Part shown: in pieces, positions 1 to 64,000 of the stretch
Position numbering within the stretch: the stretch's first letter is position 1
Layout of the letters: each line of letters begins with the position of its first letter
NCBI RefSeq assembly: GCF_006094435.1
Contig: NZ_CP034783.1
Span: forward strand, 208,501-272,500
Direction: 5' to 3'
DNA from: Pseudomonas sp. MPC6
GTDB lineage: Bacteria; Pseudomonadota; Gammaproteobacteria; Pseudomonadales; Pseudomonadaceae
DNA: 64,000 bases
Position numbers and translations under genes: made by a program
The notes under the pieces: generated by a model
What the model saw: the letters and a program-made list of their open reading frames with translations, nothing else
Database searches by the model: none
Told to the model about the DNA's origin: nothing

Positions 1-203
1 TTGGCACGCCCGGTGTGCGGCAACAGATGTTGCCAGCCGCGGGTCAGGTAATGCCGGTACCGCTCGGTACTGATGCCGACCTGGATATTGAAACTGAGCA
101 AGCGCAGGCGACTGTCAGCGGGCAGCCCCGTCGATTCCAGGTGATGTTCGTTGACCCGCGGATCATGCAGGCCAACGACGCGTTCAGTACCCCAGCGGCG
201 CAT
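1..203 (-). CDS. Endonuclease/exonuclease/phosphatase family protein, N-terminal part
   Basis: Only the first 67 codons are inside the window; the gene runs off the left edge. On the minus strand it starts MRRWGTERVVGLHDPRV and contains RLRLLSFNIQVGI, the first strand of the EEP fold (the Asn of SFNIQ belongs to the metal/phosphate site in this superfamily). It begins 14 bases after the dsbA stop and is read in the same direction, so it is probably the last gene of a dsbA transcription unit. In Pseudomonas a gene of this family normally sits downstream of dsbA. The substrate (nucleic acid or phosphoester) cannot be told from this fragment. Confidence 0.75.
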   Translation of the reverse strand, partial: MRRWGTERVVGLHDPRVNEHHLESTGLPADSRLRLLSFNIQVGISTERYRHYLTRGWQHLLPHTGRA

Positions 204-217
204 GGCAGGCCCCGCGC

Positions 218-859
218 TTAGTTGGCGGCAGCCTTGTTAGCCGCTCGCTCTTTGTCGATCAGTTTGTCGGCCAGTTGCAATGCCTGCTCGGCGCCGCCGG
301 CAGAGCCTACGTCGAAGCGATACTTGCCGTTGACGATCATGGTTGGAACGCCGGTGATTTCATATTTTTTGGCCAGGTCAGTGGCTTTGACGATCTGGCC
401 CTTGATCGCGAAGGAGTCGAAGGTGGCCAGGAACTTGTCCTTGTCTACGCCCTGGGTGGCCAGGAAGTCTGCCATTTCATTCTTGTCGACCAGCTTCTTG
501 TGTTCTTTCTGGATGGCGTTGAATACCGCAGCGTGCACCTTGTCTTCGACGCCCATGGCTTCAAGGGTCAGGAACAGCTGGCCGTGTGCGTTCCACGGGC
601 CACCGAACATGGCTGGAATGCGCACGAAGTTCACGTCGGAAGGCAATTTCTCAACCCAAGGGTTGATCACCGGTTCGAAAGCATAGCAATGCGGGCAGCC
701 GTACCAGAACAGCTCCACCACTTCGATCTTGCCCGGCACGGCAACCGGAACTGGATTGCTCAGTTCAACATAGGGTGCTGCGGGTGCTTCGGCGGCTTGG
801 GCGGTCATGCCGAACAGGCTGGCAGCGACGAATGCGGCGCTGATGATCAGATTACGCAT
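218..859 (-). CDS. dsbA: Thiol:disulfide interchange protein DsbA
   Basis: Periplasmic oxidase that introduces disulfide bonds into exported proteins. The 213-residue product starts with a Sec signal peptide (MRNLIISAAF...AQAAEA, cleavage near residue 23). The redox motif C55-P-H-C58 lies in the FWYGCPHCYAFEP context typical of DsbA, and the cis-proline loop (T169-G-V-P172) is present. Length and layout are normal for the family. It lies about 200 bases downstream of a cytochrome c4 gene on the same strand, with a terminator-like hairpin between them, so it probably has its own promoter. Its folding role fits the many cytochromes c and exported cysteine proteins encoded nearby. Confidence 0.96.
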   Translation of the reverse strand: MRNLIISAAFVAASLFGMTAQAAEAPAAPYVELSNPVPVAVPGKIEVVELFWYGCPHCYAFEPVINPWVEKLPSDVNFVRIPAMFGGPWNAHGQLFLTLEAMGVEDKVHAAVFNAIQKEHKKLVDKNEMADFLATQGVDKDKFLATFDSFAIKGQIVKATDLAKKYEITGVPTMIVNGKYRFDVGSAGGAEQALQLADKLIDKERAANKAAAN

Positions 860-953
860 GCTTTACTCCTGGACAAATGGGGTCGCCTCGCGCGACCTGT
901 CTTCAGACAGGTCATGGCGGGCTTGAGTTCTGTAGTGTAACGGCAGCGGCCAC

Positions 954-983
954 AAAAAAGGGCGGCCAAGGCCACCCTTTTTA
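954..983 (-). terminator. Rho-independent terminator after the cytochrome c4 gene
   Basis: On the minus strand a G+C-rich hairpin (GGGTGGCC paired with GGCCGCCC) is followed by six T residues. It lies about 75 bases after the cytochrome c4 stop codon and before dsbA. An A-run on the other side could let it work in both directions. Confidence 0.75.
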
Positions 984-1058
984 TGCTCGCATCGACAGAT
1001 TAATCGAGCGTTAACGTTGCAAGAGATGTGCATCCCGCGCAACGTTCGCTCGGCGGTC

Positions 1059-1670
1059 TCAGTGCAAGCCTTGAATGTAGCTGGAGACTGCAGCGATATC
1101 TTCGTCGCTCAGCTTTTTGGCGATGCTTTGCATCGGTTTGGTATCGCCATCGTTGGCCCGACCGCCTTCTTCCTTGCGGAAATCGGTCAGTTGCTTGGCA
1201 ATATACTGAGCATGCTGCCCGCCGAGGTGGGGGAAGCCGGCCGCTGCGTTGCCCTTGCCGTCTGGCGAGTGGCAGCCGGTGCAGGATGGCAGGCCCTTGG
1301 CCAGGTCACCGCCGCGGAACAAGGCTTCACCGCGAGACACGACTTTCGGGTCGGCGGCGCCAACGCTGCCTTTCTGGCTGGCGAAGTAGGCGGAGATATC
1401 GGCCAGGTCCTGATCGCTCAGGTTGGTCAGCAGGCCGGTCATTTCCAGTACCGTGCGTTTGCCGGACTTGATGTCGTGCAACTGCTTGTTCAGATAACGT
1501 TCGCCCTGGCCCGCCAGTTTCGGAAAGTTAGGCGCCATGCTGTTGCCATCCGGGCCATGACAGGCGCCACATACTGCGGCTTTCGCCTGACCAGCAGTTG
1601 CATCACCTGCAGCATGGGCTACGCCGGAGATCCCCACGGTCAACAGCAGACTCACGATCAATTTGTTCAT
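1059..1670 (-). CDS. Diheme cytochrome c4
   Basis: Periplasmic electron-transfer protein of 203 residues, the usual size for c4. A signal peptide ends near HAAGDA (residues 20-23). Two class I heme-binding sites are visible, C34-G-A-C-H38 and C130-T-G-C-H134, in two similar domains; Met78 (EMTGL) and Met180 (KPMQS) are likely sixth ligands. Cytochrome c4 passes electrons from the bc1 complex towards terminal oxidases. It is followed on the same strand by dsbA and preceded by a monoheme cytochrome gene ending 46 bases upstream, so the two cytochromes are probably cotranscribed. Confidence 0.95.
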   Translation of the reverse strand: MNKLIVSLLLTVGISGVAHAAGDATAGQAKAAVCGACHGPDGNSMAPNFPKLAGQGERYLNKQLHDIKSGKRTVLEMTGLLTNLSDQDLADISAYFASQKGSVGAADPKVVSRGEALFRGGDLAKGLPSCTGCHSPDGKGNAAAGFPHLGGQHAQYIAKQLTDFRKEEGGRANDGDTKPMQSIAKKLSDEDIAAVSSYIQGLH

Positions 1671-1716
1671 CAGCTAATCCAACTACGGCTAAGGGTTAAA
1701 GAGTTATGGACCGGAA

Positions 1717-2007
1717 TCACTCGCTCATCCACTGGATGATGGCTCGATAATCCTCGGCACTGCAGTCCATGCACAAACCACGCGGCGGCATCGCCTTGAA
1801 ACCCTGGGTCACGTGTTGCACCAGCGTCTCCATACCTTTCGCCAACCTCGGCGTCCAAGCTTCCTGATCGCCCTTCTTGGGCGCCATGGGTAGTTGGCCG
1901 GAATGACAGGCACCACAAACACGGTTGTACACAGCTTCCGGATCCTGTGTAGCCTGAGCGCTGTAAAGCGGCATCAAGACACCGGCAGCTAGCAGCCATT
2001 TCGTCAT
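1717..2007 (-). CDS. Monoheme cytochrome c5-like protein
   Basis: A 96-residue exported cytochrome. After a short signal peptide (MTKWLLAAGVLMPLYSAQA) comes one heme site, C31-G-A-C-H35. Met73 in KAMPPRG is the likely axial ligand, and the Cys pair C79-x2-C82 matches the disulfide typical of cytochrome c5. It is immediately upstream of cytochrome c4 on the same strand and divergent from engB. It probably acts in periplasmic electron transfer with c4. The short length is normal for the c5 group. Confidence 0.88.
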   Translation of the reverse strand: MTKWLLAAGVLMPLYSAQATQDPEAVYNRVCGACHSGQLPMAPKKGDQEAWTPRLAKGMETLVQHVTQGFKAMPPRGLCMDCSAEDYRAIIQWMSE

Positions 2008-2198
2008 AAAACGACCTTTTCAGGGTTGAGAGCGTTTTGCGTTCTAATGCGCAATCAAGGTCAATCGCCCTCGTGAACTTCATCCTACGCTGGGACAAAG
2101 CGCACACAAAATCTGCGGCATTATATACTGGCGTCACTGAAACGGAAACGACACCGCTTGCCGCGTCCATTCCCGGCGCCGCCCACATCGGAAATCCC

Positions 2199-2840
2199 AT
2201 GCAATTCAAGAACCCCATCCTCGGCCTGTGCCAACAGTCCACCTTCATGCTCAGCGCTGCCAAAGTCGATCAATGTCCCGACGACGAAGGCTTTGAAGTG
2301 GCCTTCGCCGGGCGTTCCAACGCCGGCAAGTCCAGCGCGCTGAACACCCTGACGCACGCCAGCCTGGCGCGAACCTCGAAAACCCCGGGGCGCACACAGC
2401 TGTTGAACTTCTTCAAGCTAGACGATGAACGCCGTCTGGTCGACCTTCCGGGTTACGGTTACGCAAAAGTACCGATCCCGTTGAAGCTGCACTGGCAGCG
2501 TCACCTGGAAGCCTATCTGGGTGGCCGCGAAAGTTTGAAGGGTCTGATTCTGATGATGGATATCCGTCATCCAATGACCGATTTCGACCTGCTGATGCTC
2601 GACTGGGCCGTCGCCGCCGGCATGCCGATGCACATTCTGCTGACCAAAGCGGACAAGCTGACCTACGGCGCAGCAAAAAACACGCTGCTCAAGGTTCAGG
2701 CGGACATTCGTAAAGGTTGGGGCGATGCCGTGTCGATTCAGCTGTTTTCCGCGCCGAAACGCCTCGGCCTGGAAGACGCCTACACTGTGTTGGCAGGCTG
2801 GATGGAACTGGCGGACAAGGGCGCCGAGACTGCCGAGTAA
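2199..2840 (+). CDS. engB: Ribosome biogenesis GTPase EngB (YihA/YsxC)
   Basis: Essential GTPase used in large-subunit ribosome assembly. With the start at [12 protein letters not shown] the product is 213 residues, close to the family norm; a longer in-frame extension upstream to 2037 lacks any family-like sequence and is rejected. G-motifs are clear: G1 GRSNAGKS (38-45), G2 region KTPGRTQ (61-67), G3 DLPG (82-85) and G4 TKAD (149-152). It stands alone on the plus strand, divergent from the cytochromes. Its 3' end faces the ErsA-like small RNA and polA, the same setting as Spot 42 next to engB/polA in enterobacteria. Confidence 0.96.
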
Positions 2841-2863
2841 GGTTGCCAGGTTAAATCGCGGGC

Positions 2864-2994
2864 AAAAAAAACCCCGGACTTCTATGGGGAGGGGGAAGTT
2901 CCGGGGTTCAAGTTCCGGACCGTTAGGGCGGGGTCCAGATATCTGCCAACACTTAACACAACATAGGAGCATCGAAAGGCTTCACCAGCCATTC
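2864..2994 (-). ncRNA. ersA: Probable ErsA small regulatory RNA
   Basis: An sRNA gene inferred from position and signals. In Pseudomonas the envelope-stress sRNA ErsA lies between engB and polA and is about 130 nt long. Here the minus strand carries an AlgU-type promoter (GAACTA, 17 nt, TCAGA), then roughly 131 nt without an ORF, ending in a perfect terminator: CCCCGGACTT-like stem (positions 2870-2908) followed by eight T residues (2864-2871). A C-rich loop (CTTCCCCCTCCCCAT) in the terminator arm could be a seed for base-pairing to G-rich Shine-Dalgarno regions. The start (about 2994) is estimated from the promoter. ErsA in P. aeruginosa represses algC and oprD; targets here are not known. 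Confidence 0.8.
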
Positions 2995-3000
2995 AGTAAA

Positions 3001-3028
3001 TCTGAGTGGCATTTCACGGGTTTAGTTC
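3001..3028 (-). promoter_or_regulatory. AlgU (sigma-22) type promoter for the ErsA candidate
   Basis: Minus strand: -35 element GAACTA (3023-3028), 17-base spacer, -10 element TCAGA (3001-3005). This is close to the ECF sigma AlgU/RpoE consensus GAACTT-N16/17-TCTGA. The same layout recurs upstream of osmC (46025-46052), which supports the reading. Confidence 0.72.
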
Positions 3029-3084
3029 CTGAAGCGGTAAAAAACCATTGGAAATAAGCCCGCGCATTTTCCGATCTATGGTCC

Positions 3085-3216
3085 CCTGAAGGAGCCGGCT
3101 TGCTGGCGAAGGCGTTTTCATTGGCGCTGCAAGACTCGAGGCCGCCTTCGCTGGCAAGCCAGCTCCTACAGAACGCAGCGATCTTAAGACCATCGCAAGC
3201 AAGCTTGCTCCTACAG
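3085..3216. repeat. REP pair plus a third REP unit, engB-polA intergenic
   Basis: Two inverted REP units (CTGAAGGAGCCGGCTTGCTG and its near complement ending CAAGCCAGCTCCTACAG) span 3085-3171, separated by about 28 bases. A third, shorter palindromic unit with GCAAGCAAGCTTGCTCC follows at 3191-3216. The arrangement is typical of Pseudomonas REP doublets between genes. It sits downstream of polA and could stabilise 3' ends or bind nucleoid proteins. Confidence 0.85.
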
Positions 3217-3231
3217 ACAGAATGGGGCGAC

Positions 3232-6000
3232 CTAGTGCGCCTCATCCCAGTTATTGCCGACACCCACCTCGACCAGCAGCGGCACATCCAGTTGCGCGGC
3301 CCCGCTCATGTGCACGCGAATTTCCTCACACACCTGGTCGACCAGGTCTTCACGCACCTCAAGCACCAATTCATCGTGCACCTGCAGGATGACTTTGGCG
3401 TCGAGGCCTGACGAGGTCAGCCAGTTGTCCACGGCGACCATGGCTTTCTTGATGATGTCCGCCGCGGTGCCCTGCATCGGCGCGTTGATCGCCGTGCGCT
3501 CGGCGCCTTTGCGCAGGGCCGGGTTTTTCGCGTTGATTTCCGGCAGGTACAGACGACGACCGAAGATGGTTTCGACAAAACCCTGCTCGGCGGCCTGGGC
3601 GCGGGTGCGCTCCATGTACGCCAGCACGCCGGGATATCGGGTGAAGTAGCGGTCGATATAAGCCTGGGACTGCTTGCGATCGACGCCAATCTGCTTGGCC
3701 AGGCCAAAGGCGCTCATGCCGTAGATCAAACCGAAGTTGATGGCCTTGGCGCTACGCCGTTGGTCGGTGGTGACCGCGTCCAGCTCAACGCCGAAGACTT
3801 CTGCCGCGGTGGCCTTATGCACGTCCAGGTCGTTGCGGAAGGCGTACAGCAAGCCTTCGTCCTTGGCCAGGTGAGCCATGATCCGCAGTTCGATCTGCGA
3901 ATAGTCCGCGGCCAGCAGTTTGTAGCCTTTTGGCGCGACGAACGCCTGGCGAATCCGCCGGCCTTCAGCGGTACGGATCGGAATGTTCTGCAGGTTTGGA
4001 TCGATCGACGACAAGCGTCCGGTGGCGGCGACGGCTTGCTGATAAGACGTATGGATGCGGCCGGTGCGAGCATTGATCTGCTCTGGCAAACGGTCGGTGT
4101 AGGTGCTTTTGAGTTTGCTCAGCGAGCGGTACTGCATCAGCACCTTGGGCAACGGGTAATCCTGTTCGGCCAGTTCGGCCAACACCGCTTCGGCCGTCGA
4201 GGCCTGGCCCTTGGCGGTTTTGCTGAGCACCGGCAAACCGAGCTTTTCGTAAAGGATCACCCCCAGTTGTTTCGGCGAGCCGAGGTTGAACTCTTCACCT
4301 GCGATGGCGAAGGCCTCGCGCTCCAGGGCGACCAGTTTCTCGCCCAACTCGACGCTCTGGATGCCCAGCAGGTTGGCGTCCACGAGCGCGCCCTGGCGTT
4401 CGATACGGGCCAGTACCGGCATCAGCGGCATTTCAATCTCGTTCAGCACTTTGCCCAGGCTTGGGGTGGCGGCCAGCTTTTCCTGCAACGCCAGGTGCAG
4501 GCGGAAGGTGACATCGGCATCTTCGGCGGCATAGGGACCCGCCAGCTCAAGCGAAATCTGGTCAAAGGTCAGCTGCTTGACGCCTTTGCCCGCGATCTCG
4601 TGAATGTCGGTCTTGCTTTGGCCCAGATACTTGAGCGCCAGGCTGTCCATGTCGTGACGGGTGGCCGTCGAGTCGAGTACGTAAGACTCGAGCATGGTGT
4701 CGTAGGCGATACCCCGGACAATGATCCCGTTGCTCTGATCGCCACCGATGGCGCAATTGGCCAGGATGTTGGTTTCGAACTTGGCGTGCTGGCCGACTTT
4801 CAGTTTATTCGGGTTTTCCAGCAGCGGCTTCAGCGCCAGCAGCACCGTGTCGCGATCCAGTTGTTCCGGCACGCCCATGTAGGAATGGGTCAGCGGAATG
4901 TAGGCTGCTTCGTTGGCTGCGACGGAAAACGACAGGCCTACCAGTTGCGAGTGCTGGGCATCGGTGCCATTGGTCTCGGTGACGAAGGCGATCAGCGGTG
5001 CCTTGGCGAGTTTGTCCAGCCAGGCTTCGAAGCGTTTCTGGTCGAGGATGGTTTCGTATTTCGCCGCGACGGCGCCCGGCTGCTCTTCAACGACCTCGAC
5101 AAGGTCCTGGCCCGAACGCTTGGCGTCGCGCTGGTTCTCGTCGAACCAGCTCTTGAATTCCAGCAGGGTGTAAAGCTCGGCGAGTTTGTCGTGGTCCGGC
5201 TTGCCCATTTGCAAGTCGTCCAGGCCGACATCCAGCGGTACGTCGATCTTGATCGTCGCCAGCCGGTAGGAAAGAAACGCCATCTCCTTGTGTTCTTCAA
5301 GCTTGGCCGGCAGGGTCTTGGCCCCGCGAATCGGCAGGGTCGGCACGATATCGAGCTGCGCGTAAAGCTCGGTCAGGCCGCCGTTCACACCGACCAGCAG
5401 CCCGGAAGCGGTCTTCGGGCCGATGCCCGGAACGCCCGGAATGTTGTCGGACGAATCGCCCATCAATGCCAGATAATCGATGATCTGCTCGGGAGCGACG
5501 CCGAATTTCTCCTTCACGCCCTCCACGTCCAGCGCGCTACCGGTCATGGTATTGACCAAGGTAATGTGCCCGTCGACCAGTTGCGCCATGTCCTTGTCGC
5601 CGGTGGAGATCACCACCGGGCGGTCGGCGGCCGCACTGCTGCGGGCCAGGGTGCCGATCACGTCGTCCGCTTCGACGTTGTCCACGCACAGCAATGGAAA
5701 GCCCAGGGCCTTGACGCTGGCGTGCAGTGGCTCGATCTGGACGCGCATGTCGTCGGGCATGCTCGGACGGTTGGCCTTGTATTCGGCGAACATTTCGTCG
5801 CGGAATGTCCCGCCCTTGGCGTCGAACACCACGGCGAACGGGCTGTCCGGGTACTGCTTGCGCAGACTCTTGAGCATGTTCAACACGCCTTTGACCGCAC
5901 CGGTCGGCAGGCCTTTGGACGTGGTGAGCGGTGGCAGGGCGTGAAACGCGCGGTACAGGTAAGAAGAACCGTCCACCAGGACGAGGGGGGCTTGGCTCAT
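3232..6000 (-). CDS. polA: DNA polymerase I
   Basis: Repair and Okazaki-fragment polymerase, 922 residues from [13 protein letters not shown]; the ATG four codons upstream (6012) is less likely by family comparison. Domains: 5'-3' exonuclease/FEN domain (1-290, with [11 protein letters not shown] and [14 protein letters not shown]), 3'-5' exonuclease domain (about 320-510), polymerase domain (about 520-922, motif A DYSQIELR, motif [15 protein letters not shown], motif C VHDEL). In the proofreading domain D434, Y489 and D493 are kept, but the first catalytic Asp (E. coli D355, in the DTET motif) is Val340 (FVTET), encoded GTC. Proofreading may therefore be weak or absent. It is divergent from the DUF2782 gene and thrB. 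Confidence 0.97.
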
Positions 6001-6074
6001 GAGCAGGATCAACCTTTTCGGCGGGTCCGGCGCTAGAATAGCGGGACCGTTGACGACAAAGGGACAAGGTTATC

Positions 6075-6365
6075 ATGCGCACACTAAATCGCTTGCTGTT
6101 GGCTGGCTTGTTTGCAACCGTTCCGTTCGCCGTCATGGCGGCGGATGATGCGCCGACTCCGGAGCCAGAAGTCACGATCCGCACGGAAGGGGACAAGCTC
6201 ATTCAGGAATACCGCCAAAACGGTTTCCTGTACGCGATCAAGGTCACGCCGAAGGGCGCACCACCGTATTTTCTGGTGCGCGCGGACGGTACAGATGCAA
6301 ACTTCATCCGCTCGGATCAGCCCGATATGCTGATTCCGTCGTGGAAGATCTTCGAGTGGAAATAG
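6075..6365 (+). CDS. DUF2782 family small periplasmic protein
   Basis: A 96-residue protein with a clear signal peptide (MRTLNRLLLAGLFATVPFAVMA, cleavage near 22) and an acidic mature start. The rest, with the IQEYRQNGFLYAIKVTPKGAPPYFL region, matches the DUF2782 family as I remember it from the same place next to polA in other pseudomonads. The function is unknown. It starts 75 bases from the polA start in the opposite direction and ends 59 bases before thrB, with which it may be cotranscribed. Confidence 0.85.
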   Translation: MRTLNRLLLAGLFATVPFAVMAADDAPTPEPEVTIRTEGDKLIQEYRQNGFLYAIKVTPKGAPPYFLVRADGTDANFIRSDQPDMLIPSWKIFEWK

Positions 6366-6424
6366 TTTCCTAATTTCAATCGGCGCTGGCTCAAGTGGCA
6401 GCGCCCGTACTGGCAGTTTTAACC

Positions 6425-7375
6425 ATGTCTGTGTTTACCCCGCTGGCTCGGCCCGAGCTGGAAACCTTTCTCGCCCCATACGGGCTCGGCCGCCTGCTCG
6501 ACTTTCAGGGGATTGCCGCCGGTAGCGAAAACACCAATTTCTTTATCAGCCTGGAGCAGGGCGAATTTGTCCTGACCCTGGTTGAGCGCGGTCCCGTTCA
6601 GGAAATGCCGTTCTTCATCGAACTGCTCGATGTGCTGCACGACGCCGACTTGCCGGTGCCCTACGCGCTGCGCACTACTGATGGCGTGGCCTTGCGCGAG
6701 CTGGCGGGCAAACCGGCGCTGTTGCAACCGCGCCTCGCCGGCAAGCACATCAAGCAGGCCAACGCCCAGCATTGCGCTCAGGTCGGCGAGCTGCTGGCGC
6801 ATCTGCACCTGGCGACCCGGGCCAACATGATCAAGCGCAAGACCGATCGCGGCCTGGACTGGATGCAGGAGGAGGGCACGCAGCTGCTTTCTCACCTGAA
6901 TGCCGGGCAGAGCGAGCTGTTGCAGCGGGCGCTCGACGAAATCACCCAGCAGAAAACCAAAATTCTGGCCCTGCCGCGCGCCAACATCCACGCCGACCTG
7001 TTTCGCGACAACGCGATGTTTGAAGGCACGCACCTGACCGGTTTGATCGACTTCTACAACGCCTGCTCGGGGCCGATGCTCTACGACGTGGCGATTGCCT
7101 TGAATGACTGGTGTTCGGACGAGGACGGGAAGATCGACGGGCCGCGGGCGCGGGCGTTGCTGGGCGCTTATGCTGCGTTGCGGCCGTTCACCGCTGCAGA
7201 AGCCGAACTGTGGCCGACCCTGTTGCGGGTGGCGTGTGTGCGGTTCTGGTTGTCGCGGTTGATCGCGGCCGAGTCGTTTGCCGGGCAGGATGTGTTGATT
7301 CACGATCCGATGGAGTTTGAGCAGCGGCTGGCGCAGCGGCAGAAGATCAATACACCGTTGCCTTTCGCGCTCTAA
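6425..7375 (+). CDS. thrB: Homoserine kinase, ThrB (APH-like fold)
   Basis: Phosphorylates L-homoserine in threonine synthesis. The product is 316 residues from MSVFTPLARPELETFL, the usual length for the Pseudomonas/Rhizobium-type enzyme, which belongs to the aminoglycoside phosphotransferase fold rather than the GHMP kinase family of E. coli ThrB. The APH signature NIHADLFRDN lies near residues 187-196 and IDFYNACSG follows as the metal-binding segment. An in-frame extension to 6395 exists but has no support. Other threonine genes are not nearby, so it acts away from its pathway partners, as usual in Pseudomonas. Confidence 0.93.
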   Translation: MSVFTPLARPELETFLAPYGLGRLLDFQGIAAGSENTNFFISLEQGEFVLTLVERGPVQEMPFFIELLDVLHDADLPVPYALRTTDGVALRELAGKPALLQPRLAGKHIKQANAQHCAQVGELLAHLHLATRANMIKRKTDRGLDWMQEEGTQLLSHLNAGQSELLQRALDEITQQKTKILALPRANIHADLFRDNAMFEGTHLTGLIDFYNACSGPMLYDVAIALNDWCSDEDGKIDGPRARALLGAYAALRPFTAAEAELWPTLLRVACVRFWLSRLIAAESFAGQDVLIHDPMEFEQRLAQRQKINTPLPFAL

Positions 7376-7386
7376 AAGCTAAAAGC

Positions 7387-7474
7387 TTCGCGAGCAAGCC
7401 CGCTCCCACAGGTGTTGTGTCGTTCACAAATTTGGCGAACGACACAACACCTGTGGGAGCGGCTTGCTCGCGAA
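7387..7474. repeat. REP pair extended into an 88-bp near-perfect palindrome
   Basis: The arms (7387-7425 and 7437-7474) are inverted repeats of 38-39 bases differing only by one extra C. The outer part is the REP core (GCGAGCAAGC...GCTCCCACAG), but the pairing continues inward through GTGTTGTGTCGTTC, leaving a loop of about 11 bases. It lies between the convergent ends of thrB and znuA and could act as a bidirectional transcription barrier. Confidence 0.9.
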
Positions 7475-7495
7475 TGGGGGCGACACAGTTTTGAG

Positions 7496-8416
7496 TTACA
7501 ACGACTCCAGGCACCCCGCCAAATCATTCCCCAGCTTCTCCAGCATCTGCTCATACCCCTGAGCGGTCGCCGGGGTGTATCCGCCCAGCGCATCCAGCTC
7601 CGCCAGTTTCACCGGCAAGCCGGCCACCAGGGTTTCCGCCAGCCGCGGACGCAGCGGTGGTTCGCTGAACACGCAGGTCTTGCCGACTTCCTGCAATCGC
7701 GTGCGCATCGCCGCGACGTGCTGGGCGCCAGGCTGCACTTCGGCAGCGACGCTGAACACGCCGGCATGCTTGAGGCCATAGGCGTCTTCGAAGTAGTCGA
7801 AGGCTTCGTGGAACACGAAGTAAGGCTTGCCTTCAATGGCGGCCAGACGTTTCTTCAAGCGCAGATCCAGTGCGTCCAGGCGTTCATCGAAGGCCTTGAG
7901 ATTGCTCTGGTAGCGGGCCGCATTGGCCGGGTCGGCAACACTCAGGTCGGCGGCCATTTTCGCCGCGATCACGCGTGCGTTGACTGGCGATAACCACAGA
8001 TGCGCATCCAGACTGCCGGGGCGGTGATCGTGGTCATGCTCGTCGGCTTCTTCGGCGTGGGAGTGGTTATCTTCGGCGAAACGGCGCAGTTTCAGGCCAG
8101 GCATATCTTGTACGGCGACGCTGGGCAGCGTGCGACCGTTCAGCACGCGAGGCAGGAAACCTTCCATGTCCGGACCGATCCAGTACAGCAGATCCACCGA
8201 TTGCACCTTCCGTACGTCGGATGGGCGCAAGGCATAGTTATGCGGCGAGGCACCGGGGGGCAGCAGCACTTCGGGAATGGCCACGCCATCCTGCACTGCC
8301 GCGGCGATCAGCTGCAGGGGCTTGATGCTGGTAAGGACTTTGACGTCGGCTTGCGCCGAACCGATCAGCAGTAAAGTTGCGATAAATGCGACAAAGATAG
8401 AAAAAAGTCGGGACAC
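7496..8416 (-). CDS. znuA: Zinc ABC transporter substrate-binding protein ZnuA
   Basis: Periplasmic zinc-binding component of the ZnuABC importer. I take the GTG at 8416 (VSRLFSIFVAF) as start, giving 306 residues; a GTG at 8425 is possible but has no better ribosome site. A signal peptide ends near GSAQA. The protein has the cluster A-I layout and the histidine/acid-rich loop (NHSHAEEADEHDHDH) that marks zinc rather than manganese binders. It is divergent from zur-znuC-znuB, and the intergenic region carries a Zur-like box, so zinc starvation should raise all four genes. Confidence 0.94.
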   Translation of the reverse strand: MSRLFSIFVAFIATLLLIGSAQADVKVLTSIKPLQLIAAAVQDGVAIPEVLLPPGASPHNYALRPSDVRKVQSVDLLYWIGPDMEGFLPRVLNGRTLPSVAVQDMPGLKLRRFAEDNHSHAEEADEHDHDHRPGSLDAHLWLSPVNARVIAAKMAADLSVADPANAARYQSNLKAFDERLDALDLRLKKRLAAIEGKPYFVFHEAFDYFEDAYGLKHAGVFSVAAEVQPGAQHVAAMRTRLQEVGKTCVFSEPPLRPRLAETLVAGLPVKLAELDALGGYTPATAQGYEQMLEKLGNDLAGCLESL

Positions 8417-8443
8417 GATGACCACTCGAAGAGGCGAGAACGG

Positions 8444-8456
8444 GTAACATAATAAC
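8444..8456. promoter_or_regulatory. Candidate Zur operator
   Basis: The 13-base site reads GTTATTATGTTAC on the minus strand. It matches 9 of 12 defined positions of the gamma-proteobacterial Zur core GTTATANTATAAC. It lies in the 66-base gap between the divergent znuA and zur starts, where one operator would control both directions. The call rests on position plus partial match. Confidence 0.6.
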
Positions 8457-8482
8457 GTCTCTCACAAAACTCGTCGCCGCTC

Positions 8483-8965
8483 ATGCCTATAACACCGATC
8501 GCCAGCCGTCCCCACGACCACTCTCACTGCGTTCATAGCGCACTGTCTGAGGCCGATGCCCTGTGCACACGTCAGGGGCTGCGCCTGACCGCCTTGCGTC
8601 GGCGGGTGCTGGAACTGGTGTGGCAAAGCCACAAGCCATTGGGCGCCTACGACATACTCGCGGTGCTCAGCGAGCAGGATGGCCGCCGCGCCGCGCCACC
8701 GACGGTGTACCGCGCGCTGGATTTCCTGCTGGAAAACGGCCTCGTCCACCGCATTTCCTCATTGAACTCTTTCGTCGGCTGCAACCACCCGGGACATGCT
8801 CACCAAGGTCAGTTCCTGATCTGCCGCGAATGCCATGCCGCCATCGAGCTTGAACAAGCCTCCATCAGCGACGCGATCATCGGCAGCGCCAAAGAGGTCG
8901 GGTTCGTCGTCGAAGGCCAGACTGTGGAAGTGGTCGGTCTCTGTTCGGGTTGCCAGGGGGCTTGA
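8483..8965 (+). CDS. zur: Zinc uptake regulator Zur (Fur family)
   Basis: Zinc-sensing repressor of 160 residues. The N-terminal winged helix includes [14 protein letters not shown] and [15 protein letters not shown]. Metal sites are seen in the His-rich segment ([19 protein letters not shown]) and the C-terminal CSGC, giving two C-x2-C pairs for a structural zinc. The start is [15 protein letters not shown]. The gene heads the zur-znuC-znuB operon, its stop TGA overlapping the ATG of znuC. The same protein is called Np20 in P. aeruginosa. Confidence 0.94.
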
Positions 8966-9750
8966 TGAGCAACGCGCTGATCCGCCTCGAACAGGTTTGC
9001 GTCACCTTCGCCGGGCAAAACGTGCTGGATAACATCGAGCTGAGCGTCGTGCCGGGGCAGATCGTGACCCTGATCGGCCCCAATGGCGCTGGCAAGACCA
9101 CCTTGGTGCGCGCCGTGCTGGGCCTGCTGAAGCCGGACAGCGGCAGCGTCTGGCGCAAGCCGAAACTGCGGGTCGGCTACATGCCGCAAAAACTGCATGT
9201 CGATCCGACGCTGCCGCTGTCCGTGCTGCGCTTCTTGCGCCTGGTGCCGGGAGTGGATCGTGCCCGAGCCCTGGCCGCGCTCAAGGAGGTCGGGGCCGAG
9301 CAGGTCATCGATAGCCCGGTGCAAAGTGTTTCCGGCGGTGAAATGCAGCGCGTGCTGCTGGCCCGGGCATTGCTGCGCGAGCCGGAACTGCTGGTACTCG
9401 ATGAGCCGGTACAAGGCGTGGACGTGGCCGGTCAGGCCGAGCTTTACAGCCTGATTACCCGATTGCGCGACCGTCACGGTTGCGGGGTGTTGATGGTGTC
9501 CCATGACTTGCATCTGGTGATGAGCACCACCGACCAGGTGGTCTGCCTCAATCGTCACGTCTGCTGTTCCGGGCATCCCGAGCAGGTCAGCGGCGACCCG
9601 GCGTTCGTCGAGCTGTTCGGCAAGAACGCGCAGAGCCTGGCGATTTATCACCACCATCACGATCACGCCCATGACCTGCATGGTTCGGTGGTCAGCGCGG
9701 GCCCGGCGGCCTCTACCCACGTTCACGGAGATAGCTGCAAGCATGGCTGA
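8965..9750 (+). CDS. znuC: Zinc ABC transporter ATP-binding protein ZnuC
   Basis: ATPase of the zinc importer, 261 residues from [12 protein letters not shown]. Walker A is GPNGAGKTT, the ABC signature SGGEMQR, and Walker B LLVLDEP. The C-terminus is histidine-rich ([13 protein letters not shown], later HVHGD), as often found in ZnuC and possibly a zinc-buffering tail. Its ATG overlaps the zur stop and its 3' end overlaps the start of znuB by 8 bases, indicating tight translational coupling in the zur-znuCB operon. Confidence 0.95.
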
Positions 9751-10531
9751 TTTTCTGCTTTACGCCCTGCTTGCAGGTCTGGCCCTGGCCCTGGTCGCAG
9801 GCCCGCTGGGTTCGTTCGTGGTCTGGCGGCGCATGGCCTATTTTGGCGACACCCTGTCCCATGCCGCATTGCTCGGCGTGGCGCTGGGCTTTTTGCTGGA
9901 TGTTAGCCCGACTGTTGCGGTCACCGTGGGCTGTCTGTTGTTGGCCGTGTTGCTGGTGACCTTGCAACAGCGCCAACCGCTGGCGTCCGACACGCTGTTG
10001 GGAATTCTCGCCCCCAGCACCCTCTCTCTGGGCCTGGTGGTACTAAGCTTCATGCATGAAGTGCGGATCGACCTGATGGCCTATCTATTCGGCGACCTGC
10101 TGGCGATCAGTCCCACCGACCTGGCCTGGATACTCGGCGGCAGTGCGGGGGTGCTGGCCTTGCTGGTGACGTTGTGGCGGCCAATGCTGGCGATCACGGT
10201 CCATGAAGAGCTGGCCAAGGTGGAAGGTTTGCCGGTCGCAGCGTTGCGCCTGGCCCTGATGCTGTTGATCGCGGTAGTGATTGCGGTGGCGATGAAGATC
10301 GTCGGTGTATTGTTGATTACTTCGCTGCTGATCATCCCGGCGGCTGCGGCACAGCGTCACGCCCGGTCACCGGAGCAGATGGCGCTGGGCGCGAGCCTGC
10401 TGGGCATGCTCGCGGTCTGCGGCGGGCTGGCACTTTCATGGTTCAAGGACACGCCGGCGGGCCCGTCGATTGTGGTGGCTGCCGCCGCACTGTTTCTGCT
10501 GAGTTTTGTCCTGCCCCGTCGAGGGGTGTAG
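9743..10531 (+). CDS. znuB: Zinc ABC transporter permease ZnuB
   Basis: Integral membrane permease of the ABC-3 family, 262 residues from [17 protein letters not shown], with about eight hydrophobic segments. It pairs with ZnuC and receives zinc from ZnuA. The motif region [19 protein letters not shown] is typical of the family. The start overlaps the last 8 bases of znuC. An in-frame upstream extension inside znuC is rejected because it would encode no transporter sequence. Confidence 0.95.
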
Positions 10532-10568
10532 ACTTGCTCGTTTTTTGCGCAAATAGAGAGTCGCAGGA

Positions 10569-11285
10569 ATGAAGCCGTTCGCCTCCCGTTATCTGCTCCT
10601 TGTCGCATTTTCTCTGCTGCTGGGCGCTTGCCAAAGCACGCCACCGGCGGCCACCGAGCCTGCCGATGCACGGGCAACGGCCATTGCACAGCTGGAACAA
10701 AGCCTCGCCAGCAGCGAATTGGCGACCGCGGAAGGTCAACTGGCCACCTTGCAGGCCGAGTCGCCCAACGATCAATCCCTTGAGCAATATCAGCGGCAAC
10801 TGGCCGAAGCTTATCTGCGCCGTAGCCAGATCGTGCTGCAAAAAGGTGATGTGAACGCGGCCGCCACTGCCCTGAGCCGCGCCCGGGCGTTGATGCCCAA
10901 GGCTCCGGCGCTGACCGGCGGGGTCAACAACGCGATCGTCAATGCGCGCAAAGCCGAGCTGGACAGGGCTGAAGCGGCGCTTATGGCGGCCGAAGCCAAG
11001 CCGCAGGCCAAAGTCATCGACCCGACGGCCGAAAGCACCACGGTGGCGTTGAACCTGACGGATATGGCCAAGCTTCGCCGGCAACTGGACGCTATCGCCG
11101 CCGATGTGGTGAATTATCAGTGTGACGTGAGCATTCAGGCGCCGCGCACCCAGGATTATCCCTGGTTGGCGACCTTGCTGACCAAGCGGGTGAAGAAGCT
11201 GGATTCGGAGTTTGATCTGAATCTGGAAAAGCAGATTTTGCGTAACATTCCGGCGCAGATCGTTCTAAGTCCGCGTAAGCCCTAA
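10569..11285 (+). CDS. Predicted lipoprotein (PA5502 type)
   Basis: A 238-residue exported protein with a lipoprotein signal peptide: hydrophobic MKPFASRYLLLVAFSLLL and lipobox LGAC, Cys21 being the lipid anchor. The mature part is alanine- and leucine-rich and looks helical (tetratricopeptide-like or coiled, about 40-160), with one more Cys near residue 182. It lies 37 bases after znuB on the same strand and may be read through from it, but nothing in the sequence ties it to zinc. A gene of this kind occupies the same place between znuB and metN in P. aeruginosa. The function is unknown. Confidence 0.8.
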   Translation: MKPFASRYLLLVAFSLLLGACQSTPPAATEPADARATAIAQLEQSLASSELATAEGQLATLQAESPNDQSLEQYQRQLAEAYLRRSQIVLQKGDVNAAATALSRARALMPKAPALTGGVNNAIVNARKAELDRAEAALMAAEAKPQAKVIDPTAESTTVALNLTDMAKLRRQLDAIAADVVNYQCDVSIQAPRTQDYPWLATLLTKRVKKLDSEFDLNLEKQILRNIPAQIVLSPRKP

Positions 11286-11291
11286 AAAGCA

Positions 11292-11380
11292 TCGCGGGCA
11301 AGCCCGCTCCCACAGGTTCAGTGTCGTTCACAACGTTGGTTAACGACACAAATCCTGTGGAAACGAGGCTTGCCCGCGAA
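11292..11380. repeat. REP pair with extended inner palindrome
   Basis: Outer arms GCGGGCAAGCCCGCTCCCACAG and TCCTGTGG...GGCTTGCCCGCG are inverted REP units. As at 7387-7474, the pairing extends inward through GTGTCGTTCACAACG...TTAACGACAC. The inner GTGTCGTT segment is shared with the 7.4-kb copy, so the two belong to one subtype. It lies between the convergent lipoprotein gene and katE. Confidence 0.85.
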
Positions 11381-11405
11381 GGCGCCCCCCTATTGACACA
11401 AAACC

Positions 11406-13547
11406 TTAAGCCGGAATCCCCTTGGCCTTAGGTTCCCGATCCCACACGCGATGCTGCCCGATCGCAGCAAAAAACGGCTTGGTCAACTTCGCGGCGTCCG
11501 TCCCCACGATCAACCCCGCATCAACCTCCAGCTTCAACAGATCCAGCAACTGTTTCGCCTCCCCGTGCAACGCGATGGCCTTCAAGTGTTTGTAAGCCTC
11601 AAGCAGGTAATGCAGCGCCACGCCATCGGTGCTCAACGCCTTGATCGACGCCGCGCCACCGGGCACGAATACCGCGTCGAACGCGATGGATGGCAGGCCT
11701 TCCATCGACGCATCCACGGGCAGCGCCTTGCCATCGGCCGTTGTCACGGGCGCCGAGGTAGGGCCGAGCAGTTTGGCGTGGGCACCTTCGGCTTTCAGCG
11801 CTTTCTTCATCGCATCGATCGCGGCACCGTCGACACCGTTGGCCGCCAGAATCGCCACTTTACGCGTCTTGATATCGCCCGGCAGCAAGTTGGCCTGGCT
11901 CAAGGCCGGCGAGCGATCCAGAGATATTTTCGGCACATCGACCGTGCCGGCTTTCGGCGCTGGCAGGCCGAGGTTCTGTGCGACGCGCCCGGCCAGTTCC
12001 AGGTCGATGTTGGCGAGGATCTCATTCACCTCGCGTGCGCGGATGTGCTCACGCTCGACCTTGCCCAGCTCAAAGCTGTAAGCGGCAATGATGTGCTCCT
12101 GCTCGTGCTTGCTCATGCTGTGAAAGAACAGCCGCGCCTGGGAGAAGTGGTCGCCGAAGGACTCGCTGCGTTGGCGAATCTTGTTCGCATCGATGCGCTC
12201 CGGATGGGTCTCGAAGCCACCATTTTGTGCGGCGGGCGGGGTTTCTTTCGGCCAGCCGCCGTCAATGGAGTTCGGCTCGTAGGAGGCACGGCCCTTGTCG
12301 ATGGTGGTGCGGTGTAGCGCATCCCGCTGACCGTTGTGGAACGGCGCAACCGGACGGTTGATTGGAATCTCGTGAAAATTCGGTCCGCCGAGTCGGCTGA
12401 TCTGCGTATCGGTGTAGGAAAACAGTCGCCCTTGCAGCAGCGGATCGTTGGAGAAGTCGATCCCCGGCACGATATGTCCGGGGCAGAACGCGACCTGCTC
12501 GGTCTCGGCAAAGAAGTTGTCCGGGTTGCGGTTGAGCACCATCTTGCCCAGCGGAGTAATCGGCACGGTTTCTTCGGGAATGATTTTGGTCGGGTCGAGC
12601 AAGTCGAAATCGAAGGTGTGCTCGTTTTCCTCTTCGACCACCTGGACGCCCAGCTCCCATTCCGGGTAATCGCCCATCTCGATCGACTCCCACAGATCGC
12701 GACGGTGGTAGTCGGTGTCTTTACCGGCGAGTTTCTGCGCTTCATCCCAGACCAGCGAGCAAGTCCCGGCAGAAGGGCGCCAGTGGAATTTGACGAAGCG
12801 CGATTTACCTTCGGCGTTGATCAGGCGGAAAGTGTGCACGCCGAAGCCCTGCATGCTACGCAGGCTTTTCGGGATCGCCCGGTCGGACATGGCCCAGATC
12901 ACCATGTGCGCCGATTCCGGCACCAGCGATACGAAGTCCCAGAAGGTGTCGTGAGCCGAACCGCCGGTAGGAATCTCGTTGTGGGGTTCGGGTTTCACCG
13001 CGTGCACGAAATCCGGAAACTTGATCGCATCCTGAATGAAGAACACCGGCATGTTGTTGCCCACCAGGTCGAAGTTGCCTTCGTCAGTGAAGAACTTCAC
13101 CGCGAAACCTCGTACGTCGCGCACGGTATCGCCCGACCCGCGAGGGCCCTGCACCGTGGAAAAGCGCACGAACACCGGGGTTTGTTTGGCCGGGTCTTGC
13201 AGGAAGCCGGCCTTGGTCAGCACGGAATGGTTTTCGTACGACTGAAAGTAGCCATGGGCACCGGTCCCGCGGGCGTGCACGATGCGTTCGGGAATACGCT
13301 CATGGTCAAAATGCGTGATCTTTTCACGCATGATGAAGTCTTCCAGCAACGATGGCCCGCGGTCGCCGACCTTCAACGTGTTCTGGTTGTCTGAAACCTT
13401 CACGCCCTGATTGGTGCGCAGGGCCTGTTCAGTGGCGTCGGAGCGAAATTTTTCCAGGCTGTCGAGCTTGGCGTTGGTGTTGCCGCGGTCCAGGGTATCG
13501 GTCCCGGCCAGTGCGCTTTTGGGGGCGGCAGGCTTTTTAGTGCTCAT
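11406..13547 (-). CDS. katE: Large-subunit monofunctional catalase (HPII/KatE type)
   Basis: Heme catalase of 713 residues, the large-subunit clade with an extra C-terminal domain. The distal-His region [14 protein letters not shown], and the proximal region [19 protein letters not shown] with the heme-ligating Tyr, are intact. After about residue 560 comes a DJ-1/PfpI-like (class I glutamine amidotransferase fold) domain, starting [18 protein letters not shown], as in E. coli HPII. It detoxifies hydrogen peroxide, usually in stationary phase. No accessory gene is adjacent; it converges on the lipoprotein gene and diverges from metN across a 267-base gap. Confidence 0.95.
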
Positions 13548-13814
13548 CAGTCGTAAACTCCTCGGTGCGATTCCTGCCGTAGCCAGGACGCTTGGGCAAT
13601 ATCCCCAGGCACGGCACCCGGGGGCGTTTTCGAGTTGCCTAATTAATGACTGATGACATTTTTAGCCGTTCCTTTTTTCTGACCTTTGATCGCGTTATTG
13701 CCAAATGACAGGATGAATGCGAAATAAATGCTAAGAACCTCTATACGGACAGGCTAAAATGCGCGCCCGGCTATCCGCTGATCCTTTTCTAACGCGCCCC
13801 ACAAGGTTCGCTAC

Positions 13815-14822
13815 GTGATCGAGTTTCAAAACGTCCACAAAACCTACCGCGTCGCCGGTAAGGATATCCCCGCCCTGCACCCGACCAGTCTGTCGATTGA
13901 GAACGGTCAGGTATTCGGCCTGATCGGCCACTCCGGCGCGGGAAAAAGTACCCTGCTGCGTCTGATCAATCGCCTGGAAAACGCCAGTGGCGGCAAGATC
14001 TTCGTCGATGGAGAAGAAGTCACCGCGCTGGATGCCAACAGCCTGCGCCGCTTCCGCCAGCAGGTCGGGATGATTTTCCAGCACTTCAACCTGCTGGCGT
14101 CCAAGACCGTGGCCGATAACGTCGCGCTGCCGCTGACCCTGGCCGGTGAACTGTCGCGCAGCGACATCGACCGGCGTGTGGCCGAGTTGCTGGCGCGGGT
14201 GGGCTTGTCCGACCACGCGAAGAAGTACCCGGCGCAATTGTCTGGCGGCCAGAAGCAGCGCGTCGGCATCGCCCGCGCCCTGGCAACCAAGCCTAAAATC
14301 CTGCTGTGCGATGAAGCCACCAGCGCGCTGGACCCGCAGACCACTGCGTCGGTCCTGCAATTGCTGGCCGAGATCAATCGCGAGCTGAAGCTGACCATTG
14401 TCCTGATCACCCACGAGATGGACGTGATCCGTCGGGTCTGTGACCAGGTGGCAGTGATGGACGCTGGCGTGATCGTCGAGCAAGGTTCGGTGGCCGAGGT
14501 GTTCCTGCATCCCAAGCACCCGACGACCAAACGCTTTGTGCAAGAAGACGAGCAGATCGATGAAAGCGAGCAACGCGATGACTTCGCTCACGTACCGGGT
14601 CGCATTGTGCGCCTGACCTTCCAGGGCGAAGCGACCTACGCGCCGTTGCTGGGGACCGTCGCTCGGGAAACGGGCGTGGACTACAGCATCCTGGCCGGTC
14701 GTATCGACCGCATCAAAGACGTCCCCTACGGGCAGTTGACCCTGGCCGTGACCGGCGGCGACATGGAGGCGGCGTTCGCCCAATTCACCGCAGCCGACGT
14801 CCACATGGAGGTCCTGCGCTAA
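13815..14822 (+). CDS. metN: Methionine ABC transporter ATP-binding protein MetN
   Basis: ATPase of the D/L-methionine importer, 335 residues with a GTG start ([13 protein letters not shown]). Walker [10 protein letters not shown], signature LSGGQKQR and Walker B ILLCDEAT are present. Residues about 250-335 form the NIL domain, which binds methionine and inhibits transport when the cell is replete. Its last base overlaps the metI start (TAATG), so metN-metI are translationally coupled. In the 267-base gap upstream I see AT-rich promoter-like sequence (TAAAAT near 13756-13761) but no sure operator. Confidence 0.95.
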
Positions 14823-15496
14823 TGGAAGTCCTGACAAGTTTCTTCGCCAACATCGACTGGTTCGAAATCTGGCTGGCCACCGGCGATACCTTGCTGATGC
14901 TCTTCGGTTCGCTGTTGTTCACCGTGCTGCTGGGCCTGCCGCTGGGCGTATTGCTGTTCCTCTGCAGCCCGCGCCAATTGCTGGAAGCCAAGGGCGTCTA
15001 TGCGATGTTGTCGCTGGTGGTGAACATCCTGCGTTCGCTGCCGTTCATCATTCTGTTGATCGTGATGATTCCGTTCACGGTGTTGATCACCGGTACTTCG
15101 CTGGGGGTCGCCGGTGCGATTCCACCCTTGGTGATAGGCGCCACGCCATTCTTCGCGCGACTGGTGGAAACCGCTTTGCGTGAAGTGGATCGCGGCATCA
15201 TCGAGGCGACCCAGGCCATGGGCGCGACGACGCGACAGATCATCACCAATGCCTTGCTGCCGGAAGCTCGCCCAGGCATCTTCGCCGCGATTACCGTGAC
15301 CGCCATTACCCTGGTGTCCTACACGGCGATGGCCGGCGTGGTCGGCGCCGGCGGCCTGGGTGACCTGGCGATCCGTTTCGGTTACCAGCGTTTCCAGACC
15401 GATGTGATGGTGGTCACCGTGGTGTTACTGCTGGTGCTGGTGCAAGTGCTGCAAACCGTTGGTGACAAATTGGTTGTCCACTTTTCTCGTAAATGA
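14822..15496 (+). CDS. metI: Methionine ABC transporter permease MetI
   Basis: Five-helix inner-membrane permease, 224 residues. The EAA-like cytoplasmic loop is seen in IEATQAMGATTRQIITNALLPEARPG, the site that contacts the MetN ATPase. The start overlaps the metN stop and the end is 71 bases before metQ. It moves methionine delivered by MetQ across the membrane. Confidence 0.95.
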   Translation: MEVLTSFFANIDWFEIWLATGDTLLMLFGSLLFTVLLGLPLGVLLFLCSPRQLLEAKGVYAMLSLVVNILRSLPFIILLIVMIPFTVLITGTSLGVAGAIPPLVIGATPFFARLVETALREVDRGIIEATQAMGATTRQIITNALLPEARPGIFAAITVTAITLVSYTAMAGVVGAGGLGDLAIRFGYQRFQTDVMVVTVVLLLVLVQVLQTVGDKLVVHFSRK

Positions 15497-15567
15497 GCTT
15501 TTTAATGCATGAGCCGGCCATTCGCTGGCAGGCGCCGAAGACAGGCGTCTCACATGGAGTTAGCTGA

Positions 15568-16341
15568 ATGAAAAAACTACTCGTCGCATTCGCTGCCGTT
15601 GCAGCCTTTTCCGCCCACGCTGCCGACACCCTGACCGTCGCTGCCACCCCGGTCCCGCACGCGGAAATCCTCGAATTCGTCAAGCCGGCCCTGGCCAAGG
15701 AAGGCGTGGACCTGAGGGTCAAAGTGTTCACCGACTACATCCAGCCGAACGTGCAGGTGGCCGAGAAGCGTCTGGACGCCAACTTCTTCCAGCACCAGCC
15801 GTACCTCGATGAATTCAACAAGGCCAAGACCACCAATCTGGTGGCCGTGACCGGCGTACACCTCGAGCCGCTGGGTGCTTACTCCAGCAAGTACAAGGCG
15901 CTGACCGAACTGCCAGGCGGTGCCAACGTCGTGATCCCGAACGATGCCACCAACGGCGGCCGTGCGCTGTTGCTGCTGGCGAAGGCCGGCCTGATCAAGT
16001 TGAAGGATTCGAACAACATCCTGTCGACCGTGAAGGACATCACCGAAAACACCAAGGACCTGAAATTCCGCGAACTGGAAGCCGCGACCATCCCCCGCGT
16101 GCTGACCCAGGTCGACCTGGCGCTGATCAACACCAACTATGCGCTGGAAGCCAAGCTTGATCCGGCCAAGGATGCGCTGGTCATCGAAGGCAGCGACTCG
16201 CCTTACGTGAACATCCTGGTAGCCCGTCCGGACGACAAGGACAGTGTTGCCATGCAGAAACTGGTGACCGCACTGCACAGCCCGGAAGTGAAGGCGTTCA
16301 TTCTCGAGAAGTACAAAGGCGCGGTGGTGCCGGCGTTCTGA
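15568..16341 (+). CDS. metQ: Methionine-binding protein MetQ
   Basis: Periplasmic binding component, 257 residues of the NlpA family. The signal peptide MKKLLVAFAAVAAFSAHA is of the signal-peptidase I kind; there is no lipobox cysteine, unlike E. coli MetQ. Family segments include TPVPHAEILEFVKPALA and DYIQPNVQVAEKRLDANFFQHQPYLDEF. It is third in the metNIQ operon and is followed at once by a perfect terminator. Confidence 0.94.
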   Translation: MKKLLVAFAAVAAFSAHAADTLTVAATPVPHAEILEFVKPALAKEGVDLRVKVFTDYIQPNVQVAEKRLDANFFQHQPYLDEFNKAKTTNLVAVTGVHLEPLGAYSSKYKALTELPGGANVVIPNDATNGGRALLLLAKAGLIKLKDSNNILSTVKDITENTKDLKFRELEAATIPRVLTQVDLALINTNYALEAKLDPAKDALVIEGSDSPYVNILVARPDDKDSVAMQKLVTALHSPEVKAFILEKYKGAVVPAF

Positions 16342-16356
16342 TCTGAGGCTGTAACG

Positions 16357-16391
16357 AAAAATGGGGCGCATTCAATGCGCCCCATTTTTTT
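16357..16391 (+). terminator. Rho-independent terminator of metNIQ
   Basis: A perfect stem, ATGGGGCGCATT with its complement AATGCGCCCCAT, is flanked by A and T runs (T7). It starts 15 bases after the metQ stop. The A-run allows it to act from the other strand too. Confidence 0.92.
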
Positions 16392-16409
16392 ATGCCTGAA
16401 ACACCAACC

Positions 16410-16479
16410 CTGTAGGAGCCGGCTTGCCGGCGAAGGCGATCTCACGGGCGCCTTCGCCGGCAAGCCTGGCTCCTACAGG
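16410..16479. repeat. REP pair between metQ and the SCO gene
   Basis: Inverted units CTGTAGGAGCCGGCTTGCCG and CGGCAAGCCTGGCTCCTACAG surround about 20 bases with an additional GCGCC/GGCGA symmetry. It lies between convergent transcription units. Confidence 0.88.
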
Positions 16480-16493
16480 GGGCCGTGTCGTGT

Positions 16494-17129
16494 TTATTTG
16501 CGGTTAAGCATCACCGGCAACTGCGCCACCAACTTCACATTATTCAACGGCGCCCGAATAAACCCGCGCTGCGTCCCGTCCGGCCCGATCACCGCCAGGT
16601 TGCCACTATGATCGACCGTGTAATTCGGCTTGCTGGTGTCCGCCGGAATGAACGGAATACTCACCGCATTGGCCAGTTTCTGAATGTCTTCGACCGAAGA
16701 CGCGGTCAGCCCTATGAACTGCGGATCGAAGTAGCCCAGGTACTGCTTGAGCTGCTTGGGCGTGTCGCGGTTCGGGTCGACGCTGACCAGCACGATCTGC
16801 AGCTTGTCCACCGCCTCGGGTGGCAGCTCGCTTTTGATCTGGCGCAGCTGGGCGAGGGTGGTCGGGCAGATGTCCGGGCAGAAGGTGTAGCCGAAGAACA
16901 GCAGCGACCATTTGCCTTTCAACTCGTTGACCGTGACCGGCTTGCCGTCCTGATCGGTCATCGTCACATCCGGCAGGTTGCGGCTCTGCGGCAGCAGGAT
17001 GATGCCGGCGTCGATCAACGCGGTCGGATCGCCCTGGCCTTTTCCGGACAGGACTTTGTTGATGGTCAGGCCCAGGACCAGCGCGATCAGGGCGACGAGG
17101 ATGAAGACGGTTTTCTGGGTTCGAGTCAT
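16494..17129 (-). CDS. SCO1/SenC copper chaperone for cytochrome oxidase
   Basis: A 211-residue membrane-anchored thioredoxin-fold protein that delivers copper to, or reduces, the CuA site of the oxidase. One N-terminal transmembrane helix (residues 7-24) is followed by the copper motif C84-P-D-I-C88 ([10 protein letters not shown]); a conserved His in YTVDHSGN near residue 170 completes the site. The ATG at 17129 overlaps the ctaB stop by 4 bases. A much longer open frame runs upstream to 17663 but is only the shadow of ctaB. It is the last gene of the cox assembly cluster. Confidence 0.94.
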
Positions 17130-18025
17130 AGGTTCAACAGTAAGTAGTGGTCTACGAGCAGCGCGATAAACAGCAGGAACAAGTAGTAGATAGAGTACTT
17201 GAAGGTGTTGATCGCCGCGTGCGGCCGAGTGCCACGGTACAGCACCACGGCCCATTGCAGAAACCTCGCGCCCAGGCCCAGTGCGCAAATCAGGTAGAGG
17301 ATGCCGCTCATGTGGATCACATACGGCATCAGGCTCACGGCCAGCAGCGCAAAGGTGTAAAGCAGGATGTGAACCTTGGTGTAGTGCTCGCCATGGGTCA
17401 CCGGCAGCATCGGAATGTCGGCCTTGGCGTATTCCTCTTTGCGGTGAATGGCCAGGGCCCAGAAGTGCGGCGGAGTCCAGGCGAAGATGATCAGCACCAG
17501 CAACAGGGGTTCGGCGCTGACGTGACCGGTGGCGGCGGTCCAGCCGAGCAGTGGCGGGGCGGCGCCGGCCAGTCCGCCGATGACGATGTTCTGCGGCGTC
17601 GCGCGTTTCAGGAAACCTGTGTAGACCACCGCGTAGCCGAGCAGCGAGGCAAGAGTCAGCCACGCGGTCAATGGGTTAGTGAAGGCCAGCAACAAGGCTT
17701 GGCCGAGCAGTGCCAGCACGAGGGCGAAGGTCAGCGCGGCGGCAGGTGTTACCCGGCCCTCGGCCAGCGGTCGTTTATGCGTGCGCGCCATGACCGCGTC
17801 TATCCGCCGGTCCACCACATGATTGACCGCCGCCGCGCCGCTGGCGCACAAGGCGATTCCCAGGTTGCCGAACACCAGCACCGTCCATGGCACCCCGGCG
17901 CGTGTCGCGAGGAACATGCCGACCAGCGAGGTGATCAGCATCAGCACCACCACTTTCGGCTTGGTCAGCTCCAGATAGTCGCGCCAGATGGCCTGGCTGT
18001 GACGTTCGCCGATCAGAGTCGCCAT
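17126..18025 (-). CDS. ctaB: Protoheme IX farnesyltransferase (heme O synthase)
   Basis: Membrane prenyltransferase of the UbiA family, 299 residues with about nine helices. It converts heme B to heme O, the precursor of heme A. The Asp-rich prenyl-diphosphate motif is in [20 protein letters not shown]. It starts with a good ribosome site (AAAGGAGAG) inside the 3' end of ctaA (13-base overlap) and overlaps the SCO gene by 4 bases, so ctaA-ctaB-SCO form one operon. The alternative name is cyoE; the cox context favours ctaB. Confidence 0.95.
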
Positions 18026-19092
18026 GGCATCTCTCCTTTTATTGTTATGGGCCCGGCCGAATGTTTACGCGGGCTGAAGCGCCAGCGTGCAGGGGTTTGC
18101 TGCTTGACCCGAACCAGACTGGTTCGCGCGTGATAATTGACCAGCACCATCGTCAGCAAGAGTGCTGCGCCGCCGGCGTTGTGGGCGACAGCCACGGGCA
18201 GTGGCAAATGAAACAGCACGTTGCTGATGCCGAGGGTGATTTGTGCGGCGAGGGCGATCAGCACCAGCCCGGCCAGGCGCGTCATGCCGACCACCTTCAG
18301 TTGCCAGGCCAGGCCGAGCAACGCCAGGGTCACCAGCAGGGCACCGATACGGTGAGTCAGGTGAATCGCGGTGCGGGCATCGCTGTCCAGTTGCCCGCCG
18401 AGGTAATTCGGGCCGATGTGCTGGGTCAGGTGAAAGCCGTTGGCGAAGTCGGCAGGCGGCAGCCATTGCCCGTGGCAAGTGGGAAAGTCGATGCAGGCCA
18501 CCGCCGCGTAGTTGGAACTGACCCAACCGCCAAGAGCGATCTGCCCGATGACCAGCAGCAACCCGGCGGTCGCCCAGTGCTGTAATCGACGCGGTACCGT
18601 CAGTGCTGGCAATACGCCGGACAGGCGCAAGGTCAGGAGAAACAACAGGCTCAAGGTCGCGAAGCCGCCGAGCAAATGCCCGGTCACCACTTGCGGCCAG
18701 AGCTTGAGCGTCACCGTCCACATACCGAATGCCGCCTGGGCGATTACCACGGCCAACAGAAACAGCGGCAACTTCACCGGTTGTCCCGGCTGGCGCCGAT
18801 GCACCCAGGCACGGCCGGCCAAGACCGAGATCAACAGCCCGAGAGTGCCGGCGAAGTAGCGATGGACCATCTCGTTCCAGCCCTTGTGGGCTTCGACGGG
18901 CGCATCGGGAAAGTGCAGCTCGGCATGGGCCAGTTGGGCTTCGCTGTTCGGCACGCTGATAAATCCGTAGCACCCCGGCCAGTCCGGGCAGCCGAGGCCG
19001 GCGTGGGTCAGGCGGGTGTAGGCGCCGAGCAACACCACAATCAGTGCCAGCAAGGTGGCAAACAGCGCGAGGCGAAATCCAGGTTTGGCCAT
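18013..19092 (-). CDS. ctaA: Heme A synthase (COX15/CtaA)
   Basis: Eight-helix membrane enzyme of 359 residues that oxidises heme O to heme A. Conserved His-bearing segments are visible: [16 protein letters not shown] (N-terminal), [24 protein letters not shown] and [10 protein letters not shown]; the cysteines of CIDFPTCHG form the family extracellular pair. It lies between a small cox-associated protein gene and ctaB and overlaps ctaB. Together with ctaB it provides heme A for the aa3 oxidase encoded upstream. Confidence 0.95.
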
Positions 19093-19102
19093 GACGATGC
19101 CC

Positions 19103-19696
19103 TTATCCGATGTTCGACAGTTTCAGCAAATGGCGCAGGTCGTTGAGCAGGTCCTTGCCTTTGACCGACGGGTCGTAGCGCAGCACCAGATTGCCGTGAG
19201 GGTCGATGATCCACAGCTGCGGCACGGTTGCGTCCCCGGTCGTCTTGCTGAAGGTCGTCAGCTCCATGGGGTAACGTTGCAGTTGGGGGTACTCGCGCGT
19301 CAGCCTGGCGTCGTAATCGCTGTTCAGCGGTTGCGCCGCGGCCAGGGCGTGACTGGCGCGCCCGGCATCACGGCCGAGGCCGATCTGGACTTGCCGCGCC
19401 AGGTACACCAGCTGCTGGCAATCGACCGAACACTCCTTGGGGGCGGTGACCAGCAACTGCCAACGGTCCTCCTGCGCTTGCACACCAATGTCCGCGCGGG
19501 TCTGGCCGTTGCCGATCAATTCGCCGTGATAACTGCGGCCTTCCGGCACCCAGAACTGAAATTTGTACATGCCGGTGGCAAGGATCATCGGGCCGATCAC
19601 CCCCAGCAGGATCAGCAATAACTGTACGCGACCCTTGCGCCGACTCGCCGGGGTTTTCGCCTCAGACATGTTGGGTGGATTCATGGCCGCTCCCAT
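19103..19696 (-). CDS. Cytochrome oxidase cluster protein with one membrane helix (PA0111 type)
   Basis: A 197-residue protein with one hydrophobic segment (VQLLLILLGVIGPMILATGMY, about residues 25-45) and a periplasmic-looking remainder. A PQLWIIDPHGNLVLRYDPS stretch near the C-terminus resembles the last strands of a thioredoxin/SCO fold, though no CxxxC copper motif is present (the one Cys pair is CSVDCQQ). I choose ATG 19696 because AAGGAG lies 7 bases before it; the in-frame ATGs at 19684 and 19669 are alternatives. It overlaps the SURF1 gene and precedes ctaA, so a role in oxidase assembly is likely by context only. Confidence 0.8.
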   Translation of the reverse strand: MGAAMNPPNMSEAKTPASRRKGRVQLLLILLGVIGPMILATGMYKFQFWVPEGRSYHGELIGNGQTRADIGVQAQEDRWQLLVTAPKECSVDCQQLVYLARQVQIGLGRDAGRASHALAAAQPLNSDYDARLTREYPQLQRYPMELTTFSKTTGDATVPQLWIIDPHGNLVLRYDPSVKGKDLLNDLRHLLKLSNIG

Positions 19697-20402
19697 GGTG
19701 TTTCTCCTTTGCGTTGTGCCAGCCGAGATAAAGGTAAAGGCCGAACAGGGCGATCGACATCGCGAACCACTGCACGGCATAAGCCAGGTGTTTTTCCGGG
19801 CCCATGGCCACCACCGGCCAATCGGCCTGGTAAGTCGCGGGGCCGCTTTCTGCGCGTAGTTCGTAGGCGAAGCCGTCACGGTCCAGCGTGGTCCAGAGCC
19901 TGGCCGGTTCGACGGCGGTCACCAGCTGTGGCCAGGTCGTGGTGTTCGGGTCGGCGTGCAGTTGAAAAGTGGCGCCGGGGGAGACGTAGACCCAGGCGTC
20001 GAGACTCAATGCCTCTTTGGGTGTGGTGAATTGCGGCGGGGTGCGTCGGTCCGGCCATGGCAGCCAGCCGCGATTGACCAGCAACCACAGTCCGCTCGCC
20101 TGATCCTGAAAGGGTTGCAGCAGCTCGACGCCGACCTTGCCGTCGCGCTGGCGGTTATCCAGCAGCAGGCTGTGCGCGGCATCGAACTGGCCGTGCAAGC
20201 GAACGCGGCGGAACGCCGGATCCTCAGTGCGTTGCAATTCAGTACTGGCCATCGGTTCGGCGACCCGGCGTTCGGCATAGTTTTGCAGCAGCGCGCTTTT
20301 CTCCGCGCCCCGGCTCAACTGCCAGAACCCGAGTGAAACCAGCAGGGGCAGCAACAGCGCGACCACCAGGGTCGGCACGATGCCCGGCCGGAAGCGCTTC
20401 AT
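19662..20402 (-). CDS. SURF1 family cytochrome oxidase assembly protein
   Basis: A 246-residue inner-membrane protein with a helix at each end (about 10-28 and 205-225) and a periplasmic middle, the SURF1 layout. The family motif VNRGWLPWPDRR is clear. SURF1 proteins help insert heme a into subunit I. The 3' end overlaps the next assembly gene. Its start is 70 bases from the oppositely read DUF2909 gene, so a divergent promoter region lies at 20403-20472. Confidence 0.93.
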   Translation of the reverse strand: MKRFRPGIVPTLVVALLLPLLVSLGFWQLSRGAEKSALLQNYAERRVAEPMASTELQRTEDPAFRRVRLHGQFDAAHSLLLDNRQRDGKVGVELLQPFQDQASGLWLLVNRGWLPWPDRRTPPQFTTPKEALSLDAWVYVSPGATFQLHADPNTTTWPQLVTAVEPARLWTTLDRDGFAYELRAESGPATYQADWPVVAMGPEKHLAYAVQWFAMSIALFGLYLYLGWHNAKEKHHGSGHESTQHV

Positions 20403-20472
20403 GGCATCGCCAGAAAGTCATGCGTCGCGATAGCTATACTCAAGTGCATCGCCTTACCCCCGGAGTTCCACC

Positions 20473-20676
20473 ATGCTCAAAGCAGCCATCGTCCTGATGC
20501 TGATTGCCACGGTTGTCAGCCTGTTCAGCGGCCTGTTTTTTCTGGTCAAGGACGACAGCAGCTCGAACCGCCTCGTCATTGCCTTGAGTGTCCGTGTCGC
20601 TCTGGCCGCCATCACCGTCGGCTTGATTGCCTGGGGTTTCTTCAGCGGCCAGCTGGTGTCCCACGTTCCGTGGTAG
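20473..20676 (+). CDS. DUF2909 / twin transmembrane small protein
   Basis: A 67-residue protein that is almost wholly two hydrophobic helices (residues 3-25 and 37-60) joined by KDDSSSNRLV. This matches the twin transmembrane (DUF2909) family, which sits among the cox genes in pseudomonads. It is read opposite to the cox operon and lies between coIII and SURF1. It may be a small assembly or stability factor, but no function is established that I know of. Confidence 0.85.
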   Translation: MLKAAIVLMLIATVVSLFSGLFFLVKDDSSSNRLVIALSVRVALAAITVGLIAWGFFSGQLVSHVPW

Positions 20677-20677
20677 C

Positions 20678-20701
20678 TGTAGGAGCAAGCTCGCTCCTAC
20701 A
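20678..20701. repeat. Single REP-type hairpin at the coIII stop
   Basis: A perfect stem of 9 bases (TGTAGGAGC / GCTCCTACA) with a 6-base loop. It covers the last codon of coIII on the minus strand and follows the DUF2909 stop codon by 2 bases, so it may terminate or protect both converging transcripts. Confidence 0.8.
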
Positions 20702-21584
20702 ACACATAGACGAAAACGAACAGCCCGATCCACACCACGTCCACGAAGTGCCAGTACCAACTCGCGGCTTCAAACCCGAACTGGTGCTCGTTATCGAAGT
20801 GCCCACGCATGATGCGCATCAGCATCACAAACAGGATGATGGTGCCGATGGTCACGTGGGCGCCGTGGAAGCCAGTGAGCATGAAGAACGTCGCGCCATA
20901 GATGCCCGAACCCAGGGTCAGGCCCAGTTCGTGGTAGGCATGCATGTACTCTTCGGCCTGAAAGCCGAGGAACGCGCAGCCCAGCAGCACGGTGATCGCC
21001 AGCCAGATTTTCAACGCGCCGCGATGACCCTTTTTCAAGGCGTGGTGGGCGATGGTCACGGTGACGCTGGAACTCACCAGCAACACGGTGTTGAGCAGTG
21101 GCAGGCCCCAGGGGCTGATGACTTCCTTGGGTGGCGGAAAGAGTTTCGAATCCGGGTTATTCAGTAATGGCCAGATGAACTCGAAGTTCGGCCAAAGCAT
21201 ATGAGCGATGCCTTTGGGGCCTTCACCGCCCAGTGCCGGACCGGAGACATGACGCACATAAAACAGCGCACCGAAGAAAGCGATGAAGAACATCACCTCC
21301 GAGAAGATGAACCAGCTCATGCCCCAGCGAAACGAGCGATCCATCTGCGCGCTGTACAGCCCTTGGCGACTTTCCTTGATCACTGTCCCGAACCAGCCGA
21401 ACAACATGTAGGCCAGCAACAGGCCGCCGACGAAAAAGATCAGTGGACCGTGGGAATCCGGCCGCGCCGCTTTCAGATCGTTGAACCAGGTGGCCAGGCC
21501 GAACACAGTGGTGAGCATGCCGAAGGTGGCAATGATCGGCCACTTGCTCTGGGCCGGTACGTAATAATGTTCATGAGTTGCCAT
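20697..21584 (-). CDS. Cytochrome c oxidase subunit III
   Basis: Seven-helix subunit of the aa3-type oxidase, 295 residues. The family segments LMTGFHGAHVTIG and FEAASWYWHFVDVVWIGLF near the C-terminus are diagnostic. A strong ribosome site (AAGGAGAACAATAA) precedes MATHEHYYVP. It follows the CtaG gene by 25 bases in the coxB-coxA-ctaG-coIII operon. Usual symbols are coIII or ctaE. Confidence 0.96.
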   Translation of the reverse strand: MATHEHYYVPAQSKWPIIATFGMLTTVFGLATWFNDLKAARPDSHGPLIFFVGGLLLAYMLFGWFGTVIKESRQGLYSAQMDRSFRWGMSWFIFSEVMFFIAFFGALFYVRHVSGPALGGEGPKGIAHMLWPNFEFIWPLLNNPDSKLFPPPKEVISPWGLPLLNTVLLVSSSVTVTIAHHALKKGHRGALKIWLAITVLLGCAFLGFQAEEYMHAYHELGLTLGSGIYGATFFMLTGFHGAHVTIGTIILFVMLMRIMRGHFDNEHQFGFEAASWYWHFVDVVWIGLFVFVYVL

Positions 21585-21609
21585 TTATTGTTCTCCTTAT
21601 CGGGCACGC

Positions 21610-22161
21610 TCAGCCGCCAGTATTTACAGCCACCGGTGGATGTCGGGCGGTGATATCGAACAGCGTGTAGGACAGCGTCAGGTGCTTCACATCCTTGGGC
21701 ATGTCACGGTCAACGATGAAACGTACCGGCATCTCGATCCGTTGACCGGGCTGCAGCACTTGCTGGGTAAAGCAGAAACATTCGGTCTTGTGAAAGTACG
21801 CCGCAGCTGCACTGGGCGCGATGCTCGGCACCGCCTGGGCACTCATCGGGCGATCGGTCGGGTTGTGGGCAATGAAAATCATCTCGTTCACCGCCCCCGG
21901 GTTGGCCGTCAATTCATCGCTCTTCGGATAGAAATCCCACGACATGTCGGCGGAGTTGGTCGACAGAAACTGCACGCGCACTTGCCGCGAGGTGTCGACC
22001 GTTTGTTCACCCTCATACTGCCCGGCAGTCTTGCCGTTGATGCCGAACGCCTGGCACATCACGTCGTAGATCGGCACCAGGGCAAAGCCGAAGACAAACA
22101 TCGTCACCACCACCAACAGCAGGCGCGTGACCAACTTCTTCGTCGAAATCGAGTCAGCCAT
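21610..22161 (-). CDS. ctaG: Cytochrome c oxidase assembly protein CtaG (Cox11)
   Basis: Copper chaperone for the CuB site, 183 residues. One N-terminal membrane helix (about 10-33) anchors a periplasmic beta domain holding the copper motif CFCFTQQ near residue 128, with a further family Cys in DVMCQAFG near residue 35. It is placed between coxA and coIII, as in other alpha/gamma-proteobacterial cox operons, and is separated from coxA by a REP pair. Confidence 0.95.
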   Translation of the reverse strand: MADSISTKKLVTRLLLVVVTMFVFGFALVPIYDVMCQAFGINGKTAGQYEGEQTVDTSRQVRVQFLSTNSADMSWDFYPKSDELTANPGAVNEMIFIAHNPTDRPMSAQAVPSIAPSAAAAYFHKTECFCFTQQVLQPGQRIEMPVRFIVDRDMPKDVKHLTLSYTLFDITARHPPVAVNTGG

Positions 22162-22184
22162 GATTTTTAACCCTTACGCATAAC

Positions 22185-22267
22185 CCTGTAGGAGCTGGCT
22201 TGCCAGCGAAAGCGGTATGTCTGACACACTGGGTTGAATCCTTCGCTGGCAAGCCAGCTCCTACAGG
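22185..22267. repeat. REP pair between coxA and ctaG
   Basis: Inverted units CCTGTAGGAGCTGGCTTGCC and GGCAAGCCAGCTCCTACAGG are separated by about 42 bases. It lies inside an operon, between two genes read the same way, so it may lower or stabilise part of the message rather than end it. Confidence 0.88.
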
Positions 22268-22278
22268 ATCGAGGCATT

Positions 22279-23868
22279 TCATTTCACTTCCGGCGGCGTG
22301 GTGAAGGTGTGATACGGCGCCGGTGACGGAATGCTCCATTCCAGGCCTTCGGCCCCATCCCACGGTTTGGCCGGTGCCGGCGGGCCGCCGCGAATGGTCT
22401 TGATCACGATAAACAGGAAGAAGATCTGCGTAGTGCCGAACATGAACGCGCCGATCGACGACACCATGTTGAAGTCGGCGAACTGCAGGTTGTAGTCGGG
22501 AATCCGCCGCGGCATTCCCGCCAGCCCCACGAAGTGCATCGGGAAGAAAGCCATGTTCATGCCGATGAACGACAGCCAGAAATGCAGTTTGCCGAGGGTT
22601 TCGTCGTACATGTGGCCGGTCCATTTCGGCAGCCAGTAGTAGGCTGAGGCGAAGATCCCGAAGATCGCCCCCGGCACCAGCACGTAGTGGAAGTGCGCGA
22701 CCACGAAGTAGGTGTCCTGGTACTGGAAGTCTGCCGGGGCGATGGCCAGCATCAGGCCGGAGAAGCCACCGATGGAAAACAGGATCACAAACGCCACCGC
22801 GAACAGCATCGGCGTCTCGAAGGTCAGCGAGCCTTGCCACATGGTGCTGGCCCAGTTGAACACCTTGACCCCGGTGGGCACTGCGATCAGCAGCGTGGCG
22901 TACATGAAGAACAGCTCGCCTACCAGCGGAATGCCGACCACGAACATGTGGTGCGCCCAGACGATGAACGACAGGAACGCAATACTGGCGGTGGCGTAGA
23001 CCATCGAGGTGTAGCCGAACAGCGGCTTGCGCGAAAAGGTCGGGATGATCGAGCTGACGGCACCGAAGGCCGGCAGGATCATGATGTATACCTCGGGGTG
23101 GCCGAAGAACCAGAACACGTGCTGGAACAGCACCGGATCACCGCCACCGGCGGCACTGAAGAAGCTGGTACCGAAGTGGATGTCCATCAGCATCATGGTC
23201 ACGCACCCGGCCAGCACCGGCATCACTGCAATCAGCAGGAAGGCGGTGATCAGCCAGGTCCAGACGAACAGCGGCATTTTCATCAATGTCATGCCGGGGG
23301 CGCGCAGGTTGAGGATGGTGGCGATCACGTTGATCGCACCCATGATCGAACTAATCCCCATCAAGTGGATGGCAAAGATGAAGAAGGTCACGCTTTCCGG
23401 CGCGTAGGTCGTCGATAGGGGGGCATAGAAGGTCCAGCCGAAGTTGGGTCCGCCGCCGGGGGTGAACAGGGTCGATACCAGCAGGATGAACGCCGCCGGC
23501 AGCAGCCAGAAGCTGAAGTTGTTCATCCGCGGCAGCGCCATGTCCGGCGCGCCGATCATCAACGGGATCATCCAGTTGGCGAGGCCGACGAACGCCGGCA
23601 TCACCGCACCGAACACCATCACCAGTCCATGCATGGTGGTCATCTGGTTGAAGAATTCCGGTTGGACGATTTGCAGCCCCGGCTGAAACAGTTCGGCGCG
23701 GATTACCATCGCGAACGAACCGCCGAGCAAGAACATGGAGAACGCAAACCACAGGTACAGCGTGCCGATATCCTTGTGGTTGGTGGTCAGCACCCAGCGC
23801 ATCAGGCCTTTGGCGGGGCCGTGGGCATGGTCGGTGGCATGACCGTGGTCATCGATAACGGCGCTCAT
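22279..23868 (-). CDS. coxA: Cytochrome c oxidase subunit I (aa3 type)
   Basis: Catalytic heme-copper subunit, 529 residues with twelve helices. Motifs: TMHGLVMVFG (heme a ligand His in helix II), WFFGHPEVYI (CuB His with cross-linked Tyr, helix VI), IVWAHHMF (CuB His pair, helix VII) and VVAHFHYVLVPGA (heme a3 and heme a His, helix X). The HPEVY Glu-His segment indicates an A-type oxidase with a D-channel. It follows coxB after 82 bases and works with the heme A and copper assembly genes in this cluster. Confidence 0.97.
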   Translation of the reverse strand: MSAVIDDHGHATDHAHGPAKGLMRWVLTTNHKDIGTLYLWFAFSMFLLGGSFAMVIRAELFQPGLQIVQPEFFNQMTTMHGLVMVFGAVMPAFVGLANWMIPLMIGAPDMALPRMNNFSFWLLPAAFILLVSTLFTPGGGPNFGWTFYAPLSTTYAPESVTFFIFAIHLMGISSIMGAINVIATILNLRAPGMTLMKMPLFVWTWLITAFLLIAVMPVLAGCVTMMLMDIHFGTSFFSAAGGGDPVLFQHVFWFFGHPEVYIMILPAFGAVSSIIPTFSRKPLFGYTSMVYATASIAFLSFIVWAHHMFVVGIPLVGELFFMYATLLIAVPTGVKVFNWASTMWQGSLTFETPMLFAVAFVILFSIGGFSGLMLAIAPADFQYQDTYFVVAHFHYVLVPGAIFGIFASAYYWLPKWTGHMYDETLGKLHFWLSFIGMNMAFFPMHFVGLAGMPRRIPDYNLQFADFNMVSSIGAFMFGTTQIFFLFIVIKTIRGGPPAPAKPWDGAEGLEWSIPSPAPYHTFTTPPEVK

Positions 23869-23950
23869 GGCCTGTCTCCTGCAAACAGATGGGCTGGGCA
23901 GGCCGGGGCGCGATGCCCCGACCGGTTCCTGGGATGCGCAATAGACCGGG

Positions 23951-25078
23951 TCATTTGCTTTCCGCCTGTTTCAGCTCCAGTACTTCTTTTGGCGTGACCA
24001 TGTCGCCCTTGTTGTTGCCCCAGGCGTTACGTTCATAGGTCACGACCGCCGCGATATCGACTTCCGAGAGCTGCTTGCCGAACGCCGCCATGGCGGTGCC
24101 GGGCTTGCCGTGGAAGACAATGCTCAGGTGATCCTTGATCGGGCCGGTGGCGATTTTCGAGCCTTTGAGTGCCGGGAACATGGGTGGCAGGCCCTGGCCT
24201 TCGGCCTGGTGACAGGCCACGCACGTGGTGTGATAGACCTTGTCGCCGCGCTCCTTGAGCTCGTCGAGGGTCCAATCCTTGCTGGTCAGCTCTTTGAGCT
24301 GCGCGGCCTCAGCCTTGCGTTCGCCCAGCCATTTTTCGTAGTCGGCCTTTTCCTTGACCTCGACCACGATTGGCATGAAGCCATGGTCCTTGCCGCACAG
24401 CTCCGCGCACTGGCCGCGGTAGAGGCCGGGCTTCTCGACCCGGGTCCAGGCTTCGTTGACGAACCCCGGAATCGCATCGCGCTTGACCGCGAAGGCCGGC
24501 ACCCACCAGGAGTGAATGACGTCGGCAGACGTCACCAGGAAGCGCACCTTGGCGCCGATCGGCAGCACCAGTGGCTTGTCGACCTCAAGCAGGTAGTGCT
24601 CGCCCTTGGCTTCCTTGTTGTGGATCTGATCGGCGGGCGTGGCCAGGTTGCTGAAGAACTCGACGTCTTGGCCCAGGTACTTGTAATGCCACTTCCACTG
24701 ATAGCCCGTGACCTGGATATCGATATCCGGCTCGGTGGCGTCGTACATCTTGATCAGGGTTGCGGTCGCCGGGATCGCCATCGCCACCAATATCAGGAAG
24801 GGCACGATGGTCCAGAGGATTTCGACGGTGGTGCTTTCATGAAATTTTGCGGCCACCTGCCCGGTCGAGCGGCGGTGGAGAATCATCGACCAGAACATGG
24901 CGCCGAAGACGATGATGCCGATCACTACACAAATCCAGAAAATGGTCATGTGCAGGTCAAATACTGCGTGACTGATTTCAGTCGCTCCAGGCGCCATATT
25001 TACAGTCCATGCGGCGTGTGCCGGACTGAAAATCGACCACAACAGGAGGCCCATCCAGACATGTGGATGTCGCATCAT
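23951..25078 (-). CDS. coxB: Cytochrome c oxidase subunit II with fused cytochrome c domain
   Basis: A 375-residue exported membrane subunit. After a signal peptide (ends near PAHA) come two helices, then the CuA cupredoxin domain with GQCAELCGKDHGFMPI (Cys-x3-Cys, His, Met ligands). A C-terminal cytochrome c domain has C-V-A-C-H (TTCVACHQAEGQG) with Met in the PPMFP or GTAM segments as ligand. This makes it a caa3-like subunit II: electrons can enter through the fused heme c. It is the first gene of the operon; a ribosome site AAGGGG precedes the start. Confidence 0.96.
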   Translation of the reverse strand: MMRHPHVWMGLLLWSIFSPAHAAWTVNMAPGATEISHAVFDLHMTIFWICVVIGIIVFGAMFWSMILHRRSTGQVAAKFHESTTVEILWTIVPFLILVAMAIPATATLIKMYDATEPDIDIQVTGYQWKWHYKYLGQDVEFFSNLATPADQIHNKEAKGEHYLLEVDKPLVLPIGAKVRFLVTSADVIHSWWVPAFAVKRDAIPGFVNEAWTRVEKPGLYRGQCAELCGKDHGFMPIVVEVKEKADYEKWLGERKAEAAQLKELTSKDWTLDELKERGDKVYHTTCVACHQAEGQGLPPMFPALKGSKIATGPIKDHLSIVFHGKPGTAMAAFGKQLSEVDIAAVVTYERNAWGNNKGDMVTPKEVLELKQAESK

Positions 25079-25449
25079 TGCGGGTTCCCCTTATCGTTCT
25101 TTTTATCCCGCCGGCTTTCACCTGCGGCAAGGGAGCGGCTTTTTCAGACTACGAACTTGAATCGCCAAGCCTTGCTGCGCGTGCAGTCGGGCGTCATCAG
25201 CTAACTCCATTCCCACCCGAGTATAGACAGCGACTGGCACCTCGCAACGTGGCGGCGTAAATCGTGTGAAACAGCTGGGACTTGCGTTCCAGGGTACGAA
25301 TGGAGAAGGATGCAGACCAGTGGTCACCATTCGATATAACGGAGATGTCTCAAGGATGGAACACTTATGAAGAATGCGTCTTAGCATTGTTCATAAGGCA
25401 GCTAAGTTATGTCTTCCCTATTTCATTGCCTTTGTTTCCTGGAGTTTTC
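25079..25449. other. 371-base gene-free region between divergent coxB and the 25.45-kb gene
   Basis: No credible ORF. It must hold the promoter of the cox operon (minus) and of the plus-strand gene at 25450. I see one strong hairpin (25364-25397, listed separately) and a ribosome site CTGGAG just before 25450. No clear sigma-70 pair or known operator could be assigned. Confidence 0.5.
25364..25397. repeat. 14-bp-arm hairpin of unknown role
   Basis: CTTATGAAGAATGC pairs with GCATTGTTCATAAG with a single mismatch and a 6-base loop. It is not a REP sequence and has no T-run. It lies about 50 bases before the start of the plus-strand gene, so it would fall in its 5' leader or promoter. Confidence 0.7.
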
Positions 25450-26100
25450 ATGAACACCGCCGCATTGCGCGAGCAGATCCAAAAAGCCCAACAACATGAA
25501 GCCGAAACCGGCCTGCTGACGCGTCAGCTGGAAACCCAACTGCCACACCTTCACTCCGCCATCCAATTGCCGGAGGTCGACGCCAACGGCGTGATGACGC
25601 GTTTTGTGGCCGCGTATATCGAACAAGTACCGGACCTGCTGGATGCAGCCAATGAAGTCGCCAGGGAAGCGGGCATCGAATCACAGATCAAGCCGGTGCT
25701 GAAAATCGCCGAGCAGTTCTTCCTCCAGCCCCCGGCGATCATGGCCGGTCACGTCGGTCTGGATAGCCTGCTGGACGAAGCCTATCTGGCACACCGTCTG
25801 GTCGAAGAGGTCAATGACCTGTACATCAAGCATTTTGGCCAGCCACTGATCCCATTGGACATGACTGTGGCCAACCTGATTGCGCATCATCTGATCGGTG
25901 AGGCATTCGCTAATCAACTGGATGAGGCGGTACATCACGCCGTCGACGAGATGCTCAACGAAGAGAGTTTCGCGCTGGAATCGGTGGAAGCCTACCGCGA
26001 GAAACTCAACAGCCCGGACACCGGTGCTGCGTGGAAACGCTGGCCATGCCTGTCGCGCCAACTGGGCGTGGGCCTGGAGCTGGATCAACCGGCAGCCTGA
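25450..26100 (+). CDS. Conserved protein of unknown function (PA0104 type)
   Basis: A 216-residue soluble protein starting MNTAALREQIQKAQQHE, without signal peptide or membrane segment, rich in helix-forming residues. I do not recognise catalytic motifs; conserved-looking His/Glu positions include MAGHVGLDSLLDEAYLAHRLVEEV and IAHHLIGEAFANQLDEAVHHAVDEM. A homologue occupies the same spot beside coxB in P. aeruginosa as I recall. The frame is open upstream to 25282, but the ribosome site GGAG and the sequence character favour the ATG at 25450. Confidence 0.8.
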   Translation: MNTAALREQIQKAQQHEAETGLLTRQLETQLPHLHSAIQLPEVDANGVMTRFVAAYIEQVPDLLDAANEVAREAGIESQIKPVLKIAEQFFLQPPAIMAGHVGLDSLLDEAYLAHRLVEEVNDLYIKHFGQPLIPLDMTVANLIAHHLIGEAFANQLDEAVHHAVDEMLNEESFALESVEAYREKLNSPDTGAAWKRWPCLSRQLGVGLELDQPAA

Positions 26101-26118
26101 CGCAATATCTTCATGCCC

Positions 26119-26221
26119 CTGTAGGAGCGAGCTTGCTCGCGATGGTCGTTAACGATAACGCGTTTTTTACTGGATAAACGCGGCGCTCTTGAATCCATCG
26201 CGAGCAAGCTCGCTCCTACAA
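26119..26221. repeat. REP pair between PA0104-type gene and SulP gene
   Basis: Inverted units CTGTAGGAGCGAGCTTGCTC and GCGAGCAAGCTCGCTCCTAC are about 50 bases apart. Each half is itself a near-palindrome. It separates two convergent genes. Confidence 0.88.
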
Positions 26222-26229
26222 AGGGCGAT

Positions 26230-27756
26230 TTATGTAGCTGAGCCTACACCGGACGTAGTGCGCAACCGTCCCTCCAGCCTGCGCTTCAACCCCCGCGCCT
26301 CAATCAGCAGTTTCGAGCCCTTGGCCGCATTGGCCCGTCCCCATTCCTCAAGCAACTCCAGACACGAGTGATCGATGTAGCTCAGGTTATTGAGCGGCAC
26401 ATGCACCGTTGCACCCGCGGGAATGGTCCCCAGCACTTGTGTCAGCGCCGGCACCTTGAGAAAGGTGGCTGCACCGGTCAATCGCAATTCCATTTCGCCG
26501 TCCCTTGGCAGGTCGACCAGGCTGATTTTCAGGCGTGATGCCTTCCAGGCAAGCTTGGCCAGGGTCAGGCCGAAGCCGATCAGCACGCCGGTCAGCAAGT
26601 CAGTGAAGATGATTGCCAAGGCAGTCGCCGCATAAGTGAACATCGGCATCCGGCCATAACGGCCCAGACCGCGGAAAGCCTTGAGGTCGACCAGTTTGAA
26701 GCCGGTATAAACCAGAACCCCCGCCAGACTCGCCACCGGAATGCTTTGCAGCACGCTCGACAGCAGCAGCACGAAGGCCAGCAACCACAGGCCATGGAAT
26801 ATCGCTGAAAAACGCGTGGTGGCGCCGGCCTGAACGTTGGCCGAACTGCGCACGATCACACCGGTCATTGGCAGCGCCCCGAGCAGACCGCAGAGCATGT
26901 TGCCGACACCCTGTGCTGATAATTCCCGGTCGAAGTCCGAACGTTGTCCACTGTGCATGCGGTCCACAGCAGCGGCCGACAGCAGGGTTTCGGCGCTGGC
27001 GATGAAGGCCACCGCAAATGCCGCGACCAGCAGCGTGGGATCCGCCAGGTTGAGCAGGTCCGCGGGTTTCAACCAGTCGATGGCTTCTGCAAGGTTGGCC
27101 GGGACTTCAACGCGTTTGACCTGCAGTGCCAGTACCAGGCTGGCTACTGTCGCAAGGCCGACACCGAGCAAGGCACCGGGAACGAAGCGCAGGGAGTGCG
27201 GGCGGAATTTTTCCCACAGGTACATCACGGCAATAGTCGCCAGGCCGAGTACCCCCGCCTGCCATCCAAACGATGGCAACGCCTGGGCCACAGCGGCCGG
27301 AAAGGCTGCCAGGTTATCCAGCCCGGAAGGCTTGGGCACGGCGTCGAGCATCACATGCACCTGTGAGAGCACGATCAACACGCCAATCCCGGCGAGCATG
27401 CCGTAGACCACCGCCGGCGCCGTCACCCGAAACCAGCAACCCAGTTTCAACCGCCCGGCCACCAATTGCAGAAAGCCTGCCAGCAGTAGAATCGGCCCGA
27501 GCATGGCGATTCCATGCTGGCGCACCAGTTCGAACACCAGAACGGCCAAACCTGCCGCCGGACCGCTGACTTGCAATGGCGAACCGGCGAGCCAGCCCAC
27601 CACCAGCCCACCGATGATGCCGGTGATCAAGCCTTTGGCGGGCGGTAGCCCCGAAGCAATGGCGATACCCATGCACAAAGGTAAAGCGACAAGAAACACG
27701 ACCACCGAAGCCAACAGCTCCCGTGGCAGAACAGTTTTTAGTTGCGCTGCACGCAT
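26230..27756 (-). CDS. SulP family anion transporter, probable bicarbonate or sulfate permease
   Basis: A 508-residue membrane protein with ten or more helices and a C-terminal STAS domain (about 400-508, with VHVPLNNLSYIDHSCLELLEEWG). The start MRAAQLKTVLPREL has CAGGAG 7 bases upstream; an in-frame extension to 27813 lacks such support. SulP proteins exchange or co-transport sulfate, bicarbonate or other anions. It lies directly downstream of a beta-carbonic anhydrase on the same strand (84-base gap), which favours bicarbonate as substrate, although this is inference. Confidence 0.9.
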   Translation of the reverse strand: MRAAQLKTVLPRELLASVVVFLVALPLCMGIAIASGLPPAKGLITGIIGGLVVGWLAGSPLQVSGPAAGLAVLVFELVRQHGIAMLGPILLLAGFLQLVAGRLKLGCWFRVTAPAVVYGMLAGIGVLIVLSQVHVMLDAVPKPSGLDNLAAFPAAVAQALPSFGWQAGVLGLATIAVMYLWEKFRPHSLRFVPGALLGVGLATVASLVLALQVKRVEVPANLAEAIDWLKPADLLNLADPTLLVAAFAVAFIASAETLLSAAAVDRMHSGQRSDFDRELSAQGVGNMLCGLLGALPMTGVIVRSSANVQAGATTRFSAIFHGLWLLAFVLLLSSVLQSIPVASLAGVLVYTGFKLVDLKAFRGLGRYGRMPMFTYAATALAIIFTDLLTGVLIGFGLTLAKLAWKASRLKISLVDLPRDGEMELRLTGAATFLKVPALTQVLGTIPAGATVHVPLNNLSYIDHSCLELLEEWGRANAAKGSKLLIEARGLKRRLEGRLRTTSGVGSAT

Positions 27757-27840
27757 GGTGATTCTCCTGAAGTTTTTTTCAGGCATGGCAAAGCCAGGCT
27801 GCTCGGTCGGCAACCTCGGCTAAACCATACTTAGGAGGAT

Positions 27841-28572
27841 TTAGAAGCGCGCTTTGGGCGTCGCCACGGGAATTGGATGGCTGCCATCTAGCGGCAGGAA
27901 ACAACCCTGATCGGCGTCGTAAGCCTTGATTTCACTGGTTTCGATGCTGTAGACCCAGCCATGGATAAACAGCTGGCCGTTGGCCATGCGCGAGGCCACC
28001 GACGGATGAGTGCGCAGATGCTGCAACTGAGCGATCACATTCTCCTCGGTGAGGATCTGCATGCTTTCGTTTTCGTCAGCGCAATGACAGTTTTCCTGGA
28101 CCATGGTTTTCGCCACTTCGGCGTGGAGCAACCAGGCTTTGACCGTCGGCATTTTTTCCAGGCTTTGCGGGTTGAGTACCGCACGCATGGCGCCGCAGTC
28201 GGAGTGTCCGCAAATGATGATGTGCTGCACGCCGAGGGCCAGTACCGCGTATTCGATCGCAGTGGAAACACCGCCGTTCATTTGCCCGTACGGTGGAACC
28301 ACATTGCCGACGTTGCGGGTCACGAACAGATCGCCAGGGGCGCTTTGGGTGATCAGCTCGGGAACGATGCGCGAATCGGCGCAGGCAATGAACATCGCCC
28401 TGGGGCTCTGGGCCGTGGCGAGTTTCTTGAACAGTTCTTCCTGCTGTGGAAAAATTTCGTGATGAAAATGCAAAAAGCCGTCAACGATATGCTGCAGCGC
28501 TGCATCGGCGGTTTCCGCCTCCAGTGGGGCTGAAGCCGACGCAGCCAACGGCTGTTTATCCTTGTCACTCAT
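27841..28572 (-). CDS. Beta-class carbonic anhydrase
   Basis: Zinc enzyme hydrating CO2 to bicarbonate, 243 residues. Zinc ligands C64 (in CADSR, with D66/R68 as the catalytic dyad), H123 and C126 (CGHSDCGA) are all present. Long N-terminal part (1-30) is Ala-rich and not conserved. It is the first gene of a two-gene unit with the SulP transporter, pointing to bicarbonate supply or pH control. The 247 bases upstream contain a GGTCAC/GTGACC hairpin at about 28750-28768 but no recognised operator. Confidence 0.95.
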   Translation of the reverse strand: MSDKDKQPLAASASAPLEAETADAALQHIVDGFLHFHHEIFPQQEELFKKLATAQSPRAMFIACADSRIVPELITQSAPGDLFVTRNVGNVVPPYGQMNGGVSTAIEYAVLALGVQHIIICGHSDCGAMRAVLNPQSLEKMPTVKAWLLHAEVAKTMVQENCHCADENESMQILTEENVIAQLQHLRTHPSVASRMANGQLFIHGWVYSIETSEIKAYDADQGCFLPLDGSHPIPVATPKARF

Positions 28573-28819
28573 GATTCATCCTCTTTGGCGGAGTCAGTCA
28601 GGGAATTTTCCCGTTTTATCCGATGTGAAGCCAGTGGCTGTTTAAAAAACATCCAGGTCGAAGCGCCCGACCCGTCAGTCACTCGATGAACAAGGTAGCT
28701 GCCGAAACTTAATTGAAACTGAATGAAACGCTCTAGTACCTGTGTTCCAGGTCACACAAAACGTGACCAGACTCAATATGATGCCTGTTTCGTTCTACTC
28801 AACCATAGATCAATTACCC

Positions 28820-29650
28820 TCAAATCAATGACATCTGACGCCCCGGCGGACAGAAGGCTGTGCAGTCCAGATTAAAACCTTCCCGACGATTGAGCCCCAG
28901 GCGTTTGATGGTTTTGGCAAAGCGTTGCGCCAGCAGGTCGGCAAATGGACCTTCGCCGCGCATCCGGCTGCCAAACCGGCTGTCGTAGAGCTCACCGCCA
29001 CGACTCTGGCGGATCAGGCTCAATACATGGGCCGCACGCTGAGGATAATGGGCCGCCAGCCATTCTTCGAACAGCGGCGCCACTTCCAGGGGCAGGCGCA
29101 GCATCATGTAGGCCGCACTTTGTGCGCCAGCGCCATGGGCTTCGGTGAGCAGGCTTTCGAGTTCGCTGTCGTTGATCATTGGAATCATCGGCGAGCACAG
29201 CACCCCCACCGGGATTCCCGCTTCACGCATCACCCTGATCGCTCGCAATCGGGCCTTGGGCGCAGCCGCGCGGGGTTCGAGGATGCGCTTGAGCTCGTCG
29301 TCCAGGGTGGTCAGGCTGATCATGACGGCCACCAGCCTTTGCTCAGCGAGTTCGGCCAGCAGGTCCAGATCGCGCAGGATCAGCGAGCCTTTGGTAATGA
29401 TGGTCACCGGATGGCGGTAACGCAGCAGTACCTCAAGGGTTTTGCGAGTGATCTTGTGTTCACGCTCGATGGGCTGGTAAGGATCGGTGTTGGAGCCCAG
29501 GTTGATCGGCGCGCATTGATAGCCGCGCCTGGAGAGTTGCTCCTCCAACACCTGCGCGGCGTTGGTCTTGGCGATCAGCTTGGTTTCGAAATCCAGCCCA
29601 GGCGACAGGTCCCAATAGGCATGGCTGGGCCGTGCGTAACAATAAATGCA
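28820..29650 (-). pseudogene. Split radical SAM (SPL/PA0069-type) gene, C-terminal part
   Basis: Codons for the last 276 residues of a spore-photoproduct-lyase-like radical SAM protein. It begins at the Cys codon of C-I-Y-C-Y-A-R (the second and third Fe-S cysteines) and ends QMSLI. The first 76 residues, up to the first Fe-S cysteine, are at 34929-35156, 5.28 kb away on the same strand. No start codon or ribosome site serves this part; the frame merely stays open into the antisense of the recombinase gene (to 30016). Joined to the other half it gives a 352-residue protein with C73-x3-C77-x2-C80. So the gene is interrupted, not decayed: I see no other lesion. Confidence 0.9.
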
Positions 29651-29660
29651 GCTATAATCT
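29641..29660. other. Left attachment junction (attL-like)
   Basis: Host codons for CIYC (minus strand, TGCATTTATTGT) end at 29650; element sequence starts at 29651. The likely 2-base core is TG (plus-strand CA at 29649-29650), also found at the right junction (34927-34928). Large serine recombinases exchange strands at a central dinucleotide, so such a short shared core is expected. Confidence 0.75.
29653..29658 (+). promoter_or_regulatory. Perfect -10 box three bases inside the left end
   Basis: TATAAT lies between the attachment core and the recombinase start (29693), with a ribosome site AGGAGA at 29681-29686. In the integrated state any -35 element must come from chromosomal DNA (29630-29635 reads CCGTGC, poor); in an excised circle it would come from the right end of the element. 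Expression could therefore differ between the two states. Confidence 0.55.
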
Positions 29661-29692
29661 GTGACTCGTACCGATACCGAAGGAGAGCCCTG

Positions 29693-31402
29693 ATGACTGG
29701 CGTTTACAGCTACATGAGATGGTCTACAGATCGTCAGGGCGAGAAATCCACAGAGGAGCGCCAGCGTGCAGCTCAGGAGGCGTTCTGCCGACATTACGGC
29801 TTGGTTTTGGTGGAAGAGGTCACGGACGCGGGCATGACCAGCTTTCGCGGTAAAAACGTTCATGAGGGCGAGTTGGGCAAGGTGATCCTCCGTGCCGAGT
29901 CTGGTGATATTCCCAAGGGGTCCATCCTCCTGTTCGAGAACATCGACCGGATGAGCCGGATGGGATTGTCCGATGCACTGACCTTGTTCCTTCGAATTCG
30001 TGAGGTCGGCTTGCAAGTTGGTATCGCCGACAAGCTTCAGCTCATCTCCCCCGGACCCCTCGACCTTGGCAATCTCCTAGGTGTGATCGTAGAGATGCAG
30101 AGGGCAAACGCTGAATCCGTTCGCAAGAGTGATTTCAGCCGGGACGGATGGAAGGCAAACCACACACGGATGGAAGCGGGAGAGGTTGTTACGGACAAGG
30201 TGGCGAACTGGCTCAAGGTTGAACGTGAGGGCGATGAACGCAAGATCGTAGTAATCGAGACTATCGCCAAACAGATTCGAGCGCTGTTCACCCTAGCACT
30301 GCAATACGGACTGTCTGAGACGTGCAGGAGAGTGAACGAGCAATTCGGCTCCAGCTGGAAGATTCACCAGTTGCAATACCTCCTGAAGAATCGTCGCTTG
30401 ATCGGTGAACACACAATCACCAACTTCAGCGAAGCAGCTGGCAAGAATATGCCCACCGATAGGGTGCTCACCGACTATTACCCGCTTGTCGTAGACAAGA
30501 ATCTATTCGCCGAGGTGCAGGCAGTCATTAGCCAGCGGAAACCATTCGCCGGGAGGCAGGATGCTTCCAACTTGAACATCTATCGCGGCCTGGTGAAGTG
30601 CAAGGCTTGCGGCGGGAGTGTCCGTTTCCAGTTCAAGAGTGGGAAGGAATACTTCATGTGTACCAACAGCATGACCAACAGTTGCACAGTGCCAGGAATC
30701 CGAAGTATCCGGGGCGAGCATCTTCGCCGCCTACTGTTCAAGTTCGAGCACTGGACCAATCTAAAGAGCTACTTCATGGCAGGATCAGAAGACCTGAAGA
30801 CACTTCGCCGGGAACGTGACGCTCTCCAGGCATTGATAACTAAGATCACTACGCGGACAGAACAGACGCAACAGCGCCTCATGGACGAAGACGACGAAGA
30901 CAAACAGGAGGTGTTCATTGCCATGCTCACGAAGGCCAAGAAGGATGACCGGGAGGCTAGAACGAAGCTAGCAGCAGCTGACACGCAACTGGCAGAGCTG
31001 GAGGATGCCTTCTCTATAGCAGGGCTGGACGTTGGTGGGCGTGTGGATTGGATGCTCAACGATAGGAGCGAGCCCGCCGCGCTCGAGCGAGCCAGGATCA
31101 ACCGCTACCTGACCAGCATCTTTGCAAAGCTGGTGATCGACTTCGACGCCAGGACCCTCACGACAGTGGTCAAGGACGCGCTCAAGGGCAAGGTGACGGA
31201 GTTACAAGCCAGCATCACCAGTCCGCCAGACAGACGCTTCACGGCACGTACCGGCCCCGTGAGGATTGCAGGAAAGAGTCGGCGTGTGCCGGGTGCGGCG
31301 GGCGAAGTGTTCACGCCGGACGAACTCGACTCATTCAAGTGCGTGCAGTGGAAAGCACCTATACCGCTGTTGTCGCCCGTGGTGAAGAAGCCCTTGCCTT
31401 GA
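29693..31402 (+). CDS. Large serine recombinase (site-specific integrase)
   Basis: A 569-residue recombinase starting MTGVYSYMRWSTDRQGEKS. Domains: resolvase/invertase catalytic domain (1-150) with the nucleophile Ser11 in Y7-M-R9-W-S11 and the NIDRMSR segment (83-89); Recombinase domain (about 165-290, ISQRKPF near its end); a zinc ribbon with C303-x2-C306 and C323-x7-C331; a charged coiled-coil (about 355-425); and a C-terminal tail. This is the standard large serine integrase layout. It lies 42 bases from the left attachment core, in the position typical of an integrase, and should carry out integration at the radical SAM site. A separate directionality factor for excision is not recognisable. 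Confidence 0.94.
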   Translation: MTGVYSYMRWSTDRQGEKSTEERQRAAQEAFCRHYGLVLVEEVTDAGMTSFRGKNVHEGELGKVILRAESGDIPKGSILLFENIDRMSRMGLSDALTLFLRIREVGLQVGIADKLQLISPGPLDLGNLLGVIVEMQRANAESVRKSDFSRDGWKANHTRMEAGEVVTDKVANWLKVEREGDERKIVVIETIAKQIRALFTLALQYGLSETCRRVNEQFGSSWKIHQLQYLLKNRRLIGEHTITNFSEAAGKNMPTDRVLTDYYPLVVDKNLFAEVQAVISQRKPFAGRQDASNLNIYRGLVKCKACGGSVRFQFKSGKEYFMCTNSMTNSCTVPGIRSIRGEHLRRLLFKFEHWTNLKSYFMAGSEDLKTLRRERDALQALITKITTRTEQTQQRLMDEDDEDKQEVFIAMLTKAKKDDREARTKLAAADTQLAELEDAFSIAGLDVGGRVDWMLNDRSEPAALERARINRYLTSIFAKLVIDFDARTLTTVVKDALKGKVTELQASITSPPDRRFTARTGPVRIAGKSRRVPGAAGEVFTPDELDSFKCVQWKAPIPLLSPVVKKPLP

Positions 31403-31704
31403 TTTGCCAATAACCTCTCCGAAACGTCTATGAAACCTATGCACAACCTATGGTTTTTGAACTGTTGCGGAGAGTGATGAATCGTGAGATGCCCGGTTTC
31501 TGGGGCCATAGCTTGACCGGGGCTTGATTGCGATACTGTTTTGAGTTTGCCGCACTACTAATGCATAATTTCGCCAAATTGAGTACAAGATAGGCGGCCC
31601 TCGGTCTCGACATAAGCCAATGCTGGCGCCGCTTCAAGTGTCCATTGGTCTGCTACTTGCGTTGTTCGATCAACCAGCAAGTATAGGAGGAGGACTCCGA
31701 GTGA
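31403..31704. other. 302-base gene-free stretch after the recombinase
   Basis: No ORF of note. An imperfect hairpin GCCCGGT/ACCGGGGC (31491-31523) could be a weak terminator, but the T-rich tract after it is broken. AT-rich sequence near 31545-31570 and a strong ribosome site AGGAGGAGG at 31685-31693 lead into the next gene. Confidence 0.5.
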
Positions 31705-32202
31705 GTGTGTTCATCTGTAGAGGGAGATCAGTGTGTGAGTGAAACCAGTGAAGAGAAGACCAAGAGAAAGTATCTGGCAGTATTCCGTTCCTACCAATGG
31801 TCATATCAGCATTCAATCTTCTACGATGATCCTGAACAAAGTCATGCCTTGCTTGATGACATGGTGAAATTCAAACAGGTACTCCGTAGACGGTGCCCTG
31901 ACCAGCCATTCCTTGTCCGTATCCAAGCTCTCAAGTCGGGTTCAAGATCACACCAAGCCTACCTGACCATCTTCACGACCAAGAAAGTCGAAGGTCTGCG
32001 AGAGTTGGCGAACAAAGTCTTCCCCGCGACCATGAACGTCTTGGGCAAGACGCTCTCCGTCGAGAAGCACGATTCGATCGCAAGGGCCATCGAGAAACAG
32101 AAGCCGCAAGACTTGTCCAAAGTTCTCGACAAGGCTGGGATCAATCGGTGGTCTGTCCTCAATAGGTCACAACTCCACCCGCTGCCACCTGCTGGCGCCT
32201 AG
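31705..32202 (+). CDS. Hypothetical protein in the mobile element (first of a pair)
   Basis: Up to 165 residues, not recognised. It is charged (KTKRKYLAVFRSYQWSYQH at the start; many Lys/Arg), has no signal peptide or membrane helix, and could bind nucleic acid, but no motif proves this. Start choice is open: GTG 31705 is 11 bases after AGGAGGAGG, while GTG 31735 (MSETSEEKTK) has AGGGAG nine bases upstream. A 13-codon ORF from GTG 31701 has ideal spacing and ends overlapping the second start, so it may be a leader peptide. The next gene follows after 17 bases, implying an operon. Confidence 0.62.
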   Translation: MCSSVEGDQCVSETSEEKTKRKYLAVFRSYQWSYQHSIFYDDPEQSHALLDDMVKFKQVLRRRCPDQPFLVRIQALKSGSRSHQAYLTIFTTKKVEGLRELANKVFPATMNVLGKTLSVEKHDSIARAIEKQKPQDLSKVLDKAGINRWSVLNRSQLHPLPPAGA

Positions 32203-32219
32203 ATAGGACAATTGCACAA

Positions 32220-32897
32220 ATGGGCTTTTTCTCGTTTTTCAAGCCAAGCCGTCCTCCTTCAGCTGACCTACCAAATTCTGAGGCAGTTCAAGCGTCTTCG
32301 ACTACCGATGAGCTAACAGCGCGACAGGTTTTCACTGATCCGACTCTTCTTGCATCGTGGATCAATGAGCACTACCTCGAGAGCATGCCGCTATCACAGG
32401 ACTATGACCTTCTGCCGAACGCAGAAGCGCGTGCAGACCTGGAGATCAGCGTCGCTCAACGTGATAAATGCCTGCGAGAGTATTCAGTTTTGCGGATATC
32501 AGGCGCTTCCTTGTTCGTGAAGCAACACTACGAGGACGCATTCTGGCTACAGTTCACAGATCAAATTTCTGTGTACTTGTTGAAGCATATCCAAACGGCA
32601 AATTTTGAAACCAGTACGGCTGCTGTTCGAGAGGCTATTGAGCAGTATGTTCTGGCTGGAGACGCGCAAGACCCGGAACTCATTTCTACGAGCTACCTGC
32701 AGCGCGTGTACGACGACAACCCAAACTATATACGGATGAAGGTTGGTGGTTTAGGGATGCTTGCCAACGACGCAATTCTCTCGTCATACGATGTTTTGCG
32801 AGATGCCTATTGCAACGTCATGCACGGCATGTCCTACGAAGCACTCAAATCAATAGATGATGCAAACCAGCAAGCCGAAGGGAGGAGTGAGCAGTAG
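32220..32897 (+). CDS. Hypothetical protein in the mobile element (second of a pair)
   Basis: A 225-residue acidic protein starting MGFFSFFKPSRPP, not recognised. The first ten residues are aromatic/hydrophobic and could attach to a membrane; residues 11-35 are Pro/Ser/Thr-rich and probably disordered; the rest looks helical. A weak AGGA lies 14 bases before the ATG. It is 17 bases downstream of another unknown gene, so the two are likely a functional pair. As cargo of a small integrative element they are candidates for a defence, stability or toxin-antitoxin role, but nothing in the sequence proves one. Confidence 0.65.
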   Translation: MGFFSFFKPSRPPSADLPNSEAVQASSTTDELTARQVFTDPTLLASWINEHYLESMPLSQDYDLLPNAEARADLEISVAQRDKCLREYSVLRISGASLFVKQHYEDAFWLQFTDQISVYLLKHIQTANFETSTAAVREAIEQYVLAGDAQDPELISTSYLQRVYDDNPNYIRMKVGGLGMLANDAILSSYDVLRDAYCNVMHGMSYEALKSIDDANQQAEGRSEQ

Positions 32898-32961
32898 CTC
32901 AGTCAGCTTGTATGAGCTGAACACGCTCATCGTAGGTGAGTCAGGTGCCTTCAACTCTTTA

Positions 32962-33084
32962 TGTATTCAATTGGGTATAGCCTGCTGACCACTGGTCAGA
33001 TGAATACAGTTACGTGGCTTCCACGGTTGTTTTTAGTGCGTTTGAAGCACAGAATGACAATCTCTAGACCCAGATGAATACAGT
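32962..33084. repeat. Three TGAATACA repeats upstream of the small resolvase
   Basis: CAGATGAATACAGT occurs twice as a direct repeat (32997-33010 and 33071-33084), and an inverted TGTATTCA lies at 32962-32969. The distances between the 8-base cores are 31 and 66 bases. The last copy ends just before the ribosome site of the resolvase gene. This layout fits either the subsites of a resolution (res) site or operators for self-repression, both usual upstream of resolvase genes. Confidence 0.65.
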
Positions 33085-33093
33085 AGGCCCCAA

Positions 33094-33633
33094 ATGGATA
33101 TCGGCTATGTGCGAGTCAGCTCAGTTGACCAGAACGAAGTAAGGCAGCTCGACGGCGTAACGCTCGACAAGGTTTACACGGACAAGTGCTCAGGCAAGGA
33201 CACAGACCGTCCCCAGCTCCGGGCGCTGCTAGATGTAGTCCGTACCGGTGACACCGTTGTTGTGCACAGCATCGATAGGCTGGCCCGTAGTCTGTCAGAC
33301 CTCTTGAACCTGGTGCAGTCGTTGAACGAGCAGGGTGTCTCGGTGAGGTTCTGCAAAGAGAACTTGCACTTCACTGGTGCAGACGACAAATACCAGAACC
33401 TGATGCTTCAGATGATGGGTGCTGTGGCAGAGTTCGAACGCTCGATGATCCGTGAACGCCAGAAGGAAGGCATCGCCCAAGCGAAGCTTGACGGGAAGTA
33501 TAAGGGTGGTGTGAAGACCACAGACGCCGATGCAATCCGCGCTCATGTTGCCAATGGTTCATCCTACCGGGACACCGCAAAGAGTCTTGGTGTGAGCCTG
33601 TCCACTGTTCAACGGGCCATGAAAACCGCCTGA
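33094..33633 (+). CDS. Small serine recombinase (resolvase/invertase family)
   Basis: A 179-residue recombinase. The catalytic domain has Y5-V-R7-V-S9 (Ser9 nucleophile) and the IDRLARSLSDLL segment, the long dimer helix runs through QMMGAVAEFERSMIRERQKEGI, and a C-terminal helix-turn-helix (about 145-179, GSSYRDTAKSLGVSLSTVQRAM) binds DNA. Size and layout match Tn3 resolvase/Gin-type enzymes. Repeats upstream may be its sites. Its presence beside a large serine integrase suggests dimer resolution or an inversion function for the element, or a second mobile remnant. Confidence 0.93.
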   Translation: MDIGYVRVSSVDQNEVRQLDGVTLDKVYTDKCSGKDTDRPQLRALLDVVRTGDTVVVHSIDRLARSLSDLLNLVQSLNEQGVSVRFCKENLHFTGADDKYQNLMLQMMGAVAEFERSMIRERQKEGIAQAKLDGKYKGGVKTTDADAIRAHVANGSSYRDTAKSLGVSLSTVQRAMKTA

Positions 33634-33654
33634 CCAATATCGCAAGACCCATAT

Positions 33655-33685
33655 GCCCGCCTTGAGCGGGCTTTGTCGTTCTTTA
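33655..33685 (+). terminator. Terminator after the small resolvase
   Basis: Stem GCCCGC/GCGGGC with a 5-base loop, then a T-rich tract (TTTGTCGTTCTTT). It starts 21 bases after the resolvase stop. Confidence 0.75.
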
Positions 33686-34068
33686 GAGCCAGATCGCATA
33701 GGATGATAAGTGTAATGCTCCGTCAGAGCTTCTGTATGGCCTAAGGGGCGACGCTCTCTGCTATAGGTATACACTGGTAGCAGGTAGAGGCTTGTGCGGC
33801 CTTAGAAAGCCTCTGAGAGAGTTCTGGGTGGTGGCGCAGGTTATTCGAGAATCATTCACGTTTTGGTGAAGGCCACTTCTTTGCTCGCTTGATTGATCCG
33901 GTGTCGGGCTGGAAATCTCGCCGATTCACAAGGTGCAGAAAAAAATACGGGGAAATGGTGGTCTGCCAGATACTCGCCTCAGGTTATTTTCCTGGGTCAG
34001 CTACTGGAATCACCCAACGGTGCAAAGCTCCTGGCGGCGGGGATTTGAAATCCTGGAAAACTCGCCCT
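33686..34068. other. 383-base gene-free stretch in the mobile element
   Basis: No convincing ORF: the longest frame (33889-34092, plus) has no ribosome site or family-like sequence and runs into the antisense of the next gene. An AGAGGCTT/AAGCCTCT inverted repeat lies at about 33788-33815. Nothing else is recognised. Confidence 0.45.
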
Positions 34069-34443
34069 TCATTTGTTGCAAGGGAAAGCTGACCTGAACG
34101 CTTCAATTGAGAGCAGGGCCCCACTTTTATGCAGTGAGGCAGGATGCTCAGACATGTATCGGGTAACAATCCTTACTGCCTGCGTGTACTGGATGCCATT
34201 CACCGGGAAGCATGCCCTTGCCTCTTTAGGGAGGTCGTAATAGAGGTTAGTCATGGTATTCATAACGGCTGCAACCGTGCCGAAACAGAATCCAGCGTTA
34301 AAATCGGGGGCGGAGTTAGGTGCAATCTCCATCGACCTAAGACTGGCTTGGCATTGAGTCAAAAGCTCGTTCCCATCAGCCATGGCGGCACTACCACTTA
34401 CCATCAACCCAATCAGTGCAGCCGCTCCAATCCATGCCTTCAT
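34069..34443 (-). CDS. Rap1a/Tai family secreted immunity-like protein
   Basis: A 124-residue protein with a signal peptide (MKAWIGAAALIGLMVSGSAAMA) and a mature part that fits the Rap1a/Tai family: C31, then GFC53FGT, C78 in CFPVNGI, a QAVRIVTRYMSEHP helix, and the ending EAFRSAFPC122. Four cysteines would give two disulfides in the periplasm. Members of this family include immunity proteins that protect the periplasm against type VI amidase effectors (Tae4/Ssp type). A good ribosome site (AAGGA) precedes the start. No effector or secretion gene is nearby, so it would be an orphan immunity gene carried as cargo. It is the only minus-strand gene of the element. Confidence 0.78.
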   Translation of the reverse strand: MKAWIGAAALIGLMVSGSAAMADGNELLTQCQASLRSMEIAPNSAPDFNAGFCFGTVAAVMNTMTNLYYDLPKEARACFPVNGIQYTQAVRIVTRYMSEHPASLHKSGALLSIEAFRSAFPCNK

Positions 34444-34631
34444 GCTGAAATCCTTTTGAATGAGCGGGCATGTTACCGGGTGCAGTGGCTGGCTGCCATC
34501 ACCGGGTTCAAGCTAGCGAGACAAGCAAGCTCATATGCACGGATCGCACAGGGGCATGTGATTTTTATACTCCAGTGGAATAGCGTCGTATGATATAGAA
34601 GAGAGCAGCCCCACCGATGGGAGTCTAGCTT

Positions 34632-34896
34632 TTACGTGGCAAGCGGAGCTTGCGGGTAGTTCCCGTTGAAGAAGATCAGCGTTGAGGTTCCCTCATACAT
34701 ACCGCCCCAATAGAAAAGCCCTTTGCCTTGAACGTGTGACAGTCGTCAGCTCACGCTGACAAGTGATCCCCTGAATGCGAGCGCATTCGTCTGTGCACTC
34801 TCCCAGCTCAAGAGCCAGGAGCGGATTTGTGAAATCTAGGTATTGGTTCGAGGTACACCCTGGACGGTGAGGGTGATGCTCCTGGGAAGCTTGTTT
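34632..34896 (-). other. Possible remnant of a small coding region (two frames)
   Basis: On the minus strand one frame is open from 34896 and contains PGCTSNQYLDFTNPLLALE and GECTDECARIQGITCQ; a second overlapping frame then gives GKGLFYWGGMYEGTSTLIF and ends at a TAA (34632-34634). Residue make-up looks protein-like, and a single frameshift near 34735-34750 would join them, but no ATG start or ribosome site exists. It may be a decayed gene or chance. Confidence 0.25.
34734..34798. repeat. Two adjacent hairpins inside an outer imperfect stem
   Basis: GTCAGC-TCAC-GCTGAC (34745-34760) and GAATGC-GAGC-GCATTC (34773-34788) are perfect 6-bp hairpins with 4-base loops. The flanks GTGTGACAG (34734-34742) and CTGTGCAC (34791-34798) can pair imperfectly, giving a three-way-junction shape in single-stranded DNA or RNA. 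It lies 130 bases from the right attachment core. Confidence 0.6.
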
Positions 34897-34918
34897 TCAG
34901 TATCTGTACTAATTACAT

Positions 34919-34938
34919 AACATGCTCAACCGTGCTCG
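34919..34938. other. Right attachment junction (attR-like)
   Basis: Host codons for GCEHG (minus strand ...GAGCACGGT) stop at 34929 and the shared TG core occupies 34928-34927. The next element base, A, turns the Cys codon TGC into the stop TGA, closing the 76-residue N-terminal fragment exactly at the junction. Confidence 0.75.
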
Positions 34939-35156
34939 CACCCGCGATAGGGATTGATCGAGCGATCGAAGGGCAAATCCGGCGAGTTGTTACGGGTGAT
35001 GATGGTTTTCGCCGTCTCGATCCGCACCTCCGTGCCTTGGGTCATCGGCGCTTCCTGATACCAGCCGTCATCTTCGGCCACCGAACGGCTCGGGGCGAAG
35101 CGGTTGTGCGGGTTGGTGGCGGTGCCGCGACCGCGCGGGGGAAGAGGGATGGACAT
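34926..35156 (-). pseudogene. Split radical SAM (SPL/PA0069-type) gene, N-terminal part
   Basis: First 76 residues of the radical SAM protein (MSIPLPPRGRGTATNPHNRF ... INPYRGCEHG), ending at a TGA created by the insertion. It holds only the first cysteine (C73) of the Fe-S motif, so any product would be inactive. The start is at 35156 with AGAGG seven bases before it, and a LexA box lies directly upstream. Intact homologues (called DNA repair photolyase-like, or PA0069 family) are about 350 residues long. The gene follows the gluconate dehydrogenase-like operon on the same strand by 71 bases. Confidence 0.9.
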
Positions 35157-35162
35157 GAAAAC

Positions 35163-35196
35163 GCCTCTATACTGTTTTTATATACAGTATAGAGGC
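35163..35196. promoter_or_regulatory. LexA (SOS) box within a 34-bp perfect palindrome
   Basis: CTGT-TTTTATAT-ACAG (35172-35187) matches the SOS consensus CTGT-N8-ACAG. It is flanked by further symmetry, giving perfect 13-base arms GCCTCTATACTGT / ACAGTATAGAGGC. It ends 6 bases before the start codon of the split radical SAM gene, and the likely ribosome site AGAGG is part of the palindrome. A TATAAA-like -10 falls inside. LexA binding should repress the gene until DNA damage. Confidence 0.85.
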
Positions 35197-35226
35197 GCTG
35201 TTGATCTGGCTAGTGCCGCTGGGCAG

Positions 35227-36531
35227 TCAGTTCTTTTGGGTCGCTTGCCCCAGGTCGTCGCCCGACGTGGTCTTCATATCATTCGAGCGCAGGTCCGCCA
35301 CTTCGCTCGCCTTGACCGGTGAGCCACCGTTGCCCCAGCTGCTGCGGATGAAACTGACCACGTCCGCCACTTCCTGATCCGACAAGCGCCAGGCGAACCC
35401 GGGCATCGTAAAGGTCGAGGGTGCGCCATGGGTTGCAGGCACCGTGTCGCCCTTGAGCACGATGTGAATCAGCGACGTGGCATCGTCCGACTGCAATACC
35501 GGGTTGCCCGCCAACGCCGGGAATACGCGGGTGTAGCCATGGCCATCGGTACGATGGCAGGCCGCGCAGTTGTCGATGTACACCGCCGCGCCAGGCTTGC
35601 TGTCGTCACCGTTCCACAGCGCCTGGGCGACCTGCTTGTCGTACTGATGCGGCTGATCGTCAGGGTCTTTTGCCGGCAAGGACTTGAGATAGCGGGCTAT
35701 CGCGGTCAGATCGTTATCGGTCATGTACTGCATGCTGTGCGTCACCACATCACTCATGCCGCCAAACACCGCGCTGCGATCGCTGCGACCGGTCTTGAGG
35801 AACTGCACCAGTTGCTCTTCGCTCCAACTGCCGAGACCGTCTTTGTGATCGCCCCGCAGACTTTTCGCGATCCAGCCTTCAAGGGGCGCGCTGCCTGCAA
35901 GAAACGCGCTGCCTTGCCCGGCATCCAGGGCTTTTTCCTGCATGGTCAGGGCACGCGGCGTATGGCACGCGCCGCAATGTCCGAGGCCTTCCACCAGATA
36001 CGCCCCGCGACTGACCACGGCATCTGCGCCAGGGGTGGCGTTATGCTCCTCGACGGCCGGGGCAAACATCCAGCGCCAGCCGGCAAGCGGCCAGCGCATG
36101 CTCAAGGGCCAGGGGATGTCGCTGTCCTTGTTTTCCTGGGCCACGGGCACCACGCCTTTCATGAAATAGGCGTACAACGCCTGCATGTCGGTTTCGCTGA
36201 CGCGTGCGTAGGACGGATACGGCATGGCCGGGTACAGCGTACTGCCGTTTTTGACGACGCCATGGCGGACTGCTTTATCGAAGTCCTCGAAGCTATAGTC
36301 ACCGAGTCCGGTTTTATCCGGGGTGATATTGGTGGAATAGATCGTCCCGATCGGTGTTTCCATCGGCAGGCCGCCGGCGAAGGGTTTGCCGTCCTTGGCG
36401 GTGTGGCAGGCCACGCAGTCGCCGGCACGGGCAAGGTACTCGCCCTGCTTGATCAGGTTTTGATCAGCGTCTGCAGCGTTGATCGAGCCGCAAACGAGCA
36501 GCGCCAGCGTAGCGATAACTACTGATTTCAT
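35227..36531 (-). CDS. Triheme cytochrome c subunit of a gluconate-2-dehydrogenase-like complex
   Basis: A 434-residue exported protein with three heme c sites: C39-V-A-C-H43, C-G-A-C-H near residue 187 (GHCGACHTPR) and C-A-A-C-H near residue 329 (DNCAACHRTDG). This three-heme layout is that of the membrane cytochrome subunit of gluconate, alcohol and sorbitol dehydrogenases, which pass electrons to ubiquinone. I use the ATG at 36531 (MKSVVIATLALL) because AAGGAG is eight bases before it; ATG 36537 is too close. It is the third gene of the operon after the subunit 3 and flavoprotein genes. Confidence 0.9.
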   Translation of the reverse strand: MKSVVIATLALLVCGSINAADADQNLIKQGEYLARAGDCVACHTAKDGKPFAGGLPMETPIGTIYSTNITPDKTGLGDYSFEDFDKAVRHGVVKNGSTLYPAMPYPSYARVSETDMQALYAYFMKGVVPVAQENKDSDIPWPLSMRWPLAGWRWMFAPAVEEHNATPGADAVVSRGAYLVEGLGHCGACHTPRALTMQEKALDAGQGSAFLAGSAPLEGWIAKSLRGDHKDGLGSWSEEQLVQFLKTGRSDRSAVFGGMSDVVTHSMQYMTDNDLTAIARYLKSLPAKDPDDQPHQYDKQVAQALWNGDDSKPGAAVYIDNCAACHRTDGHGYTRVFPALAGNPVLQSDDATSLIHIVLKGDTVPATHGAPSTFTMPGFAWRLSDQEVADVVSFIRSSWGNGGSPVKASEVADLRSNDMKTTSGDDLGQATQKN

Positions 36532-36543
36532 GGTCATCGCTCC

Positions 36544-38328
36544 TTAAGCCTGAACCAACGGGCCGGGGTTTTTCAGGTACTGCTCGCGGATCGCCCGGGC
36601 CGACCAGTAGGTCAATGCAGCCACCAGGCCAGTTGGGTTGTAGCCCAGACCTTGGGGGAAAGCCGAGGCGCCAGGCACGAACACGTTGTGCACGTCCCAA
36701 CTCTGCAAGTAACGGTTCAGGGCGCTGGTTTTCGGGTCGGTGCCCATGATCGCGCCACCGTTGAGGTGGGTGGTCTGGTAAGACGCGGTGTTGAAATGGT
36801 CGCCGACTTTTTTACCGATCACGGCAATGGCCTTGGGCCCCATCGCTTCGGCGATCTTGCCCATTTTCTCGACCATGAAGCGGTTCATCTTGATGTCGTT
36901 TTCCTGCCAGTCGAAGGTCATCCGTAGCAGCGGCAAGCCGTAGGCATCGCGGTACACCGGGTCCAGATCGAGGTAATTGCCGCGGTAGGACTGGTGCGCT
37001 CCGTGGGCGTCCATCGACACTTGATGGGTGTAGTAATCGGCGGTGGCGCGTTTCCAGGCACTGCCCCAGGCCGGGGTGCCCGGCGGATTGGAGGTCCCGG
37101 CGATCGGTCGGCTGCCGGCCTGGTTGACCCACATCGGCGAGCCGCCGACGAAGCCGTGAGGCCCGTGATCGAAGTTGTCGGCGTTGAAGTCGTCCACCGC
37201 CACGCCATTACCACCGGCGCCGATAAAATTGTTGGTGTGGGTGTCCTTGTCGAAGAACGCCTTGATCGTGGCCATGTTCTGGTAGGCGAAGTTCTTGCCA
37301 ATGACCCCTTCGCCGCTGATGGGGTCGTAGGGCTTGCCGATGCCGGAAAGCAGCATCAGCCGCACGTTATGGAACTGGAAGGCGCCGAGGATCACCAGGT
37401 CCGCCGGCTGTTCGATCTCCCGGCCCTGACCGTCGACATAGGTCACGCCGGTGGCTTTGGTCTTGGTGCTGTCGAGGTTGACCCGCAGCACGTGGGAATT
37501 GGGCCGCAACTCGAAATTCGGCAACGGCTTGAGGGCCGGCAAAATATTCACGTTCGGCGATGCCTTGGAGTACATGTAGCAAACGTAACCGCTGCAAAAA
37601 CCGCAGAAGTTGCACGGCCCCATTTGCGCGCCGTAAGGGTTGGTGTAGGGGCCCGAAGTATTCGCTGACGGCAGGTTGTAGGGTTTGTAGCCCACTGCGG
37701 TGGCCGCTTTCTGGAACAGCTGTGCGGAAACAGTGTTCTTCTGCGATTCCAGCGGGAAATGATTGGAGCGATCCGGGGCATACGGGTTACCGCCCTTGCC
37801 TTCACCGACCCGTTGACCGTTCACCGTCCAGGCCTGACCCGAGGTGCCGAAGACTTTCTCGGCATAATCGAAAAATGGTTCCAGCTCTTCATAGCTGACG
37901 CCGAAGTCCTGGATGGTCATGTCCTTGGGAATGAAGTTTTTGCCGTAGCGTTCTTCATAGTGGCTGCGCATACGCAACTCGATCGGGTCGACCCGAAAGT
38001 GCACGCCGGACCAGTGCAGACCGGCACCGCCCACACCGTTACCGGGCAGGAAGGCGCCCAGTTGGCGGTTCGGCAGCGCAATGTCGTTCACGCTATGGCG
38101 AATGGTGACGGTTTCCTTGGAAATGTCCTGGAAGAGTTTTTTACGAACGCTGTAGGTAAGTTCGTCGATCACCTGAGGATAATTACCGTCGGGATAGGTG
38201 TCCTGCATGGGGCCGCGCTCCAGTGCCAGCACATTGAGGCCGGCTTCCGTCAGCTCCTTGGCCATGATCGCGCCTGTCCAGCCAAAACCGACGATCACTG
38301 CGTCGACCTTCTTCATTACCGTTGCCAT
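36544..38328 (-). CDS. GMC-type flavoprotein subunit of a gluconate-2-dehydrogenase-like complex
   Basis: FAD-dependent dehydrogenase subunit, 594 residues. The dinucleotide-binding motif G-F-G-W-T-G lies near the N-terminus (DAVIVGFGWTGAIMAKEL), and a C-terminal GMC segment with NPTGLVAALTYWSARAI is present. The Cys-rich stretch GPCNFCGFCSGYVC is of the kind proposed to bind a 3Fe-4S cluster in the related FAD-glucose dehydrogenases. It probably oxidises gluconate to 2-ketogluconate on the periplasmic face; other sugar acids cannot be excluded. It follows the subunit 3 gene with a 2-base gap and precedes the cytochrome gene. Confidence 0.9.
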   Translation of the reverse strand: MATVMKKVDAVIVGFGWTGAIMAKELTEAGLNVLALERGPMQDTYPDGNYPQVIDELTYSVRKKLFQDISKETVTIRHSVNDIALPNRQLGAFLPGNGVGGAGLHWSGVHFRVDPIELRMRSHYEERYGKNFIPKDMTIQDFGVSYEELEPFFDYAEKVFGTSGQAWTVNGQRVGEGKGGNPYAPDRSNHFPLESQKNTVSAQLFQKAATAVGYKPYNLPSANTSGPYTNPYGAQMGPCNFCGFCSGYVCYMYSKASPNVNILPALKPLPNFELRPNSHVLRVNLDSTKTKATGVTYVDGQGREIEQPADLVILGAFQFHNVRLMLLSGIGKPYDPISGEGVIGKNFAYQNMATIKAFFDKDTHTNNFIGAGGNGVAVDDFNADNFDHGPHGFVGGSPMWVNQAGSRPIAGTSNPPGTPAWGSAWKRATADYYTHQVSMDAHGAHQSYRGNYLDLDPVYRDAYGLPLLRMTFDWQENDIKMNRFMVEKMGKIAEAMGPKAIAVIGKKVGDHFNTASYQTTHLNGGAIMGTDPKTSALNRYLQSWDVHNVFVPGASAFPQGLGYNPTGLVAALTYWSARAIREQYLKNPGPLVQA

Positions 38329-38330
38329 GC

Positions 38331-39071
38331 TCACGCCCTCTCGCCGCGAATTGAAACTGCCGGAAAGGGGTATTGCTCGTTGCGTTCCACCCAATCCATG
38401 AAATCGGCGCGGGCGCCTGGAAAACCAATCATGGTCCAGCCGACCATGCCTTTATTGCCGCCATGGATCGGGTCGCAGAAGAACCCTTCCTTGGTGTTTT
38501 GCAGCAGCAGGTTGAAAAATATCTTGGCCGGGACACTGTCGAACTGAGGTTTGCCTGCCTCCAATTGCTTGAGCAAATCCTCTCGGGTAGCGCTGTCTTG
38601 CTCGGCAAATACTTTACCGTTGAGCGCTTTCGCCCAGGCATCCGTCGCGGCGATGCCCAAGCGATAGATGTCTTTGGGCACCAGTTTGCTCTGCCAGCCC
38701 ATTTCCGGCGCGGCGTCTGCATTAAACGGCCCTTGCATGAACCACAACGCGCCTGCGGCGTAGGGAGTGTTCATCTGGCGGTCGATGTATTCAGGCACTC
38801 CGGCTTCCAGCGCACCGGGGCCTTGGGCATCGTTCGGGATCAAGTGAGCAACGGCAGACTTGATGAATGCCCACTCTTCAACGGTGAAATACCCGGGTTC
38901 ATACGCCGTGGTGCTGGCGGTCGGCTTGGCGGGGCTGGCGGGCGCCGCTTCAGGCGCAGCCATCAGGACCGTGCTGCCCAAACCGGTGCTGGCGACGGTG
39001 ACCACCGGGATCAAGGTCAGGGATTTGCGTAAAAATTCACGCCGCGGGTTGTCTCGATCTTGATCAGACAT
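38331..39071 (-). CDS. Gluconate 2-dehydrogenase subunit 3 family protein
   Basis: A 246-residue small subunit with a twin-arginine signal: PRREFLRKS (R10, R11) followed by a hydrophobic stretch. It is exported folded, and in this family carries the flavoprotein, which lacks its own signal, across the membrane as a hitchhiker. Family segments include HLIPNDAQGPGALEAGVPEYID and GFFCDPIHGGNKGMVGW. First gene of the operon subunit 3 - flavoprotein - cytochrome c. Confidence 0.9.
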   Translation of the reverse strand: MSDQDRDNPRREFLRKSLTLIPVVTVASTGLGSTVLMAAPEAAPASPAKPTASTTAYEPGYFTVEEWAFIKSAVAHLIPNDAQGPGALEAGVPEYIDRQMNTPYAAGALWFMQGPFNADAAPEMGWQSKLVPKDIYRLGIAATDAWAKALNGKVFAEQDSATREDLLKQLEAGKPQFDSVPAKIFFNLLLQNTKEGFFCDPIHGGNKGMVGWTMIGFPGARADFMDWVERNEQYPFPAVSIRGERA

Positions 39072-39269
39072 GGGGGCACCTCATCAGGCAATAATGGTTG
39101 TCAGCCGTTTCGTGGAACGACTTTGGTTTTGGCAGCAATGCGGGTCGTGGAAGACCGGGGACAGGCGACTGCAAAATCTGGAAACAAATGATAGCAGGCT
39201 AAGTATCAAGTTGAATCGATTCAGCAAAAAACTTGGGCGTGCAGCGCGGGGAGAGGGTGGTTGCTGGAG

Positions 39270-39309
39270 GCCCCCTTCCACCCCGTAAAAGGCTGGAAGG
39301 GGGCTTTTT
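39270..39309. terminator. Strong bidirectional-looking terminator
   Basis: An 11-bp stem GCCCCCTTCCA / TGGAAGGGGGC with a 13-base loop, followed by T5 on the plus strand and close to an A-rich loop. It lies just downstream (plus sense) of gene-free sequence and upstream of the YheV-like gene on the minus strand, so it most likely ends the minus-strand prlC-yheV unit or blocks plus-strand readthrough. Confidence 0.75.
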
Positions 39310-39310
39310 C

Positions 39311-39598
39311 TCAGTGTTGCTCGTCAGGCTTTTTCTTCAGCTTGGGGTTCGGAAAAAACTGCACGGCCTGAACCTTGGCGTCCGGCACCTTCAGCGCCGA
39401 GGTGTTGACCCTTGTGCCCAATTCCTTGGGCACTGACAGACCCTGTTCATTCAGCGTGTCCGAATAACCGCAGGCCACGCACTCGCGATGCGGGACCTGG
39501 TCTTCGGTCCACATCATCAACTTGTCCGGCTCGCTGCAAGCCGGGCAGACCGCCCCGGCGATAAAGCGTCTTTTGGTAATCACAGGTCCCTCACTCAT
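39311..39598 (-). CDS. YheV family putative zinc-ribbon protein
   Basis: A 95-residue protein with two Cys pairs, CPAC near residue 18 and CVAC near residue 40, as expected for a zinc ribbon. The residue after the second pair, GYSDTLNEQG, and the position immediately after prlC (4-base overlap of start and stop) match the YheV family of gamma-proteobacteria. Its role is unknown. Confidence 0.88.
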   Translation of the reverse strand: MSEGPVITKRRFIAGAVCPACSEPDKLMMWTEDQVPHRECVACGYSDTLNEQGLSVPKELGTRVNTSALKVPDAKVQAVQFFPNPKLKKKPDEQH

Positions 39599-41646
39599 GC
39601 GGCCGCGACCTCACTCAGGCCGCTATGGCGCAAGAGTGCGTCAATCGACGGTGGCCGTCCCCGGAAGTCGACGAACAGCACCATCGGTTCCTGGGAACCG
39701 CCGCGCGCCAGGATCGCCTCGCGGAACGCGCGACCGGTGGCGGCATTGAGCACGCCGTCTTCTTCGAATTTCGAGAAAGCATCCGCCGACAGCACTTCCG
39801 CCCATTTGTAGCTGTAGTAGCCCGCCGCGTAACCGCCGGCGAAGATATGCGCAAAGCTGTTGGGGAACCGGTTGTAGGCCGGCGGCCGCATGACCGAGAC
39901 CTCGTCGCGCACGCCTTCGAGCACTTGCAGCACGCTGCGGCCGTCGCCGTGGGTGGCATGCAGTTCGAAGTCGAACAGCGAGAATTCCAGCTGGCGAACC
40001 ATCATCAGGCCGGACTGGAAGTTCTTCGCCGCGAGCATCTTTTCCAGCAGGTCCTGAGGCAGCGGCTCGCCGGTTTCGTAATGACCGGAGATCAGCGCCA
40101 GGCCTTCCGGCTCCCAGCACCAGTTCTCCATGAACTGGCTTGGCAACTCGACCGCATCCCAGGCTACGCCGTTGATGCCGGATACGCCGGCATGCTCGAC
40201 GCGGGTCAGCAGGTGATGCAGGCCGTGACCGAATTCGTGGAACAGCGTCGTCACCTCATCGTGGGTCAGCAGCGCTGGCTTGCCGCTGTCGGCCGGGGTG
40301 AAGTTGCACACCAGGTTGGCCACCGGGCTCTGGAGGATGCCTTGGGCGGTGCGGCGACGATCACGGGCGCCGTCCATCCAGGCACCGCCGCGCTTGTTGG
40401 CGCGGGCGTAGAGGTCAAAGAAGAAGCGACCGACGTGCTGGCCGTTTTCCTTGATTTCGAACAGGCGAACATCCGGGTGCCAGGTGTCGAAGCCTTTCTG
40501 CTCGGCGATTTCGATGCCATACAGACGCTGGACGATGGCGAACAGACCGCCCAGCACCTTGTCGATCGGGAAGTAGGCACGAAGGGCTTCCTGGGCAACG
40601 CTGTAGCGCTGCTCGCGAAGTTTTTCACCGTAGAAACCGCTGTCCCAGCTTTGCAGGTCCGGGCAGCCTTGTTCGGCGGCATAAGCTTTGAGCTGTTGCA
40701 GATCCTGGGCGGCGAACGGCTTGCTGCGCTTGGCCAGATCGCGCAGGAAACTGATGACCTGGTCGCTGGATTCGGCCATTTTGGTGGCCAGGCTCAACTC
40801 CGAAAAGCTGGCGAAACCCAGGAGTCTGGCCAGTTCCTGGCGCAGGTCGAGGATTTCTTCCATGACCGGGCCGTTATCGTTCTGACCGGCATTCGGGCCT
40901 TGGTCCGACGCACGGGTGCAGTAGGCGGCGTAGACTTCTTCGCGCAGGGCACGGTCCTTGGCGTAGGTCATCACTGCGTAGTAGCTTGGGAATTCCAGGG
41001 TGATCAACCAGCCATTCAGGTCTTTGGCCTGGGCTGCTGCGGCCATTTGTGCCTTGGCCGAATCGGTCAGGCCGTCGAGGGTGGCTTCGTCAGTGACGTG
41101 CCTGGTCCAGGCCTGTGTGGCGTCGAGCAACTGGTTGGAGAAGCGGCTGCCCAGCTCCGACAATTTGCTCTGCACTTCGGCATAACGCTTTTGTTCGGCT
41201 TCCGGCAGGTCGATACCCGACAGGCGGAAGTCACGCAGGGAGTGTTCCAGAATGGTTTTCTGCGCCACATCGAAACCGGCGGCTGCCGGGCTGTTGGCGA
41301 GCGCTTCGAAGGCCTCGAACAACTCGCGATTCTGGCCCAGCTCGGTGGAGTAGGCGCTCAAGGCGGGCAGGCAGGACTCGTAGGCTTCACGCAGTTCGGC
41401 GCTGTTGCACACCGCATTCAGGTGGCTGACCGGGCTCCAGGCCGCGCCGAGGCGATCGTTGAGTTCGTCCATGGCCAGCACCAGGCCGGCCCAGGTCGGT
41501 TGTTTGCCCTCGGCTTTGAGGATCTCGACAATGGCGGCGCGGTTGTCAGCCAGGATCTGTTCAATGGCCGGTTGCACGTGCTCGGCACGGATCGCCGAGA
41601 ACGGCGGCAGGTCGTAGGACTGCAAAAGAGGGTTGTTCACGCTCAC
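39595..41646 (-). CDS. prlC: Oligopeptidase A (M3 metallopeptidase)
   Basis: Cytoplasmic zinc peptidase of 683 residues that degrades short peptides, including cleaved signal peptides. The zinc motif is HEFGHGLHHLL (HExxH), with the downstream Glu in the NWCWEPE segment. I choose GTG 41646 (VSVNNPLLQSYDLPPF) with AAGGTG upstream; longer in-frame sequence to 41685 is not family-like. The stop overlaps the start of the YheV-like gene. It is divergent from the gamma-carbonic anhydrase-like gene. Confidence 0.95.
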   Translation of the reverse strand: MSVNNPLLQSYDLPPFSAIRAEHVQPAIEQILADNRAAIVEILKAEGKQPTWAGLVLAMDELNDRLGAAWSPVSHLNAVCNSAELREAYESCLPALSAYSTELGQNRELFEAFEALANSPAAAGFDVAQKTILEHSLRDFRLSGIDLPEAEQKRYAEVQSKLSELGSRFSNQLLDATQAWTRHVTDEATLDGLTDSAKAQMAAAAQAKDLNGWLITLEFPSYYAVMTYAKDRALREEVYAAYCTRASDQGPNAGQNDNGPVMEEILDLRQELARLLGFASFSELSLATKMAESSDQVISFLRDLAKRSKPFAAQDLQQLKAYAAEQGCPDLQSWDSGFYGEKLREQRYSVAQEALRAYFPIDKVLGGLFAIVQRLYGIEIAEQKGFDTWHPDVRLFEIKENGQHVGRFFFDLYARANKRGGAWMDGARDRRRTAQGILQSPVANLVCNFTPADSGKPALLTHDEVTTLFHEFGHGLHHLLTRVEHAGVSGINGVAWDAVELPSQFMENWCWEPEGLALISGHYETGEPLPQDLLEKMLAAKNFQSGLMMVRQLEFSLFDFELHATHGDGRSVLQVLEGVRDEVSVMRPPAYNRFPNSFAHIFAGGYAAGYYSYKWAEVLSADAFSKFEEDGVLNAATGRAFREAILARGGSQEPMVLFVDFRGRPPSIDALLRHSGLSEVAAA

Positions 41647-41747
41647 GGTTGGCACCTTGGCTGGAAGAAACGCTGGAAGAAACATTGACCCATCTTAATT
41701 ACAATCGACGTCGACCGCAGCTATCAGCAAAAGAGAGAGAGCCTATC

Positions 41748-42293
41748 GTGACCCTTCGCAAGTATCAGAACCACGCACCGCTGCTCGGCAAAGGCGCTTT
41801 TGTCGACTGCTCGGCAGTGGTGATCGGCGACGTTGAAATCGGCGACGACAGCTCGGTCTGGCCGCTGACGGTGATCCGTGGCGACATGCAGCGCATCCGT
41901 GTGGGGGCGCGCACCAGCGTCCAGGATGGCTGCGTGCTGCACATCACCCATGCCGGCCCGTTCAATCCCGATGGCTTCCCGTTGCTGATCGGCGATGACG
42001 TGACCATCGCGCATAAAGTCATGCTGCACGGTTGCACCGTGGGCAGCCGGGTTCTGATCGGCATGGGCAGCATCGTGATGGATGGCGCGGTGGTGGAGGA
42101 TGACGTGATCATCGGCGCCGGCAGCCTGGTACCGCCCGGCAAGCGCCTGGAAAGCGGTTTCCTCTACGTGGGCAGCCCGGTCAAACAGATCCGTACGCTG
42201 ACCGACAAGGAAAAAGCCTTTTTCACCTACAGCGCGGCGAATTACGTAAAGCTCAAGGATTTGCATCTGGCCGAAGGCTACGACCAGATCTAG
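41748..42293 (+). CDS. Gamma-carbonic anhydrase-like hexapeptide-repeat protein
   Basis: A 181-residue left-handed beta-helix protein (GTG start, VTLRKYQNHAP). Hexapeptide repeats cover about residues 15-140, for example IGDDSSVWPLTVIRGDM and IGDDVTIAHKVMLHGC, with the His positions (HITHAG, AHKVMLHG) expected for the metal site of the YrdA/gamma-CA group. Whether it is an active anhydrase is uncertain, as for most YrdA-type proteins. The frame is open upstream to 41649 inside the prlC promoter region, which is rejected. Confidence 0.88.
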   Translation: MTLRKYQNHAPLLGKGAFVDCSAVVIGDVEIGDDSSVWPLTVIRGDMQRIRVGARTSVQDGCVLHITHAGPFNPDGFPLLIGDDVTIAHKVMLHGCTVGSRVLIGMGSIVMDGAVVEDDVIIGAGSLVPPGKRLESGFLYVGSPVKQIRTLTDKEKAFFTYSAANYVKLKDLHLAEGYDQI

Positions 42294-42337
42294 GCGCCTG
42301 TTAACGGAAAGCGTCCCGCTATTGCTCAGGAATTTTC

Positions 42338-42988
42338 ATGCATTATCAAACCGTTTTATTCGACCTCGATGGCACCCTGACCGATCCGCGCGAGGGCATT
42401 ACCCGTTCGATCCAGTTTGCCCTGAGCAAATTGGGGGTCGATGAACCCGATCTGACCAAGCTCGAACACTTTATCGGCCCGCCGTTGTTGCAGGCGTTCA
42501 TGCAGTTCTACGACTTCGACGAGCCCAGAGCCTGGGAAGCGGTCAACTTCTACCGCGAGCGCTTCAAGGTCACCGGCCTTTACGAGAACCGGGTCTTCGA
42601 CGGCGTCACGCCGTTGTTGGAAACCCTCGGCGGGCAAGGGCGACAGCTGTACATCGCGACTTCCAAACCCTGGATCTTCGCCCGGGAAATCGCCAGGCAC
42701 TTCGACTTTGCAAAACACTTCAAGGCGATCTACGGCAGCGAACTGGACGGGACCCGTACCAATAAAGTCGAGCTGATCGCCCATCTGATGGCCGAAGAAG
42801 GCCTGGACCCGAGCACCACCTTGATGATCGGCGATCGTAAACACGACCTGATCGGCGCTCGGAGCAATGGGCTGGATGCCGCGGCGGTGGGCTACGGTTT
42901 TGGTAGCCGTGAAGAGCTGAGCGCAGAAGCGCCGACCTATCACTTTGAGACGCTGGCTGAGTTGCATCAGGCGTTTTTGCAGCGGTAG
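42338..42988 (+). CDS. HAD-superfamily phosphatase (phosphoglycolate phosphatase-like)
   Basis: A 216-residue HAD hydrolase with motif I D9-L-D11-G-T-L-T, motif II Thr/Ser in YIATSKP, and motif IV in MIGDRKHDLIGARSNG. A cap domain lies between about 15 and 90. It resembles PgpB/Gph-type enzymes; the physiological phosphoester cannot be read from sequence. It lies 44 bases after the gamma-CA-like gene, so the two may be cotranscribed. Confidence 0.88.
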   Translation: MHYQTVLFDLDGTLTDPREGITRSIQFALSKLGVDEPDLTKLEHFIGPPLLQAFMQFYDFDEPRAWEAVNFYRERFKVTGLYENRVFDGVTPLLETLGGQGRQLYIATSKPWIFAREIARHFDFAKHFKAIYGSELDGTRTNKVELIAHLMAEEGLDPSTTLMIGDRKHDLIGARSNGLDAAAVGYGFGSREELSAEAPTYHFETLAELHQAFLQR

Positions 42989-42995
42989 TTAAATT

Positions 42996-43024
42996 GCCTT
43001 CGCCGGCAAGCCGGCTCCCACAGG
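42996..43024. repeat. Single REP unit
   Basis: GCCTTCGCCGGCAAGCCGGCTC followed by CCACAGG, with a GCCGGC-type internal palindrome. It lies between the convergent HAD and aminopeptidase genes. No partner unit was found nearby. Confidence 0.75.
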
Positions 43025-43060
43025 GTTTGGTCCGGGCGGCGTTCCGACGAAGAGGCCCTA

Positions 43061-44152
43061 TCAGTCACCAGGATTCCTGGGGCCCGCCAAACCTTCCAAC
43101 GCCGCCTTACGCTGTTCAACCGGCAGAGCCCCCAACTTCTCGGCTGCCGCATAAAACTTCACCCAGTCCCCGCCTTCCTGCCGGAACAATCCGGCAAACG
43201 CCGCCACCCATTGGTCATACAACCCAAACGGTAACAGCCGGGCATTGTTCATCGGCGCATTGATCCAGGCATCGTAGCGATGGTCCCCAGCCCATTGGGT
43301 GTCACGCAACAGTCGATAATCACCGCGCAAGCGCTCGAACGTTGCCGCCTTGCGATGACGCATCTGGTCGGCGGGTAGTGGCAGGTTGTACAGCCATTCG
43401 AGCTGCCTGCGTGTGTCCAGAATCAATTGAAGGAATTGCTCGCGTCGCTGCGCCTGCGCATCATCGTCCGGCGCCAGGCCACGGAATGCGCGCCACTGGC
43501 GAGTGCCTTCCTTTTCGACGAAAGAGGCGAAAGACTCGTTGAACTCAGTGTCGTCCTTCACATACAGGCGCTGGTGCGCCAGTTCGTGAAAGATCAATGT
43601 CGCCAGCCGCTCGTCGCCCCAACCCATCATCGAACTGATGATCGGATCGTTGAACCAGCCGAGCGTCGAATAGGCCTCGACACCGCCGATCGACACGTCC
43701 ATACCTTGCAGTCGTTGCAAGGCCGCTTCACCGCGGGCTGCGCTCTGGCTGTAGTAACCGCGATAGGCGACGCAGCCGGCAATGGGGAAACAATGGTTCT
43801 GCGGCGTCAGGGAAAACTCCGGCGTGGCAAACACATTCCAGACGACGAATGGCCGGCCAATGTCGGCGTAAAGGCGATAGCTCTGATTGTCCGGCAGATG
43901 CAGATGCTGGCTGGCGAACGTCCGGGCCTTTTGTGATTGAGCCAGGCGCGCACGCAATTGCTGATCGCGACCGGGATCGGCAATCACGCTGGCAACCGGC
44001 TCCCGTGCCCGCAGCAGTTGCAGCTGACCACTGGCCAATTGGCCGTAATAGCTGACGCTCGTGCAACCATTGAGCAACAAAAACAACATGCCTGGAAACA
44101 AAATGCGTAAAACGCGATCAAGTAACCCAAGGCTTGGAAGCGGCCTGATCAA
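43061..44152 (-). CDS. Predicted lipoprotein aminopeptidase
   Basis: A 363-residue protein with a lipoprotein signal (hydrophobic PGMLFLLL and lipobox LNGC, Cys30) and a zinc-peptidase motif HELAHQ (LIFHELAHQRLYV) near residue 190. A later Glu in FNESFASFVEKEGTRQW is the probable third ligand. This matches the predicted aminopeptidase family often found in Pseudomonas next to small lipoproteins. It would act in the periplasm, anchored to a membrane. It is divergent from two tandem lipoprotein genes. Confidence 0.85.
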   Translation of the reverse strand: MIRPLPSLGLLDRVLRILFPGMLFLLLNGCTSVSYYGQLASGQLQLLRAREPVASVIADPGRDQQLRARLAQSQKARTFASQHLHLPDNQSYRLYADIGRPFVVWNVFATPEFSLTPQNHCFPIAGCVAYRGYYSQSAARGEAALQRLQGMDVSIGGVEAYSTLGWFNDPIISSMMGWGDERLATLIFHELAHQRLYVKDDTEFNESFASFVEKEGTRQWRAFRGLAPDDDAQAQRREQFLQLILDTRRQLEWLYNLPLPADQMRHRKAATFERLRGDYRLLRDTQWAGDHRYDAWINAPMNNARLLPFGLYDQWVAAFAGLFRQEGGDWVKFYAAAEKLGALPVEQRKAALEGLAGPRNPGD

Positions 44153-44211
44153 AATGAATCATCCCTGGAAAGTCTGCCCGCAAGACTATCCCGCCTGACT
44201 GGAGCTCCGCT

Positions 44212-44634
44212 ATGCGCACGTTGATGCTGACAGGAAGCCTGTTGTTGCTGACAGGTTGTGCCGGTTTCGGATTACCTCGCCATGATCCGTCCCAAGCGTG
44301 GATCGACCTGGATTCGCAGCAAGAAGATACAGCGCTGCAAGCGCTGGAAGTCGATGACAAGGTCGCCACCGACAAGCGCTACTTCGAGGTTCAACCCGGT
44401 AGCCATGAGCTGACGGTGCGTTACCAGTTCGCTGTCGCGCCTACCAATATCGGTCCCGATGCCGAGCCGCTATGGCGTGATTGTCAATTGAACGTGAAAT
44501 TCAAGGATTTCAACGCTGGCCAGCGGTATCAGCTGCAAGCCGGGAATATCGGTTTCCGGCCGTGGGCAAAGCTCTATGATCAACAGCGAAAAGTGATTGG
44601 CCAAGGGACACCGGCTGGCTGCCAACGCACCTGA
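44212..44634 (+). CDS. Small lipoprotein, first of a tandem pair
   Basis: A 140-residue lipoprotein: signal MRTLMLTGSLLLLTGC, Cys16 anchor. The mature part includes QAWIDLDSQQEDT and RYFEVQPGSHELTVRYQF, segments repeated in the next gene, so the two are paralogues. The PGSHEL core is a small beta-sandwich-like motif of unknown role. It diverges from the aminopeptidase lipoprotein; a shared promoter region of 59 bases separates them. Confidence 0.85.
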   Translation: MRTLMLTGSLLLLTGCAGFGLPRHDPSQAWIDLDSQQEDTALQALEVDDKVATDKRYFEVQPGSHELTVRYQFAVAPTNIGPDAEPLWRDCQLNVKFKDFNAGQRYQLQAGNIGFRPWAKLYDQQRKVIGQGTPAGCQRT

Positions 44635-44675
44635 TCGGCGTTATCCTGAAGGCCCCTCACCCTTGGGAATTCATC

Positions 44676-45101
44676 ATGCGCAGGTCAATGCTATTACTGG
44701 CTGCAAGTGTCGTTGCCGGCTGCCAGAGCCCATTGCCGGCGGTTAATCCGCAGATGGCCTGGGTGGAGTTTTCTACACCCTTCCCCAACGACAAATTGTT
44801 GATGGCCGAACGATTGGATAAGCAGCGATTGCGCGACGGGCGTTTTTTCCAGGTCACCCCCGGTAGCCATGAGCTGATCGTCAGATTCGACTTCGAAGTG
44901 CCCGGAGGGGGCGGTGGCATGAGCATGATGAACGGTCCCACGGAACGATTGTGTTACCTGACCATCCACTATGATCATTTCGAAGCCGGCCAGCGTTATG
45001 TGCTGGAAGGCCGTTCGATCGCTTTCACTCCTGGCGCTCGCCTGTACAACGCCAAGCGTGAAATCGTCGCAGAAGACCGAGAGTCCTATTGCCTCATGTG
45101 A
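44676..45101 (+). CDS. Small lipoprotein, second of a tandem pair
   Basis: A 141-residue lipoprotein: signal MRRSMLLLAASVVAGC, Cys16 anchor. It shares with its upstream neighbour the order MAWVEFSTPFPNDKL, RFFQVTPGSHELIVRFDFEV and a C-terminal YNAKREIV-type segment, and keeps two further cysteines (LCYLTIHY and the terminal SYCLM). It starts 41 bases after the first copy and is probably cotranscribed. Function unknown. Confidence 0.85.
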   Translation: MRRSMLLLAASVVAGCQSPLPAVNPQMAWVEFSTPFPNDKLLMAERLDKQRLRDGRFFQVTPGSHELIVRFDFEVPGGGGGMSMMNGPTERLCYLTIHYDHFEAGQRYVLEGRSIAFTPGARLYNAKREIVAEDRESYCLM

Positions 45102-45107
45102 GGTGAA

Positions 45108-45341
45108 TCAGCGGTCGTTTTTCTGGTAGATGATTTTCTTGGTGCCGCCTGCGCACGAGCCAACGACCATGTTCTGATCGTGCACTTCATCGTTGGTGAC
45201 AATTTCCAGGGTGTAGGAAGAGACGTTGTTGGCCTGGATCTTGGCTTCGATTTCGGCCTTGAGTTCTTCACAGGATTTCGGTGCCGCCAGGGCCGATGTG
45301 GCCAGCGCGCTACAGATAAGCGCCAAGGCAAAACGTTTCAT
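45108..45341 (-). CDS. DUF1161 family small periplasmic protein
   Basis: A 77-residue protein with signal peptide MKRFALALICSALATSALA. The mature part has the DUF1161 layout: SCEELKAEIEAKIQAN, then SYTLEIV, a second Cys in VGSCAGGTKKIIYQK. Two Cys probably form a disulfide. Its 3' end lies 6 bases from the second lipoprotein gene, convergently. A second copy of the family is at 47275-47496. Confidence 0.88.
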   Translation of the reverse strand: MKRFALALICSALATSALAAPKSCEELKAEIEAKIQANNVSSYTLEIVTNDEVHDQNMVVGSCAGGTKKIIYQKNDR

Positions 45342-45440
45342 GGTTGAAGCTCCTTTGAGGGCAGCGCGCACGTGGATGCGTTTTTGCTGCTGTCATTTAT
45401 TCGACCACAGTTTAATCAGTCAAGTTTGGTGCAGCCCAAA

Positions 45441-45513
45441 AAAGATCGCAGCCTTCGGCAGCTCCTGCAGGGTCACTCAACCCATGTAGGAGCTGCCGAA
45501 GGCTGCGATCTTT
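45441..45513. repeat. Long inverted repeat of the GATCGCAGCCTTCGGCAGCTCC class
   Basis: The left arm AAAGATCGCAGCCTTCGGC (45441 on) is matched by the right arm ending GCCGAAGGCTGCGATCTTT (to 45513), with about 12 central bases unpaired. This differs in its outer sequence from the other REPs of the window but shares the CTCCTAC-type inner part. Flanking T and A runs suggest it also ends transcripts of the two minus-strand genes around it. Confidence 0.85.
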
Positions 45514-45531
45514 TAACGTGCAACAGAAGAT

Positions 45532-45963
45532 CTAGCTGACCAGCGTCGCATCCAGGCTGATCTTCGCATTCAGCACCTTGGACACCGGACAGCCTTCTTT
45601 GGCCTTGTTGCTCAATTCCTCGAACTGCGCCTGACTCGCCCCGGGGATTTTAGCCTTGAGGATCAATTTCACCGCCGTGATCGCAAAGCCACCCTCCACT
45701 TGGTCCAGAGTGACCTCGGCTTGGGTATCGATGCTGTCAGCCTTGAGACCGGCATCGCCGAGAATCATTGAAAACGCCATGGAAAAGCAGCCCGCATGTG
45801 CCGCACCGATCAGCTCTTCCGGATTGGTGCCTTTGCCGCCTTCGAAACGCGCCTTGAAGCCGTAGGGTGCTTCTTTGAGTACACCGGTTTCCGTGGAGAT
45901 CGAGCCGATGCCGGTTTTCAGGTCACCTTCCCAATGAGCCGATGCTTTCTTCGTGATAGCCAT
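45532..45963 (-). CDS. osmC: OsmC family peroxidase
   Basis: Peroxiredoxin-like enzyme reducing organic hydroperoxides, 143 residues, the length of E. coli OsmC. The two active cysteines are in AAHAGCFSMAFS and KEGCPVSKVL, and the N-terminal AHWEGDLKTGIG is typical of OsmC rather than Ohr. An AlgU-like promoter lies 62 bases upstream, in keeping with osmotic/envelope-stress control. It is read toward the REP-like palindrome at 45441-45513. Confidence 0.93.
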   Translation of the reverse strand: MAITKKASAHWEGDLKTGIGSISTETGVLKEAPYGFKARFEGGKGTNPEELIGAAHAGCFSMAFSMILGDAGLKADSIDTQAEVTLDQVEGGFAITAVKLILKAKIPGASQAQFEELSNKAKEGCPVSKVLNAKISLDATLVS

Positions 45964-46024
45964 GTCTGCCTCCTCAAGATCCGGCGCGAATCGTCGCGCC
46001 TTCGTGGTTTTCGGTTGCTAGGGT

Positions 46025-46052
46025 TCTGAGGATAGATGGTGCTGCAAAGTTC
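46025..46052 (-). promoter_or_regulatory. AlgU-type promoter of osmC
   Basis: Minus strand GAACTT (46047-46052), 17-base spacer, TCAGA (46025-46029). The -35 matches the AlgU/RpoE consensus exactly. It predicts a leader of about 55 bases before osmC. Confidence 0.75.
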
Positions 46053-46204
46053 ACCGCATTCTAATTGATGCCTCATTTTGCCGGAATTTCGCCTGAGCTA
46101 TTGAAACTCGGGTATATGCCCTCATTGCATGAAGCACGCTTATGGATTCGGCAGGTTTTCGTTTGTAAGAAAAAACCTGCGCCCTCAATTGGAGAAGCAG
46201 GCTT

Positions 46205-47206
46205 ATGAAACGACTGTCCGATATCAAATTCTCGACCCTCGATCTGGTGCCCGTGCGGGAGAACGGCAGCGCGGCCCAGTCGCTGCGCAATTCCCTGGAC
46301 CTGGCGCAGCACGTCGAGCAGTTCGGCTACAACCGCTTCTGGGTCGCCGAGCACCACAATATGGATGGCATTGCCAGTTCGGCGACCTCGGTGCTGCTGG
46401 GTTATCTGGCCGGCGGCACGTCGACCATTCGCGTCGGCTCGGGCGGTGTGATGTTGCCCAACCACGCCCCGCTGGTCATCGCGGAGCAGTTCGGCACGCT
46501 TGAAAGTCTGTACCCGGGCCGAATCGATCTGGGCCTGGGTCGCGCTCCCGGTTCCGATCAAATGACTGCTCGCGCGTTGCGTCGTGAGCGCTCCGGGAGT
46601 GCCGACGAGTTTCCCGAAGACGTGACCGAGCTGATGCGCTACCTCGGCCCGCGCACCCCCGACCAGCGGATTATTGCGATGCCGGGCACCGGCACCAACG
46701 TCCCTGTCTGGTTGCTGGGTTCGAGCCTGTTCAGTGCCCAACTGGCCGGTGAGCGCGGTTTGCCCTATGCCTTCGCTTCCCATTTCGCACCGCGCTTCAT
46801 GCATGAGGCGATTCGCGTCTACCGCAACCACTTCAAGCCTTCTGCAGTATTGGATAAGCCCTACGTGATGCTCGGCGTACCTTTGGTAGCCGCCGACACC
46901 GACGAGCAGGCCGACTATCTGGCGACCTCGGTCTATCAGCGGATTCTCGCATTGATGCGTGGCCAGAGCCTGGTGCAACGGCCGCCAGTGAAAACCATGG
47001 ACGGCCTGTGGCTGCCTCATGAGAAGGAAGCGGTTGCAGATTTCCTCGGCCTGGCCATGGTCGGCAGCCCGCAGAAGATCCGCGCCAAACTGGAAGTGCT
47101 GATTGAGCAGACCCAGGCCGATGAGCTGATTTTTACCTGTGACCTGTACGAACATGCCGATCGGGTGCATTCCTATGAACTGTTGGCGCAGGTCATGAAG
47201 GGCTGA
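46205..47206 (+). CDS. Luciferase-like monooxygenase (LLM class flavin-dependent)
   Basis: A 333-residue TIM-barrel protein of the bacterial luciferase superfamily. Family segments are [57 protein letters not shown] and [12 protein letters not shown]. It resembles the YhbW/MsnO8 group, enzymes using reduced flavin on unidentified substrates. It starts after a GGAGAAGCAGGCTT ribosome region and is followed by a clean terminator. No flavin reductase gene is adjacent. Confidence 0.9.
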
Positions 47207-47225
47207 CGCTCGAGCCTTGCCCACA

Positions 47226-47253
47226 AAAAGCCGACGTCATTGCGTCGGCTTTT
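47226..47253 (+). terminator. Terminator of the luciferase-like gene
   Basis: Stem AAAAGCCGACG / CGTCGGCTTTT with a 6-base loop, followed by more T residues; bidirectional in form, so it can also serve the DUF1161 gene at 47275. Confidence 0.9.
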
Positions 47254-47274
47254 CTATTTTTTGCGGGCATCAGA

Positions 47275-47496
47275 TTACCTCTTGTAGACGATTTCCTTGG
47301 TGCCCTTTTCACAAGTGCCGACGACTTTCCCATCAGTAACAGTGCCTTTATCGACGATCTCCAGCGAATAACCTGCTACGCCCTTGGCATCAAGTCTCGC
47401 TGCGATCTCGGCTTTCAGCTCTTCGCACGATTTGCCCTCGGCAAAGGCGGTACCCGCAAGGCTCAACAAACCCACCGCTAAAATAAACTTCTTCAT
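47275..47496 (-). CDS. DUF1161 family small periplasmic protein (second copy)
   Basis: A 73-residue paralogue of the gene at 45108: signal peptide MKKFILAVGLLSLAGTAFA, then SCEELKAEIAARLDAKGVAGYSLEIV and VGTCEKGTKEIVYK. Both cysteines are conserved with the other copy. Function unknown; probably folded by DsbA-type oxidation in the periplasm. Confidence 0.88.
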   Translation of the reverse strand: MKKFILAVGLLSLAGTAFAEGKSCEELKAEIAARLDAKGVAGYSLEIVDKGTVTDGKVVGTCEKGTKEIVYKR

Positions 47497-47618
47497 CTAT
47501 CGCATTCTCTGGTCGGATCAATAGGGGGCATCCGGCATCAGCCGGATGTTCTTGTATCGCGTATTGCCAATCCCTATGGCACTCGGCCAGCAAGCCAGTT
47601 CGGAACACTAGCTCAAAC

Positions 47619-47834
47619 TCAGCTGCTCGCAATTCGGAATCCGACCTTGAGCGTCACCTGGAAATGGGCAGCCTTACCGTCCTTGATATGCCCACGTGTT
47701 TCGGTCACCTCGAACCATTCCATGTACTTGAGGCTTTTATTGGCTTCGGCCAAGGCGTTGTTGATGGCGTCTTCGATGCTGCTGGCGGATGAGCCGACCA
47801 GCTCGACTTTCTTGTAGGTGTGATGATCTGTCAT
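47619..47834 (-). CDS. Dodecin (flavin-binding dodecamer protein)
   Basis: A 71-residue protein matching the dodecin family: VELVGSSASSIEDAINNALAEA, then the Trp of MEWFEVTETRG that stacks on flavin, and the last strand AHFQVTLKVGFRI. Dodecins store or buffer flavins (FMN or riboflavin) in a hollow 12-mer. The start has a GGAGAACGCC ribosome site. It is divergent from the DUF883 gene. Confidence 0.93.
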   Translation of the reverse strand: MTDHHTYKKVELVGSSASSIEDAINNALAEANKSLKYMEWFEVTETRGHIKDGKAAHFQVTLKVGFRIASS

Positions 47835-47987
47835 GGCGTTCTCCTCAGGGTTTGATTACAGCCTAGCAGTGATTTTCTTATTACTTCTGTCGGCTAATCT
47901 GACGTTGAAGTTCAGATTTACTGCACTTTCTCGAACCTCTGAAGTCCCAATCAACACACGCAACTCAACCAATGCAGGAGAGCCACC

Positions 47988-48286
47988 ATGGCCACCACTT
48001 CTTTACGTAAAGCCTCATTGCAAAGCATGGAAGCCGAGATCGAGAGTTTGCTCAAGTCTCTGGAAAGCCTTAAGGACGACGCCTCGGACGAGTCGCGTAA
48101 AACCCTTAAAGTATTGAAAACAAACGCCGAAAACGCACTGAAGCATTCGCGCCATCTGCTCAGCGACGCGTACGAAGAAGTCAAAGTCAAAACCCGCGAA
48201 ACCGGGATCGCCACACGGGACTACGCCCAGGAACACCCTTGGACTACAGCGGGTGTCGCTGTGGGTGCGCTGGGTTTGCTCGCTGC

Positions 48287-48314
<28 letters not shown>
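47988..48314 (+). CDS. DUF883 (ElaB/YqjD-like) protein
   Basis: A 108-residue protein with a helical N-terminal part (about 8-75, coiled-coil-like, [21 protein letters not shown]) and one C-terminal membrane helix after the [20 protein letters not shown] segment, ending KRGE. This is the layout of YqjD/ElaB, which attach ribosomes to the inner membrane in stationary phase in E. coli. Its 3' end overlaps the 3' end of trpI by 28 bases. Confidence 0.9.
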
Positions 48315-50551
<2,237 letters not shown>

Positions 50552-50552
<1 letters not shown>

Positions 50553-51364
50553 TGAGCCGCCTGCAAACGCGTTTTGCCGAACTCAAGGAACAGAACCGTG
50601 CCGCGCTGGTGACTTTTGTTACCGCTGGCGACCCGAGCTACGACACGTCCCTGGCGATCCTCAAAGGCTTGCCCGGTGCTGGCGCCGACGTGATCGAGCT
50701 GGGCATGCCCTTCACCGATCCGATGGCCGATGGCCCGGCGATCCAGCTGGCCAACATCCGGGCCCTGGGTGCCAAGCAAAACCTGGCGAAAACCCTGCAA
50801 ATGGTGCGCGAGTTCCGCGAAGGCAATACCGACACGCCGCTGGTGTTGATGGGCTATTTCAACCCGATTCATATGTATGGCGTGCCACGTTTCATTGCCG
50901 ACGCCAAAGAGGCCGGCGTGGACGGCCTGATCGTGGTCGACCTGCCACCCGAGCATAACGGCGAGTTGTGCGATCCGGCCCAGGCCGCGGGTATCGACTT
51001 CATTCGCCTGACCACGCCGACGACCGACGACGTGCGCTTGCCAACCGTACTGAACGGCAGTTCCGGTTTCGTTTACTACGTGTCTGTTGCCGGTGTGACC
51101 GGTGCGGGCGCGGCAACGCTGGACCACGTTGAAGAAGCGGTTGCCCGTCTGCGTCGCCACACCGATCTGCCGATCAGCATCGGTTTCGGCATCCGTACAC
51201 CGGAGCAAGCGGCTGCCATCGCTCGCCTGGCGGATGGTGTGGTGGTGGGGTCGGCGTTGATCGATCACATCGCCAATGCTTCGACGCCGGCCCAGGCGGT
51301 CGACGGTGTGTTGAGCCTGTGCGCGGCGCTGGCCGACGGTGTACGAAAAGCCCGCGTCAGCTGA
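50552..51364 (+). CDS. trpA: Tryptophan synthase alpha chain
   Basis: Splits indoleglycerol phosphate to indole, which tunnels to TrpB. 270 residues; catalytic E49 (VIELGMPF) and D60 (PMADGPAIQ) are conserved, as is the C-terminal phosphate-binding [10 protein letters not shown]. It is translationally coupled to trpB by a one-base overlap and controlled with it by TrpI. It converges on the DUF4105 gene. Confidence 0.96.
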
Positions 51365-51385
51365 AGCCTGCGAGATCTTTCGCTT

Positions 51386-53344
51386 TCAGGGCAACTCCAG
51401 CCCGCCCGCGGCTCTGTGCAACTTTCTCAAATGCTCGCCAACCTGCTTCAGGTTGGCTTCATTGGCGGCCATCTCGGCCGCCCGGCTCGGTTCGAGCAGC
51501 GCCCTCACTTCCTTGTCCAGATCCCCGGTCAGCGCTTGAAGCTGTTTCTGCCGCAGGCTGCTTTCCGATTCCAGGCGTTGCCATTCATTCGGCTGCGGCA
51601 AGCCATAACCACCGGTACCGAGCAACTCCGCCGGACGGCTGAGGAAGCCACTGTTGGCGAGAATCTGCTGCAAGGTCGCGTTGGCCTTGTCCATGCCGCC
51701 GTTCTTCAATTCACGAGCGCCCAGATAGCGCTGTTTCACTTCGTCCTGGGCCAGTACCAACTGTTGGCGAAAGGCGGCCTGCTCCAATAACAGCAATGCC
51801 GCACTGGTGCGCAAGTCGGCCCGGTCAATCCATTGCCGGCGTTCGTCGGCTTTCAATGCCAGCCAGTCTTCGACCTTTTCCTGCTTGATCGGCAGGTGCT
51901 TCTTCAGCACGTCGAACATCGCTTGATAACGATCGCGGAAGGAGTCGAAGCGATAGCCCAGGCGCAGCGCTTCGCGAGGATCGTCCAGCACGCTGGTATC
52001 CGCCAGCCCGCGACCCTTGAGCACTTCCAGCAAACCATTGGGCATGATGCTGTCCAGCCCGACCAGCTGCGAATTGTTGGTGCCGCTGCGCAACAGTTTC
52101 AATCCTTCTACCGCGCAGTTATTGGACAGGAAGAAATAATTGCCGTCGTAGCTCCAGTGCATCTCGGCGGCATGCTCCACCACGTCTTCGATTTCGTTGC
52201 GCGACAGGTTCAGCGGCACCGAGGCCAGGCTGCGCAGTTCGGTCTTGGTGTATTCGTCGATCACCTGAGCCAGCGGCAGGACAAACAGGCGCGACGGGTA
52301 TTTACCCACCAGGCCGTCCCAGCTCGACAGCTGTACATCACCGACGAAGGCGCGGTAGGACAGCACCAGATGCTGATCCAGATCCAGCCGGCAATCCGGC
52401 CCGCGTGGCCGACCGGGTGCACAGATCACCAGGCGCAACATACTGTGGCCCCAGCGGCTGACCCAATTCTGGTTGGCTTCGGCCAGCAGATAGTCGACGG
52501 CGTATACCCTTTCCGGGTCGACCTGGCCCAGGGGTTGTTTGGCGAAGTCGTTGCCGGCATTGAGAAACGCAAAGGATTTGCCGCAGGTGTCTTTGGCGGC
52601 GGGCGCCCAGCCGAAATGGTCCTGGTAGTAGCGGTACAGCGCAGGACGGCGACAGGCGTAGCTCGGGTCGAGCAGGAAATACTCCATGTTGACCGCGACG
52701 AACTCCTTGGGGCTGCTCGTCTCGTAGATGTCCGGGCTGCGGGCAATTTGTCGATTGTACTGTTCGCGCTCGCCACGGCGGCCGACGTACTGCGGCCAGC
52801 CGGCAAGGTCGAGCAGGCGCGGGTCGTCGCTGAGGGTAAAGCGTCGATCGGCCTGACCACGACATTCGTCGGGCATGCCGATCAGCCCTGAGCTGCTGTT
52901 ACGCCGGGTGCAGCGCTGAATCAGCGTGCGCTCCGCGTCTGGCCACAGCCGCGAGCGGTCATAGATGTGAGTGAGTTCGTGCAGCACCGTCGCCAGCATT
53001 TCCCTGCGCACAGTGCCGTGGGGGCGATACGTTTTCTTGGTCGCAGCGCTGCCGTCGGTGAGGCTGGCGAGCAGGTTGCGGTTCAAGTCGAGTTCGGACA
53101 CCAGCGACGCCTGCCCGTAGGCATCGGCGGGCATCTTATCGGTCCAGCCGACGTCGATCCTGCGGTCGAGTTGCTCGATGAAGCGCGGCGGCAATGCCTG
53201 CATGGCCTCATCGAGCAGCGCCTGACTGGCCTGCTGTTGTGCGGGGCTCAGCCCTTGGGTCTTGAGCTGTAATTGCAGGCCAGCCTGGGCCGTGTTGCCA
53301 AGCAGCAACAGGACCCCGGCCAACAGCCAGGCGACAGGCGACAT
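51386..53344 (-). CDS. DUF4105 family large exported protein
   Basis: A 652-residue protein with a signal peptide (MSPVAWLLAGVLLLLGNTAQA). The central part holds an NPB-type module: VSRWGHSMLRLVICAPG, SNNCAVEGLKLLRSGTNNS, features I associate with DUF4105, and an N-terminal HELTHIYDRS motif (HExxH) near residue 143, so it may be a zinc-dependent peptidase. Two Cys pairs lie in the middle. The ATG overlaps the stop of a DUF2388 gene (TGATG), so it is the last gene of that unit. The function is unknown. Confidence 0.8.
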   Translation of the reverse strand: MSPVAWLLAGVLLLLGNTAQAGLQLQLKTQGLSPAQQQASQALLDEAMQALPPRFIEQLDRRIDVGWTDKMPADAYGQASLVSELDLNRNLLASLTDGSAATKKTYRPHGTVRREMLATVLHELTHIYDRSRLWPDAERTLIQRCTRRNSSSGLIGMPDECRGQADRRFTLSDDPRLLDLAGWPQYVGRRGEREQYNRQIARSPDIYETSSPKEFVAVNMEYFLLDPSYACRRPALYRYYQDHFGWAPAAKDTCGKSFAFLNAGNDFAKQPLGQVDPERVYAVDYLLAEANQNWVSRWGHSMLRLVICAPGRPRGPDCRLDLDQHLVLSYRAFVGDVQLSSWDGLVGKYPSRLFVLPLAQVIDEYTKTELRSLASVPLNLSRNEIEDVVEHAAEMHWSYDGNYFFLSNNCAVEGLKLLRSGTNNSQLVGLDSIMPNGLLEVLKGRGLADTSVLDDPREALRLGYRFDSFRDRYQAMFDVLKKHLPIKQEKVEDWLALKADERRQWIDRADLRTSAALLLLEQAAFRQQLVLAQDEVKQRYLGARELKNGGMDKANATLQQILANSGFLSRPAELLGTGGYGLPQPNEWQRLESESSLRQKQLQALTGDLDKEVRALLEPSRAAEMAANEANLKQVGEHLRKLHRAAGGLELP

Positions 53345-53664
53345 CACAGTGCGAGGATGGCTTCGGCGAGAACCTGATCACTGGCATCCCGGGCTTCGGG
53401 GACGCGGGTGCGCAATGTGTCGAAGGCAGCTTCCAGTTGTGCACCGCGAATTTCACCTTCGCTGGCAACGAAGCTGGCCGCATCGTCGTGGGCTTCGCGG
53501 ATGATTTTCGAATCGCGAATGGACGTGGTGGTGTCGGATGTGAAATCAATGGTGCGCCGGGAGGCATCGATGATGATGTTACTGGTGGCGACCAAGGTGT
53601 GCGCCTGGGTCGCATCGGCCAACAACAACAGGCCAAGGGCAGCAGCAATCAGGGGGCTACGCAT
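53344..53664 (-). CDS. DUF2388 family periplasmic protein (copy 3)
   Basis: A 106-residue exported protein: signal MRSPLIAAALGLLLLADATQA, then DSKIIREAHDDAASFVASEGEIRGAQLEAAFDTLR, the conserved core of DUF2388, and an ending of the AEAILAL type. It shares this core with the two upstream copies. Its stop overlaps the DUF4105 start, implying coupled expression. Confidence 0.88.
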   Translation of the reverse strand: MRSPLIAAALGLLLLADATQAHTLVATSNIIIDASRRTIDFTSDTTTSIRDSKIIREAHDDAASFVASEGEIRGAQLEAAFDTLRTRVPEARDASDQVLAEAILAL

Positions 53665-53689
53665 GGAACGACTCCGCAGATAAGGATAA

Positions 53690-54007
53690 CTATTGGACGA
53701 GAATTGCCTGCGCCAGTTCAAGGTCGCTTGCATGAAGTTTTGGTCGGGTGTCGCGCAGATAGGCCAGGGCAGCCTCCAGTTGCGCGCCCCGCAGTTCGCC
53801 GTCACTGGCGATGAACGCCGCAGCGTCATCCTGTGCGGCGAGTAGCAGCTTACGGTCAAAGGGGGCGGCGGACACCATGGTGGTGGCGTAGCCGGTGGCG
53901 ACGATGCCTTGTGTCGACAGGTTGAAGGCGTCGTAGGCCTGGGCCGAACCCACCCAGCAGGCTGTCGCGAAAAACGGAGTGATCAACAGATTTGAAAGAA
54001 AACGCAT
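53690..54007 (-). CDS. DUF2388 family periplasmic protein (copy 2)
   Basis: A 105-residue paralogue: signal MRFLSNLLITPFFATACWVGSAQA, then LLAAQDDAAAFIASDGELRGAQLEAAL and the ending LAQAILVQ. The N-terminal mature part differs from the other two copies. It lies 25 bases before copy 3 on the same strand. Confidence 0.86.
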   Translation of the reverse strand: MRFLSNLLITPFFATACWVGSAQAYDAFNLSTQGIVATGYATTMVSAAPFDRKLLLAAQDDAAAFIASDGELRGAQLEAALAYLRDTRPKLHASDLELAQAILVQ

Positions 54008-54114
54008 GAGACTCGATAGCTGGAAGCGAGTCTCAAGGCTAGCGCAACGCCCGGTCTAGAGCCAGCCTTGAAACATTGGGACACTACGCGCGTGCCCCAA
54101 GTGAACGGTGTCGC

Positions 54115-54432
54115 TTAGATCGTCAGGATGGCCTGGGCCAGTTGCGCATCCGTGGCGCTCAGCTGAGGAGCCTGCTGACGGATGTGGTCAAGGGCGCTTT
54201 CCAGTTTCACGCCACGGATGGCGCCTTCGCTGGCGACGAAGCTGGCAGCGTCGTCTCGGGCAGCGCGCACGATCTTGTCATCGCGAAAGGACGACGTGAC
54301 ATCGGAGGTCGCATCGGAGGTGGCCTTGAGTGCGCCCACGACGGCATCGGTGGTCACGATGAAGCTGGTGGCGTGGGCATTGGCTGCCACGGCAAGCAGG
54401 GCTGCAGCGCTGAGCAGGCGAAGACGGGACAT
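54115..54432 (-). CDS. DUF2388 family periplasmic protein (copy 1)
   Basis: A 105-residue paralogue: signal MSRLRLLSAAALLAVAANAHA, then DDKIVRAARDDAASFVASEGAIRGVKLESALDHIR and the ending LAQAILTI. It is closest to copy 3. A 107-base gap separates it from copy 2. It starts after AAGGAG. The three genes plus DUF4105 are read in one direction. Confidence 0.88.
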   Translation of the reverse strand: MSRLRLLSAAALLAVAANAHATSFIVTTDAVVGALKATSDATSDVTSSFRDDKIVRAARDDAASFVASEGAIRGVKLESALDHIRQQAPQLSATDAQLAQAILTI

Positions 54433-54649
54433 GATGTAACTCCTTTGGTGAACCGATTGGGGGTGGCGCAGTGTCTGGAGATCAGACGCCTGTGATACCG
54501 CGTTCGCCACGTTCTGGTTAGATTTTAGGTCGGCAGTGATGGATTCGAACAGTCATTTGGAGAAACGATATATGTAGCTGTCAAAGTGTACCGGTTAAAA
54601 CTAATGTGCGAGAAACTGTACTGGTATGGCTTTTCCAAGCCCTGAAACG

Positions 54650-54684
54650 ACAAAACCCGTCGTGGTTTCCCACGACGGGTTTTG
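54650..54684 (-). terminator. Terminator of the DUF1127 gene
   Basis: A perfect 13-base-arm palindrome (ACAAAACCCGTCG / its complement) with A and T runs on both sides, thus usable from either strand. It lies 57 bases downstream of the minus-strand DUF1127 gene. Confidence 0.9.
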
Positions 54685-54741
54685 TTTATTCAATTCGGGT
54701 TGCTGGCGGTGGACCCTGCAGGTCAGAGCCAGCGACGCTAC

Positions 54742-54957
54742 TTAGCGCCAGAACGGCTTGCTCAGCTCTTCGTAGCGTTGTGCTTCGCTAATCCCGGCAT
54801 CAGCCAGCAGACGCGAATCCAGACGAGCCAGTTGATGGCGGCTGGAGATGCGGCGCTGCCACAACATCAGGTTGGCGAGAACGCGCAGAGGCATGGAAGC
54901 CTGGGTTTTTGCAGTGGTGTCTTCGAAGAACAGTTCGGAACTGAGTGTACGTTCCAT
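54742..54957 (-). CDS. DUF1127 domain small protein
   Basis: A 71-residue protein with the DUF1127 motif in its C-terminal half: LMLWQRRISSRHQLARLDSR, then LLADAGISEAQRYEELSKPFWR. DUF1127 proteins are short, Arg-rich and may bind RNA in regulation; exact roles vary. The start MERTLSSELFF is preceded by AGGATG. The upstream region carries several CTGTA/TACAG repeats (55035-55206). Confidence 0.88.
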   Translation of the reverse strand: MERTLSSELFFEDTTAKTQASMPLRVLANLMLWQRRISSRHQLARLDSRLLADAGISEAQRYEELSKPFWR

Positions 54958-55034
54958 GGTTAGCATCCTTCCGCTTGTGGCGGGATTAGGTAGTGGTTTA
55001 ACTGATGCCAATGATCCTCTTGTTTGGCCAGTCC

Positions 55035-55206
55035 CTGTAGATACAGTTCACCTGTATTGTGAGGGACCAGTTAACTGTTAATAGGCGGTGTACTGGTCAA
55101 AATTGAGGCAACTGTACCTATCTGCACCTATATGGTGCGAAATTGATCCTTTGGCTCGGAAAGGTAGGGAAATTCTGTAGGAAAAGACCGGTACAGCAGT
55201 ACAGTT
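55035..55206. promoter_or_regulatory. Cluster of CTGTAC/GTACAG-like sites upstream of the DUF1127 gene
   Basis: CTGTAGATACAG (55035-55046, palindromic), GTGTACTGG (55089-55097), AACTGTACC (55110-55118) and TACAGCAGTACAGTTTT (55192-55208) repeat a CTGTAC core on both strands. More copies lie on the other side of the gene (CTGTACTGG, 54616-54624; GTGTACCGG, 54586-54594). It looks like a multi-site operator for an unidentified regulator. Confidence 0.45.
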
Positions 55207-55277
55207 TTAAACTCATTTCTGCTTGGCAATAGCAGGCTGACGAAACTGTGTTTGCGTCAGCCGCTATCTGTATTCCC

Positions 55278-56771
55278 TCACACGGCAAGCATGCGCCCGG
55301 TTTCTTCGAGGTTCATGTGCCAGCTCAGTGCGTCGCGCAAGATATGCGGGGTATGACCACCGATTGCGCAGGCCGCTGTGAAGTAGTCATCCAGCGCCTG
55401 GCGATAGTCCGGGTGCACACAATTGTCGATGACGACGCGAGCCCGCTCCCGCGGTGCCAGGCCGCGCAGGTCGGCCAGGCCGATCTCGGTGACGAGGATG
55501 TCCACATCATGCTCGGTGTGGTCGACGTGGCTGACCATGGGCACGACGCTGGAGATCGCGCCGCCTTTGGCGATCGACTTGGTCACAAAGATCGCCAGGT
55601 GCGCGTTGCGCGCGAAGTCGCCCGAACCGCCGATCCCGTTCATCATCCGCGTGCCGCAGACATGGGTGGAGTTGACGTTGCCGTACAGGTCGAATTCCAG
55701 TGCGGTGTTAATGCCGATGATGCCCAGTCGGCGCACCACTTCCGGGTGGTTGGATATTTCCTGTGGACGCAGGACCAGTTTGTCCTTGTAGCGCTCCAGG
55801 TTGCCGAACACGTCGGTATTGCGACGAGCCGACAAAGTGATCGAACTGCCCGATGCAAAAGTCAGCTTGCCGGCATCGATCAGGTCGAAGGTCGAGTCCT
55901 GCAGCACTTCGGAGTACATGGTGAGGTCTTCGAAGGGGGAATCGATCAGGCCGCACATCACCGAGTTGGCGATGGTGCCGATCCCGGCTTGCAGCGGGCC
56001 CAGCTTGTTGGTCATGCGTCCGGCCGCCACTTCCTGCTTGAAGAAGTCGATCAGATGGTCGGCGATGGCCTGGGTGTCCATGTCCGGTGGCAGTACTGTA
56101 GAAGGCGAGTCGGGCTGATTGGTGATCACGATGGCGACGATCTTTTCCGCCGGGATCGGGATGGCGGTACTGCCAATCCGGTCGTCAACCTTCACCAGCG
56201 GGATCGGCGTGCGAGTCGGGCGATAAGTCGGGATATAGATGTCGTGCAGACCTTCCAGGTTCGGATTGTGCGCCAGGTTGATCTCAACGATCACCTGTTT
56301 GGCGAAAATCGCAAAGCTGGCCGAGTTGCCGACCGAAGTGGTCGGTACGATGTGGCCCTGTTCGGTGATCGCCACGGCCTCGATCACCGCGATGTCCGGC
56401 AGCTTGAGCTGCTGGTTGCGCAGCTGTTCCACGGTTTCTGAAAGGTGCTGGTCAATGAACATCACTTCGCCGGCGTTAATCGCCTTGCGCAGCGTGCTAT
56501 CGACCTGGAATGGCATGCGTCGTGATAATACGCCGGCTTCGGTGAGCTGTTTGTCGAGGTCGTTGCCCAGGCTCGCGCCGGTCATCAGGGTGATTTTCAG
56601 CGGAGTCAGTTTGGCGCGTTCGGCCAATGCGTGCGGCACAGCCTTGGCTTCGCCGGCGCGAGTGAAACCACTCATGCCGACGGTCATGCCGTCCTCAATC
56701 AGAGCGGCAGCGTCAGCGGCGCTCATCACTTTATCCAACAACGAAGGCAAGCGAATACGATCACGGTACAT
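55278..56771 (-). CDS. Acetyl-CoA hydrolase/transferase family protein (CoA-transferase)
   Basis: A 497-residue class I CoA-transferase of the acetyl-CoA hydrolase/AarC/Cat1 type. The N-terminal MSGFTRAGEAKAVPHALAERA and the C-terminal GIGGSGDFARNAHLAIFVTKS and HTEHDVDILVTEIGLADLRGLAPRERA are typical. Likely reaction: CoA exchange between acetyl-CoA and succinate (or a related acid). No pathway partners are adjacent, and the sequence does not settle hydrolase versus transferase use. It is preceded by the pntB terminator and has its own promoter region. Confidence 0.9.
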   Translation of the reverse strand: MYRDRIRLPSLLDKVMSAADAAALIEDGMTVGMSGFTRAGEAKAVPHALAERAKLTPLKITLMTGASLGNDLDKQLTEAGVLSRRMPFQVDSTLRKAINAGEVMFIDQHLSETVEQLRNQQLKLPDIAVIEAVAITEQGHIVPTTSVGNSASFAIFAKQVIVEINLAHNPNLEGLHDIYIPTYRPTRTPIPLVKVDDRIGSTAIPIPAEKIVAIVITNQPDSPSTVLPPDMDTQAIADHLIDFFKQEVAAGRMTNKLGPLQAGIGTIANSVMCGLIDSPFEDLTMYSEVLQDSTFDLIDAGKLTFASGSSITLSARRNTDVFGNLERYKDKLVLRPQEISNHPEVVRRLGIIGINTALEFDLYGNVNSTHVCGTRMMNGIGGSGDFARNAHLAIFVTKSIAKGGAISSVVPMVSHVDHTEHDVDILVTEIGLADLRGLAPRERARVVIDNCVHPDYRQALDDYFTAACAIGGHTPHILRDALSWHMNLEETGRMLAV

Positions 56772-56905
56772 GGAGGTTTATCTCGGGTAACGAAAGCAAG
56801 GTGTGCAGTCTAGTGATTTGAAAAAAATCCGTCCCGCTACCATGGTCGAATGCCGAGCCCTGATTTAGAGCCTTTGGTCGGGTTAACGGGGCATTTCACG
56901 GGCAA

Positions 56906-56938
56906 TAAAAAACCCCAGCCTGCTAAAGGCCGGGGTTT
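56906..56938 (-). terminator. Terminator of the pntA-pntB operon
   Basis: Minus-strand hairpin AAACCCCGGCC / GGCTGGGGTTT with a 7-base loop, followed by six T residues. It starts 24 bases after the pntB stop. Confidence 0.88.
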
Positions 56939-56961
56939 GGGGTATTGCGTTGGAGCAGGTT

Positions 56962-58398
56962 TTACTCGACGGCTTTAACCATGTCTTCGATGACTTTCTT
57001 GGCGTCGCCGAAGACCATCATGGTTTTATCGAGGTAGAACAGTTCGTTGTCCAGGCCGGCATAGCCGCTGGCCATCGAGCGCTTGTTGACGATGATGGTC
57101 TTGGCCTTGAACGCCTCGAGAATCGGCATGCCGGCGATCGGCGATTTCGGATCGTTCTTCGCCGCCGGGTTGACCACGTCGTTGGCACCCAACACCAGCA
57201 CCACGTCGGCCTGACCGAACTCGGAGTTGATGTCTTCCATCTCGAACACCTGGTCGTAAGGCACTTCAGCCTCGGCCAACAACACGTTCATGTGGCCGGG
57301 CATGCGCCCGGCAACCGGGTGGATCGCGTACTTCACGGTCACGCCGCGATGAGTCAGCTTCTCGGTCAGCTCTTTCAGCGCGTGCTGCGCCCGTGCTACG
57401 GCCAGGCCGTAGCCCGGAACGATGATCACGGTATCGGCGTTGGTCAGCAGGAAGGTCGCGTCGTCGGCCGAACCGGATTTCACCGGGCGGGCTTCTTTCG
57501 AGCCGGCCGGGCCAGCCGCATCTGCGGTGTTGCCGAAGCCGCCGAGCAGTACGTTGAAGAACGAACGGTTCATCGCCTTGCACATGATGTACGACAGGAT
57601 TGCACCGGACGAACCCACGAGCGAGCCGGCAATGATCAGCATCGAGTTGTTCAGCGAGAAACCGATACCTGCCGCTGCCCAGCCGGAGTAGCTGTTGAGC
57701 ATGGACACCACCACCGGCATGTCCGCGCCGCCGATCGGGATGATGATCAGCACGCCGAGCACGAAGGCCAGGGCCAGCATCAGGGCGAAAGCGCTGAGAC
57801 TGCCAGTGAGCATGAAGGTGATACCCAGCGCCAGCGTCGCCAGGCCCAGCACCAGGTTGAGCTTGTGCTGGCCGCTGAATTGCACCGGCGCGCCCTGGAA
57901 CAGGCGGAACTTGTATTTGCCCGAGAGCTTGCCGAAGGCGATCACCGAACCGGAGAAGGTGATTGCACCGATGGCGGCGCCGAGGAACAGCTCCAGACGG
58001 TTGCCCGCCGGGATCGAATCACCCAGTTGTTTAACGATACCCAGCGATTGCGGCTCAACGACAGCGGCGATGGCAATGAACACGGCGGCCATACCGATCA
58101 TGCTGTGCATGAAAGCGACCAGTTCCGGCATCTTGGTCATTTCAACGCGCTTGGCCATGATCGAACCGGCGGTGCCGCCGACCAACAGGCCGACGATGAC
58201 GTAACCGATCCCGGCAGTCGCGAGCTCAGCGCCCAGCTTATAGATGAGGCCCACGGTGGTGAGGATCGCCAGCGCCATGCCGAGCATGCCGTAAAAATTG
58301 CCGCGTCGGGACGTGGTCGGGTGCGACAGACCTTTGAGGGCCTGGATGAAGCAGATCGACGCGATCAAGTAGAGCGTCGTGACGAGGTTCATGCTCAT
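56962..58398 (-). CDS. pntB: NAD(P) transhydrogenase beta subunit
   Basis: Membrane and NADP-binding subunit of the proton-translocating transhydrogenase, 478 residues. The first 260 residues form nine or so helices; the C-terminal domain III binds NADP (VIIVPGYGLAVARAQHA, GADVVLVLGANDVVNPAA, KTIIVNKRSMASGYAG). It couples NADH to NADPH formation with proton entry. Its ATG overlaps the stop of the preceding subunit (TAATG). Confidence 0.96.
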   Translation of the reverse strand: MSMNLVTTLYLIASICFIQALKGLSHPTTSRRGNFYGMLGMALAILTTVGLIYKLGAELATAGIGYVIVGLLVGGTAGSIMAKRVEMTKMPELVAFMHSMIGMAAVFIAIAAVVEPQSLGIVKQLGDSIPAGNRLELFLGAAIGAITFSGSVIAFGKLSGKYKFRLFQGAPVQFSGQHKLNLVLGLATLALGITFMLTGSLSAFALMLALAFVLGVLIIIPIGGADMPVVVSMLNSYSGWAAAGIGFSLNNSMLIIAGSLVGSSGAILSYIMCKAMNRSFFNVLLGGFGNTADAAGPAGSKEARPVKSGSADDATFLLTNADTVIIVPGYGLAVARAQHALKELTEKLTHRGVTVKYAIHPVAGRMPGHMNVLLAEAEVPYDQVFEMEDINSEFGQADVVLVLGANDVVNPAAKNDPKSPIAGMPILEAFKAKTIIVNKRSMASGYAGLDNELFYLDKTMMVFGDAKKVIEDMVKAVE

Positions 58399-58721
58399 TA
58401 CTTGGACGCCTCTTCTTTAACCGCTTTCGGGGCTTTTTTCTTGAACATTTCAAGCATCCTGCGGGTGACCAGGAAGCCACCAAACACGTTCACTGCCGCC
58501 AGCGCCACCGCCAGGGTGCCCATGGTCTTGCCCAGTGGCGTCACGGTCAGCGCCGCCGCCAGCATGGCGCCGACGATCACGATGGCCGAAATGGCGTTGG
58601 TCACCGCCATCAACGGCGTGTGCAGAGCAGGTGTAACGTTCCAGACCACGTGATAACCGACATAAATCGCCAGCACGAAGATGATCAGGTTGTAGATACC
58701 GGGGGAGATAAGCTCTTCCAT
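58398..58721 (-). CDS. pntA2: NAD(P) transhydrogenase alpha-2 subunit (membrane part)
   Basis: A 107-residue subunit with three to four helices, the membrane segment that in E. coli is fused to PntA. Splitting of the alpha chain into two genes is usual in pseudomonads and alpha-proteobacteria. It lies 15 bases after the alpha-1 gene and overlaps pntB. Confidence 0.93.
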
Positions 58722-58736
58722 CGTCTGAATCCCTGC

Positions 58737-59858
58737 TTAGGCGTTTTTGCGGATGACTTGGCCGTCGCGGCACATCAGGCACGCGGCGACGATATCGTCT
58801 TCGAGGTTGATCTCGAACTGGCCTTCTTTGTTGAAGACCAGCTTCAGGAAGTCCAGCAGGTTGCGCGCGTACAACGCCGAAGCATCGGCCGCGACGGCGC
58901 CGGCCAGGTTGGTCGGGCCGCAAATGGTCACGCCATTTTCGACCACTACCTGGTCGGCTACGGTCAGCGGGCAGTTGCCGCCCTGGGCTGCCGCGAGGTC
59001 GATGACCACCGAGCCCGGCTTCATCTGTGCCACGGTTTCCGCGCTGAGCAGCGTCGGCGCCTTGCGGCCCGGGATCAGTGCGGTGGTGATGACAATGTCA
59101 GCCTGCTTGGCGCGCTCGTGCACGGCCAAGGCTTGGCGCTGCATCCAGCTGGCGGGCATGGGACGCGCGTAACCGCCGACACCGACGGCGCATTCGCGCT
59201 CTTCATCGGTCTCATAAGGCACGTCGACGAACTTGGCGCCGAGGGATTCGATCTGCTCTTTTACTGCAGGACGCACGTCAGACGCTTCGATGACTGCACC
59301 CAGGCGTTTTGCCGTGGCAATGGCCTGCAAACCGGCGACGCCGGCACCCAGAATCAATACGCGCGCCGCTTTCACGGTGCCCGCAGCGGTCATCAGCATC
59401 GGCATGAAGCGCGGATAATGGTGAGCCGCCAGCAGCACGGCTTTATAGCCGGCGATGTTGGCCTGGGACGACAGCACATCCAGGCTCTGCGCGCGGGAGG
59501 TGCGTGGCGCGGCTTCCAGCGCGAACGCGGTAATGCCGCACTCGGCCAGCTTGGCAATGGTTTCATTGCTGAACGGGTTGAGCATGCCCACCACAACGGT
59601 GCCGCTCTTGATCAGCGCGAGTTCGCTGTCGCTGGGAGCGACCACCTTGAGAATCAGCTCGGCGCCAAACGCATCGTTGGCGCTGCCAATGGTTGCGCCT
59701 GCCGCTTCATAAGCACTGTCGACAACACTGGCACTAATGCCGGCGCCGCTTTGGACCGTGACCTTATGACCCTGGCCGATCAGCTTCTTGATGGTTTCCG
59801 GGGTTGCAGCAACCCGCGTTTCACCCGTCTGGGTTTCGAGAGGAACACCAATGTGCAC
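58737..59858 (-). CDS. pntA1: NAD(P) transhydrogenase alpha-1 subunit (NAD-binding)
   Basis: Soluble NAD-binding subunit, 373 residues with a GTG start (VHIGVPLETQTGETRVAATP), chosen because AGGAG lies seven bases upstream and the length fits the family. The alanine dehydrogenase-like fold shows RVLILGAGVAGLQAIATAKRLGA (NAD site) and the mobile-loop region GYARPMP. It heads the pntA1-pntA2-pntB operon. The frame is open upstream but without family sequence. Confidence 0.95.
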   Translation of the reverse strand: MHIGVPLETQTGETRVAATPETIKKLIGQGHKVTVQSGAGISASVVDSAYEAAGATIGSANDAFGAELILKVVAPSDSELALIKSGTVVVGMLNPFSNETIAKLAECGITAFALEAAPRTSRAQSLDVLSSQANIAGYKAVLLAAHHYPRFMPMLMTAAGTVKAARVLILGAGVAGLQAIATAKRLGAVIEASDVRPAVKEQIESLGAKFVDVPYETDEERECAVGVGGYARPMPASWMQRQALAVHERAKQADIVITTALIPGRKAPTLLSAETVAQMKPGSVVIDLAAAQGGNCPLTVADQVVVENGVTICGPTNLAGAVAADASALYARNLLDFLKLVFNKEGQFEINLEDDIVAACLMCRDGQVIRKNA

Positions 59859-60292
59859 GTCAAATCTCCTGCGTGATCTTATTGAGTAAACCCATGCACT
59901 ACGGATGGTGCGGCTGGGGCGGCCGATCAGCACGATCCCGCCAAACAAGGGCGGGGCGCGGCATTTTGCAGGCGAACTTTGTGCCCATCAAGGGATTATG
60001 ACGGGTGACGGAAAATTAACTACAAGTCACCCCGTGACCGAATGTCGCAACCAGATGGATCAATCCCTTGCAGGCCGTGCCTTGCAAGGACTTCGCTAAA
60101 AAATGATCTATTTGCACATCGGTGAGGTGAATAAGGGGTAATTGTTGCGTAATGGATGCTCAAGGCCAGGTTTCAAGCGCTTATGGGACGTTTGTACAGC
60201 CTCACGGTACAGTTTGCGAATTTGCGACAAATATTTATATCTGTAGGGTTTTGAGTTTGTTGACTACGAGGTCAACTAATTGCGCCGAGCCT
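59859..60292. other. 434-base gene-free region upstream of pntA1
   Basis: No credible ORF. It must hold the promoter of the pnt operon (minus strand) and the 3' end of gcdR. A GTTGAC-TACGAG-GTCAAC hairpin lies at 60259-60276, 16 bases after the gcdR stop, without a T-run. A GGTACAGTTTGCGAATTTGCG stretch precedes an AT-rich tract near 60225-60240. No operator is recognised. Confidence 0.5.
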
Positions 60293-61192
60293 TCAAGCGC
60301 CAAGGTTGTAGCTGTGTGCCTGATTAACCAGCCAATCGCGAAAAGCCCTTAAAGAGGCCGATTCGACCTTTCGCTCTGGAATCATCAGGTAATAAGCCTT
60401 GATGCTCGACAGTGTCTGGGGGTTGGCGATCACCAGGCGCTTCTCCGCCAACTCCCGCTGAATCAGGAACGGCGGGATCAGCGCAATCCCCATATCGTGC
60501 ATGGCCGCTTGGGCCAGCATGGAGAATAGCTCGTACCGCGGTCCTGTCATGTCTCGCGGGATATTTAGGTTCTGCGAGTTGAACCACTGGCGCCAGGCAT
60601 AGGGGCGAGTGGTCTGTTGCAGCAGGGGCAGGTCGGCGATTGCACCGGGTGTCAGATGGGTCTTTTTCCCCAGCAGGTCAGGGCTGCATACGGGCATCGG
60701 GCTTTCGCCCATCAGCCTGTGGGATTCGGTGCCCGACCAGTCAGCGTCGCCAAAATAGATCGCCGCGTCGAAGTCGGTGTCGGCAAACAGGAAGGGTCGC
60801 GTTCGGTTGGTGAGGTTGACCGTCACTTCCGGGTGTTGTTGCTGGAAGTCCTTGAGCCTTGGCAGCAGCCATTGAGTACCAAAGGTCGGTACTACGGCCA
60901 GCTCGATCACATTGGTGCCCTGCTGGCCCATCACCGACAAGGTGTCCCGTTCAACCGCATCGAGCTGGGTGGCTACCCGTCGGCTATAGGACAGTCCGGC
61001 TTCTGTCAGCTTGACCCCGCGGCGCGAGCGGCGGAACAGTTCGACGCCCAGAAACTCTTCCAGGCTGGCGATCTGCCGGCAAATCGCGCCCTGGGTCAGC
61101 GAAAGCTCCTGGGCGGCCTTGGTAAAGCTTTCGTGGCGCGCTGCCGCCTCGAAGCTGATCAGGGCAGTCGTGCTGGGTATTTTCCTTCGCAT
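60293..61192 (-). CDS. gcdR: LysR-type regulator of glutarate/glutaryl-CoA use (GcdR)
   Basis: A 299-residue LysR protein from ATG 61192 (MRRKIPSTTALISFEAAARH); a GTG five codons upstream is possible but less like relatives. The winged helix (SFTKAAQELSLTQGAICRQIASLEEFLG) and the effector domain are complete. It diverges from gcdH-gcdG over a 157-base region, the position of GcdR in pseudomonads, where it activates the glutaryl-CoA dehydrogenase genes. Confidence 0.88.
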   Translation of the reverse strand: MRRKIPSTTALISFEAAARHESFTKAAQELSLTQGAICRQIASLEEFLGVELFRRSRRGVKLTEAGLSYSRRVATQLDAVERDTLSVMGQQGTNVIELAVVPTFGTQWLLPRLKDFQQQHPEVTVNLTNRTRPFLFADTDFDAAIYFGDADWSGTESHRLMGESPMPVCSPDLLGKKTHLTPGAIADLPLLQQTTRPYAWRQWFNSQNLNIPRDMTGPRYELFSMLAQAAMHDMGIALIPPFLIQRELAEKRLVIANPQTLSSIKAYYLMIPERKVESASLRAFRDWLVNQAHSYNLGA

Positions 61193-61349
61193 GTACGGCA
61201 ACCTCACTAATACAGCGCATAAAAGCCATTTCGCGACCTTTCGGAGTGAGAAATTAGCACAACAGTATGCAAAATCCTCGTTTGCCCTGACGCCGAACCC
61301 GGCCTAGGATCAATCCACGATATTTGACCCGATTCGAGAGGACACACTC

Positions 61350-62531
61350 ATGGGCGGTAAAGCTAGCTTCAACTGGATCGATCCCCTGCTGCTGGATCAA
61401 CAGCTCACCGAAGAAGAGCGCATGATCCGCGATACTGCCGAGCAATTCGCTCAGCAGAAACTCGCGCCGCGCGTTCTCGAAGCTTTCCGCCATGAAAAGA
61501 CCGACCCGGCGATCTTTCGCGAGATGGGCGAAGTGGGCCTTTTGGGGGCGACCATCCCTGAACAGTACGGTGGCAGCGGCTTGAACTATGTCAGCTACGG
61601 CTTGATCGCCCGTGAAGTCGAGCGTGTCGACTCCGGTTATCGCTCGATGATGAGCGTGCAGTCTTCGCTGGTGATGGTGCCGATCAACGAGTTTGGTACT
61701 GAAGCCCAGAAGCAGAAGTACCTGCCGAAACTGGCTTCCGGCGAATGGATCGGCTGCTTCGGTCTGACCGAGCCGAACCATGGTTCCGACCCGGGTGCGA
61801 TGCTTACCCGTGCGCGCAAAGTGGAAGGCGGTTACAGCCTGACCGGCAGCAAGATGTGGATCACCAACAGCCCGATCGCCGATGTATTCGTGGTCTGGGG
61901 CAAGGATGACGCCGGCGATATCCGTGGCTTCGTGCTGGAGAAAGGCTGGAAAGGCTTGAGCGCCCCGGTGATTCACGGCAAGGTCGGCCTGCGCGCATCC
62001 ATCACCGGCGAGATCGTCATGGATAACGTGTTTGTCCCTGAAGAGAACATCTTCCCGGATGTCCGTGGTTTGAAAGGTCCTTTTACCTGCCTCAACTCGG
62101 CGCGTTACGGTATTTCCTGGGGCGCACTCGGTGCCGCCGAATTCTGCTGGCACACCGCTCGCCAATACACCCTGGATCGCCAGCAGTTCGGTCGTCCATT
62201 GGCCGCCACTCAGCTGATCCAGAAGAAGCTGGCCGACATGCAGACGGAAATCACCCTGGCGCTGCAAGGTTGCTTGCGTCTGGGCCGCATGAAGGATGAA
62301 GGCACGGCTGCGGTCGAGATCACCTCGATGATGAAGCGCAACTCCTGCGGCAAGTCGTTGGATATTGCGCGCATGGCGCGCGACATGTTGGGCGGCAATG
62401 GCATCTCCGATGAATTCGGCGTTGCTCGCCATCTGGTCAACCTGGAAGTGGTGAATACCTATGAAGGTACGCATGACGTCCACGCGCTGATCCTCGGACG
62501 TGCGCAGACCGGCCTCCAGGCGTTCTATTAA
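61350..62531 (+). CDS. gcdH: Glutaryl-CoA dehydrogenase
   Basis: FAD enzyme of the acyl-CoA dehydrogenase family, 393 residues, oxidising and decarboxylating glutaryl-CoA to crotonyl-CoA in lysine and glutarate breakdown. Features: [13 protein letters not shown] and [16 protein letters not shown] (FAD/substrate loop), and the catalytic Glu (about E372) in [15 protein letters not shown]. The N-terminal [19 protein letters not shown] is typical of GcdH. It is followed by gcdG after 13 bases. Confidence 0.96.
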
Positions 62532-62544
62532 CAGGAGAACGTCC

Positions 62545-63765
62545 ATGGGCGCGCTATCGCATCTACGGGTACTGGATTTATCGCGGGTGCTGGCCGGGCC
62601 GTGGGCCGGGCAGATCCTTGCCGACCTTGGTGCTGATGTAATCAAGGTCGAGCGGCCGGGCAATGGTGATGATACGCGCGCCTGGGGGCCTCCTTTCCTG
62701 AAAGACGCCAATGGCGAGAACACCAGCGAAGCGGCCTATTACTTGTCGGCCAATCGCAACAAGCAATCCGTCACCATCGACTTCACGCGCCCGGAGGGGC
62801 AGAAGCTGGTGCGTGAGCTGGCAGCCAGGTCGGACATCCTGATCGAGAACTTCAAAGTGGGAGGTCTGGCGGCTTATGGGTTGGACTATGAATCGCTCAA
62901 GGCCCTCAATCCGAACCTGATCTATTGCTCGATTACCGGGTTTGGCCAGACGGGGCCTTACGCCAAGCGCGCGGGTTATGACTTCATGATCCAGGGGCTG
63001 GGCGGGCTGATGAGTCTGACCGGGCGACCGGAAGGCGAGGAAGGGGCCGGGCCGGTGAAAGTCGGCGTGGCGCTGACTGACATCCTCACCGGACTCTACT
63101 CGACAGTGGCGATCCTGGCGGCATTGGCTCACCGCAATCAGGACGGCGGCGGTCAGCATATCGATATGGCGCTGCTGGATGTTCAGGTGGCTTGTCTGGC
63201 GAACCAGGCGATGAATTACCTGACGACAGGCCATGCTCCGAAGCGCCTGGGTAATGCTCATCCGAACATCGTGCCTTATCAGGATTTTCCTACGGCGGAT
63301 GGCGACTTCATCCTCACCGTGGGTAATGACGGGCAGTTCCGCAAGTTTGCCGAAGTCGCGGGTCAGCCGCAGTGGGCGGATGACCCACGCTTTGCGACCA
63401 ACAAGTTGCGGGTGGCGAACCGTGCGCTGTTGATTCCGCTTATCCGCCAGGCAACGGTGTTCAAGACGACTGCCGAGTGGGTACTGCAGCTGGAGCAGGC
63501 AGGCGTGCCTTGTGGGCCGATCAATGATCTGGCTCAGATGTTTGCCGACCCTCAGGTCAAGGCGCGGGGTTTGGCGATTGAGTTGCCTCATGCGCTGGCC
63601 GGGATGGTGCCGCAGGTGGCGAGTCCGATTCGACTGTCCGAGACGCCTGTGGAATACCGCAATGCGCCTCCTTTATTGGGCGAGCACACGCTGGAGGTTC
63701 TGCAGCGGGTGTTGGGCCTGGATGCAGACGCGGTGGCTGCCTTTAAAGAGGCCGGAGTGCTTTGA
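62545..63765 (+). CDS. gcdG: CaiB/BaiF family CoA-transferase, probable succinyl-CoA:glutarate CoA-transferase
   Basis: A class III CoA-transferase of 406 residues, with the family start RVLDLSRVLAGPWAGQILADLGADVIKVERP and the GRPEGEEGAGP loop. Next to gcdH it should activate glutarate with CoA from succinyl-CoA. The ATG at 62545 is preceded by ACAGGAGAAC; the frame open to 62500 lies inside gcdH. The gene order gcdR (divergent), gcdH, gcdG is that of other Pseudomonas. Confidence 0.92.
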   Translation: MGALSHLRVLDLSRVLAGPWAGQILADLGADVIKVERPGNGDDTRAWGPPFLKDANGENTSEAAYYLSANRNKQSVTIDFTRPEGQKLVRELAARSDILIENFKVGGLAAYGLDYESLKALNPNLIYCSITGFGQTGPYAKRAGYDFMIQGLGGLMSLTGRPEGEEGAGPVKVGVALTDILTGLYSTVAILAALAHRNQDGGGQHIDMALLDVQVACLANQAMNYLTTGHAPKRLGNAHPNIVPYQDFPTADGDFILTVGNDGQFRKFAEVAGQPQWADDPRFATNKLRVANRALLIPLIRQATVFKTTAEWVLQLEQAGVPCGPINDLAQMFADPQVKARGLAIELPHALAGMVPQVASPIRLSETPVEYRNAPPLLGEHTLEVLQRVLGLDADAVAAFKEAGVL

Positions 63766-63770
63766 GGGCT

Positions 63771-63786
63771 CCTTCTATATAGAAGG
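63771..63786 (+). terminator. Weak hairpin after gcdG
   Basis: CCTTCTATATAGAAGG is a perfect 16-base palindrome beginning 5 bases after the gcdG stop. A loose T-rich tract follows (ATTTTCCTTTCTCC). It may be a poor terminator or an RNA-stabilising structure. Confidence 0.45.
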
Positions 63787-63870
63787 GGCGATTTTCCTTT
63801 CTCCAGCCGGGGGTGGACGGCTGTTTTGCGGCCATTGGTAAGTTATTGATAGGAAAGCTGAAATCAGGGC

Positions 63871-63898
63871 TTGACGGCAGATTCTGGAAGTCTATAAT
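63871..63898 (+). promoter_or_regulatory. Strong sigma-70 promoter, probably of an rRNA operon
   Basis: TTGACG (63871-63876), 16-base spacer, TATAAT (63893-63898), then a G+C-rich discriminator TCGCCCC, as in stringently controlled stable-RNA promoters. The sequence after it (GTCGAAACGGAAAACTCC, then GTGAGTTGCTTCAGTTCATCG) resembles the leader of Pseudomonas 16S rRNA operons as I remember it. The rRNA gene itself would start beyond the window. Confidence 0.65.
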
Positions 63899-64000
63899 TC
63901 GCCCCACTTCCGGCGCAGTCGAAACGGAAAACTCCTTGGTAAACAAAGAGTTACGCAGTTTTCGACAGTGAGTTGCTTCAGTTCATCGAAGCCCAGAAGG

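Follow-up and report, generated by a model that had tools for sequence, protein, structure and literature searches.

A serine-integrase islet at the Gly76/Cys77 boundary of a PA0069-family radical SAM gene in Pseudomonas

The serine-recombinase elements skin, SP-beta/spsM, and gin of spore-forming bacteria each split a gene that is rejoined when the element is excised (PMC5595907, PMC4191935, PMC5025042). Excision takes place during sporulation, with a directionality factor (RDF) where one is known, and in the case of gin involves GirC and GirX (PMC5595907). A radical SAM gene is also a known target of a serine integrase: the attB of the Streptomyces prophage Samy lies inside a gene of the Rv2578c family (PMC12924846).

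We analyzed a 64,000-nucleotide stretch of the Pseudomonas sp. MPC6 genome (the window), in which a 5,278-bp element (29651-34928) interrupts the CxxxCxxC motif of a radical SAM gene of the PA0069 family, between Gly76 and Cys77. The locus comprises the following features.

28820-29650, minus strand: C-terminal part of the radical SAM gene, codons 77-352 plus stop, starting at Cys77 (NF033668, 398.9 bits, model positions 71-347)
29649-29650, no strand: first copy of the crossover dinucleotide, CA on the plus strand and TG in the gene, where it opens the Cys77 codon; center of one attachment site (from junction comparison and attP reconstruction)
29693-31402, plus strand: large serine recombinase (integrase), 569 aa, nearest to the C-terminal half (PF00239, PF07508, PF13408; conserved active-site region)
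31735-32202, plus strand: p2, 155 aa, predicted Rep-like (HUH-type) fold
32220-32897, plus strand: p3, a 225-aa cargo protein of no known family
32997-33084, no strand: two copies of CAGATGAATACAGT (32997-33010 and 33071-33084), a short way upstream of the resolvase gene
33094-33633, plus strand: small serine recombinase/resolvase, 179 aa, tnpR-like (PF00239, 131 bits)
34069-34443, minus strand: Rap1a-type protein, 124 aa (PF18602, 49.6 bits)
34927-34928, no strand: second copy of the crossover dinucleotide, center of the other attachment site (from junction comparison and attP reconstruction)
34929-35156, minus strand: N-terminal part of the radical SAM gene, codons 1-76, ending in ...RGCEHG (NF033668, 80.3 bits, model positions 1-70)

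The N-terminal half, matched by the NCBIfam model NF033668 (rSAM_PA0069) at model positions 1-70 over 34926-35156 on the minus strand, runs straight into a stop codon inside the element. The original prediction that the gene is split with exact in-frame ends was borne out: deleting 29651-34928 gives 1,059 nt, or 353 codons with the stop and 352 residues, with the frame open throughout. Against its intact counterpart in the best-matching relative (G005), the rejoined gene gives a gapless alignment with 339 of 352 residues identical. As inserted, the element separates the first cluster cysteine from the remaining two, and for as long as the islet stays there the host is expected to lack the enzyme. 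The gene is conserved in Pseudomonas. Its C-terminal part also matches NF038135, the Rv2578c-family model, with 193 bits, below the model cut-off of 430; judged by sequence, the gene is related to that family.

A complete large serine recombinase had likewise been predicted at the element's edge, and the 569-aa integrase has Resolvase, Recombinase, and zinc-ribbon domains, although its zinc-ribbon match (23.5 bits) is below the Pfam cut-off of 25.3. Arg9, Ser11, Arg86, and Arg89, which we take to be its catalytic residues, are invariant in 26 aligned sequences, query included. The three domains and the conserved serine and arginines are those of a large serine recombinase element, as is the palindromic attP around a 2-bp core (TG/CA) shared with attB. 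Since CA is present on the plus strand at both ends, the element can equally be taken as 29649-34926 or 29651-34928, and TG was found at every junction examined. In all ten complete elements, the arms of the reconstructed attP form imperfect inverted repeats around the core, with 14 of 24 positions symmetric in the window element and 12-17 of 24 across the ten (shuffle p 0.0002-0.011, uncorrected). Very probably, the element is an integrative islet belonging to a clade of large serine recombinases that use the Gly76/Cys77 boundary of the PA0069-family gene as their attachment site. The integrase would recombine attP, carried on the excised circle, with the attB in the gene at the core, TG in the gene strand, and excision would restore the gene exactly if a directionality factor were supplied. 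We infer the mobility of the window copy and the roles of p2, p3, and the resolvase.

The original prediction had proposed a search for the same recombinase at the same codons in other genomes, and related integrases do recur there. Integrases of the window's clade (E<=1e-70) occur in 9 of 398 sampled Pseudomonas genomes, the window genome included, and each of the nine has the gene interrupted at the Gly76/Cys77 boundary, so that the clade has one conserved site in this sample; in the eight other carriers, identity to the window integrase is 35-75%. Three genomes outside the sample have the identical split, for a total of 12, and because the same codon boundary is hit in each, the split is not due to chance. 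In a search of 95 genomes, 12 others had a serine-integrase match, with best matches of at most 32% identity and one short second match at 37%; each has a single, unsplit match to the radical SAM gene, except G014, which lacks the gene. Several further cases were set aside: G116, G120, and G416 look split, with the break elsewhere in the gene; in G402 the pieces are on two contigs with a different break position; G261 has only a short fragment; and in G137 the break is 3 bp away, with no match to the window integrase on the fetched stretches.

Beyond this sample, single-protein scans of genome contig and viral contig collections returned no integrase relatives. Alignment-based searches found seven loci in genome contigs, six of them in Pseudomonas at this site and one in Bradyrhizobium (28% identity, no match to the radical SAM gene), and two weak loci in viral contigs. 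Integrase matches in plasmids comprised 26 records, all of the 20 listed being below 30% identity, and those in phages 20 records, all below 30%.

One element (L032/L057) is inserted in the opposite orientation, and in the orientation of its integrase the core reads TG rather than CA. Its integrase is 89% identical to that of E031 (448 aa) and 96% to that of E033 (287 aa) over the ORF parts compared, yet both of those elements have the usual orientation, making L032/L057 a natural case in which a reversed core dinucleotide accompanies a reversed insertion. We also considered special conservation of the attB DNA as a reason for the choice of target and rejected it, the 42-nt window around the site ranking 236 of 950 within the gene across 80 intact genes.

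The remaining genes differ among sister elements, which variously carry a relaxase, abortive-infection genes, or a phage tail gene. E037 encodes a MobA/VirD2-like relaxase with relatives in E038, E039, and E040; a tape-measure gene is present in E050 and a weaker tail match in E051; an element in P. chlororaphis has an Abi_alpha gene in the slot held here by p3, as well as a Rap1a relative (38%). By position alone, then, p3 is a candidate phage-defense gene; it had no PADLOC match, and neither p2 nor p3 matched PHROGs. The predicted Rep-like p2 lacks a conserved HxH motif and has 135 homologs, some within elements carrying other integrases, although none was found in E050 or E051. The resolvase gene is about 68% identical at the DNA level to plasmid tnpR/recombinase genes and is the only part of the element matched by phage records at that level (10 records). 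The CAGATGAATACAGT copies upstream of it are possible resolution-site subsites, although a 14-mer present twice could be chance. As a small module, p2, the cargo slot, and the resolvase recur elsewhere with other, distant integrases, including several of the serine type and a single tyrosine integrase.

These features set the islet apart from the systems it most resembles. Like Samy, it has a serine integrase that targets a radical SAM gene, of a related family; unlike Samy, it is not a prophage of an actinobacterial host (PMC12924846). The 12-bp repeat published for Samy (PMC12924846) reads Asp-Thr-Pro in one frame and seems not to fit codons 76/77, so the targeted codon probably differs. Among the papers listed by searches of the open-licence PMC literature, which included PMC12629846 on defense hotspots in Pseudomonas islands, none appeared to deal with this insertion site in Pseudomonas. 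The original claim of an undescribed system has to be trimmed, since Samy is already published in an Rv2578c-family gene (PMC12924846). Pfam found neither a relaxase nor a phage structural or lysis gene among the window element's five main proteins, so that it looks like neither an IME nor a prophage, whereas the relaxase of E037 and its relatives in E038-E040 fit IMEs and the tail-type matches of E050 and E051 point toward phage. The integrases of dusA islands are tyrosine recombinases. Those islands otherwise share with this clade a site-specific integrase, variable cargo, and a conserved chromosomal target gene (PMC4482086). Finally, inteins in Rv2578c-family proteins (NF038136) sit, as inferred from profile coordinates (the N part ends at 71; residue 4 of the C part is at 335), at this position, give or take about one residue, directly ahead of the residue corresponding to Cys77, but they are protein-level insertions removed by splicing, and only the insertion spot is shared.

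The original prediction had likened the element to skin and spsM. The gene is indeed split, excision would restore its frame, and gin likewise lacks phage genes; it is the further step to a regulated, gene-restoring switch that is not supported. Serine-integrase insertion is conservative, making a precise in-frame join automatic, so a clean join, as the default product, does not on its own point to a developmental switch, nor is an excision that restores the frame specific to developmental elements. The host here belongs to Pseudomonas, which does not sporulate, and we know of no developmental role for the radical SAM gene. A programmed or condition-induced switch, with the islet excised in part of the population to restore the enzyme as in skin, SP-beta/spsM, gin, or active lysogeny, would gain from the complete integrase, from the exact restoration that is possible, and from the state of the 12 split genes: neither half contains a stop in any of them (in G009 and G321, no ATG aligns with the opening codons of the N half), and median dN/dS is low, at 0.056 (n=12) versus 0.035 for intact genes (n=78; Mann-Whitney p=0.40, not significant), a weak comparison, given that even the closest intact genes lie at dS 0.25-1.3. 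Halves in this state would be compatible with occasional restoration of the gene as well. However, the insertion is sporadic (9/398), the cargo varies from element to element, and the integrase of one sister element (E033, at L033) is frameshifted. RDFs are diverse in sequence, and comparing the elements yielded no good candidate: besides the integrase, no ORF of at least 60 aa is common to all (smaller ORFs were compared non-exhaustively), and p2, not found in E050/E051, accompanies other integrases. We thus regard such a switch as quite improbable. We are just as doubtful of its extended form, in which the islets are reversible knock-outs that leave and re-enter at the cluster motif, switching the enzyme while carrying a swappable defense gene; this would amount to active lysogeny by a non-phage islet, its portable module of p2, slot, and resolvase driven by different integrases at different genes.

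Somewhat easier to entertain, though still unlikely, is a fixed remnant, an immobile element with the gene permanently lost and the halves intact only because insertion was recent. The frameshifted E033 integrase is consistent with this, as is the apparent dispensability of the gene in the genus, suggested by the lack of a match in 23 of 398 genomes, some of them incomplete assemblies; but in the window copy the integrase, the two attachment sites, and the two halves of the gene all look intact. That two gene fragments were merely juxtaposed by misassembly or chance has next to no probability. The halves do lie on separate contigs in G257 and G270, but ten complete elements from different genomes, the window's included, each sit on a single contig, always at this one codon boundary, which refutes it. 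In our reading, the element is a mobile islet with a specific insertion site, where it inactivates a dispensable gene, rather than a skin-type developmental element.

Were excision regulated, the islet would amount to a gene switch of developmental style beyond the spore formers. For integration at a single site in Pseudomonas, the integrase together with its attB is a candidate tool. The recurring module of p2, slot, and resolvase points to a compact cargo-carrying platform, with an abortive-infection gene in one slot. Within Pseudomonas, one clade of serine integrases has made a radical SAM cluster motif its home.

The radical SAM gene in the Pseudomonas sp. MPC6 window is interrupted by a site-specific serine-integrase islet inserted within its protein-coding sequence. 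Both gene parts match NF033668 (PA0069 family), and the gene-family search found no further PA0069-family match elsewhere in this genome (G000). The genes of the element follow one another from the C part as listed, and a Rap1a-type protein lies on the opposite strand to the other element genes.

28820-29650, minus strand: radical SAM gene, C part, NF033668 (PA0069 family)
29693-31402, plus strand: 569-aa large serine recombinase (the integrase)
31735-32202, plus strand: p2, 155 aa
32220-32897, plus strand: p3, 225-aa cargo protein
33094-33633, plus strand: tnpR-like small serine recombinase
34929-35156, minus strand: radical SAM gene, N part, NF033668 (PA0069 family)

The two parts are separated by 5,278 bp. 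The gene is broken after GGT (Gly76) and before TGC (Cys77), within the motif GC-EHG-C-IY-C, thus separating the first cluster cysteine from the other two. When compared with the intact gene of a relative (G005), 339 of the 352 residues of the rejoined gene are identical. The original prediction, that a serine-integrase element with exact ends splits this gene, is confirmed. Elsewhere in the window there is an ordinary Pseudomon-1/ErsA small RNA (2856-2972, minus strand; Rfam RF01719, 130 bits).

We searched 398 Pseudomonas genomes for the integrase (E<=1e-70) and found members of its clade in nine, including G000, with the radical SAM gene family present in 375. All nine integrase genomes (G000, G009, G107, G123, G131, G155, G257, G270, and G321) carry the exact Gly76/Cys77 split. 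Among the remaining 366 gene-bearing genomes, 360 have a single match and six are irregular (G116, G120, G137, G261, G402, and G416). The 360 were judged to be whole genes by match strength, with match positions taken from the matches listed; each scored E 2.1e-143 or better, as expected for a whole gene, the C half alone giving ~1e-120. Three genomes outside the 398 have the identical split (L029/G434, L032/G435, and L033/G436), such that the proposed search for a related recombinase at the same codons yielded 12 genomes, G000 included. The split is more than a chance coincidence. Ten of the 12 split loci are complete elements on a single contig, 4.7 to 12.7 kb in length; in G257 and G270 the gene halves lie on separate contigs. 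An integrase search of 95 genomes gave matches in 14, namely G000, G009, and 12 whose best matches have at most 32% identity; each of these 12 has one radical SAM gene match, except G014, which has none.

The cargo varies from element to element, as judged by a Pfam scan of 20 proteins from related elements and the G137 contigs, with fewer proteins compared to other libraries. E037 encodes a MobA/VirD2-like relaxase, with relatives in E038 (81%), E039 (40%), and E040 (39%), and a MobC-like protein slightly under the Pfam cut-off. The P. chlororaphis 14D6 element, E028, carries Abi_alpha (PADLOC PDC-S47) and Rap1a, and AbiTii is encoded along with a Replicase-family gene on the N-side contig of G270. 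A tape-measure protein scores over the Pfam cut-off in E050, with a weaker tail match in E051, and E033 has a SPOR-domain protein (Pfam).

One gene of the window element, p2, has 135 homologues and occurs in seven of the 398 genomes (E<=1e-20); adding the more distant E031 gave eight loci. In seven of these (the window, L028, L031, and L066-L069), p2 is followed within ~1.5 kb by a small serine recombinase, its place being taken in L070 by a tyrosine recombinase ORF of 184 aa; in L069 and L070 the recombinase was identified by eye. The slot between p2 and the resolvase differs among loci.

Content of the slot between p2 and the small resolvase
Window: p3
E028 (L028): Abi_alpha
L066: 169-aa ORF
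L068: 268-aa ORF, opposite strand
E031: small ORFs only
L067 and L069: ~0.25-0.3 kb, no large ORF

The same p2/resolvase module is found in L066:4463-8836, an element with a different serine integrase flanked by two parts of one ComM/YifB-like gene (3794-4447 and 8836-9759, by eye), and in L068, where the integrase is a tyrosine recombinase (by eye). Overall, the module accompanies one tyrosine integrase and otherwise distant serine integrases (window, L028, L031, L066, L067, and L068). In our reading, p2, the variable slot, and the small resolvase (31735-33633 in the window) form a portable module to which the integrase does not belong. From its position in the slot, our guess is that p3 may be a candidate defence gene. 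A further serine-integrase element with p2, L069:9269-11249, adjoins a partial ORF for an FKBP-type peptidyl-prolyl isomerase (10911-11249, by eye).

Could excision of the islet be a regulated switch that restores the radical SAM gene? The geometry is that of skin-type elements, as had been predicted, and neither half has an internal stop in any of the 12 split genes, although for G009 and G321 the N-half start was untraced. Compared to the nearest of 80 intact genes (80 of the more than 140 full-length matches listed), the split genes have a median dN/dS of 0.056 (n=12), versus 0.035 for nearest pairs of intact genes with dS >0.1 (n=78; Mann-Whitney p=0.40). These ratios and the stop-free halves would fit either a recent insertion or occasional restoration. 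A loss-free, exact join is the normal product of serine integrases, and so is by itself no argument for programmed rearrangement. However, the distribution of the element is sporadic, the cargo is unlike between elements, and no companion gene was found alongside the integrase in all elements (comparing ORFs of at least 60 aa, and smaller ones among those listed). In addition, one sister integrase (L033, 10001-11781) is frameshifted, and that copy is thus probably locked in. We consider a regulated switch very improbable, and the likeness to skin-type elements (PMC5595907) is one of geometry only.

We read the window element as a site-specific islet carrying a shared module. The nearest published case we found is Samy, a Streptomyces serine-integrase prophage in a radical SAM gene of the related Rv2578c family (PMC12924846); judging by its 12-bp repeat, which seems incompatible with codons 76/77, Samy probably targets a different exact site. 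The window N and C parts also match Rv2578c models, under those models' cut-offs. An intein in NCBIfam NF038136 (Rv2578c family) is apparently at or beside the integrase's residue boundary, in model coordinates. The radical SAM gene of G137 is broken 3 bp from the window site, between GAGCAT and GGC (L053:2924-10228 and L052:4162-15000), where an element class unrelated to the window islet is seen. The two gene ends are on different contigs and may belong to separate elements. The N-side contig has three tyrosine recombinases; a VPA1267-family match beside them, weak at 39 bits against a cut-off of 90, may indicate a strand-biased circularizing element instead of a GInt. GInts (PMC5385486) were considered as the kind of element here. 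Given the intein position and the G137 split, the cluster motif seems to have served as an entry point on more than one occasion.

The junctions of the islets point to a 2-bp crossover. The element side starts with TG at the nine N junctions compared, as well as in E050 and E051, and all 11 C parts compared start with TG. By eye, TG is the sole feature common to all junctions, with some individual loci sharing at least one additional base. We reconstructed attP by joining the element ends to each other, and found that its arms are imperfect inverted repeats centred on CA, the complement of TG, matching at 14 of 24 positions in the window element and at 12 to 17 of 24 across the ten elements that are complete (uncorrected p from shuffling, 0.0002-0.011). 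A sister element at the same codon boundary, L032:9945-20256 (= L057:2054-12365), is reversed, and its core in the orientation of the integrase is TG, not CA, as a non-palindromic 2-bp core predicts. Its integrase is 89% identical to that of E031 and 96% to that of E033 (ORF parts of 448 and 287 aa), both of which are inserted in the usual orientation. The core dinucleotide of large serine recombinases is modular, according to PMC10083194, and this sister element is a natural example of insertion polarity depending on the core.
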